Of a stretch of 42,248 nt of DNA, positions 1-42,248 are shown in pieces. The first letter of the stretch is position 1, and each line of letters opens with the position of its first letter. The position numbers were made by a program, and so were the translations under genes. Below the pieces are notes generated by a model that searched no databases, was not told the origin of the DNA, and saw nothing but the letters and a program-made list of their open reading frames with translations. The stretch comes from Ignavibacteria bacterium (GTDB lineage: Bacteria > Bacteroidota > Ignavibacteria > Tepidaquicellales > Tepidaquicellaceae), in the NCBI GenBank assembly GCA_016929695.1, contig JAFGII010000009.1, forward strand, positions 1 through 42,248, given 5' to 3'.

Positions 1-842
1 CTTCCGTAATGAATAGGAATCATCTTATCGGCTTTAATATCCTCAAACAACATTAAAGCTTCTAACGAAGACGTATGCTGCCTGAATCCTACGGAATCGC
101 AATTCCTGCAGGGTCCGATAGGAATCAGAGCAAGTTCAATATTAAACTTTTCACCTATTTTTTTAAACGCCGTATCGTCATATCCCGTGTCACCTGCAAA
201 ATATACCGTCAAATCTTTATATTCGACGATAAATCCGGAATGTCCTTTTCTTTTCCATAAATATGTATCGAATGCATACCTGCCGCCTGCGTGTATTGCA
301 TACACAGGTGTAATTTTCATTCCGTTTATATAATAAGGTTCGCCAACATAGTCTTTAGTAAATATTTTATCAGTTTTTAGTCTGTGCATTTTAAAGTCAT
401 ACGACGGTATGTACTCTTCCACACCTTCGGGAAAAACAAGATGTGCATCAGGATGCAGTTCCTCAAGTGCATCAAGTGAACTGAAACTCAAATGGTCCAT
501 ATGTGCGTGCGTAACAAGTATCAAGTCAAGTTTATCAAGATTACGGTATGCAAGTCCGGTTTCAATTAGTCTCACAAAAAGTCCGACAAAGTAATTATTG
601 AAATAAGGGTCAACCACTATTACCTTATCGTACATCTGAACCAGAACGGTTGAATGTCCCGCCCATAAAGCCGATAAACGTACACTGTCTTTTACAGGGT
701 CATTGATTTTATTTACCACGAGTTCAGGCGATGTGGTAATCGTCCGCCATACATTGTCGGCAGTAATTTTCCAGACAAAACATCCCGAAAAAGTTAACCC
801 AAAAAAAAGTAATATAATATATATAAATATTGTTCTTTTCAT
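1..842 (-). CDS. MBL-fold metallohydrolase, lipoprotein (3' end outside window)
   Basis: This is a predicted zinc-dependent hydrolase of the metallo-beta-lactamase fold, anchored in the envelope as a lipoprotein. I translated 280 codons from the ATG at 842; the frame is still open at base 1, so the C-terminus is missing. The N-terminus is a lipoprotein signal ending in the lipobox TFSGC (Cys21). The zinc motif THAHMDHLS supplies H112, H114, D116 and H117, with further candidate ligands H184, D218 (in FAGDTG) and H278 (in PIHYG). The arrangement resembles the UlaG/NAPE-phospholipase D-like branch of the fold, but the substrate cannot be told. The next gene upstream (846-1421, same strand) ends 3 bp before this start, so the two are probably co-transcribed. 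The fold is well supported; any specific reaction is not. Confidence 0.85.
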   Translation of the reverse strand, partial: MKRTIFIYIILLFFGLTFSGCFVWKITADNVWRTITTSPELVVNKINDPVKDSVRLSALWAGHSTVLVQMYDKVIVVDPYFNNYFVGLFVRLIETGLAYRNLDKLDLILVTHAHMDHLSFSSLDALEELHPDAHLVFPEGVEEYIPSYDFKMHRLKTDKIFTKDYVGEPYYINGMKITPVYAIHAGGRYAFDTYLWKRKGHSGFIVEYKDLTVYFAGDTGYDDTAFKKIGEKFNIELALIPIGPCRNCDSVGFRQHTSSLEALMLFEDIKADKMIPIHYG

Positions 843-845
843 AAT

Positions 846-1421
846 TTAAAAAAACTTAAAAAATAATCCAAAATCGTAATTTGAATCCGCATTAAAATTG
901 CGTGTGTACTGAATTCCGAAAATTCCTCCTATGAAATATAATCCCGCTTCTATTCCGAAATGTGAGTTATCAGTATCTGCTTTTGAATTTCTTAATGTAT
1001 ATCTTCCGCCAAGAGAAAAAGCAAGATCTTCTCCCCTTTCCACCAGGGGCAGTATCAATCTTGAACCTATATTTAATCCGAATTTATTTAAATCCGAATA
1101 CTGAAAACTGCCTGTTGCAACTTCCGGCTGAACAAATATTTCCGCAGACCCTGCAAATCTCCTCACGGGACTGATTTTGAAAAACTGCACAGGCGAAACA
1201 TATTCATTCGAGGAAAAAGATATGTTGACAGGAGTTATCTGCCACCTTAATCCGAATCTCAGTCTTGAATCGCTCTCGTTATGGTCATCAAAAAATACAG
1301 GAGACGGAATCATCTGCAGCAATGTCCAGCTGATGTATTCCCCGGATTTGTTTTCAATGTGCTCCTGCGGGAAAACCTTCATATTAAACAGCAGTATCAA
1401 TATTATTATCAGTTTTTTCAT
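846..1421 (-). CDS. Hypothetical exported protein, probable outer-membrane beta-barrel
   Basis: I do not recognise this 191-residue protein. It begins with a typical signal peptide (MKKLIIILILLFNMKVFPQ). The rest is made of alternating hydrophobic and polar stretches rich in Gly, Phe, Tyr and Asn, for example FGIEAGLYFIGGIFGIQY, and it ends in FFKFF. A terminal Phe after amphipathic beta strands is the usual signature of an outer-membrane beta-barrel, and about eight to ten short strands would fit the length. It lies 3 bp upstream of the MBL-fold lipoprotein on the same strand, so they probably form an operon. Localisation is inferred from composition and no enzymatic motif is visible. Confidence 0.6.
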   Translation of the reverse strand: MKKLIIILILLFNMKVFPQEHIENKSGEYISWTLLQMIPSPVFFDDHNESDSRLRFGLRWQITPVNISFSSNEYVSPVQFFKISPVRRFAGSAEIFVQPEVATGSFQYSDLNKFGLNIGSRLILPLVERGEDLAFSLGGRYTLRNSKADTDNSHFGIEAGLYFIGGIFGIQYTRNFNADSNYDFGLFFKFF

Positions 1422-1543
1422 ATAAGTCTAAACGGTTTTTTTACACTTTAAGTTTCTTTTATTTCCCTCAGGAACAGAACGGAAAAGAAATTTTGAACCT
1501 CATCCGACAAATAATTGTTTATACAAGTAAATAATCCACAATT

Positions 1544-2422
1544 ATGACAAAAATATTAATATTAACATTTTTTTTCTATGCAATTACGCTGATGAATATC
1601 TCTTTTTCGCAGGAAGTCTCTGCGTATAAAATATTCGATAAGGACGGCAATGAAACGGATTATCCGGCAATGGTTTCTTCGGTATTAAAAAATCAGGTTG
1701 TACTGTTTGGAGAACTCCACAATAATCCGATTTCTCATTTTTTTCAGATTAAACTGACAAAGGATTTTTATGACGCTTCAGGAAAAAGTTTAATCCTCGC
1801 AGCCGAAATGTTTGAAGCCGATGACCAGATAATACTCGATGAATACATCAACGGAAAAATTTCGGAAAGAAATTTCAAAACGGAAGCAAAATTGTGGAAT
1901 AATTATGCTACCGATTATAAACCGCTTGTAGAATTCGCAAAATCAAACGGATTAAAATTCATTGCTTCAAATATTCCGAGAAGATATGCTTCTATGGTTT
2001 ACGCTAAAGGGCTTTCCGCACTCGACAGTCTTGAATCGCAGGCATACGAATGGATTGTTCCTCTGCCTGTCAGTATTGACCTTACCTTAAAATCATACTC
2101 ATCATTAAAAGAAGGAATGGAAGGACATAAAAATAATTTTCTCCCCGAGTCGCAGGCAATGAAAGATGCAACGATGTCTCATTTTATCCTTAAAAATATT
2201 AATGAAAATTCAAAAATAATTCATTATAACGGTGCTTACCATTCCGATTATTTTGAAGGTATTTACTGGTTTCTTAAAAGAGATAAACCTGAACTGAAAA
2301 TTCTTACCATTACGTCGGTTGAACAGAACGATGTTAATAAAATTGAAGACGGAAATCTGAATAAAGCGGATTTCATTATAGTGATTGATGCAGATATGAC
2401 GAAAACTTATGAATCTAAATAA
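1544..2422 (+). CDS. ChaN-family exported protein
   Basis: This 292-residue protein belongs to the ChaN family, whose Campylobacter member is a haem-binding lipoprotein. Residues 1-22 form a signal peptide (ending NISFSQ). No lipobox Cys is present, so it is probably soluble in the periplasm or held in another way, unlike classical ChaN. The family hallmark GELHNN follows at residues 56-61, then AAEMFEADDQ near 86-95 and the late HYNGAYHSDYF block around 227-237. The His and Glu of these motifs are the expected ligand or active-site residues in this Tiki-like superfamily. The gene stands alone on the plus strand and converges on rmuC, with an 8-bp overlap of the 3' ends. The family call is firm; a haem-related role here is an extrapolation. 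Confidence 0.8.
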   Translation: MTKILILTFFFYAITLMNISFSQEVSAYKIFDKDGNETDYPAMVSSVLKNQVVLFGELHNNPISHFFQIKLTKDFYDASGKSLILAAEMFEADDQIILDEYINGKISERNFKTEAKLWNNYATDYKPLVEFAKSNGLKFIASNIPRRYASMVYAKGLSALDSLESQAYEWIVPLPVSIDLTLKSYSSLKEGMEGHKNNFLPESQAMKDATMSHFILKNINENSKIIHYNGAYHSDYFEGIYWFLKRDKPELKILTITSVEQNDVNKIEDGNLNKADFIIVIDADMTKTYESK

Positions 2423-3749
2423 CGTCTTCGGGTTCCTCTTCAACTTCCATCGAATCACCCAGCAATTTTACGCTGTCTGATTGAGGAAGTTCCTGTACAT
2501 CTCTTAACTTCCGTTCAATCGCTCGGGAACGCGTGCCTGCACGCTCTATATCGCTGCTCGCCTGCTCAAGTTTCTTTTTTGTTTTATCGAGAACATCCCC
2601 GAAGTTTTTAAACTCTGTCTTCACGGCACCAAGTAATTCCCAGACTTCACCTGAACGCTTTTCTATTGCAAGAGTTCTGAATCCCATCTGAAGACTATTC
2701 AGCAACGCCGCAAGCGTTGAAGGACCCGTAATTACAACTTTATATTCGCGCTGAACCGTTTCAAAAAGTCCCGGTTCCCGCATTGCTTCGGCATATAGTC
2801 CTTCGAACGGAAGGAACATTATTCCGAAATCGGTTGTAAAAGGAGGTTCAATATATTTCTCGTATATGTCCTTTGCAGATGATTTTAGTCTTCCGTAAAG
2901 AGATTTTTTCTTTTCTTCAATTACTTTAATATCCGTTTTCTCGTAAGCATCTACAAGGGATTGATAATCTTCAGTCGGAAATTTCGAATCAACCGGCATC
3001 CAGATGAAATCTTCGTTTCCTCTCTTGCCCGGAAACTTAATTGCGAATTCGACAAAATTATTCCCCTCCGGTTTGGTCTTTACATTTTTTGAATATTGGT
3101 CAGGAGTCAGAATCTGTTCAAGTAGCGTCGCAAGTTGATATTCTCCAAGTACGCCCCTTGTTTTTACATTCGATAATACTTTCTCGAGTTTGCCTACACC
3201 TGTTGCAAGATTCTGCATTTCGCCGAGTCCCTTGTGAACCTGCTCAAGCCTTTCGCTCACCTGCCTGAATGAATCCCCCAGACGCTTCTCAAGTGTATCG
3301 TGAAGTTTCTCGTCAACAGTCTGACGCATTTTCTCGAGTTTCTCACTGCTGTCCTTTTGTATCTCTTTCAGATTATTCTCAATCGTGCTGCGCATATTCT
3401 CGAGGTTCTTAATATTCATTTCGGTTAAATCTTTCAGTTGAACCGAAAATCTGTCAAGCGAATCTTTCTGCAGTCCGGTAACATCCCCGATTTTATTTGA
3501 AATTATGTCATTAAAATTTCTGAATGAATTAAATAACTCTTCCCGGTTATCTTTTGCGGATTTGTTCATTTCTCCTCGTATCCCCGATATTTCTTCCCTT
3601 GCTGACTGTTCAACTTTCTGTATGCCTTTTTCAGTGTTTTCTAGCAATATTTTAAGTTCGTGAGAATCTTTTTTCCTGCTCACGAAAAGCAGTAATATAA
3701 AAATTAATACCTGTATTACAATAATTGCAATTAATATAATTTCCGTCAT
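2415..3749 (-). CDS. rmuC: RmuC family protein
   Basis: RmuC limits inversion and rearrangement at short inverted repeats in E. coli and is thought to be a membrane-tethered nuclease-like protein. This 444-residue copy has the standard layout: one N-terminal membrane helix (about residues 3-23), a long charged coiled coil (about 25-170), then the conserved RmuC core. The core includes GVLGEYQLATLLEQIL, the VDSKFPTEDY block and FLPFEGLYAEA. The acidic tail (EVEEEPEDVI) is variable in the family. Length is normal and the start is the ATG at 3749. It is a single gene facing chaN, with overlapping 3' ends and no room for separate terminators. Confidence 0.93.
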   Translation of the reverse strand: MTEIILIAIIVIQVLIFILLLFVSRKKDSHELKILLENTEKGIQKVEQSAREEISGIRGEMNKSAKDNREELFNSFRNFNDIISNKIGDVTGLQKDSLDRFSVQLKDLTEMNIKNLENMRSTIENNLKEIQKDSSEKLEKMRQTVDEKLHDTLEKRLGDSFRQVSERLEQVHKGLGEMQNLATGVGKLEKVLSNVKTRGVLGEYQLATLLEQILTPDQYSKNVKTKPEGNNFVEFAIKFPGKRGNEDFIWMPVDSKFPTEDYQSLVDAYEKTDIKVIEEKKKSLYGRLKSSAKDIYEKYIEPPFTTDFGIMFLPFEGLYAEAMREPGLFETVQREYKVVITGPSTLAALLNSLQMGFRTLAIEKRSGEVWELLGAVKTEFKNFGDVLDKTKKKLEQASSDIERAGTRSRAIERKLRDVQELPQSDSVKLLGDSMEVEEEPEDVI

Positions 3750-3933
3750 AGATATAGTTTTTGTTAAAATAGGGATAAAACATAAAAAGTAATATTCAAT
3801 TATAAATAAACTCTAACACTTTATGAATTTGACATACTTTATATTCTTTTCTTCGGAATTTAAGAACTTAATAAACTTTCTTTCCATTTATATTGTGTTT
3901 CATTTTTTATATTTTTGATAAACGATAAAAAAA

Positions 3934-4782
3934 ATGCTGATAATGAAAAAATTAATAATTTCTATATTTATAATATCATTTTTTGTCCTTTCATTTTTCT
4001 GCGGAAATAATGATGAAAATCTGAATGCTTCTGGAAAGGATTCGACTAAAAATGCGAAGGAAGATATAGGTAAAATATCAGAAGAAAGAAATATTCCCGC
4101 AGGATTAAAGAAATTATTTCTTGCATATCCTGATTATATTGACTCCGTTGATGAAAATCATCTTTACTGGAAAGACGGGACAAAAATGATTTATGACGAC
4201 GGACGACAGAAGACATTCGAAGACAGATTAAATGACCCTGACCTTGAAGATATGATGTGGCAGGAATATACTGCCGGCAAGGAATATGAAATCCCCGAAA
4301 AAGATTTTGACCCCGGCAGAATACGTTTTGAACCTTTTTTCCTTAAAATCTACGGCAGCTCAGCATCTGAAGTAAGAGGCAATCTCACAACAATCCAGTG
4401 GATGCCGAAATCTACAAAATCTAAAGTCAGCGTGATGAAATTAAATGATGTTGACCTTCAGCTAAAAGCCGTATCGGATGAACTTGACAAATTACCCGAG
4501 AACCTTAAAAAATATGTTACGAAAACAGCGGGAACATTTTACTGGCGAAAAATTGCCGGGACGAACAGATTAAGCACTCACAGTTTCGGAATTGCGATTG
4601 ATATAAATACAGATTATTCTGATTACTGGTTGTGGGATAAAAAAATGAAATATAAAAATCGTATTCCGCTTGAAATAGTAGAGATTTTTGAAAGATATGG
4701 TTTCATCTGGGGTGGAAAATGGTATCATTACGATACAATGCATTTCGAATACAGACCGGAGTTACTCGTTTCCCCCGATTGA
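3934..4782 (+). CDS. M15-family zinc metallopeptidase (D-Ala-D-Ala carboxypeptidase-like), exported
   Basis: This is a predicted peptidoglycan peptidase of the M15 (VanY/DacB-like, M15C-type) group. The C-terminal domain holds the zinc site: H216 in LSTHSFGIAIDI, D223 in the same motif, and H270 in YDTMHFEYRPE, which is the usual HxxxxxxD...MHFE pattern. The N-terminus has a hydrophobic export signal. Cys23 could be a lipidation site, but Phe before it is atypical, so a plain signal peptide is also possible. The first ATG (3934) and a second in-frame ATG (3943, giving MKKLIIS) are both plausible; the second gives the neater signal peptide. The domain between residues 30 and 190 is not one I recognise. 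The 3' end overlaps the convergent hybrid kinase gene by 21 bp. Confidence 0.85.
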   Translation: MLIMKKLIISIFIISFFVLSFFCGNNDENLNASGKDSTKNAKEDIGKISEERNIPAGLKKLFLAYPDYIDSVDENHLYWKDGTKMIYDDGRQKTFEDRLNDPDLEDMMWQEYTAGKEYEIPEKDFDPGRIRFEPFFLKIYGSSASEVRGNLTTIQWMPKSTKSKVSVMKLNDVDLQLKAVSDELDKLPENLKKYVTKTAGTFYWRKIAGTNRLSTHSFGIAIDINTDYSDYWLWDKKMKYKNRIPLEIVEIFERYGFIWGGKWYHYDTMHFEYRPELLVSPD

Positions 4783-7700
4783 TGAGTTCTTAACAGGAAA
4801 TGAAATTATAAATGAAGAACCTTTTCCAAGTTCACTCACAACTTCAATTTTACCGCCGTTTTTATCAAGGTGTTCCTTACATAATATAAGCCCAAGTCCT
4901 GTTCCGGTTTCGCCGCCGGTACCCTTGGAAGTATAATTTTTATCAATCTGCATTAATTTCTTTATATTCTCTTCTGATATTCCGATTCCTGTATCCGCAA
5001 CTGTAATTTGATGATATCCCGGAACACTCGCATAGTCAAAATATATGAATCCTCCGAATTTTGAAAACTTAACCGCATTGGATAATAAGTTCCTGAAAAT
5101 CAGTTCAGTCATATATAAATCCGCTTTTATTACTACGTCTCCGCTGATACGATTGATGATAGTAAGGTTCTTCTGATTTGCATTGTGATGATAAAGATTT
5201 ATTATTTTATCGACAAGATTTTTTAGCTGTAAATCAACTTTAACATAATTAATTTTTCCTCTCTGTATTCTTGACCATTCAAGCAGGTTTTCAAGTAAAT
5301 TAAATATTTGTTTTGAACTCTGATGAATCTGATTGGATATTTCTTTTACATCTTCCTTTGACAGAGTATCAGAATTAATTGACAGTATTTCGGCAAGACC
5401 GAGTAATCCGGTAAAAGGACTTCTCAGGTCATGTGCCACCATCGAAAGAAACTTATCTTTCCTCAGATTTATATGCTCAAGTTCTTTTGTCTTTTTTTCT
5501 AATTTTAATTCATATTCTTTTATTCTGGTAATATCAGTTATTATACTTATAAGTTTGCCGGAACTGCCGTTGTTTTTTAAATATTTGGCTGTTAATCTGC
5601 AGTATGACAAAGTCTTTTTGTTTTTTAAATATCTGAATTCCAGATTCACCGGGCTATTATCGGTAACACATTTCTTAATTGCATTCAGAACTTTTTTAAG
5701 GTCATCCGGATAAATATATGCCGCAAAATCAGAGACGCCGAAATTTTCGTCTGCATCAGATATGCCCATCATCTGAAAAAATTTCTCTGACCAGTAATAT
5801 TTATCTTTCTCAGAATCCCATGCCCATATTCCGATGTTTGCAAGTTCCAGTGCAGTTGTAAGATTCTCGATGTTGTAGTCGGGTTTTGCATCTACTGTTA
5901 CATCTTTATCGATAATTTCTTTAGGTGGTTCTTCGATATCGCGTTCCTCTGCATGTGTTTTCTCCATGCATATACCTGTATATGAAAATCCTGTAATATC
6001 ATTCAGTTCATTAAATATGGGGTTGTAAATCTCCAGATCCGGTACGAACTCATCACCAAAATTAACAATATTGTTTTTTGTTGAAACAGATACCCCCCTT
6101 GATACATTTTCAAAAATATTTTCAATCTCGGACTTATCCGCTACGTATTCAAAGAAATCAGTATCTTTTCTTATCTGCTCTCCTGAATGGATATTTCTTA
6201 TTCTTCTGCGTGCTGTTTCATTGATATATTGTATTTTGAAATCCAGATTTACAGTAAAGAATGTATATGAGAAACTATTTATAATATTGTTTATTTCACT
6301 GACACTTCTTTCCGGTTTTATCTGAGTACTTTCACTGACAATAAGGCTGGACTTGACTACAGAAATTAACTGGTCTTTTCTGAAAGGTTTGGAAATATAG
6401 CTGTTGAACCCGAGATGCAGCAGTCTCCTCTCATCTCCCGGCATAGCATATCCTGTTACTGCGATAACGGGCACATTTTTATAATTTTCCTTTTCACGAA
6501 TCAGTTTTGTCGTTTCAATTCCGTTTATTCCTGTTCCAAGGTTAATATCCATTAAAATCAAATCATAAGGATTTTTATCTATAAGCTTGAGAGCGGTTTT
6601 CCCGTCCGGGGCATGGTCAATATTGCATACTCCTCTCAAGAAAGTTGTCGTAATTATTTTGTTTATTAAATTATCCTCTACAATTAATATGTCGGGTAAT
6701 AATTTTTTCTCTTTTATCTCTGACGGTTCGTTTTCAACTTTCTCTACAGCCAGACCAAATTCAGCAGGGAAACGTAGAATGAAAGCAGATTTGTTACCGT
6801 TTTTCCTCCTGACTTCAAATGTGCCTTTAAACAGTTCCGTCATTTTCTGTGCAACCATCAAACCGATGTCCGAACAATAATACCTGCTGTTGTATCCCCC
6901 GTTGTTTTCTGCATTAACTCTGGATATGTTATGATAGTCCTGATTGACTAAATCTTCTCCTGTGTATGTTATCTTTATTTCGCAATATTTATGTTCTTTA
7001 TCATTTAGAATTTCTACATTTATACCCTCATTTCCGTTGCCGTTCTGATATATTATACTGTCAAGTATGTTTAAGAAGATTGTTTGTAAAAACCTAACAT
7101 CTATGATTGCATAATACTCCTCTCCCGAACTGCAATTTAAATTTATTGTTTTACATTCCGTTTCTTTTATATAATTATCAAGCAGTTTTTCAATTATTTC
7201 TCTGATATTTGCCTTTTCCTGTTTAAAATCAAATTTACTTTCTTCTAAGAGTGCAAGATTTATAATTGATTTAATTATATAAAGCAGTTTATTCCCCGCC
7301 CTGCTGATAAGTAAAGTTTTTGCTTTTAAATTTTCATCATTCGTTTCTTCGCTTATTATTTCCGACAATCCTAAAATACTTGTAATCGGCGTTCTTAATT
7401 CATGACTTAAATTACGGAGTAGTGCCGATTTCATCAAATTCGCTCTTTCTATATCATTTTTCGTTTCTTTTAATTTTATTTCATTTTCCTTTCGTTCATT
7501 TATATTTATAATTAATCCGGTTAATCTGTTTTTTCCTTTTATGTCATTGTCGTGAATAATATGCTCCTCAATCCAGATGATATTGCCTTCACTGTCTTTA
7601 ATCCTGTATTCCAGGTCGAGAACATCTTTCATACCGGTATTCAGCCACTTTTCATACTTTGAATCGTATTCTTCAATATCTTCGTAATATACTATTCCTT

Positions 7701-8655
7701 TCATTAATTTCGGATGGCTTGTAAATTTTTCCCTGCTGTATCCGAAAATATTTTTTTTAAAAATCGAAATATTATTCTCTAAAATAGTATAAAATATTAT
7801 GTTGTCTAAATTTTGAGTCAGAAAATTTATCCTGTGAATTTTATCCGAAATTTCATATTGAAGGTCTTTTATGACTGTATTGTCCTTCATTATTCCTCTT
7901 ATACCCGTGAATTCACCGCTCTCCGTGAAATATAATTTTGCATTTACGTTGAAATTAATATCCTTTTTGTTGATAGTTAAATCAATAGTCTCGGATAATT
8001 CCGTCTGCTTTTCTTTTATTGCCGAATGAACTAAATTTGTCAACTGCTCGATTTTATTTAAAGGTATTTCAACTATCTCCATCGCTTTTGCAAGATTACT
8101 GTTGATAACCTCATTATACTGCTCGTCTGTTATGTAGTTCTTTGCATTCACCGATACAAAAGACAAATTAAGATGATTGTCCAGAGAAAAAAGTAAATTA
8201 TCGGTTCTCGATGATGAACTGATATAAAAATCTTCAAAAGTTTTAATGTTAAAATGTGTCTCCGATATGTTTGAACTTTTGCTGTAAAATTCCGCTATCG
8301 TTTCAATATTACCTGAAGCCCCCGCAATCGGAAATGAATTAACGAATAGTTTTATTTTCTCCCCGTTCTTGTTTTGCCTTGTTACCTCTTTACACTCAAT
8401 CTTTCGCCCGTTCTTTATCTCATTAAGCATTGATAAATATTCATATCTGCTTTCAGGTAAAATTACCGGATTGAAAAACCCGAGTATTTCCTTTTCTACG
8501 TATCCAAAATGATTTTCTGCACTTCTGTTACAGCCGATTATATTGCCGTCGCAGTTTAATAATAAAATTGCAGACGGAGAGTTTATATATATTCCATTTA
8601 AAATTTCAGGTAGTATTCCCGCAGATTTCGTTTTATCCGATTTTATATTCTCCAA
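4762..8655 (-). CDS. Hybrid sensor histidine kinase with two kinase modules, PAS domains and an internal receiver
   Basis: This 1297-residue signalling protein has no signal peptide or membrane helix, so it is probably cytoplasmic. Domains in order: PAS (about 15-125), a PAS-like stretch (about 150-270), PAS/PAC (about 280-390), HisKA with H418 in NLSHELRTP, an HATPase-like domain (about 480-630), a receiver (655-770; E660/D661, phosphoacceptor D703, T734, K756), a PAS-like stretch (about 785-900), PAS (about 930-1045), a second HisKA (H1075 in VAHDLRSP) and a complete HATPase (N1189/N1193, DTGIG at 1221, GTGLGL at 1251). In the first HATPase the N, G1 and G2 boxes are eroded (LNILDSII, YTGED, SDIGLM), so only the C-terminal module looks catalytically complete. 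No response regulator or output gene lies next to it. The start appears to be TTG at 8655; the next in-frame Met would remove part of the first PAS domain. Confidence 0.9.
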   Translation of the reverse strand: MENIKSDKTKSAGILPEILNGIYINSPSAILLLNCDGNIIGCNRSAENHFGYVEKEILGFFNPVILPESRYEYLSMLNEIKNGRKIECKEVTRQNKNGEKIKLFVNSFPIAGASGNIETIAEFYSKSSNISETHFNIKTFEDFYISSSSRTDNLLFSLDNHLNLSFVSVNAKNYITDEQYNEVINSNLAKAMEIVEIPLNKIEQLTNLVHSAIKEKQTELSETIDLTINKKDINFNVNAKLYFTESGEFTGIRGIMKDNTVIKDLQYEISDKIHRINFLTQNLDNIIFYTILENNISIFKKNIFGYSREKFTSHPKLMKGIVYYEDIEEYDSKYEKWLNTGMKDVLDLEYRIKDSEGNIIWIEEHIIHDNDIKGKNRLTGLIININERKENEIKLKETKNDIERANLMKSALLRNLSHELRTPITSILGLSEIISEETNDENLKAKTLLISRAGNKLLYIIKSIINLALLEESKFDFKQEKANIREIIEKLLDNYIKETECKTINLNCSSGEEYYAIIDVRFLQTIFLNILDSIIYQNGNGNEGINVEILNDKEHKYCEIKITYTGEDLVNQDYHNISRVNAENNGGYNSRYYCSDIGLMVAQKMTELFKGTFEVRRKNGNKSAFILRFPAEFGLAVEKVENEPSEIKEKKLLPDILIVEDNLINKIITTTFLRGVCNIDHAPDGKTALKLIDKNPYDLILMDINLGTGINGIETTKLIREKENYKNVPVIAVTGYAMPGDERRLLHLGFNSYISKPFRKDQLISVVKSSLIVSESTQIKPERSVSEINNIINSFSYTFFTVNLDFKIQYINETARRRIRNIHSGEQIRKDTDFFEYVADKSEIENIFENVSRGVSVSTKNNIVNFGDEFVPDLEIYNPIFNELNDITGFSYTGICMEKTHAEERDIEEPPKEIIDKDVTVDAKPDYNIENLTTALELANIGIWAWDSEKDKYYWSEKFFQMMGISDADENFGVSDFAAYIYPDDLKKVLNAIKKCVTDNSPVNLEFRYLKNKKTLSYCRLTAKYLKNNGSSGKLISIITDITRIKEYELKLEKKTKELEHINLRKDKFLSMVAHDLRSPFTGLLGLAEILSINSDTLSKEDVKEISNQIHQSSKQIFNLLENLLEWSRIQRGKINYVKVDLQLKNLVDKIINLYHHNANQKNLTIINRISGDVVIKADLYMTELIFRNLLSNAVKFSKFGGFIYFDYASVPGYHQITVADTGIGISEENIKKLMQIDKNYTSKGTGGETGTGLGLILCKEHLDKNGGKIEVVSELGKGSSFIISFPVKNSSIGGNE

Positions 8656-9382
8656 TCCGAATTCCCCAATTTATTTACACATTTCTTTAATTATAATAAA
8701 TTATAAATTTTATTTATAATAAAAAATATTAAAATACTTCAAATTATTAATCCCTTAAATTTTTGTATAAACCTCTTCCCCATAATATTTTATGGGATAA
8801 AATGATATATAATATAATAAATAAAACTTAAAAATGAAACATTTTTTTTTTTGCATAAAAATCAGGCTCGCGATTCATAAGGTGTGTAAATTATTAAAAC
8901 GCAGTTATTGATTTGAATAATATTTTTGAAATATAATACAATTATTTTATCTTATTAGTACAACCGCTAAACAGATTGATGCAGTGTATTATTAGCATTT
9001 CACTTCTGACGGGCTTCTTTTAAAATTTAGTAATAAGATTTTCATATATACACATCTTGAAACGCTGCCAAAATAATTTGAAACTGAACATCAGAAATCT
9101 GATAACGACCATGAATTCATCGTTCGGGATACTTTGTAATTATCCGCATAAAATGCTTATGATATGGTTGTTCTATTCTTCTATATTTCTTATTCTCATT
9201 TTGAGAAAATAATTATCATTTTAAGAAATATTTTCTAAAAAATATCAAAAATAATTATAAAAAATTGAATATTTTAGGCTCGATATTTGCGTATATCTTA
9301 AAACCAATATAAAAAATTATTATATGGAAATAATAATAACGAGTTTAAAGAAAAAAATTATAAAACCTTAATCTATTTTACT
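8656..9382. other. 727-bp AT-rich intergenic region, no gene seen
   Basis: This spacer separates the divergently transcribed hybrid kinase and T9SS surface protein genes and should carry both promoters. I find no convincing reading frame on either strand. The only tidy structure is a 7-bp perfect inverted repeat, CCCATAA-TATT-TTATGGG at 8779-8796, which lacks a following T run on either strand and so does not look like a terminator. No clear Bacteroidota-type promoter pair could be chosen by eye. Confidence 0.6.
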
Positions 9383-12016
9383 ATGAAAACAATATTTTAT
9401 AGATTATTTACCGTGTTTTCACTTATATTTATATGCCTTCAGGCAAATGGAGCAGATATAAAAACAGTTCAAAACGGAGAATGGTTTTCAGCTTTGACAT
9501 GGGAGGATAACAAAATTCCGACGGTTTTTGATAATACCATAATTAACCATTCCGTTACAATAACAGAGGGACTGGCAAATTTTATGGTAAAATGTAATCA
9601 TCTTACAATTAATTATGGCGGGTCCCTTACTTTAAATAATTTGATAAGACTGGATGTTAAGGGTAATTTCGTAAATTACGGGACTTTGGTAACGAATGAC
9701 AGCACTCATTTATTAATATACGGGGATTTCACAAATTACGGATTCTTCAATGCTTCGAATAACTCCGCCCGAATAGGATTTACGGGAAATTATCATCAGG
9801 AAATTGATAATTCAGGAACAATTATTTTATACATACGTAATTTATTCATAGATAATAAAAACGGTATATCCATCACAGGAACAGAAAATATACCTGTTTA
9901 CAAAATTGAGTTAAGAAGCGGACAGATTAAAAACAGCAATAATATCTCATTAGCAAACAATTCAATAATTCAACGGGGGCACAGCCCTGATAATCAGGCT
10001 GGATTTTTCGATGTTTCACCTGACTTTTCCAATGTTTCCAGATATAACCTCATATATCATTCATCATTATCTCAAATAACAACCGGTTTTGAATATAATA
10101 GTTCAAAGGATTTAAACTCACTTACAATTAATAATAACGACGCTAATGGGGTAAAATTCGATAACGATTTTGTTATTTCTGAGTATGGAATTGTAACAAT
10201 GACGAACGGAAAAATAAATTTGAATGGTTATTCTTTAACTTACGGGACATATGGTGCTCTCGAATATAATGGAACAACAGTTCAGGAAACTGCCGATGCA
10301 GAATATCCAGTAATGAGCGGACCATCAAAAATGATAATTAATAATCCGACAACTTTAACTCTGCATGCTGATAGAACAATAAGAGATTCTTTAATGCTAA
10401 ATCTGGGTACTTTTGATAATAACGGAATAGGAAATTATTTAATATTTACTTTAGGTAATGGTGCCACAATCGTACGCACAGGCGGAAAATTCTCTTCTGA
10501 GCCGGCATTCGGCAGAGCAGTAAATATTGTATATAATCAATATTCATCTCCGATAATAACTGGTTACGAAATTCCCGTACCCGGTGTTTCAAGAATTTTC
10601 AATAATGTAACATTAAATAATTCAAACGGAATTATATTGGGTAGGGATATATATATCAGCGGAACTCTTGCAATGACGCAGGGAAGTATCGAATTAGACG
10701 GTAAAAATGTATTATACGGAGTAAACGGTACATTATTATATAATGGGATTGCTGCTCAGATAACAAATGATGCGGAATTCCCTTTGACAAACGGTCCAAA
10801 GAATCTAATAATCAGCAATACAAACGGAGTTACCCTAAACAGAGACAGAAACATAATCGGGGAAATTGGTTTATTTGAAGGAGAATTAATTACAGGTGAC
10901 TATTTAATGATTCTCGGAGATAACGGCACAACCGGAACATTATCAAGAGTAAACGGCGTTATCGTAGGAGCCCTGAGAAGATATTTACAAACATCAAATC
11001 TATCTTATGATTTCTATATCGGACCTAATATATCACACGCTTTATCTGTTAATCTTGTTTTTTCAGGTGGATTAACTAATGGCGGGACCGTTACGGTCAA
11101 ATGGATTGATAATATTATTCATAACGGTCCCGGTTCTTTTACTGAAGACGGAAGAATCATTGACAGAGTTGCCAACGGATGCTGGGACATTGTAAGCACA
11201 CTTATAGACCCCTCAGTTGAAATCAACGTAAATGCAGATAACTATCTCGGTGTTATTGATGCCGTCAATTATACACAACTGAGAATTTTAAAAAGAACTA
11301 ATTCATCGGCTCCGTGGGAATTACTTGGAAATCACGAAAATGCAATACAATCGGGCTCTTATTATATTGTAAAAAGAACGGAAATATCCGGCTTTAGTCA
11401 GTTCGTAGTAGCAGGTGCTTCGTCTGACGGCAACCTCTTGCAGGGTCCTTTACCCGTTAAACTAACATCTTTTATATCATCCGTGAACGGACAGAATGTC
11501 CATTTGAAATGGACGACTATGGAAGAAATTAACAATTCAGGATTTGATATTGAGAGAAAAAATCCGGACAAAGAAGGCTGGAAAAAAATTGCGTTCGTAA
11601 GCGGAAACGGGAATAAAAGTACACCGACTCCCTACAGTTACGAAGATAAAAATCTGAGCACGGGGAAATATAACTACAGACTGAAACAAATTGATTATAA
11701 CGGAAATTATGAATATTTCAATTTAGACGGTACAGTTGAAGTAGGTATTCCAGCAAAATATAATTTAAGTCAGAACTATCCAAATCCTTTTAATCCTGTA
11801 ACCAATATTAATTTTGAAATACCGGAGGCAGGATTCGTAAATCTTAAAGTATATGATTTATCCGGAAAAGAAACAGCAAATATCATAAATGAATATAAAT
11901 CTGCCGGATACTATACCGTAAATTTCAATGCTACCGGTCTCTCCAGCGGAGTTTATTTCTATAGATTATGCGTAAATGGAATATCATTTACAAAAAAAAT
12001 GTCAGTAATAAAATAA
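9383..12016 (+). CDS. T9SS-secreted surface protein with repeat units and C-terminal sorting domain
   Basis: This 877-residue secreted protein of unknown function starts with a signal peptide (cleavage near QANGA, residue 23). Residues 24-520 are Asn/Gly/Thr-rich with short strands, as in beta-helix or filamentous surface proteins. A block of about 60 residues beginning at 276 (GKINLNGYSLTYG) recurs at 434 (GSIELDGKNVLYG), an offset of 158 residues, and both end in a DRxI motif. Residues 690-785 form a fibronectin-III-like module beginning LPVKLTSF and containing NSGFDIERK. The tail from about 789 is a type A T9SS sorting domain: QNYPNPFNPVT, then VYDLSGKE, LSSGVYFYRL and the final KKMSVIK. 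The protein should cross the outer membrane through T9SS and be attached to or released from the cell surface. A UUCG-loop terminator follows at once. Confidence 0.85.
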   Translation: MKTIFYRLFTVFSLIFICLQANGADIKTVQNGEWFSALTWEDNKIPTVFDNTIINHSVTITEGLANFMVKCNHLTINYGGSLTLNNLIRLDVKGNFVNYGTLVTNDSTHLLIYGDFTNYGFFNASNNSARIGFTGNYHQEIDNSGTIILYIRNLFIDNKNGISITGTENIPVYKIELRSGQIKNSNNISLANNSIIQRGHSPDNQAGFFDVSPDFSNVSRYNLIYHSSLSQITTGFEYNSSKDLNSLTINNNDANGVKFDNDFVISEYGIVTMTNGKINLNGYSLTYGTYGALEYNGTTVQETADAEYPVMSGPSKMIINNPTTLTLHADRTIRDSLMLNLGTFDNNGIGNYLIFTLGNGATIVRTGGKFSSEPAFGRAVNIVYNQYSSPIITGYEIPVPGVSRIFNNVTLNNSNGIILGRDIYISGTLAMTQGSIELDGKNVLYGVNGTLLYNGIAAQITNDAEFPLTNGPKNLIISNTNGVTLNRDRNIIGEIGLFEGELITGDYLMILGDNGTTGTLSRVNGVIVGALRRYLQTSNLSYDFYIGPNISHALSVNLVFSGGLTNGGTVTVKWIDNIIHNGPGSFTEDGRIIDRVANGCWDIVSTLIDPSVEINVNADNYLGVIDAVNYTQLRILKRTNSSAPWELLGNHENAIQSGSYYIVKRTEISGFSQFVVAGASSDGNLLQGPLPVKLTSFISSVNGQNVHLKWTTMEEINNSGFDIERKNPDKEGWKKIAFVSGNGNKSTPTPYSYEDKNLSTGKYNYRLKQIDYNGNYEYFNLDGTVEVGIPAKYNLSQNYPNPFNPVTNINFEIPEAGFVNLKVYDLSGKETANIINEYKSAGYYTVNFNATGLSSGVYFYRLCVNGISFTKKMSVIK

Positions 12017-12042
12017 ATTAATCCCTTATTTTGTTCTCGATA

Positions 12043-12072
12043 TCCGGTGACTTCGGTCACCGGATTTTTTTT
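12043..12072 (+). terminator. Rho-independent terminator with UUCG tetraloop
   Basis: A perfect 9-bp stem (TCCGGTGAC / GTCACCGGA) closes a TTCG loop through a C-G pair and is followed directly by eight T. It lies 27 bp past the stop of the 877-residue T9SS protein. The C(UUCG)G tetraloop is an exceptionally stable RNA hairpin cap. Confidence 0.93.
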
Positions 12073-12322
12073 GTTCAATTTTAAAAGACCTGAAAAAGTC
12101 TTTGTTATAATTTCCTTTATAAAATTTTATATTTTTAAAACTGCATTTAACAGGCAAATGAACTTACCGAGACTAATATAGCCTCGTATCTGGAAACCTG
12201 TAATTCTTACATATAATTGATTATTCAGAATCCTGCGGTTAATTATTTATTCTCATTCTTAATTTTTATTGTACCCTAAAAAATACCTTGTAAAGAATAT
12301 CATAATAATAAATTTTGTATAT
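12073..12322. other. Intergenic region, nothing firm
   Basis: These 250 bp lie between the terminator of the T9SS protein and the ATG at 12323, and should hold the promoter of the GT-C-like gene. Only short imperfect inverted repeats are visible (for example AAAGAC...GTCTTT near 12085-12105). I see no RNA gene or recognisable riboswitch. A TTG at 12269 would extend the downstream frame by 18 residues but is the poorer start. Confidence 0.5.
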
Positions 12323-14056
12323 ATGAAACAAAAATCAAAATCTGACAATTATTCGAAAATCGAAAGATATCTTCCGCTATTACTGGGCATTTTTCTGATT
12401 GGTATATCTATTACCAAGATTAACGGCGAAGATGATATTTACTGGCATATCGAAACAGGTAAATACATACTTGAAAATAAAACCATTCCATCAACTGATG
12501 TTTTCAGTTTTGCTACTTACGGTGAGAAATGGATTCCGTTTGAATGGCTCTGGGATATTATTGCTTATGTAATTTTCAGCACTACGGGATTCACGGGACT
12601 TTATGTATTAACTGTCATAATTGTTCTGCTGATTTTTTACCTTATGTTCAAGATTCTTAAGAAGTTTGAGTTAAATACAACTCTGTCAACTCTGCTCCTT
12701 TTCATACTCGCTCTGGGAATTAAGTACAGAATCGGTTTGAAACCCCATATGTTCACATACTTGTTTTTCATTCTTGTTCTTTATATAATTATCAACTTCA
12801 AATATTTCGGTACCTGTAAAATTTCTATTTATTTCATTCCTGTAATATTTTTATTCTGGGGAAATCTACATATGGGAGTCTTAGCGGGATTATTAATTAT
12901 TTCCATTTATTTAGCAAGTGAAACGCTTGCATATTTCAGCAAATCAAAAAGAATTATCAAACCGGACAAGAATACACTGGTTACCGTTTTCCTTGTTACA
13001 ATATTCTCCGCAGCAGCTATGCTCATTAATCCGAATTTCATAGATACTTACATATATTCCTTAGAGCATACACAAATGAAGATGCTGGATGACATTAATG
13101 AATGGGCATCGCCGTTCGATTCAAAATTCCTCGGTAAACTTTTCATTTTTATATATATCTTCTTTTTAATCTCGATTATTTTTGTTATCAAATATTCGTT
13201 CAGAAAGAAAGATTATTTCCCTTCACTGCTGTGCATTATCTTTGCGATATATTCATTAAGGGCTGTCAGATTTACAACGGACTTAATGTTAATTACTTTT
13301 CTTTTTATTGCCGTATCACTTAATGATTCATTCAGGAATAGATTTAAATTATTTTTTGAAAAGAAGAAAAATGTCGCAGTTCCGGCAACTATTATAATTA
13401 TATCATTCTTCATTGTACTAATACCTCCGAATACAACATTCAGGATTATAGGTTTTAACTCAGTTTTCGGAACAGGACTATATGAAGAAACCTTTCCGGT
13501 AAAAGTATTTAATTTTATAAAACAGACAGGTATATCTGAAATCGGTGAAAGGCCGTTTCAGAATATCGACTGTGGAGGTTTCTTTTTGCATAATTTTCCG
13601 GGGAAGAAGAACTTTATTGACTCGAGAAATCTTAACGATACAATTTTCTTCAATCTTAAAAAAATTATGTTAAAGTCGCCGGATTTCATTCCGCTGATTA
13701 ACAGATATAATTTTGATTATTTTATTATTTTTTATCCGATTCTCGAATATGACCCTCAGTTCATCAGCATATCAGTGATATCATACCTAAGTACTAATTC
13801 AAACTGGAAACTTATTTACCTGGACAATCAATCATTTCTGTTTGTAAAAAGTGAACCGAAGTTTGAGGACATAATAGCCGGATATGAATATAAATATTTT
13901 TCGCCTTACAATTTATTCTTCAAAAGACAGGAATTCGATAAAGCAATGAAAGAGAATAACATTGAAATGATAAATGAAATAGACAGGATAAAAACATATG
14001 AACCAGCAAGTTTTTATCTGGCTTATTTATCAAGATTATACCAGAAAGTATTTTAA
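12323..14056 (+). CDS. Polytopic membrane protein, GT-C glycosyltransferase-like
   Basis: This 577-residue protein has about ten hydrophobic segments between residues 17 and 400, then a soluble C-terminal part. After the first membrane helix comes GEDDIYWHIETGKYIL with D37/D38 and H42, followed by IPSTDVFSF and PFEWLWDI. This acidic first-loop arrangement is shared by GT-C-type lipid-linked-sugar transferases and a large family of uncharacterised bacterial membrane proteins. A role in surface glycan or lipid glycosylation is an inference; donor and acceptor are unknown. I prefer the ATG at 12323 (MKQKSKSDNY) to an in-frame TTG at 12269, because the added residues look non-native and hydrophobic. 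A small zinc-ribbon gene follows 10 bp later and is probably in the same transcript. Confidence 0.7.
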   Translation: MKQKSKSDNYSKIERYLPLLLGIFLIGISITKINGEDDIYWHIETGKYILENKTIPSTDVFSFATYGEKWIPFEWLWDIIAYVIFSTTGFTGLYVLTVIIVLLIFYLMFKILKKFELNTTLSTLLLFILALGIKYRIGLKPHMFTYLFFILVLYIIINFKYFGTCKISIYFIPVIFLFWGNLHMGVLAGLLIISIYLASETLAYFSKSKRIIKPDKNTLVTVFLVTIFSAAAMLINPNFIDTYIYSLEHTQMKMLDDINEWASPFDSKFLGKLFIFIYIFFLISIIFVIKYSFRKKDYFPSLLCIIFAIYSLRAVRFTTDLMLITFLFIAVSLNDSFRNRFKLFFEKKKNVAVPATIIIISFFIVLIPPNTTFRIIGFNSVFGTGLYEETFPVKVFNFIKQTGISEIGERPFQNIDCGGFFLHNFPGKKNFIDSRNLNDTIFFNLKKIMLKSPDFIPLINRYNFDYFIIFYPILEYDPQFISISVISYLSTNSNWKLIYLDNQSFLFVKSEPKFEDIIAGYEYKYFSPYNLFFKRQEFDKAMKENNIEMINEIDRIKTYEPASFYLAYLSRLYQKVF

Positions 14057-14066
14057 AACAAGGTAT

Positions 14067-14363
14067 ATGTTTGATTTAAAAATCTTTCACAAAAAGAACA
14101 TTGGATTTATACAGTGTCCCGGATGCGGGGAGAAATTTACTTTAGTAAGATACAAACCAGATACGATTAAATCGAAATTGGTTCGGCTAATAGGTCTTAA
14201 GGAATGTCATTGCAAGAAATGCAAATGGGACGGAAAAATATTTTCTTATAAATTGAATCCGAATCCAAAAAAACTATTCTTAAACTACTTAGCAGGAATT
14301 TTAATATTTATTATACTTGTATATTTAATCCGGTTTCTTCTGAAAAATATTGTCAAGTATTAA
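14067..14363 (+). CDS. Small zinc-ribbon membrane protein
   Basis: This 98-residue protein of unknown function has two Cys pairs, C17-P-G-C20 and C49-K-K-C52 (an extra Cys at 47), spaced as in a zinc ribbon. A single membrane helix follows at about residues 72-91 with a short basic tail, so the ribbon should face the cytoplasm or lie at the membrane surface. I chose the ATG at 14067, which has AAGG four bases upstream and lies 10 bp after the stop of the preceding gene; a longer frame from 13998 would overlap that gene in another frame and adds nothing recognisable. It probably forms a two-gene unit with the GT-C-like protein. The 3' end faces a minus-strand gene only 4 bp away. Confidence 0.6.
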   Translation: MFDLKIFHKKNIGFIQCPGCGEKFTLVRYKPDTIKSKLVRLIGLKECHCKKCKWDGKIFSYKLNPNPKKLFLNYLAGILIFIILVYLIRFLLKNIVKY

Positions 14364-14367
14364 ATTA

Positions 14368-15684
14368 TTACAGTTCAATATTCCATAAAATATTCCCGTT
14401 TTTTGAATTCAAACATACTGCATGGAGCATAAAAATATAAATTAATTTACTGTCACCGTATAATATCCTGACCGTATTGAAATCCGGACTGCCTTTAGAG
14501 AAAACATATTCAAATCCGTCCTTTTCAACGACCTTACCGGGGTCATAAAATACATCCGGTATGTAAGTATCCCACTTTTTAGAAGGTATGAGATTTTCAT
14601 CCAGAACGATTTTAGAAATAATTACTTTTGCAGTGTCGGTGGCATTACTCTTGTGTATAATAAAAAAACCTCTGTCATCTGATACTATGACACTGTTAGA
14701 AATATAATTTCTTTCCAGTTCGTCTTCTTTCTGTTTAAGATTTCTCTTTGCACTTTCGATATTGTAATACACTGACCTTAATTTGTAATCACTTTCACTT
14801 ATACCAATGGTTTTTAATTCATCATATAACTTATTCAGTGAATCAAGGTTCTTCATATACTTATCAATCTCCCTCTTAATCGGAGCAAGAAAGTCGGGAT
14901 TTATCTCAGATAATGAAAGTTTAGTTGTCGAAAACATAAAATTCCCATCAAGAAATGATAATTCAGGATAATCTTTCGATTTCACTTTCAAAGTTTTTCT
15001 GGGTTCGCCGCTTAAGTTAAGATATGTTTCCGAATCAAATTGCATTGATGTTGTTTTTGCTGTTTCATCATATCTGTACGTTACTATTGATTTATCGGTT
15101 TTCTGTGTTTTTAGAGATACGGGGTCAAGATAGAAAACAAAACCTGTATTATCTGAGACCATTAGTATATCAAGGGATTTATCTAACCCGTAATACTTGC
15201 GGTATTCATAATACTTCGGATGAGGTAAATTATCCCTCAGATGTTCATTAATGTTAAATATTTCATTTTGTGAAACCACTATTTCAAGTGTTTTAGGGTC
15301 ACGGGCGTGCAACCCGATCTCCTTATCACAGCTTACATACCATAATTTTCCGTTTGCGGGACCAAGAAAATAATGGTTGTTATCCTCCCTTTCACCTAAA
15401 TCTATTCTTTTAACTAAATTTCCTGTATTTAGGTCATAAGTAGATATTCTGTATTCTACATATCCCGAAGTTCTGGTAAGTCCCCTGCCACTTTCTTTGG
15501 AAGTTGCCTGAAATATTTCTTCCTTCACTACAAGAAATTTCTCTCCGTTCACATCCATGATCACCGCTTCCTCAACATCATCAGCAGTATCCACCATAAC
15601 ATCTTTTTTGAAACACCCTGAAAAAAATATAAGAATTGAAGCAAATAATAACATACTTGCCTTTTTTAAAATTATCTTTTTCAT
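14368..15684 (-). CDS. Hypothetical lipoprotein, beta-propeller-like with a coiled-coil insert
   Basis: I do not recognise a named family. The 438-residue protein starts with a lipoprotein signal and a good lipobox (FFSGC, Cys24). Much of it reads as short beta strands with WYVSCD, DLNTGNLVKRIDLG and a final NSKNGNILWNIEL, reminiscent of PQQ-type or YVTN-type propeller blades in which a quantity is related to a stored step. Residues 268-327 instead form a charged helical stretch (two heptad-like segments, KREIDKYMKNLDSLNKLYDEL and NIESAKRNLKQKEDEL) that looks like a coiled-coil hairpin inserted in the propeller. It is probably tethered in the periplasm or at the inner face of the outer membrane. 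It is a single gene, convergent with the zinc-ribbon gene. Confidence 0.6.
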   Translation of the reverse strand: MKKIILKKASMLLFASILIFFSGCFKKDVMVDTADDVEEAVIMDVNGEKFLVVKEEIFQATSKESGRGLTRTSGYVEYRISTYDLNTGNLVKRIDLGEREDNNHYFLGPANGKLWYVSCDKEIGLHARDPKTLEIVVSQNEIFNINEHLRDNLPHPKYYEYRKYYGLDKSLDILMVSDNTGFVFYLDPVSLKTQKTDKSIVTYRYDETAKTTSMQFDSETYLNLSGEPRKTLKVKSKDYPELSFLDGNFMFSTTKLSLSEINPDFLAPIKREIDKYMKNLDSLNKLYDELKTIGISESDYKLRSVYYNIESAKRNLKQKEDELERNYISNSVIVSDDRGFFIIHKSNATDTAKVIISKIVLDENLIPSKKWDTYIPDVFYDPGKVVEKDGFEYVFSKGSPDFNTVRILYGDSKLIYIFMLHAVCLNSKNGNILWNIEL

Positions 15685-15825
15685 AATAGTATTTTTATTT
15701 TTTCAGATAGGTAACATTTATATGAAAAATAAATATTATATTTTCAAAAAACAACGGGAGTGTAATTCCCCGTTATATTGAATTACAAGTTTTTAAAAAT
15801 TACACTATTTTACAAAATAAACTAT

Positions 15826-17556
15826 ATGAGAACAGGAATTATTGCTTTATTAATATTAATACTTACAAATCTTACCGGTGCTCAAAACTGGTACACAATA
15901 GCAGGTAATAACCAGAAAAACGGCGTTACCAAATTGACAGGACCTGCAACTGTTAGTTCAACTTACTGGTCTGTAAGCAGTACAAATTCATCAGTATGGG
16001 GTAATACTATATATACCTGGAATAATATGTTTGTAACCGCCCGAATTACATTTTCCCCTTATTACAGCGGAAAGATAGAACTCCGTTCATTAACCAACGG
16101 AAGTTTAATATGGGAAAAGACCATTGCAGATACATCAATAATGTATGCAGTGGGATTTAATGAAGATGCCGTTTACGCCTGCGATTATAAAACAGGAATA
16201 CTTTATGCTTTGAAAATATCTGACGGCTCAGTTCTATGGTCAGTCACATCAAATATGTTCCCCGGCAATACAGGAATTTGCTTCGCTCCGAATGGTGACC
16301 CTATAATTTTCGGAAAACGTATTAACAGGAAAACAGGGATACCAGTATGGACAAATAACTATACAATTCCCGTCGGTCCTGACGGTGGTTATGTGGTTTC
16401 AGGAAATACTTATTATCACTGGACGGGCTCGATTGTAACTCCGAAACAATTAATAGCAATTGATATCAACAGCGGAGTAACAAAATATCTTTCTGCTGCA
16501 CTACCCGGAGACGGTGACCAGGAAAATGATTTAACTATTGGACCCGACGGAACAATATATATAGCAAGAGACGGCGGAGCACTTCATTCCTTTACCGATA
16601 ACGGAAGCGGTTTTTCACAAAAATGGACACTTACACCGGCTGTTCTTGTAAAATCATTCGGTCCCGATAATATACTCTACTGTGCTAATGTTAATTATGG
16701 TTTAAACAGCGGTAAATTAATGCGTGTAAACGGATTAACCGGACAGGTTATTGATTCAGTCTCATCAAATATACCGGCGGGATACGTGACCGTCGGGTTT
16801 GATTCTACTGTCTATGTCACTACCGTAGAAGCGGCAAACGGAAGATATTTTGCATTCACACCCGACCTTCAGACAATAAAATGGCAACTAAATGTACCAT
16901 ATAATTATTATTCGGGATGCCCTATAGGAAAAGAAGGCGTTTTTATAACCGCAGGCAGCGGAACACAGATAAATGCATATAAACCCATAATAAACAGAAA
17001 ACCTGTTGCTGATTTTTATACACCGGTAAGGGATACAACTGCGGGCAGCGGACTGAATTTCTTTGATTTATCATCATACTCTCCAACAGAATGGCAATGG
17101 GACTTTGGCGCTGGAACACCATCAACTTCCACACAGCAAAATCCTTCGAATATTCAGTTCCCCGACGGTATTCACCAGGTTCAATTAATTGTTTTAAATT
17201 CTTATGGCTCCGATACATTAATCAAATATCAATATATTAATATTACATCCGGTTCTGGAATAACAAAATTGTCAAACGGAATTCCGAAAATATTTATTTT
17301 GAAACAAAATTATCCGAATCCGTTTAATCCGTCAACATCAGTTGAATTTGATCTAAATGTCACTTCCTCAGTTTCTCTGAAAGTATACGACATAAAAGGC
17401 AGAGAGATAGAATCACTGTTAAATAACAATATATTGACTGCGGGAAGATATAAAATATATTTCAACGGCAATAAACTGTCCTCAGGCCTTTATTTTTATA
17501 ATATAAGAACCGATAAAGGAATAAATGAAACGAAAACAATGCTCCTTGTTAAATAA
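15826..17556 (+). CDS. T9SS-secreted PQQ-like beta-propeller / PKD-domain protein
   Basis: This 576-residue secreted protein has a signal peptide (MRTGIIALLILILTNLTGAQ). Residues 25-390 consist of propeller-like repeats, with phrases such as YALKISDGSVLWSV, IDINSGVTKYL and VNGLTGQVIDSV typical of PQQ-like blades. A PKD domain follows (about 393-475; ADFYTP..., EWQWDFGAG, VQLIVLNSYGSDT). The last 90 residues are a type A T9SS sorting domain (QNYPNPFNPST, VYDIKGRE, LSSGLYFYNI, KTMLLVK). The start is set at the ATG at 15826; an upstream in-frame TTG at 15778 would put charged and hydrophobic residues before an already good signal peptide. No catalytic residues are seen, so it is probably a binding or structural surface protein. 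It lies alone on the plus strand, divergent from the lipoprotein gene. Confidence 0.85.
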   Translation: MRTGIIALLILILTNLTGAQNWYTIAGNNQKNGVTKLTGPATVSSTYWSVSSTNSSVWGNTIYTWNNMFVTARITFSPYYSGKIELRSLTNGSLIWEKTIADTSIMYAVGFNEDAVYACDYKTGILYALKISDGSVLWSVTSNMFPGNTGICFAPNGDPIIFGKRINRKTGIPVWTNNYTIPVGPDGGYVVSGNTYYHWTGSIVTPKQLIAIDINSGVTKYLSAALPGDGDQENDLTIGPDGTIYIARDGGALHSFTDNGSGFSQKWTLTPAVLVKSFGPDNILYCANVNYGLNSGKLMRVNGLTGQVIDSVSSNIPAGYVTVGFDSTVYVTTVEAANGRYFAFTPDLQTIKWQLNVPYNYYSGCPIGKEGVFITAGSGTQINAYKPIINRKPVADFYTPVRDTTAGSGLNFFDLSSYSPTEWQWDFGAGTPSTSTQQNPSNIQFPDGIHQVQLIVLNSYGSDTLIKYQYINITSGSGITKLSNGIPKIFILKQNYPNPFNPSTSVEFDLNVTSSVSLKVYDIKGREIESLLNNNILTAGRYKIYFNGNKLSSGLYFYNIRTDKGINETKTMLLVK

Positions 17557-17763
17557 ATTACAGACAATTCCGATATGTCATTTATATTAATATACCAGCG
17601 GAAAATTCAATAAAGATTTAAAAATCTTCTGAACGTAAAAATCATATTTACATACACTTTATCCTTTTTTTATTTTATCTGCAATATTATCTTATATGAT
17701 TAAATATTATAAAATTAATTAATTGAATGTACATTTTATTACCGACATAAATATTATAAAAAT

Positions 17764-18795
17764 ATGAAAATCATTAATATATATCTGCTTGCATTTTTAT
17801 TATCCTTCTTATCTTTATTTTCTAAATCGTATTCTCAGACAGCCAATGAATATCTTAATCTGGGTGTGGAAGATTTTAACAATCGTAATTACTTCAGCGC
17901 GATAAAAATGTTCACAAATGCAATTGAACTGGATTCAAGTATATTTGAAGCATATTTTAACCGGGGAAATGCATATCTGAAATTAGAGAAACTTCAGGAT
18001 GCATTAGAGGATTTTACCAAAGCGATTGAATTGGACTCTACTTCCGTAAAATCATATTACAACAGAGGAGAAATTTTATATAAATTAGGAAAATATGATG
18101 AAGCTATTTTAAACCTTACTATATCCCTTGAACTGGAGCCGAATAATGAACTTGCACATTACTACAGGGGAGACGCTTTTTATTTCTTAAAAAATTATAC
18201 CCGTGCAATATATGATTTTTCAAAGGCAATAAAAATTAATCCTGACAACAGGAAAGCAATTTCGGGACGTGAATATTCATATTTAGTACTTGAACATAAT
18301 TATCCAACAATATACAACTTAACAAAATCATTAGAAAAAAATCCCGATGATGCAAATATATATGCAAGCCGCGGGAATGTTTTCTTTAGTTTAAAAGACT
18401 ACGATAACGCTATATTTGATTATACATTAGCACTTGCCTTAAATACGGAATCAAAGACAAATATATATACCAACCGCGGAAACGCCTATCTTATTATAAA
18501 GGATTATGAAAATGCGGTTTCTGACTATTCAAATGCAATTGATTTGTATCCTGAACATCACGTTGCTTATACCAATCGAGGACATGCTTATTATAATCTG
18601 AAGAAATACGCTCTTGCAATATCGGATTACACAAAAGCACTTGATATATCTCCTTTTCTTGCAGACCCATATTTTCACCGTGGGAATTCCTATTATTACT
18701 TGGGAGATTTAGTGAATGCATGTTTAGACTGGAAAAGAGCATACTCTCGCGGTTATAAAAATGCGAAAGCTTTAATTGACAGCTACTGCGAATAA
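17764..18795 (+). CDS. Exported TPR-repeat protein
   Basis: This 343-residue protein has a signal peptide (about 1-25, ending SKSYSQ) followed by nine consecutive 34-residue tetratricopeptide repeats filling residues 27-332. The repeats carry the usual pattern (A/Y..RG.AY.KL..Y..AI.D..KAIEL.P); the fifth is the most diverged. TPR arrays are scaffolds for protein binding, so the likely place is the periplasm, with partners unknown. A short helical tail (YKNAKALIDSYCE) resembles the final capping helix common in such proteins. It stands alone, with AT-rich spacers on both sides, and no neighbour hints at a partner. Confidence 0.85.
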   Translation: MKIINIYLLAFLLSFLSLFSKSYSQTANEYLNLGVEDFNNRNYFSAIKMFTNAIELDSSIFEAYFNRGNAYLKLEKLQDALEDFTKAIELDSTSVKSYYNRGEILYKLGKYDEAILNLTISLELEPNNELAHYYRGDAFYFLKNYTRAIYDFSKAIKINPDNRKAISGREYSYLVLEHNYPTIYNLTKSLEKNPDDANIYASRGNVFFSLKDYDNAIFDYTLALALNTESKTNIYTNRGNAYLIIKDYENAVSDYSNAIDLYPEHHVAYTNRGHAYYNLKKYALAISDYTKALDISPFLADPYFHRGNSYYYLGDLVNACLDWKRAYSRGYKNAKALIDSYCE

Positions 18796-18944
18796 CTTTT
18801 ATCTCAGAATAACATACTTTATTTCTGTTTGAACAAAATATAATTTTTTTCACTCAGTATTATGATGTTACATCACCGCTGTTTTATAATAAAACGAAAA
18901 CTTTAACATTTGTTATTGCAGTGTTACTATTTTTTGCCCTATAA

Positions 18945-18973
18945 ACGAAAAGTGCCTGATTTTACAGGCACTT
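18945..18973 (-). terminator. Rho-independent terminator of tRNA-Lys
   Basis: A 9-bp perfect stem (AAGTGCCTG / CAGGCACTT) with a 6-nt loop spans 18950-18973; read on the minus strand it is followed by TTTTCGTTT. Its first base coincides with the last A of the encoded CCA end of tRNA-Lys. The plus strand has no T run, so it serves the minus strand only. Confidence 0.85.
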
Positions 18974-19047
18974 GGTGAGGATGGGAGGAATCGAACCTCC
19001 GACCCATTGCTTAAAAGGCAATTGCTCTACCCCTGAGCTACATCCCC
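18973..19047 (-). tRNA. tRNA-Lys (anticodon UUU)
   Basis: A complete cloverleaf can be folded. The acceptor strands GGGGATG and CATCCTC pair (one G-T), the D arm contains AGCTCAGGGGTAGAGC, and the anticodon stem ATTGC/GCAAT closes the loop CTTTTAA with anticodon TTT at 19013-19015. The T arm contains GGTTCGAATCC. The discriminator is A and CCA is encoded. It lies 74 bp downstream of atpC on the same strand and could be processed from the atpDC transcript. Confidence 0.97.
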
Positions 19048-19121
19048 TTGCGTAAATATAAAATAACTTATTAAATTTATTAAAAAATGTAAGTTACTTA
19101 AATTCTTATTTTTTTTCAAGG

Positions 19122-19520
19122 TTATTTGCGTACAATTCGGAGTTTACTTTTTGCTTTTTCGATTTCATTAAACAATTCTTCTTTATCACTCTTCGATTCG
19201 AACAATTTCGATTTGGCATTTTTCATTTCTTTTTCGGTCGTTTCAATATCAATTTCTTCAGGTGAGTATATTTCTTCTGCAAGTATAATGATTTTATTTT
19301 TTCCTACTTCAATTATTCCGCCCGAGGAAGCAAAATATATTACTTCATTTTTCTCGTTAACAATTTTTATCCTCCCAGTTGCCAAAGTGGAAATAAGTTC
19401 CGCATGATTATACAACACCTGAAATTCACCTTTTGAACCCGGGACTGTAACGGAAACGACATATCCTTTGAATATTGTCCTCTGAGGATTGATTATTTCT
19501 AAGTCCAGTAATTTCTCCAA
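19122..19520 (-). CDS. atpC: ATP synthase F1 subunit epsilon
   Basis: This is the epsilon subunit of F-type ATP synthase, part of the central stalk and an inhibitor of ATP hydrolysis. The 132 residues match the family in length. The N-terminal beta sandwich is recognisable (DLEIINPQRTIFKG, VTVPGSKGEFQVLYNHAELISTL, GGIIEVGKNKIIILAEE) and is followed by a two-helix C-terminal part (EEIDIETTEKEMKNAKSKL onward). The start is TTG at 19520, directly after the TGA of atpD with no spacer, so translation is probably coupled. No ATG is available near the conserved N-terminus. Confidence 0.95.
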   Translation of the reverse strand: MEKLLDLEIINPQRTIFKGYVVSVTVPGSKGEFQVLYNHAELISTLATGRIKIVNEKNEVIYFASSGGIIEVGKNKIIILAEEIYSPEEIDIETTEKEMKNAKSKLFESKSDKEELFNEIEKAKSKLRIVRK

Positions 19521-20966
<1,446 letters not shown>

Positions 20967-21036
20967 TTATTATTAAGGTCTAAAATTACCTAAATTAAGC
21001 CTTTTTTTCAAAGTCATTAATTGTCCTTATTTTTTT

Positions 21037-21079
21037 AAAATCAATCAAAGACTTCATTTAATGTCTTAACTTTGATTTT
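21037..21079. promoter_or_regulatory. Interrupted inverted repeat between atpD and the M14 peptidase gene
   Basis: AAAATCAA (21037-21044) pairs with TTGATTTT (21072-21079), and inside it AAGAC pairs with GTCTT around a 10-nt loop. The element sits in the middle of the divergent promoter region. It could be an operator or a weak RNA hairpin; in such AT-rich DNA it may also be chance. Confidence 0.3.
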
Positions 21080-21128
21080 AAATATTCTTATTTTTATTCA
21101 AGAAAGATTATAAATTGTATAAATTCAT

Positions 21129-22898
21129 ATGAAAATATCATTCCCTGTTCTCATTCTATCTTTTCTTTTCAGCATATCCGTTTTATACGGGCAGAATTAT
21201 CTGGATTACAGTTCAGAAAAAGAAAAAGCCGGTTATTATCTCGATAATAAGGGTATTATATATTTTAAATTTGTATCAACTTCAAAATCATTTATAAATG
21301 ATTTATCTCAAAAGATTTCCATTGATAACATAAAAGACTTCCGCATCGGGTATGAAGTTTTTGCGTTTGCAAATAAAGATGAATTTGCCGAATTTCTAAA
21401 ATATAATATACCTTTTGAAATATTACCCTTACCAAATGAAAGTGCCAACTTTCAGGCAAGTGATAATATATCCGAAATTCTTGCATGGGATGTATATCCC
21501 ACTTATGATGCTTATGTCTCAATGATGTATCAGTTCCAGACGAATTATCCAAATTTGTGTAAAATTGTCGATGCCGGAAATACAGTTCAGGGCAGAAAGA
21601 TTCTTTTTGCTGTAATTTCCGATAGTGTAAATTTCAAAAAACCGAAACCGCAGTTTGAGTATGTATCTACTATACACGGGGACGAAACTACAGGATATGT
21701 TCTGATGCTGAGGCTTATTGATACTTTGTTGTCAGGGTATGGCGTAACACCAAATATAACAAAAATTGTAAAAAATGTTGAAATATGGATTAATCCGCTC
21801 GCTAATCCGGACGGTACATATAAAGGCGGAAATAATACAGTAAATGGTGCCTGGAGATATAATGCAAACAGCTACGACCTGAACAGGAATTTTCCCGATC
21901 CTGCTGCGGGTCCGACTCCGGGAGGAACAAGGCAGATAGAAACTACAAATTCCATAAACCTCGCGAAAGCAAATAATTTTACAATGAGTATGAATTTTCA
22001 CGGCGGAGCGGAAGTATTTAATTATCCCTGGGATACGTGGTCGAGACTCCACCCTGACGATGACTGGTTCATATTCCAGGGAATTAGATACGTTGATACT
22101 GTTCATGCCAATGCACCTTCAACTTATATGGATGATTTACTCGGATACCCGAATATTCCGGGAATTGTAAACGGATTTTCCTGGTACAGAATTACAGGGG
22201 GAAGACAAGACTATATGACATATTTTCACGGGTCGCGCGAAGTAACTCTTGAAATATCAAATACGAAATTACCCAACCCGTCGCTGTTACCGACTTACTG
22301 GAATTATAATGCAAAATCTTTTTTACATTATATCACGCAGTGTTTATACGGAGTCAGAGGAATAATAACGGATTCCCTGACAGGTCAGCCGGTAAGGGCG
22401 AAAGTGCGGGTAACAGGGAAAGAAATCGCAGACAGCACATGGATAAATTCTGATTCGCTGACGGGAAATTACAACAGACCGATTAAAAACGGTACATATA
22501 CATTTACATATTCCGCTGAGAACTACGTCACAAAAACCGTAACAGATGTATATGTCAAAAACGATTCGACAACCATTCTGAATGTTTTACTTCGTCCGAT
22601 TGCAACGCCTGTAATTTCAAATAAACAAGTAATAAATAGTTTTGAACTTCTGCAGAATTACCCTAATCCCTTTAATTCAATGACAATTGTTAAATGGCAA
22701 ATGCTAAATACAGGTAATGCTGTAATAAAAGTTTTTGACATAACCGGTAAGGAAATTGCTACACCGGTAGATGGAGAATTTCAGGCAGGGACCTACGAAG
22801 TTAGATTTGATGCAAAGGATTTATCAAGCGGAATTTATTTTTACAAATTAACATCCGGCAGATTTTCCGATATTAAGAAAATGATCCTAATAAAATAA
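21129..22898 (+). CDS. M14-family zinc carboxypeptidase, T9SS-secreted
   Basis: This 589-residue secreted metallocarboxypeptidase should remove C-terminal residues from peptides outside the cell. A signal peptide (about 1-21) and a propeptide-like region (to about 115) precede the M14 domain (about 120-400). The zinc ligands are H183 and E186 (STIHGDE) and H291 (MNFHGG); substrate-binding N252/R253 lie in DLNRNFPDP, and the catalytic Glu is E375 in REVTLEIS. A carboxypeptidase regulatory-like beta sandwich follows (408-490, GIITDSLTGQPVRAKVRV). The last 85 residues are a type A T9SS sorting domain, with NYPNPFNSMT in place of the more usual NPFNP, then VFDITGKE and LSSGIYFYKL. All key residues are present, so the enzyme is probably active. 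A GT-C-like gene follows after 64 bp. Confidence 0.93.
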   Translation: MKISFPVLILSFLFSISVLYGQNYLDYSSEKEKAGYYLDNKGIIYFKFVSTSKSFINDLSQKISIDNIKDFRIGYEVFAFANKDEFAEFLKYNIPFEILPLPNESANFQASDNISEILAWDVYPTYDAYVSMMYQFQTNYPNLCKIVDAGNTVQGRKILFAVISDSVNFKKPKPQFEYVSTIHGDETTGYVLMLRLIDTLLSGYGVTPNITKIVKNVEIWINPLANPDGTYKGGNNTVNGAWRYNANSYDLNRNFPDPAAGPTPGGTRQIETTNSINLAKANNFTMSMNFHGGAEVFNYPWDTWSRLHPDDDWFIFQGIRYVDTVHANAPSTYMDDLLGYPNIPGIVNGFSWYRITGGRQDYMTYFHGSREVTLEISNTKLPNPSLLPTYWNYNAKSFLHYITQCLYGVRGIITDSLTGQPVRAKVRVTGKEIADSTWINSDSLTGNYNRPIKNGTYTFTYSAENYVTKTVTDVYVKNDSTTILNVLLRPIATPVISNKQVINSFELLQNYPNPFNSMTIVKWQMLNTGNAVIKVFDITGKEIATPVDGEFQAGTYEVRFDAKDLSSGIYFYKLTSGRFSDIKKMILIK

Positions 22899-22962
22899 CG
22901 GAAAAACGCATTAAAGCAAAAAGTTGATGTAATATAAAACAGCAATTAAAAAATATTAATAT

Positions 22963-24507
22963 ATGCAGAAAAGATATATATTTTATATTATACTGATTGC
23001 TTTTCTCACTTATGCCTTTTATGAAATTATATGTATATATTTTTTCAAAGTTTCTTTCGGGCTTCCGCTCGATGATGTATATATTCATTTAAGATATGCT
23101 AAAAATTTTGCTGCCGGTCATATATTTCAGTACAATAAAGGTGACCCCCTGCCGGGTTCGACTTCCCCGCTATGGGTAATATTGTTATCTGTATTCTATC
23201 TGTTCTCAAATAACGGTATTTTATTCTCAAAAATATTATCTGCAGTTTTCCACCTTCTCAGCACACTCGGATTATTTTACATTACACTGTATATAATTGA
23301 ACATCTTAAAATTTCTGAACATAGCAGGAAACTAAATATTCTCATAGCTTTTTTTGTCTCAACTGTATTTATTTTTTCGGGCAGAGCTCTCTGGTCAGGA
23401 CTTTCGGGAATGGAAACAATGATGTTTTCCTTTCTTCTTGTAGTAAGTACATATTATCATATTAAATTTTTAAATGAATATAATTTATATATTACCGAAT
23501 TTATCGCACTCGGATTATTATCAGCAACAAGACCGGAAGGATATTTAATTTCACTGATTTTCTTTCTGGATTTATTTTTTTCCTGTTTTTCCGTTAAAGA
23601 AAGAGGAATCCCATTAAAAAAAATAATCACCGGATTGAGTATTTTTCTTTTAATTTCCCTGCCTTACCCACTATTTTCATATTTTACCACGGGTTCCGTC
23701 TTCCCGACTACCTTTTACGCAGTAAAAATAATGTCATACGAAAATCAGTCACTTGAATATATCAAAATAATGTCAGCTTATCTTTTCAGAGATAATTTAT
23801 TTGCAGCGGTTTTTTATTTTGCCAATATCTTTTTTGTATTATTCAATTTTAAGAAATATTTTAAGGAATTATCCCTTTTAAGAATAATCAATCTGATAAT
23901 TATTTTATTCCCTGTTTTATCTGCTCTTGTTTTTCCTATATGGAGGCATCATGGAAGATATTTAATTCCGATTATACCTCTCATAATATTTAATTCATTT
24001 ATCACTGGTTTATTTATTTTCGAAAAACTAAAATTTTCGCTTCTTAAGAAAAAAATCATACTTCTGTACGCGCTAATTTTTATATTCTTTTCGATTCCTT
24101 ATTTTCTGGTTTTTGCAAAGCATTATTCTCAGAATACGGATAATATTAATGAAATGCAGGTAAAAGCAGGACACTGGATTAGAAGTAATATAAAAAATGA
24201 TGTCAGGATAGGGCTAAACGATATTGGCGCAATTGCATATACAAGCGATATGAAAATTACAGATATGTTTGGAATAGTCACACTGGACATGGTAAAATTC
24301 AGAGAACTGAATTACAATGAAAAAGCTGACTCAATATACAATTATCTGAAAAGAAGTGATACAAAATATATATGTATATTTGATGAATGGAATACTGAAC
24401 TTACAGGTAAATACGGAGACAAATTAAAATTAATTGAGACTTTCGCCATTCCGAACAATATTACCTGCGGAAGCGATAAAATGTTATTGTACAAAATAAT
24501 TTATTAA
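22963..24507 (+). CDS. Polytopic membrane protein, GT-C glycosyltransferase-like
   Basis: This 514-residue protein has about ten to twelve membrane helices. After the first helix comes GLPLDDVYIHLRYAKNFAAG (D37/D38), then GSTSPLWVILL. This is the pattern of a bacterial GT-C-like family related to lipid-linked sugar transferases such as mycobacterial arabinofuranosyl- and mannosyltransferases. A further conserved-looking block is SGMETMMFSFLL near 147 followed by ATRPEGYL. Only a short soluble tail follows the last helix. The likely role is transfer of a sugar from a polyprenyl carrier to an envelope glycan, but donor and product cannot be inferred. The stop lies 2 bp before the start of the TPR sensor kinase, so the two are almost certainly co-transcribed. 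Confidence 0.7.
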   Translation: MQKRYIFYIILIAFLTYAFYEIICIYFFKVSFGLPLDDVYIHLRYAKNFAAGHIFQYNKGDPLPGSTSPLWVILLSVFYLFSNNGILFSKILSAVFHLLSTLGLFYITLYIIEHLKISEHSRKLNILIAFFVSTVFIFSGRALWSGLSGMETMMFSFLLVVSTYYHIKFLNEYNLYITEFIALGLLSATRPEGYLISLIFFLDLFFSCFSVKERGIPLKKIITGLSIFLLISLPYPLFSYFTTGSVFPTTFYAVKIMSYENQSLEYIKIMSAYLFRDNLFAAVFYFANIFFVLFNFKKYFKELSLLRIINLIIILFPVLSALVFPIWRHHGRYLIPIIPLIIFNSFITGLFIFEKLKFSLLKKKIILLYALIFIFFSIPYFLVFAKHYSQNTDNINEMQVKAGHWIRSNIKNDVRIGLNDIGAIAYTSDMKITDMFGIVTLDMVKFRELNYNEKADSIYNYLKRSDTKYICIFDEWNTELTGKYGDKLKLIETFAIPNNITCGSDKMLLYKIIY

Positions 24508-24509
24508 AA

Positions 24510-26705
24510 ATGAGCATCAAGATAAAAATATTTATCATTATATTTTGTCTTGCAGGTTACTCGGAATCTTTCTCACAGATTGTAAATCTGCTGGACAGTC
24601 TCAAGTACAGGATGGACAATTCGACAGGCAAGGAACGAATTGAGCTAATGACGGTATACGGAGGAATATATATAGGATATATAAAAGATACAGGGCTTTC
24701 AATACTTCATTCAGCTGTTCAGGAATCAATAAACAATGAATGTTACGATTGTCTTGTTAATGCATATATAGAATTAGCCAATACTTTTAGTTCAGAAGGA
24801 TTAAATGATTCGGCTTCATATTATTCAGGTAAAGCATTGATGATTTCACGGCAGATTAATAATGATATATTAATTGGCAAGTCCTATTCTATGCTCGGAT
24901 CTATTAACCTAGCGAAGAATAATTATAAACTTTCATATTTTTATCTGATGAAAGCGGATTCAATATTATCTTTAAATATCCCATCAAAGGAATACTGTGA
25001 AAATACAATAAATATTTCAAGAATTCTTTTTCGCTTAAAGGAGTTCGAGTCCGCAATATCTTATATATTAAAAGGAATCAACATCGCCGAGAAGAATAAT
25101 TATCAGAGTACAAAAGCAGACTTGTATAACAGACTGGCATATATTTACAAAAACAGAAAGGATAACAATAATACCTTAATTTATTTAAATGAAGCAATAA
25201 AGACATCCAGAATTATAAATCACAACAGAGGAATTGCAGACGCATATAAATACTACGGAGATTTTCATACAGATAACACGGGAAATTTAGATGAAGCAAG
25301 AAATTATTACGAAAAAAGTTTTCAACTATATTTGGATTTAGGTTTTAAATCCTACGCTTCAGCAATGCTTACAAAACTATCGCATATTTATATGCTGGAA
25401 AATAATCTACAGAAAGCACTTGAATATTCAATGCAATCACTTCGTTTCAGGAAAGAATCCGGACGAAACGAATTAATAGGAAGTTCATTAATTAATATCG
25501 GAAGTACATATTACCAGATGAAGAATTATTATTCAGCCACAAAATATCTTCTGGAAGGACTTGAAATAGTAAATGGGATTGAATATAAAAGCAGGGGTTA
25601 TGAAATTTTATATAAAACATATCTCGCAAAAAATAATTATAAATCGGCATTAGAGAATTATCAGATATATGTTTCTCTAACTGACAGCATTAAGAAAAAT
25701 GAATCCTTTAATTTAGTTTCTCAAATAGAACTAAAATACGAACTTGAGAAACAGATTTATGAGATAGATAAAATGAAATATGATTTGCAGAGGAAAAAGT
25801 ATACATACACAATAATATTTTCTGCGGGATTACTTATTGCGATTATAGTTACTACAATAGCATTTCTTGCAAAAAGAAAATTAAATAAGAGACTGGAAAG
25901 AATTAATATTGAAAACGAAAAAATCATAGAGGAAAGGACAGCAGAACTAAAAAAAGAAATTTCCACAAGGAAAAAAGCAGAGGAAGACCTGAAAGAAGCT
26001 ATAAAGAAAGAAAAGTATATCAATGAACTGAAAAGCAGATTTGTATCAATGATATCCCACGAATTCCGCACTCCATTAACAGGAATAGAAACAAGCACTG
26101 ACTTATTAAAAATAAATCTTGAGAAAGAGCATCATTCTTCAAAAAACAATAAATACATAAAAAGAATAAATAATGAATTAAACAGACTATCAACGCTGCT
26201 GAATGACGTTCTTTTGTTAGGCAGGAATGAATCAAGTAAGATTAAATTCAATCCTTTGGAAACAGATTTAATTCCATTAATTAAGAATCTAATAGAATAT
26301 TTGAAAAGGAATAATCGTAATTTCATCCCACCTGAAGAAATTGAAGTTAGCGGAGTACCAAGAAAAATCATCTGCGACCAGCAAATGATGGAGACGATTT
26401 TCACAAACCTATTCATGAATGCGAACAAATATTCCCGCGGTATAGCAAAATGGAATATTAAGGTACAATATACAGATAAATACTACGAAATTTATATTTC
26501 CGATAACGGGATCGGTATACCGGAGAATGAAATACAATTTCTATTTGAGTCATTTTTCAGGGGTTCGAATACGGCAGGTATTCCCGGCACGGGAATCGGA
26601 CTTTTCACCGTTAAGCAAATGGTGGATGAACATAAAGGAAAAATTTCTGTAAAAAACAACAAGGGCAGAGGTGTTACATTCAATATCACAATCCCCTACC
26701 AATGA
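24510..26705 (+). CDS. TPR-containing sensor histidine kinase
   Basis: This 731-residue membrane sensor kinase has a signal peptide (1-22) and a periplasmic sensor made of about seven to eight TPR-like helical pairs (about 80-400). A coiled-coil segment, one membrane helix (about 431-453) and a cytoplasmic coiled coil (455-505) follow. The kinase core has HisKA with H517 in SMISHEFRTPLTG and an intact HATPase: N633/N637, DNGIG at 665 and GTGIGL at 693. This TPR-TM-HK layout is common in Bacteroidota. The gene begins 2 bp after the GT-C-like gene. No response regulator is adjacent, and unlike many relatives it has no C-terminal receiver or DNA-binding domain, so its partner is encoded elsewhere. 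The 3' end is 9 bp from glmS, which converges on it. Confidence 0.93.
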   Translation: MSIKIKIFIIIFCLAGYSESFSQIVNLLDSLKYRMDNSTGKERIELMTVYGGIYIGYIKDTGLSILHSAVQESINNECYDCLVNAYIELANTFSSEGLNDSASYYSGKALMISRQINNDILIGKSYSMLGSINLAKNNYKLSYFYLMKADSILSLNIPSKEYCENTINISRILFRLKEFESAISYILKGINIAEKNNYQSTKADLYNRLAYIYKNRKDNNNTLIYLNEAIKTSRIINHNRGIADAYKYYGDFHTDNTGNLDEARNYYEKSFQLYLDLGFKSYASAMLTKLSHIYMLENNLQKALEYSMQSLRFRKESGRNELIGSSLINIGSTYYQMKNYYSATKYLLEGLEIVNGIEYKSRGYEILYKTYLAKNNYKSALENYQIYVSLTDSIKKNESFNLVSQIELKYELEKQIYEIDKMKYDLQRKKYTYTIIFSAGLLIAIIVTTIAFLAKRKLNKRLERINIENEKIIEERTAELKKEISTRKKAEEDLKEAIKKEKYINELKSRFVSMISHEFRTPLTGIETSTDLLKINLEKEHHSSKNNKYIKRINNELNRLSTLLNDVLLLGRNESSKIKFNPLETDLIPLIKNLIEYLKRNNRNFIPPEEIEVSGVPRKIICDQQMMETIFTNLFMNANKYSRGIAKWNIKVQYTDKYYEIYISDNGIGIPENEIQFLFESFFRGSNTAGIPGTGIGLFTVKQMVDEHKGKISVKNNKGRGVTFNITIPYQ

Positions 26706-26714
26706 TAAATATGT

Positions 26715-28553
26715 TTATTCTACTGTAACACTTTTTGCCAGATTTCTCGGCTGGTCAACATCACATCCCCTAATTGCAGCAATATAATAGGATAAAAACT
26801 GCAGCGGGATAACATTAATTATCGGAGCAAACAATGCCAGGGTTTTGGGAACCCTTAATATATAATCGGCATAATTCTTAATATTTTCATCTTCATCATT
26901 CGCAAGAGCAATCACGATACCTTTTCTTGCTTTAACTTCTTCAATATTGGAAATTATTTTATCATACGTTCGGTCTAACGGGGCTATTATTACGATTGGC
27001 ATATTTTTATCTATAAGAGCAATTGGACCGTGTTTCATTTCAGCAGCGGGATATCCTTCGGCGTGAATGTATGATATTTCCTTAAGTTTCAAAGCACCTT
27101 CAAGAGCTACGGGAAAATTATATCCCCTTCCGAGATAAAGAAAATTCTTCGAATCTTTAAATTTCTCGGCAACTTTTTTATATTCTTCACGTTTATCCAC
27201 CATTTTCTGAATTTTTCCGGGTAATCTTTTCAGTTCTTCGGCAAGACTTAAAAGTGAATCCTGCAATTTTACATTTTTCTCTTTAGCAAGCATTAATGTT
27301 ATAAGTACAAGCGACATAAGTTGCGAAGTAAATGCTTTCGTGGAAGCTACACCTATCTCAGGACCTGCGTGAATATATGTACCTGCTTCAACTTCTCTCG
27401 CTATTGTACTTCCTATAACATTTACTATACCTATAGTTGTTGCACCGTGTTTTTTTGCTTCTCTTAAAGCAGCAAGAGTATCTGCCGTTTCTCCGCTCTG
27501 GCTAATTACAATTATTATATCATCAGGATATATTATAGGTCGGCGGTATCTGAATTCGGAAGCATATTCAACTTCAACGGGAATCCTGCAATACTGCTCT
27601 ATCATATGTTCCCCCACAAGTCCAGCGTGCCAAGCAGTTCCGCACGCAGTTATTATGAATCTTCTTGCTTTGAGCATTTTCTCAAGAACATTTTCAAGAC
27701 CACCAAGTTTCGCCACGCCGGTATCAAAATTTATTCTTCCTCTGTAGGTGTTTTGTATTGTTTCGGATTGTTCGCAAATTTCCTTCAGCATAAAATGGTC
27801 GTACCCGCCTTTTTCAATTTCACCTTGCAATAAATCCAGTTCTTCCGCTTCTCTTAATACTTGTATATCCTCAATTGTTTTCAATCCGTACCCGGATTTA
27901 GTAACAACCGCCATTTCGCCGTCTTCCAGATAGATAACTTTTTTCGTGTAATTTAATACTGCTGACGGGTCGGATGCCACAAGTATCTCTTCAATTCCCA
28001 CGCCTATAAGCAGAGGACTTCCTTTTCGTGCTGCGATGATTTTATCTGGTTCATATTTACACATACAGGCAATACCATATGTACCTTCAACAGCAGTTAA
28101 GGATATCTGAACTGCTTTTTCAAAATTCTTCGTATTTGCATAATTAAAATGAATTAGATTCACAAGCACTTCAGTATCTGTTTCTGTAGCAAATTTATAA
28201 TTTTCTTTAATTAGGTTATTCTTTAGGAATTTATAATTCTCAATTATTCCATTGTGCACCAGAATAATTGAATCATCCGAGCTGTAATGAGGATGTGCAT
28301 TAATATCACTGGGTTCACCGTGTGTAGCCCATCTTGTATGACCAATTCCGGTATCACCCGAAAATATATCTTTGTTTATATTTTTTTCAAGGTCGGCAAC
28401 CTTACCTGCCCTTTTGAAGGTTAGGAGTTGATTTTTATTATTTAATATAGTTACACCTGCAGAATCATACCCCCTGTATTCGAGTCTTTTCAACCCGTTA
28501 ATTATTATAGGAAGTGCATTCTTTTTTCCTATATAACCTACTATTCCGCACAT
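26715..28553 (-). CDS. glmS: Glutamine--fructose-6-phosphate aminotransferase (isomerizing)
   Basis: GlmS makes glucosamine-6-phosphate from fructose-6-phosphate and glutamine, the first step towards UDP-GlcNAc for peptidoglycan and LPS. The 612 residues are the normal length. Cys2 after the initiator Met is the glutaminase nucleophile (MCGIVGYIG), followed by GLKRLEYRGYDSAG and GHTRWATHG. Two SIS domains follow, with ITACGTAWHAGLVGEHMIE, ISQSGETADTLAALREAK and ALEGALKLKEISYIHAEGYP. The C-terminus DQPRNLAKSVTVE is the conserved one. The ATG at 28553 is preceded by a strong Shine-Dalgarno site. The upstream region is short and holds the nuo terminator; no glmS ribozyme is seen. Confidence 0.98.
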   Translation of the reverse strand: MCGIVGYIGKKNALPIIINGLKRLEYRGYDSAGVTILNNKNQLLTFKRAGKVADLEKNINKDIFSGDTGIGHTRWATHGEPSDINAHPHYSSDDSIILVHNGIIENYKFLKNNLIKENYKFATETDTEVLVNLIHFNYANTKNFEKAVQISLTAVEGTYGIACMCKYEPDKIIAARKGSPLLIGVGIEEILVASDPSAVLNYTKKVIYLEDGEMAVVTKSGYGLKTIEDIQVLREAEELDLLQGEIEKGGYDHFMLKEICEQSETIQNTYRGRINFDTGVAKLGGLENVLEKMLKARRFIITACGTAWHAGLVGEHMIEQYCRIPVEVEYASEFRYRRPIIYPDDIIIVISQSGETADTLAALREAKKHGATTIGIVNVIGSTIAREVEAGTYIHAGPEIGVASTKAFTSQLMSLVLITLMLAKEKNVKLQDSLLSLAEELKRLPGKIQKMVDKREEYKKVAEKFKDSKNFLYLGRGYNFPVALEGALKLKEISYIHAEGYPAAEMKHGPIALIDKNMPIVIIAPLDRTYDKIISNIEEVKARKGIVIALANDEDENIKNYADYILRVPKTLALFAPIINVIPLQFLSYYIAAIRGCDVDQPRNLAKSVTVE

Positions 28554-28563
28554 ATTTAGAAAT

Positions 28564-28569
28564 CTCCTT
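28564..28569 (-). promoter_or_regulatory. Strong Shine-Dalgarno site of glmS
   Basis: On the minus strand AAGGAG lies 10 nt before the glmS ATG. It stands out because most genes in the window have weak or no such sites. Confidence 0.7.
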
Positions 28570-28597
28570 AATATTTATTAAAAATATAATGTAATAT

Positions 28598-28650
28598 AAA
28601 AAAAAGCCGGTTCATTTACTATTTATTTAAACATAGCAAAACTAAACCGG
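28598..28650 (-). terminator. Probable terminator of the nuo gene run
   Basis: Read on the minus strand, CCGGTT (28650-28645) pairs with AACCGG (28612-28607), extendable by a T-G and an A-T pair, and eight T follow (28605-28598). The loop is long (about 30 nt) and AT-rich. It lies 30 bp past the nuoN stop and before the glmS leader. The T run and position support a terminator, although the large loop is unusual. Confidence 0.6.
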
Positions 28651-28679
28651 TAAAAATTACTCTATAAAGAAAAATTTAT

Positions 28680-30185
28680 TTATTTAATTCCGAAAAATAC
28701 GGCTGATGCTTCCGCCCATTTGACAATTGGAGTAAAATATAGCCCGAATAAAACAGTCGGAACGGCAAGCAATATCAGTACAATATTATAACTGAAACCA
28801 AAATCAATTCTTGAATAATTTTCTTCTTCCGGTTTTTCAAGAAACATTTTCTTAACTACTTTGAAATAGAAGAACAGTGACACGACGCTGTTCAGCATTA
28901 ATACAATTGCAAACCAGATTAAGCCCGAGCCCGGTTGAAGAAGTGCAACTACGAGATAAAATTTACCAATAAATCCAACCGTTGCAGGGATACCCGCGAG
29001 TGCAAGCATAAACAGAGCCATTGCCGTACATACAACAGGCGACCTGTATGCAAGTCCTTTCATATCTTCAATATTATCACTATTGATCCTGTTGACAATC
29101 ATCATAGTCGCAAAAAATGCACCGAGGTTCATAAATAAATAAGCACCGAGGTATATAAGCAGAGCAGTAATCCCAAGCTGATTGGCTACAAGAAGTCCAG
29201 CGAGCATATAACCTGTTTGTGCAATTGACGAATATCCAAGCAGTCTTCTCATGCTCTTCTGCCAGATTGCAACAAAATTTCCTATAATCATCGATGCAAT
29301 AGAAAGCACCATAATTATTTCCTGCCAGTTAATACTCTGAATCACCTGATAATAACCGCCTACAATTGTAAATGATGATGCAAATGCAGTAATGAAAAAC
29401 CTTCCCATTAATGCAAAACCTGCAGCCGAAGATGTAACCGCAAGAAAAGCAGTTACCGGTGTAGGTGAACCTTCATATACATCAGGAGTCCAGAAATGGA
29501 AAGGAACTGAAGATATTTTATATCCCATACCCGCTACAATCATTAAAATTACAACTATTATGAAGGGATTGCTAAAAGATTCCGAAGATAAAAATAAACT
29601 GATGTCATAAATATTCATACTGCCCGTGAAACCGTACAGCAGGGTCATACCATACAGCATTATTCCCGAAGAAGCAGCACCATAAACGATATACTTAATA
29701 GCCGCTTCAGATGACCTCTTTTCTTTTTTAGTATATCCTGCAAGTATATACGAAGTAAGACTAGCGAGTTCAAGAGAGAGATACATCATCAGCATATTTA
29801 TGGATGACGACATCAATGACGCCCCGAGAACAAGCGAAAGAATTAAAACTGTGTATTCATTACTATGAGTGGAAGAATCAATTTCTTTGGATAAATCAAA
29901 AAACAATACAATAAAGACAGATGACAGAATGAAGAGAAACTTAAAATAAACCGAATACGGGTCTATCACCAGCATCTTTGAAAACAGTAACTCCTGCCTG
30001 CCTGCCTGTAAATATACAAAGTATGCCGAAATTAATAATCCTGCTATTGCAACCGCAGATACAACAGACGACTTTTTCCTGATAATGATTTCCAGAATAA
30101 GACAAACAAGCAACGTCATAATAACCGTCAGTTCCGGCAGAAACTGATTCAAACTAACTAATATTTCGGAAAATTGTTGTTGCAC
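28680..30185 (-). CDS. nuoN: NADH-quinone oxidoreductase (complex I) subunit N
   Basis: NuoN is one of three antiporter-like proton-pumping subunits of the complex I membrane arm. The 501-residue protein has about 14 membrane helices. Family signatures include SLELASLTSYILAGYTKKE (with the conserved Glu of the proton channel), AAIKYIVYGAASSGIMLYG, VPFHFWTPDVYEGSPTPVTA and LGYSSIAQTGYMLAGL. The start is GTG at 30185 (MQQQFSEIL). It lies 17 bp after nuoM and is the last gene of the nuo run; a terminator follows. Confidence 0.96.
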   Translation of the reverse strand: MQQQFSEILVSLNQFLPELTVIMTLLVCLILEIIIRKKSSVVSAVAIAGLLISAYFVYLQAGRQELLFSKMLVIDPYSVYFKFLFILSSVFIVLFFDLSKEIDSSTHSNEYTVLILSLVLGASLMSSSINMLMMYLSLELASLTSYILAGYTKKEKRSSEAAIKYIVYGAASSGIMLYGMTLLYGFTGSMNIYDISLFLSSESFSNPFIIVVILMIVAGMGYKISSVPFHFWTPDVYEGSPTPVTAFLAVTSSAAGFALMGRFFITAFASSFTIVGGYYQVIQSINWQEIIMVLSIASMIIGNFVAIWQKSMRRLLGYSSIAQTGYMLAGLLVANQLGITALLIYLGAYLFMNLGAFFATMMIVNRINSDNIEDMKGLAYRSPVVCTAMALFMLALAGIPATVGFIGKFYLVVALLQPGSGLIWFAIVLMLNSVVSLFFYFKVVKKMFLEKPEEENYSRIDFGFSYNIVLILLAVPTVLFGLYFTPIVKWAEASAVFFGIK

Positions 30186-30202
30186 TTTTTTAAAAATTTA
30201 AT

Positions 30203-31780
30203 TTAAAATCCTAAAATAGTAATTAACTGCTTTACGGAAGTCGTCATTAAATTAAGAAATAATGACGGATATATTCCGAGAGTAATAATAATTATTAAAA
30301 GCGGAACGGTGCTGACCAGTTCTCTTGCATTAATATCTTTGAGTTCGTTCCATTTCTCCGGCAGATTACCGAGGAATACTCTCTGAATAGTCCATAAAAT
30401 ATAGCCGGCATTTAAAACGATACCGAGTGTGGAAATAATTGTAATTATCCTGATTGTATCATTTTTAAAACCGCCGAGGAAAACAAATGCCTCACTGATA
30501 AAGGCACTTAATCCCGGTAAGCCTATTGATGCAAAGAAAGCAATCATAGTAACGCCAAAGTATTTCGGCATCTTATTTGCAAGTCCGCCGAAATCATAAA
30601 GACCTCTCGTGTGGGTTCTGTCATATATAATGCCCACGGCAAGGAACATAACGGCTGTGATTGTTCCGTGATTAAACATCTGGAATACTGCTCCGTTCAT
30701 TCCGATTGTTGTCATTGATGCTATACCGAGCAAAACATAACCCATATGTGAAATTGAGGAATATGCAATGAGTTTTTTAAAATCTTTCTGTGCCATTGCG
30801 CACAGCGCTCCGTATATAATGTTAATTGCCGCCAGTATTGCAAGAGGATACATAAAAAATTTAGCCGCATCAGGTAAAATCGGATATGAAATTCTGATTA
30901 TTCCGTAGGTACCCATTTTTAAAAGTACACCTGCAAGGATTACGGATATTGCGGTAGGTGCTTCAACATGTGCATCGGGCAGCCAAGTATGGAACGGGAA
31001 GACTGGAACTTTAATTGCAAATCCTATGAAGAGTGCCACAAATGCAAGATATCTGAAACTCGTGTTTAGTCCTCCGAGAAATGAACCGGGCTCTAATGCA
31101 TTCGGATTCATCAGCGTTATCATATTAAATGTATGATACCCTGTTTGCGGGTCTTTGGAGCTGAAGAATAATGCAATAGTAGTAATGAGTATAAATACAC
31201 TGCCGAAAAGCGTGTAAAGGAAAAACTTAATTGCCGCATACTCTCTTCGTTCGCCGCCCCATATACCAATCAGAAAGTACATCGGGAACAGCATTAATTC
31301 CCAGAACACGAAGAACAGAAATAAATCAAGAGCACAGAAAGTTCCCATCATACCCGTTACAAGAAGGAGATACATAACATAGTACCCCTTTTCATTTTTT
31401 TTCACACTAAAACTTGCCACTGCTCCGATAAAAGAAATCAATGCCGTTAAGAGTATCATCGGAAGTGATAAACCGTCCGCGCCAAGAAAATATTCGATAT
31501 ATACTTTACCGACATTTTCCAGCGGAATATCAACATTTATCCAAGGTACTTTTTCCACGAACTGCATTGTCTCCGTGGAGTTAACTCCTGCTTTCGAAGT
31601 ATCGTATCTAGTCAGCATCAAAGCTCCGAACAGAATCAGAATCAAAGTGATAAACACAGTAAAATACTTTATATATTTCGTCTGTGATTTAGGTATAAAG
31701 AGTACAATAATCATACCCAGTACAGGCAGAAATATCATCCAGGAAAGTACGCCAATACCGAGAATATTTAGTTCACTCAT
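30203..31780 (-). CDS. nuoM: NADH-quinone oxidoreductase (complex I) subunit M
   Basis: NuoM is the second antiporter-like proton-pumping subunit of the complex I membrane arm. The 525 residues carry about 14 helices. Diagnostic parts are FVFWELMLFPMYFLIGIWGG with the essential channel Glu (E161), PFHTWLPDAHVEAPTAISV with the family His-Pro-Asp block, LLKMGTYGIIRISYPILP and LIAYSSISHMGYVLLGIA. The ATG start at 31780 lies 46 bp downstream of tRNA-Leu and 140 bp downstream of nuoL, whereas neighbouring nuo genes are separated by 2-24 bp. Length and motifs are intact. Confidence 0.97.
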   Translation of the reverse strand: MSELNILGIGVLSWMIFLPVLGMIIVLFIPKSQTKYIKYFTVFITLILILFGALMLTRYDTSKAGVNSTETMQFVEKVPWINVDIPLENVGKVYIEYFLGADGLSLPMILLTALISFIGAVASFSVKKNEKGYYVMYLLLVTGMMGTFCALDLFLFFVFWELMLFPMYFLIGIWGGERREYAAIKFFLYTLFGSVFILITTIALFFSSKDPQTGYHTFNMITLMNPNALEPGSFLGGLNTSFRYLAFVALFIGFAIKVPVFPFHTWLPDAHVEAPTAISVILAGVLLKMGTYGIIRISYPILPDAAKFFMYPLAILAAINIIYGALCAMAQKDFKKLIAYSSISHMGYVLLGIASMTTIGMNGAVFQMFNHGTITAVMFLAVGIIYDRTHTRGLYDFGGLANKMPKYFGVTMIAFFASIGLPGLSAFISEAFVFLGGFKNDTIRIITIISTLGIVLNAGYILWTIQRVFLGNLPEKWNELKDINARELVSTVPLLIIIITLGIYPSLFLNLMTTSVKQLITILGF

Positions 31781-31826
31781 TATGCTATTATTTTAAAATT
31801 AATATTATATTTTCTAAATTTCATAG

Positions 31827-31912
31827 TGCCGGAAAAGGGGGTCGAACCCTTACGGGATTTTAGTCCCACTGGATTTTGAGTCCAGCGCGTCTGCCAGTTC
31901 CGCCATTCCGGC
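31827..31912 (-). tRNA. tRNA-Leu (anticodon CAA)
   Basis: This is a complete class II tRNA of 86 nt. The acceptor strands GCCGGAA and TTCCGGC are followed by discriminator A. The anticodon stem CTGGA/TCCAG closes the loop CTCAAAA with anticodon CAA at 31876-31878, the long variable arm folds as GGGACTAAAATCCC, and the T arm holds GGTTCGACCCC. CCA is not encoded (CTA follows), unlike the tRNA-Lys of this window. It sits between nuoL (8 bp away) and nuoM (46 bp away) on their strand. Confidence 0.97.
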
Positions 31913-31920
31913 GAACTCTA

Positions 31921-33945
31921 TTAAATAAATCTAATTATAAGATAAAGAACTATAATTCCAAATAACAAAAACGCCAGGTAAGTCTGAACTTTTCCGGTCT
32001 GTGTTTTTCTGAATATTGCACCGAAGAAGCCGACCGTACCTGCGGATAAATTCACAAGTCCGTCAACGATATATTTATCGAACAGTCCGCTGAAATCGGC
32101 AGTTTTTTTAATAAAAGTAGCCGAACCATTCACCAGACCGTCAACTATATATTTATCGAACATATCAGAAAGTTTTGAAAGCAGCATTGTAAAAGAAACT
32201 GCGGTATAATGATAAAGTTCATCGAAATACCATTTATTAAGGGAGAATAGATATATTGGTTTTAATTTGACTTTCCATTTTTCGGTATCAACTTTTTTCC
32301 AGTAATAAAATACGAATGCGATTAATATTCCGAGCAGCGCAATCACAATAGACATAGCCATTGCGGGATAGTGAGCGTGGTGGATTAATTCCTGAAATTC
32401 GGTTTGGGGGATGATATTATAAATGGCACCTACTGTCCCCACATTCAGGGATTCGGGATTTTGGACAGTATTGAGGAACCATCCCGAGCCGGCGTCAATC
32501 GGGTTGAATGAATAGAAGATAAATATTGATAAAACAGCAAGTATGATAAGCGGCAGAGTCATAGCGAGGGGAGATTCCTTGCATTGGGCAAATTTTTCCT
32601 TATTTCCCGGTTCGCCAAAAAAAGTCTTAATAACGATTCTAAACATATAAAAAGCGGTCAAACCTGCGACAAGAAATGCGATAACCGGTATAATATAATT
32701 AATACCGCCGTTAACATTACCGAATGCGATAGTAGCGGCGAGGATAGAATCCTTACTAAGAAAACCGGAGGTAAGCGGAATACCCGAGATTGACACAGTT
32801 GACACTAAAAATGTAATAAAAGTCAGGGGCATTTTTTTTCTGAGACCGCCCAATTCACTAATATTCTGTACATGGTGCATAGCGATAATAACAGAGCCCG
32901 CACCGAGGAACAGGCATGCTTTAAAGAATGCATGAGTAACGAGGTGAAAAACCCCATAGGAATACGCACCGATACCGAGCGCCATAATCATATAACCGAG
33001 CTGGCTGATAGTAGAATAAGCCAGAATTTTTTTAATATCATCCTGAGTAAGAGCGATAGTTGCCGATATAAAAGCCGTAATAGCCCCGATATAAGTAATA
33101 ACCGTCAGAGCGTCTGCAGTAAACATAATAAACACTCTTGCGACGAGATAAACACCTGCAGCAACCATCGTTGCGGCGTGGATTAACGCCGATACGGGAG
33201 TAGGACCCTCCATAGCGTCAGGCAGCCATACGTGTAGCGGGAACTGAGCCGATTTACCGACAGCACCACAGAAGATTAAAATACCCGCAGCAGTAAGCCA
33301 TCCACCCGATAATTTACCAACCTGAACGCCCTCAAAAATTTCAGAAAATCCAAACTGTCCGATAAACAGGAATACAATCATAATTCCTGTAAGAAAGCCG
33401 ACATCACCAATTCTATTAACGATAAATGCTTTCTTAGCGGCTTCCTGCGGCGGTTTATTTTCATACCAGAAACCAATCAGGAGATAAGAACTCAAACCGA
33501 CCAGTTCCCAGAAGACATACATAATGAGGAGGTTATTAGTAACCACAATACCGAGCATCGAAAACGTGAATAAACCAAGATAAGCAAAATAAGTACCATA
33601 TTTCGCATCACCTTCCATATATTTAACCGAGAACAGGTGAACAACGGCACTAATAAGATTAACCACAACGAGCATCAGAGCCGACAAAGCATCAATCGTA
33701 AAACCTGCCGTAAAGACCGAATCACCTGCACCGAGCGAGAACCATTCAAAAGTAACCTTATATTCCCCTTTTGACAAAAATGCATAAAGCACATAGAAGG
33801 ACAGAAAAAGGTTAACAAAGAGCAACGATGTTCCGAGCCAATCTCCGTTCCGCGGGAGTTTCCATTTAAAAAATATCAAAATCAGGAAGGATACCAGCGG
33901 TATCAGCAGAATAATTACAGGAAGAGTATTTAAAGCAAATTCCAT
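31921..33945 (-). CDS. nuoL: NADH-quinone oxidoreductase (complex I) subunit L
   Basis: NuoL is the distal antiporter-like proton-pumping subunit, with a long lateral helix running along the membrane arm. The 674 residues are normal length. Signatures are FWELVGLSSYLLIGFWYENK, KAFIVNRIGDVGFLTG, AQFPLHVWLPDAMEGPTPV and SALIHAATMVAAGVYL. In the C-terminal part the decapeptide DKYIVDGLVN occurs twice (597-606 and 623-632), with 26-residue spacing and near-identical DNA. The gene lies 14 bp after nuoK and its stop is only 8 bp from the mature 5' end of tRNA-Leu. Confidence 0.97.
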   Translation of the reverse strand: MEFALNTLPVIILLIPLVSFLILIFFKWKLPRNGDWLGTSLLFVNLFLSFYVLYAFLSKGEYKVTFEWFSLGAGDSVFTAGFTIDALSALMLVVVNLISAVVHLFSVKYMEGDAKYGTYFAYLGLFTFSMLGIVVTNNLLIMYVFWELVGLSSYLLIGFWYENKPPQEAAKKAFIVNRIGDVGFLTGIMIVFLFIGQFGFSEIFEGVQVGKLSGGWLTAAGILIFCGAVGKSAQFPLHVWLPDAMEGPTPVSALIHAATMVAAGVYLVARVFIMFTADALTVITYIGAITAFISATIALTQDDIKKILAYSTISQLGYMIMALGIGAYSYGVFHLVTHAFFKACLFLGAGSVIIAMHHVQNISELGGLRKKMPLTFITFLVSTVSISGIPLTSGFLSKDSILAATIAFGNVNGGINYIIPVIAFLVAGLTAFYMFRIVIKTFFGEPGNKEKFAQCKESPLAMTLPLIILAVLSIFIFYSFNPIDAGSGWFLNTVQNPESLNVGTVGAIYNIIPQTEFQELIHHAHYPAMAMSIVIALLGILIAFVFYYWKKVDTEKWKVKLKPIYLFSLNKWYFDELYHYTAVSFTMLLSKLSDMFDKYIVDGLVNGSATFIKKTADFSGLFDKYIVDGLVNLSAGTVGFFGAIFRKTQTGKVQTYLAFLLFGIIVLYLIIRFI

Positions 33946-33959
33946 TATATTATAATAAT

Positions 33960-34268
33960 TTATTCTTTCAAATTATTAACTTCATCTATATCAACGGTAG
34001 AGAAGTTCTGATAAATATTCAAAATTATAGCGAGTGCGATAGCCGCTTCGGCGACCGCAAGCAGAATCACAAAAACAGCAATAACCTGACCGTCGACACC
34101 GAGACCACCATAGTGTGAGAATGCGATTAAATTTAAATTACAGGCATTCAGAATCAATTCAATACCCATCAAAAGCAGAATGGCATTTTTTCTTGAAATC
34201 AATGCATATAATCCGAGAACGAAGAGGATTGCGGAGACGACTAAATAATGATATATACTAATTTCCAT
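33960..34268 (-). CDS. nuoK: NADH-quinone oxidoreductase (complex I) subunit K
   Basis: NuoK is a small three-helix subunit (102 residues) of the complex I membrane arm that links the hydrophilic arm side to the antiporter-like subunits. It shows the conserved MGIELILNACNLNLIAF (membrane Glu needed for proton transfer) and VAEAAIALAIILNIY (second Glu). I set the start at the ATG at 34268; a TTG two codons upstream would overlap the usual start without adding conserved sequence. It lies between nuoJ and nuoL with spacings of 11 and 14 bp. Confidence 0.96.
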   Translation of the reverse strand: MEISIYHYLVVSAILFVLGLYALISRKNAILLLMGIELILNACNLNLIAFSHYGGLGVDGQVIAVFVILLAVAEAAIALAIILNIYQNFSTVDIDEVNNLKE

Positions 34269-34279
34269 ACTCAATAAAT

Positions 34280-34774
34280 TTATTTTTTTCTTGCATACAT
34301 AGCCGCACCCATTAATGCAATCAGAAGCACAACGGATGCAATTTCAAAAGGCAATAAATAAGTTGTTAATAAAAGGTTACCAATCCGATTAACTGTAACG
34401 TCATTTTCCACAGGCGGGTTAATATTCCATTTAGTAGTAAGAAGCACTATAATAAGAATTACAAAAACCCCTGCGGAGACGAAAACAGCCGGCACGGAAC
34501 TTAAATTAGTAGTTTTAATTTCCGAATCGGTGATTCTTGTAGTCATCATAATTCCGAAAATCAACAAAATGAGAATACCGCCGATATACACCATCACCTG
34601 TGTAATAGCGAGAAAATCCGCTCTAAGCAGAATGTAGAGAGCGGCGGTTCCGAATAATGTAACAAATAATGAAACCGCGGAATAAATAATATTCTTAGCG
34701 AATACGACTATAAAGGAGAAGGAGACTATCAAGAATGCGAATATGTAGAATAATATTGTATTAATATCTGGCAT
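34280..34774 (-). CDS. nuoJ: NADH-quinone oxidoreductase (complex I) subunit J
   Basis: NuoJ (164 residues) is a five-helix subunit of the complex I membrane arm. The recognisable block is KNIIYSAVSLFVTLFGTAALY followed by DFLAITQVMVYIGGILILLIF, the family signature with its pi-bulge helix used in coupling. The C-terminal helix ends in AMYARKK. It starts 2 bp after the nuoI stop, so the two are tightly coupled, and nuoK follows. Confidence 0.96.
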   Translation of the reverse strand: MPDINTILFYIFAFLIVSFSFIVVFAKNIIYSAVSLFVTLFGTAALYILLRADFLAITQVMVYIGGILILLIFGIMMTTRITDSEIKTTNLSSVPAVFVSAGVFVILIIVLLTTKWNINPPVENDVTVNRIGNLLLTTYLLPFEIASVVLLIALMGAAMYARKK

Positions 34775-34776
34775 AG

Positions 34777-35661
34777 TTAATCAGATTTATTTTCATTTTT
34801 GTTATTTGGTGTTTCTTTTTTAGTTTCAGTGTCAGGGGTGCTATCTGGTGTTGTTTCCTGCTTCGTTTCGTCAGATTTAGGGGCAGTGGTATCAGAATCG
34901 GGCTTCGACGCGGCGGTATCGTTTTGTTCCGAGAGTCCCCTCACAGGTTCGGGAGACTCTCCGGAACGGGATGGTTCGGGAGTCACTCCGGAACGGGGTG
35001 GTTCGGGAGACTCTTCGGAACGGGATGGTTCGGGAGACTCTTCGGAACGGGATGGTTCGGGAGACTCTCCGGAACGGGGTGGTTCGGGAGACGTTGCGGA
35101 ACCGGCAGGGGCAGTTGCAGCAGCGGCGGTTTTTTCCGCTTCTTCTTTTTTCCGAGTTTGTTCTTCCTGATAGTCGGCGAGTTTTTTTCGTTTTTCTTCC
35201 GCCATATCGGGGGACATATCAGTAAATTCGTAAACCAGATACTCTCTTTTAAACTCCGAATATTCGAACACCTCCGTCATATATATACAGTCAGTCGGAC
35301 AGGGAAAGACGCACAACTGGCAGAAGCAGCATTTAGCGAAGTCAATAGTAAATTTAGGGACAAAGAGTGCTTTTTTCTTACCCTGCGAAGTCTGCCCTGT
35401 TTTACCCACCACATCACCGGGAACTGCTTTAATAGTTTCAATTTCAATACAACTGACGGGGCAGGCTTTAGCGCACTGGTCACAACCGATACAATCATCC
35501 ATATTAACAAACAATCTATTTCTTTCCCGTTCAGGCAACTGAAGTCTTTGTTCAGGATACTGGATTGTAACACTTTTTTTAAACATACTTTTAAAAGTAA
35601 TCATCATACCAATCCAGATTGTCGTTAATGCTTTATATATATGTTTAAAATAATCTTTCAT
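34777..35661 (-). CDS. nuoI: NADH-quinone oxidoreductase (complex I) subunit I with long low-complexity tail
   Basis: NuoI carries the two 4Fe-4S clusters (N6a/N6b) that pass electrons towards NuoB. Counting from the ATG at 35661 (294 residues), the cluster motifs are CIGCDQCAKACP (C57, C60, C63, C67) and CCFCQLCVFPCP (C111, C114, C117, C121). Each motif is complete. The usual fold ends near residue 165. After it come a charged helix (EEQTRKKEEAEK), an Ala-rich linker, six nine-residue repeats of the type SPEPxRSxE (191-244), and an Asp/Thr/Lys/Pro tail. This makes the protein over 100 residues longer than the compact family members. The tail should be disordered and exposed to the cytoplasm; its role is unknown. 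A TTG one codon before the ATG is an alternative start. Confidence 0.95.
   Translation of the reverse strand: MKDYFKHIYKALTTIWIGMMITFKSMFKKSVTIQYPEQRLQLPERERNRLFVNMDDCIGCDQCAKACPVSCIEIETIKAVPGDVVGKTGQTSQGKKKALFVPKFTIDFAKCCFCQLCVFPCPTDCIYMTEVFEYSEFKREYLVYEFTDMSPDMAEEKRKKLADYQEEQTRKKEEAEKTAAAATAPAGSATSPEPPRSGESPEPSRSEESPEPSRSEESPEPPRSGVTPEPSRSGESPEPVRGLSEQNDTAASKPDSDTTAPKSDETKQETTPDSTPDTETKKETPNNKNENKSD
34946..35107. repeat. Six 27-bp tandem repeats inside nuoI
   Basis: Units begin at 34946, 34973, 35000, 35027, 35054 and 35081. Each begins GGTTCGGGAG on the plus strand and most continue with ACTCT[CT]CGGAACGGG. Units three and four are identical and the last is the most diverged. Read as nuoI on the minus strand they encode nine-residue steps. 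The array is in frame, so gain or loss of units would change tail length without breaking the gene. Confidence 0.95.
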
Positions 35662-35678
35662 CAAAAGGATATTAAATT

Positions 35679-36731
35679 TTATAAAACCAGATACAGACCG
35701 ACCGCAAACAGATTGACGAATGCAATCGGGATTAAATATTTCCAGCAGACATTCATAAGCTGGTCAACTCTAAGTCTCGGCAGAGTCCATCTAAGCCACA
35801 TCTGCACGAATACGAAGAATAGTGCTTTAGTAATAGCCCAGAAGAACTGCATCAAAGGACTATTCAAGAACGGTATAAGGTCTCCGAACGGTGACTGCCA
35901 GCCGCCGAGGAACAGAGTAACAACGACTGCGGAGACCGCATACATCTGAGCATATTCAGCGAGGAAGAACATAGCAAATTTCATACCCGAATATTCGAGA
36001 TGGACGCCTGCAACGATTTCGCTATCGGCTTCGACAATATCGAAGGGTGTACGGTTAGATTCCGCGAGAGTAGAAATAAAGAGAATCAGGAACGAAGCGA
36101 CCATAAAGGGAATCAGAATAACTTTAGAGAATCCTCCGGGACCTCCAAATAAATACCAATTAAAAATTCCGCCTGACTGAGCTTCAATAATAGACTGCAT
36201 TGAAAGACTTCCGACGAGCATCACGACAGTAACAGCAGCGAGAGCGGTAGGAATTTCATAACTAACAATCTGCGCCACAGTACGCATAGCACCGTACAAC
36301 GAGTATTTATTATTCGAAGACCAGCCGGCAATCATCAATCCGAGGACACCGAGCGAAGTAATTGCGAAGAAATAGAACAATCCTATATTCAAGTCAATAC
36401 CGATAAAAATACTGCTAAAAGGTATAACAGCGAAACCCATAAACGTAGCGGTAAACACTATAAAGGGCGGAATATTGAAGATATACTTATCGGTTCTGCC
36501 CGGTGAAATAAATTCTTTCTGAAGCAATTTCAGAACATCTATAACAGTCTGAAACATACCGAATTTTCCAACTCTATTAGGACCGACTCTATTCTGAATC
36601 CAAGCGGAAATTTTTCTTTCACCCAAGACGGCATACAGTGCAAAAACCAGCACGAAAATAACAACAGCGACAGCAACCAGCAGGTACGATATTAAATTTT
36701 CTCCGAGTAAAGATGTAATAAAATTATCCAA
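35679..36731 (-). CDS. nuoH: NADH-quinone oxidoreductase (complex I) subunit H
   Basis: NuoH forms much of the quinone-access chamber of complex I at the join between hydrophilic and membrane arms. The 350 residues hold about eight helices. Signatures are GERKISAWIQNRVGPNRVG, the loop AESNRTPFDIVEADSEIVAG with its acidic residues, and HLEYSGMKFAMFFLAEY. The start appears to be TTG at 36731 (MDNFITSLL); no in-frame ATG lies near the expected N-terminus. It is separated from nuoD by 294 bp, the only large gap between nuo genes apart from the one holding tRNA-Leu, and is followed by nuoI after 17 bp. Confidence 0.96.
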   Translation of the reverse strand: MDNFITSLLGENLISYLLVAVAVVIFVLVFALYAVLGERKISAWIQNRVGPNRVGKFGMFQTVIDVLKLLQKEFISPGRTDKYIFNIPPFIVFTATFMGFAVIPFSSIFIGIDLNIGLFYFFAITSLGVLGLMIAGWSSNNKYSLYGAMRTVAQIVSYEIPTALAAVTVVMLVGSLSMQSIIEAQSGGIFNWYLFGGPGGFSKVILIPFMVASFLILFISTLAESNRTPFDIVEADSEIVAGVHLEYSGMKFAMFFLAEYAQMYAVSAVVVTLFLGGWQSPFGDLIPFLNSPLMQFFWAITKALFFVFVQMWLRWTLPRLRVDQLMNVCWKYLIPIAFVNLFAVGLYLVL

Positions 36732-37025
36732 TCAATTAAGAATTATAATTCAATTAAAAATTAGTCCATTATTATTTAAATTCTGCTCAAAATGGCAATA
36801 ATTTTGTTTACTACGCCGGAGTGCAGCAAACAGAAATGCTTCCGGTTTGACCGGGTTATGAATTAAGAATACTATTAGTTTGTAAATCGTTTTCCATTCC
36901 TTCTTAAGTCTCAATTTATTCCAGTTAAAAATTCAACAAAAATAATTTAATAAAATCGCTTATCAAATATACGAGTTTGTAAAGTTCGAAAAATCATTCA
37001 TCCAACCAATCATTCAATTATCCAT
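36732..37025. other. 294-bp gap between nuoD and nuoH
   Basis: In many clusters nuoE, nuoF and nuoG lie here; none is present, not even as a recognisable remnant. On the minus strand a 54-codon frame opens with TTG at 36914 and stops at 36750; it has no ATG and no recognised similarity. A hairpin can be drawn around CCGGA...TCCGG near 36818-36847, without a T run. Confidence 0.6.
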
Positions 37026-38144
37026 TTATCTGTCAATACATCCAAGTACAATATCCAGACTGCCGAGAATCAAGACCAAATCGGCGAGCATATAACCTTC
37101 AGTTATCTGAGTAATTACACTTAAATTACAAAACGAAGCGGACCTCGCTTTAATTCTGAAGGGATAAGGAGTTCCGTTACTAATAATATAATAAGCAGTT
37201 TCACCCTTAGGAGTTTCCGTTCTCGAATAGACTTCACCAACCGGCGGTTTAACTTTTTTCGGCAGAGCGGCTTTGACATCACCTTCGGGGATATTATCAA
37301 TTGCCTGTTCCAGAATTTTCAAAGATTCTTCCATTTCCCTCATTCTAACCATATATCTATCCCAGCAATCGCCGACGGAACCCATCTCACCTTTCCCGAC
37401 GACAACATCGAAATCAAATTTATGATAAACCGAATATGCGTCATTTTTTCTCAAGTCCCAGTCAACCCCCGAGCCTCTGAGGACGGGACCGCTAGTACCT
37501 GCGTTAATTGCGACATCAGCGGGCAGGACACCTATATTAGCCGTTCTTTCAATAAAAATCTTATTAAAAGACAGAAGGTTATTGAGCATATCGATTCTCG
37601 GTCTGAAATACTTAATAAAATCCTTAACTTTTTTCTGAAAACCTTCGGGAATATCGTGAGAGAGCCCACCAATCCAGAAATAATTATACAATAATCTCGC
37701 ACCACAGGTCATTTCAAACAATTCGAGTACTTTTTCTCTATCCATAAAGCAGTAGAGGAACGGCGTCATTGCTCCTGAATCATTTCCGAAAGTTCCGACA
37801 GCCACGAGGTGCGATGCAATTCTCTGCAATTCAGCCATAATAACTCTAATATATTCAACTCTTTCAGGGACTTGAATATCAAGCAATTTTTCCACACCGA
37901 GAACATAAGACCATTCATTACTGATAGCATTCAGGTAATCCATCCTATCAGTATATGGAATAACCTGCGGATAGGTCATTGCTTCTGCATGTTTTTCGAA
38001 GCATCTATGCAGATATCCCATATAAGGCACGGCTTCATTAACAATTTCGCCATTAAGTTTAAGTTTCAATCTAAGGACTCCGTGAGTGGACGGATGCTGG
38101 GGTCCCATATTGATTGTCATTTCTTCAGTTCTCATTTCAGGCAT
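37026..38144 (-). CDS. nuoD: NADH-quinone oxidoreductase (complex I) subunit D
   Basis: NuoD is the 49-kDa-type subunit that, with NuoB, forms the quinone reduction site; it descends from the large subunit of NiFe hydrogenases. The 372 residues include NMGPQHPSTHGVLRL (quinone-site His), YLHRCFEKHAEAMTYPQVIPYTDRMDYL, RGSGVDWDLRK and the conserved C-terminus DIVLGCIDR. It is a separate gene, not fused to nuoC, which ends 27 bp upstream. The start is the ATG at 38144. Length is slightly short of some homologues, through a compact N-terminus. Confidence 0.97.
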   Translation of the reverse strand: MPEMRTEEMTINMGPQHPSTHGVLRLKLKLNGEIVNEAVPYMGYLHRCFEKHAEAMTYPQVIPYTDRMDYLNAISNEWSYVLGVEKLLDIQVPERVEYIRVIMAELQRIASHLVAVGTFGNDSGAMTPFLYCFMDREKVLELFEMTCGARLLYNYFWIGGLSHDIPEGFQKKVKDFIKYFRPRIDMLNNLLSFNKIFIERTANIGVLPADVAINAGTSGPVLRGSGVDWDLRKNDAYSVYHKFDFDVVVGKGEMGSVGDCWDRYMVRMREMEESLKILEQAIDNIPEGDVKAALPKKVKPPVGEVYSRTETPKGETAYYIISNGTPYPFRIKARSASFCNLSVITQITEGYMLADLVLILGSLDIVLGCIDR

Positions 38145-38171
38145 AGCAGAAAATTATCATTTAAAAATTAA

Positions 38172-38651
38172 TTAATAAGGAACTTTCATTCCGTTATAAA
38201 ATTCCTGAACCTTATAATCTTTTCTTAAGGGATGACCTTTCCAGTCTTCGGGCAGGAGAATCCTTCTGAAATCAGGATGACCTTCAAATTCAATACCGAG
38301 CAAATCAAATGCTTCCCTTTCGTGCCAGTTTGCTGCAGCCCACACATCAGAGACAGTATTAATTTTCGGATTACTTTTAGGCAGGAAGACTTTAAGAACG
38401 AGTTTAAGGTTATGAGGATACGAATATAGGTGATAAACGACAGCAAGGTTATCATTATCGAAGTCAACACCACTAATACAGTTCAGAAAGTCAAACTGCA
38501 AATTTTCTTCATCTCTTAAAAAGAAGCAGACCGCATTAATTTGTGGAGGACTTATAACAATAAACGGGTCAACGGGCTGAGCTACAACGAGATCACCGAC
38601 CCCCTCACCGAACATTTTTCTTAAGAAACCATGAATTTCCTGAATTTCCAT
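38172..38651 (-). CDS. nuoC: NADH-quinone oxidoreductase (complex I) subunit C
   Basis: NuoC is the 30-kDa-type structural subunit of the hydrophilic arm and contacts NuoD. The 159 residues show the family signature WHEREAFDLLGIEFEGHPD, followed by RRILLPEDWKGHPLRKDY. The N-terminal part is more variable, as usual. It lies 5 bp after nuoB and 27 bp before nuoD, in the standard order. Confidence 0.95.
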   Translation of the reverse strand: MEIQEIHGFLRKMFGEGVGDLVVAQPVDPFIVISPPQINAVCFFLRDEENLQFDFLNCISGVDFDNDNLAVVYHLYSYPHNLKLVLKVFLPKSNPKINTVSDVWAAANWHEREAFDLLGIEFEGHPDFRRILLPEDWKGHPLRKDYKVQEFYNGMKVPY

Positions 38652-38656
38652 AGAGA

Positions 38657-39172
38657 TTATATATTACCGTTTTTTTTAGCGATAGACTGGGTTCGAATTT
38701 TTTCCTGAAGTTTCAGCAGACCTTCGAGGAGAGCTTCCGGTCTCGGTGGGCATCCCGGCACATAGACATCGACCGGAATAATCCTGTCGATACCTTTGAG
38801 AACGTGGTAACCGTGCTCCCAGTAAGGACCTCCGCAGTTAGCGCAGCTGCCCATAGAGAGGATATATTTCGGTTCAGGCATCTGGTCATAGAGTCTTTTA
38901 ATTCTCGATGCCATTTTGAGCGTAACCGTTCCTGAAATCAGAATAATATCCACGTGTCTCGGCGAGGGTCTCGGGATAATACCGAATCTGTCGAGGTCAT
39001 AGTGGGAAGCTGAAGTGGACATCATTTCAATAGCGCAGCAAGCGAGACCGAAGAACATCTGCCACATAGAAGAGAGTCTTGCATAGTTCAGGAGTTTATC
39101 GGCGGAAGTAATAATAATATTTCCCGACTCAAACTGTTCAACACGGCTATCAAGCCTATTAAGAATACCCAT
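38657..39172 (-). CDS. nuoB: NADH-quinone oxidoreductase (complex I) subunit B
   Basis: NuoB binds the terminal 4Fe-4S cluster N2, which reduces quinone. The 171 residues contain all four ligands: the adjacent pair C45/C46 ([11 protein letters not shown]), C110 ([11 protein letters not shown]) and C141 ([14 protein letters not shown]). The start is the ATG at 39172, with a short N-terminus as in other bacterial NuoB. It lies 24 bp after nuoA and 5 bp before nuoC. Confidence 0.97.
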
Positions 39173-39196
39173 AAAAGAGAATATTAATTGAGAATA

Positions 39197-39610
39197 TTAA
39201 TTTGAATCAACTTTGAAAATTTGCCTTTTTAATTCAGGAATAACCGGTTGAGGTTTATCCCATTGCAAATCACCTTTAGCGAGCACATAAACGAATCCGA
39301 GAATTAGAATAATCAAGAACACAGCCATTTCAACAAATGCGAACAAGCCCAGTTCTTTAAACACGACAGCCCAGGGAAAGAGGAACACGACTTCCACATC
39401 AAAGATAATAAAAATCAGTGCGACGACATAATATCTAACATTAAATCTTACCCAGGTTTCACCTTCAGTATCTTCACCGCATTCATAAGTGGATTCTTTA
39501 GAATAGGACGGTTTTTTAGGTGCTAAGAACAGGGCGACGAAAAAAGCAATTGCGACGAAAGCAATTGCAAACAACATAAAAACCAAAATCTGACCGTAAT
39601 CAGCAAACAT
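39197..39610 (-). CDS. nuoA: NADH-quinone oxidoreductase (complex I) subunit A
   Basis: NuoA is a three-helix subunit near the quinone chamber. In the 137 residues the family signature is clear: STYECGEDTEGETWVRFNVRYYV followed by LIFIIFDVEVVFLFPWAV. The first helix is near residues 8-28 and the last near 87-110, with a short polar C-terminal tail. It is the first nuo gene in the run and begins 39 bp after birA. Confidence 0.96.
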   Translation of the reverse strand: MFADYGQILVFMLFAIAFVAIAFFVALFLAPKKPSYSKESTYECGEDTEGETWVRFNVRYYVVALIFIIFDVEVVFLFPWAVVFKELGLFAFVEMAVFLIILILGFVYVLAKGDLQWDKPQPVIPELKRQIFKVDSN

Positions 39611-39649
39611 AATTATTCAATAAATTATTAAGCAAGTTAACGATAAAAA

Positions 39650-40420
39650 TTAAAAAATGAAACTTATTTCTCCGGAATAATACTTAACTTTTTTACCTTC
39701 TGCATTTACAATAACAACGGCGCCGTCATCCGACAGGTCAACGGCTTTACCCATAATAACATCCGACTGTAATGACTGTCTGAACCGCACTTCCCTTCCG
39801 AGGAAATGCGAGTTCATTTTCCACAGATACAGAATTCTTTCAGGAAGAAAGAGTGCATCTTTATACAGCAAAATTTTTTTCGAGAGTTCAAACAGCAAAT
39901 CATATCTGTCATAATCAAAACCCGTAACATTTTTCAAAGACGTAACATTATTCTTCAGTTCGTGCGTAAATTTTTCCTGATTTACATTCAATCCGATACC
40001 GATAAAGAATCGTTTCACGTGATTTTGAAGATTTTCAGATTCAGTTAAAATACCGCAAATTTTTTTTCCGTCAACCAATAAATCATTAGGCCATTTAAGA
40101 ATGATATTTTTATCAGCAATAATTTTTGACAGAGTAAAATATATCATCAAAGAAATATAGAAATTAACTATGAATATATTTTGATTTTCCAAATAAAAAT
40201 CCAGAACCAAAGTAAATGTAAGGTTTTTATTTTTTTCGGACAGCCACATCCTTGAGAATCTTCCCCTGCCGGAAGACTGAAAATCCGCCGAGACCAAAGC
40301 AGGAGCAGAGTGAATATTTTGACGTGCAAATGAACCGGTTGAATCAACTTTTTCAAGAATTACTACATCACGGAATAAATTTGCACGATTAATTTTTTTA
40401 ATGAATTCCCTTGAATCCAT
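39650..40420 (-). CDS. birA: Biotin--[acetyl-CoA-carboxylase] ligase
   Basis: BirA joins biotin to the lysine of biotin carboxyl carrier proteins by way of biotinyl-AMP. The 256-residue protein is the short, class I form without the N-terminal DNA-binding domain, so it should not be a repressor. The nucleotide and biotin site is visible: SSGRGRFSRMW (49-59; the usual form is GRGRxGRxW, so Ser replaces Gly) and LKWPNDLLVDGKKICGILTE with the expected catalytic Lys120. GIGLNVNQ (141-148) matches the family GIGiNvn motif. The ATG at 40420 abuts the stop of the S8 peptidase gene with no spacer, and nuoA follows 39 bp later. Confidence 0.93.
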   Translation of the reverse strand: MDSREFIKKINRANLFRDVVILEKVDSTGSFARQNIHSAPALVSADFQSSGRGRFSRMWLSEKNKNLTFTLVLDFYLENQNIFIVNFYISLMIYFTLSKIIADKNIILKWPNDLLVDGKKICGILTESENLQNHVKRFFIGIGLNVNQEKFTHELKNNVTSLKNVTGFDYDRYDLLFELSKKILLYKDALFLPERILYLWKMNSHFLGREVRFRQSLQSDVIMGKAVDLSDDGAVVIVNAEGKKVKYYSGEISFIF

Positions 40421-42031
40421 TTATTTTCTCCGTGCTTCTCTTGAATTCCCTGATTTTCCTGCAGGGTTATCATCCACGGCTTTAGAATTTTTCGGAACTG
40501 AATTTTCTTTATTATTTCCGACATCTTTTTTCTCCGTATCAGAAATATATTTTTCCCGGTCTTTATCTGAAGTAATTTCAGTTTCAGGCAATTCATACCT
40601 CAAAGCGAGATTAGCGTCCACTCTTCCCCATCCGTAATACTGATCCCAGCCGGGTTTATCTTCAACGGGATTACCGACTTTATCCCTCGCCGTTTTAATA
40701 ATAATGTTTTTCAAGTCATCACTTGACCGTTCAGGTTTCTGAGACAGAAGCAGTGATGCTATTGCACTAACGACAGCGGTGGATTGTGAAGTTCCACTCC
40801 AGGAAACGTCATATTTTGTATCATCAATATGATCGAGTCCATATATTTTATTACCCGGAGCAACGACAGATATATGGCTGCCCCAGCAGCTTCCGCCCCC
40901 CCAGGAGAATCTCTGGCTTCTACTATCGTCAGTATCGGTAGCGCCGACAGCGAAGACACCTTTATAACTTGCGGGATAATAATTTCTGCTATTGCCTTTA
41001 TTCATCATAGCGGCAGTAATTAATGCACCGCGACCCACAGCATATTTAACTGCCAGTTCGAGAGTTCTGGAGAAATCTTCTCCGCCTTCACTCATATTAA
41101 TAATTTTCGCACCGTTATCAACCGCATATTTAACTGACAGAGCCCACCATTCATATTCACCGGAGTTTTTATCGGAAAGATTTTTGCAAATCATCATTTT
41201 CGATTTGAAATTAATACCTGCAAATCCTATGGTATTATTGGCATTAGCACCAATGACGGATGCAATATTAGTACCGTGACCAAATCCGTCATTCGGGTCA
41301 CTATCATCGTAAGCAAAATCGTAGCCATTAATATCATCCACATAACCGTTCCTGTCATCATCAATACCGTTATATGGGATTTCATTTTTATTAATCCAGA
41401 GCCGACCTCTGAATTCGGGGTGGTCATCTTTAATGCCCGAATCGAGAATGGCAATAACGATATCCTCATCACCCTGTTCAATTTCCCATCCGTTGAGCAT
41501 AGCAATATCGGCTCCTTTTTTAGCAATACCGCCTGACGAGGGTGTAATATTACCTGTGTTGTTGAGATACCACTGCATATAAAACATTTCGTCATCGGGA
41601 TAGAAGGACGTTTTTTTGAAAGGAACGGAAGGGACATCCCGTTTTCCGCCTGCTTCTCCGATGAACACCGGTTCGGCATATTCGAGATTTTCATCTGCAG
41701 AATAATCATATACGACTCTTGCAATATCATTAATATAATTTGTATCTAAATAGACTACATAAATTCTGCCCATACCGAGTTCATCGAATAATTTTTGATT
41801 GCCGTTGTTAAGGCGGAACAACTGTTTAATTTTCATGATGCGGTACCGGGAATTTTTTTCATCAAGAGAAGCGATACCTGTTTTAAGAGAGATTTGCCCT
41901 GTTGCTTCTGAAATGCGGAGTTCGGATTTTGTCTGAATGAAAAATTTATGCTTTACATACTGTTTCCATTCTGCATTTAACGACAGCGGAATTAAGACTA
42001 TAATTAATATGTAAAAAATTAGTTTCTTCAA
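40421..42031 (-). CDS. Exported S8-family (subtilisin-like) serine peptidase
   Basis: This is a 536-residue secreted serine endopeptidase. A signal peptide (MKKLIFYILIIVLIPLSLNA) is followed by a prodomain-like region (about 21-125) ending ENLEYAEPVF, as in fervidolysin-type proenzymes. The catalytic triad is complete: D197 (AILDSGI), H252 (GHGTNIA) and S415 (WSGTSQSTA), with oxyanion Asn344 (MMNKGNS). The Asp-rich stretch GIDDDRNGYVDD (222-233) probably binds calcium. The last 60 residues are charged and low in complexity, with no T9SS sorting motif, unlike the other secreted proteins here. The start appears to be TTG at 42031; the nearest ATG upstream is out of frame and stops after two codons. 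It is the first gene of the S8-birA-nuo run. Confidence 0.93.
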   Translation of the reverse strand: MKKLIFYILIIVLIPLSLNAEWKQYVKHKFFIQTKSELRISEATGQISLKTGIASLDEKNSRYRIMKIKQLFRLNNGNQKLFDELGMGRIYVVYLDTNYINDIARVVYDYSADENLEYAEPVFIGEAGGKRDVPSVPFKKTSFYPDDEMFYMQWYLNNTGNITPSSGGIAKKGADIAMLNGWEIEQGDEDIVIAILDSGIKDDHPEFRGRLWINKNEIPYNGIDDDRNGYVDDINGYDFAYDDSDPNDGFGHGTNIASVIGANANNTIGFAGINFKSKMMICKNLSDKNSGEYEWWALSVKYAVDNGAKIINMSEGGEDFSRTLELAVKYAVGRGALITAAMMNKGNSRNYYPASYKGVFAVGATDTDDSRSQRFSWGGGSCWGSHISVVAPGNKIYGLDHIDDTKYDVSWSGTSQSTAVVSAIASLLLSQKPERSSDDLKNIIIKTARDKVGNPVEDKPGWDQYYGWGRVDANLALRYELPETEITSDKDREKYISDTEKKDVGNNKENSVPKNSKAVDDNPAGKSGNSREARRK

Positions 42032-42147
42032 TACATTAGTTTGCTTAATATTATTACATCAGAATTAATTTCAAAGTTCCCTTATTTTACTGTAAAATTA
42101 GCAAATATTTTGAATAGATACAGTGTAAAGCGGGATAAAAAATAATC

Positions 42148-42248
42148 ATGAATGAAAAAAATAACCGCAAAGGCGCCACGGACGCAAAGAAAAAACAGAA
42201 TTTAGTAATAGGAGATAGTTATAGAAGAAAAGAAATAAACACGGATAA
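42148..42248 (+). other. Dispersed-repeat-like sequence with an open frame running off the edge
   Basis: From the ATG at 42148 a frame stays open for 33 codons to the window end (begins MNEKNNRKGATDAKKKQN). The DNA resembles two repeat phrases I know from many environmental genomes: CGCAAAGGCGCCACGGACGC followed by AAAG (42166-42189) and AAACACGGATAA at the very end. Such phrases often precede or form the 5' end of small genes such as GxxExxY proteins. Whether this is a gene start or non-coding repeat cannot be decided here. Confidence 0.35.

Follow-up and report, generated by a model that had tools for sequence, protein, structure and literature searches.

A dispersed hairpin inside nuoI

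A REP-like hairpin probably entered the 3' end of nuoI after this species split from its sequenced congeners, and its right arm would then have grown by slippage into a coding tandem array whose product is tolerated. One end of the array carries a complete copy of the hairpin, each repeat unit joins the hairpin's right arm to a 6-nt linker, and further copies of the hairpin are scattered over the genome.

The gene lies at 34777..35664 on the minus strand of the window (the whole stretch of DNA analysed, 42,248 nucleotides), as an ORF of 295 codons predicted to encode a ferredoxin-like subunit of complex I whose C-terminal tail is long and of low complexity. Its assignment to NuoI combines the ORF list with profile matches: the NCBIfam NuoI models NF004537 (E 3e-31) and TIGR01971 (E 1.6e-30) both match, in each case below the curated cut-off, Pfam Fer4 matches as well, and two 4Fe-4S motifs are present. 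The protein is 72% identical to the NuoI of a congener, and the closest NuoI sequences among named records come from Ignavibacteria metagenome-assembled genomes. Since the product scores under the cut-offs of the NCBIfam models shown, automatic annotation may leave it unnamed. Other genes of the cluster, such as those we take to be nuoH and nuoJ, were recognised from their ORFs rather than assigned from a database.

Six tandem 27-bp units, each a hairpin right arm with its 6-nt linker, occupy 34946..35107 (plus strand) and run in frame within the nuoI ORF, as the initial annotation had described. Tandem Repeats Finder reports 34946-35092 with period 27, 5.4 copies, 92% matches and a score of 252, by far the strongest tandem array of the window, and laying the units out in register places their starts at 34946, 34973, 35000, 35027, 35054 and 35081. 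A 22-nt core has six matches in the window with up to three mismatches, against 0 expected from 100 dinucleotide shuffles. Units 1 to 5 differ from one another by 0-4 bases and unit 6 is diverged, with 6-7 differences from the others. Units 3 and 4 are indeed identical, and slippage or homogenisation, proposed in the initial annotation as the cause, is a plausible one.

That annotation did not include the element next to the array. At 34926..34967 (plus strand, with NuoI read from the opposite strand) lies a complete, imperfect palindrome of 42 nt, whose right arm is repeated to form the array. The element has a left arm GTTCCGAGAGTCCCC, a loop whose length varies among copies and a right arm GGGAGACTCTCCGGAAC; in nuoI the left arm is at 34926-34940, adjoining the array, and the right arm ends at 34967 after the loop. 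The right arm, at 21 nt, is itself nearly self-complementary, and the 6-nt linker brings it to the 27 bp of the unit. The repeat-derived insert as a whole would span 34926..35102, with edges drawn from the element ends, giving 177 nt or the length of 59 codons; its G+C content is 63%, against 35% for the window. All frames of the 27-bp unit are free of stop codons, as are five of the six frames of the 42-nt element, so in-frame insertions of either would be survivable. The nuoI frame stays open across the insert and for 48 more residues.

In the course of events that we propose, a dispersed REP-like hairpin would have inserted into the low-complexity 3' end of nuoI, and replication slippage at the hairpin would then have duplicated the right arm in steps of 27 bp, of which only the frame-keeping ones would have survived. 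The steps themselves are weak evidence of selection, because any slippage of a 27-bp unit yields them. The resulting Pro/Ser/Glu/Arg peptide may be tolerated, with no selected function, because the tail in which it sits, past the iron-sulfur core, is unconserved and probably disordered.

The NuoI tail in relatives

After the second cluster motif, NuoI has a tail of 172 residues here, compared with 79-95 residues in 13 same-family orthologues (L007-L019). All 13 have a low-complexity tail without the array, and both same-genus proteins have tails of 82 residues with no array. A long tail thus appears to be normal in the lineage, contrary to the initial description of it as unusual, whereas the repeat appears to be an insertion specific to this genome; the comparison of NuoI sequences suggested in that annotation gives a long tail in 13 of 13 parsed family orthologues and the repeat in none of them. 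We infer the insertion from the tails of other species, which are not alignable residue by residue in this region.

From 105 NuoI loci, 86 were parsed and 19 were not, yielding 73 distinct complete tails with lengths between 50 and 172 residues. One of the 73, that of the window itself, has the hairpin pattern. Strong arrays (Tandem Repeats Finder score of at least 150) occur in four: the window, L022 (15 bp x 6.8), L134 (18 bp x 6.3, 97%) and L165 (15 bp x 8.3, 100%). The last three resemble the window in being in-frame arrays in the same tail, and differ from it in having no hairpin of this pattern. With unrelated arrays in 3 of the 72 other tails, these sequences show a NuoI tail that apparently tolerates repeats, and the idea that the tail is simply tolerated, raised in the initial annotation, is accordingly plausible. 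Because the spacing between nuoI and nuoJ is only 1-14 nt at all nine loci checked, the insert would have grown inside the gene and not through loss of a stop codon and read-through. The AlphaFold model (seven sequences) has a mean pLDDT of 44 and leaves the iron-sulfur core itself unresolved, and so it is uninformative on the tail.

Alternatively, selection might maintain the peptide array for a function, such as the docking of an electron donor or of a further subunit. An ORF that is open through the insert and 48 residues beyond, and the generality of long NuoI tails in the lineage, would fit such a role, but the array is absent from both congeners, its source is a dispersed repeat, and changes among the units mostly alter the protein (five of the six variable codon positions are amino-acid changing). 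We therefore regard a selected function as unlikely, and the more specific proposal of contact with a missing electron-input partner finds no support in an insert that derives from a dispersed hairpin and varies in this way.

Copies of the hairpin in the genome

The 21-nt core is found beyond nuoI on contigs C48, C119, C15, C26, C61 and C120 (reversed control 0), and the 13-nt left arm TTCCGAGAGTCCC occurs without mismatch at 10 sites across 2.78 Mb, again with a reversed control of 0. Nine copies are full, each scoring at least 54 bits with a covariance model, R1, that was built from the same copies it then recovers; the nuoI copy scores 67.9 bits. Two further copies are cut by contig ends. 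The full 27-mer, by comparison, has no other match with up to three mismatches in the rest of the genome.

Because the repeat breaks the assembly (the genome is in 124 contigs, with several hairpin copies at contig ends), collapse or expansion of a short repeat might have produced an artefactual number of units in nuoI. The array, however, is interior to a 42-kb contig, has substitutions that distinguish its units and is flanked by open frame on either side, which makes such an artefact quite improbable.

The copy closest to that of nuoI, on contig C119, is identical at 40 of 42 positions (95%; blastn E 1.7e-11 to 3e-12). At this site (L041:3589-3756), which is outside any credible gene, four right arms come after the same hairpin; their linker differs and they are spaced in steps of 33 and 28 bp. 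Right arms repeated in tandem on their own are also present at L089 and L088, in other genera, with one extra copy each, compared with four extra copies on C119 and five in nuoI. Such right-arm-only tandems occur in 4 of 37 element instances, whereas left-arm-only tandems within 20 bp occur in none, and the reversed control is 0. That the array arose by ordinary slippage of nuoI's own low-complexity tail, with a coincidental likeness to intergenic hairpins, is extremely unlikely: the tails of L022, L134 and L165 do hold in-frame arrays independent of the hairpin, but nuoI contains the 42-nt element with both arms, matching another genomic copy at 95% (at the E-values given above), and that element includes a left arm (34926-34940) beyond the 27-bp array, which refutes this explanation.

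Eight of the nine full copies are outside credible genes and apparently intergenic, with ORFs of 101 and 108 amino acids that cover two of the full copies counted as spurious; nuoI is the exception. In four of these eight cases a neighbouring ORF has its 3' end no more than 80 bp away. Long stop-to-stop frames run over hairpin copies at L085 (348), L198 (128) and L201 (121). L085 was considered as a second coding copy and rejected, since the hairpin sits at the very 5' end of the ORF, ahead of a probable later start codon, and is judged to be upstream of the true start. Among the copies examined nuoI has the one credible intragenic copy, and repeated in-frame insertion into unrelated genes was not encountered.

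Five copies, including the two that are cut by contig ends, are embedded in a larger composite repeat. A composite intergenic repeat is also present in the window at 36752..36875 (no strand assigned), upstream of what is presumably nuoH; it has a different centre without the hairpin, and in related copies elsewhere in the genome the hairpin forms the central module. The composites (window 36752-36875, L042, L043, L044, L046 and L047) have common outer modules and interchangeable central hairpins.

Stem conservation and distribution across genomes

Across 31 sequences from several genera, 8 of 15 stem pairs are changed on both sides, and the outer stems differ yet stay paired. The covariation score of these sequences is 0.342, against 0.144 when shuffled and at most 0.081 when slid, in an alignment (A4) fitted to the structure of model R1 and a sequence set from which L060, L092, L080, L074, L075 and L105 were left out as duplicates or weaker matches, a choice that favours clean pairs. 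Among this genome's own copies covariation is not significant, with 108 of 500 shuffles reaching the score, and the compensatory support for the stem thus comes from other genera and not from these copies. Taken across genera, the sequences point to a real hairpin whose stem appears to be kept by compensatory change. The reverse direction of spread, in which a coding array in nuoI seeded the intergenic hairpins, is hardly credible, for although nuoI has more arms than any other site found in this genome, related hairpins with compensatory changes are present in genera whose nuoI has no array.

At least 8 of 29 genomes of the family, including that of the window, have a hairpin match at E 0.01 or better; 150 candidates were scored per genome, and the counts are lower bounds. 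Neither same-genus genome has a match among its 150 scored candidates. The core pattern matches 38 of 119 genomes in the class. Within the order (15 genomes) it has 134 matches compared with 10 for the reversed pattern, whereas the other 104 genomes of the class have 39 compared with 22, so the hairpin family is mainly a feature of the order. One genome, G005, has 47 core matches, many of them locally clustered (for example on contigs C46 and C50). Rfam gave no match at E-values up to 1, either for the hairpin or for the nuoI region.

Of 34 copies from other genera of the family, 28-29 have an AC dinucleotide at a fixed place 3' of the hairpin, as do 20 of 24 in the sister family; these are copies in fetched loci and not a full census. 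The AC is often followed by A or G, which reads (C/T)GT in reverse complement. It is absent in the 10 copies of G005 and G016, and the G005 copies that were read have a GGGAG-like sequence 3' of the hairpin instead.

Transposases

No transposase is tied to the hairpin. Y1 transposases are encoded in 11 of 13 genomes, and a related hairpin was found in 2 of the 20 Y1-transposase loci searched, both of them in genome G006; two of the 20 loci, L101 and L117, are around the same gene. A link to RAYT or Y1 enzymes through G006 was rejected, as both G006 enzymes score as IS200-type.

The one clear RAYT of this genome, a REP-associated tyrosine transposase (NF047646, REP_Tyr_transpos, 95.9 bits), is encoded at locus L114 (G000:C94:8800-12000, ORF 1347-1826, minus strand). 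It is flanked by inverted GTAGGACAGTCTTCCAGACTGTC repeats that are different from the hairpin and have 22 sites in the genome (up to three mismatches) and none in the window. The GTAGGACAGTC repeats flanking this RAYT gene are GTAG-tagged and represent a separate repeat of this genome. The hairpin itself has no match in locus L114.

Comparison with known repeat systems

Among the papers listed by literature searches for such repeats in Ignavibacteria, no title or abstract concerns the hairpin. Intragenic palindromes as such are established already: published accounts describe intragenic REPs and Rickettsia palindromic elements (RPE), including groups that encode 43-82 residues, reported for Thauera and R. 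conorii (PMC3733652). RPE are described as in-frame fusions in many Rickettsia genes (PMC10969869, PMC3733652). By these descriptions they resemble the present hairpin in being short palindromic repeats that occur between and inside genes and, when inside, alter the protein in frame (PMC10969869, PMC3733652). RPE belong, however, to another phylum and are ~150 bp in length (PMC10969869), compared with 42 nt here. The present hairpin, set against RPE by description only, also differs in having one credible intragenic case and in its arm-only tandem growth.

REPs of the GTAG and CGTC superfamilies are described as hairpins of 20-40 bp that are mostly intergenic or near gene 3' ends, with some in ORFs (PMC3733652). 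The hairpin shares with them, as they are portrayed there, its form, its mostly intergenic location, its proximity to gene 3' ends and an occurrence inside an ORF (PMC3733652). It also has the character of a REP-like dispersed hairpin, with many places in one genome, mostly intergenic. However, it has a low copy number, no GTAG tag directly at the stem and no clear CGTC tag there; the flanks of this genome's own copies share no GTAG at the hairpin ends, and the RAYT gene that flanks GTAG REPs has no hairpin beside it at L114. CGTC-type REPs, for which the same source knows no transposase, are characterised by a terminal CGTC, TGTC or CCTC, an 8-9 bp stem starting from A-T pairs and a loop of 4-5 nt (PMC3733652), whereas the present hairpin has a stem of ~15 pairs with a conserved bulged A and a variable loop; as to a terminal tag, its copies show the 3' AC noted above in some genomes and not in others.

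Tentatively, the hairpin might represent a third, undescribed REP superfamily of Ignavibacteria, possibly defined by the core GAGTCC...GGAGACTC, the conserved bulged A, an unpaired 3' AC(A/G) tag and right-arm-only tandem growth. The nuoI array would then be an instance of this growth inside a gene, lengthening a core respiratory subunit stepwise. The case links a coding minisatellite clearly to a dispersed hairpin, since the seed element, its genomic sisters and the amplified arm are all visible. This suggests that some coding tandem repeats originate when REP-like hairpins grow arm by arm. Ignavibacteria join the lineages in which palindromes lie within genes, and nuoI offers a modest new instance of stray repeat DNA taken up into a protein without the gene being broken.

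PARCELs offer a further parallel, being coding repeats in tandem with dyad symmetry at the DNA level (PMC2996958). As described, they encode an amphipathic motif of 25 residues in many ORFs and membrane proteins, unlike the hydrophilic 9-residue unit found here in a respiratory subunit (PMC2996958). The nuoI array appears to work like RPE and intragenic REPs, without the GTAG end and flanking RAYT gene of the GTAG class or the short stem and loop of the CGTC class.
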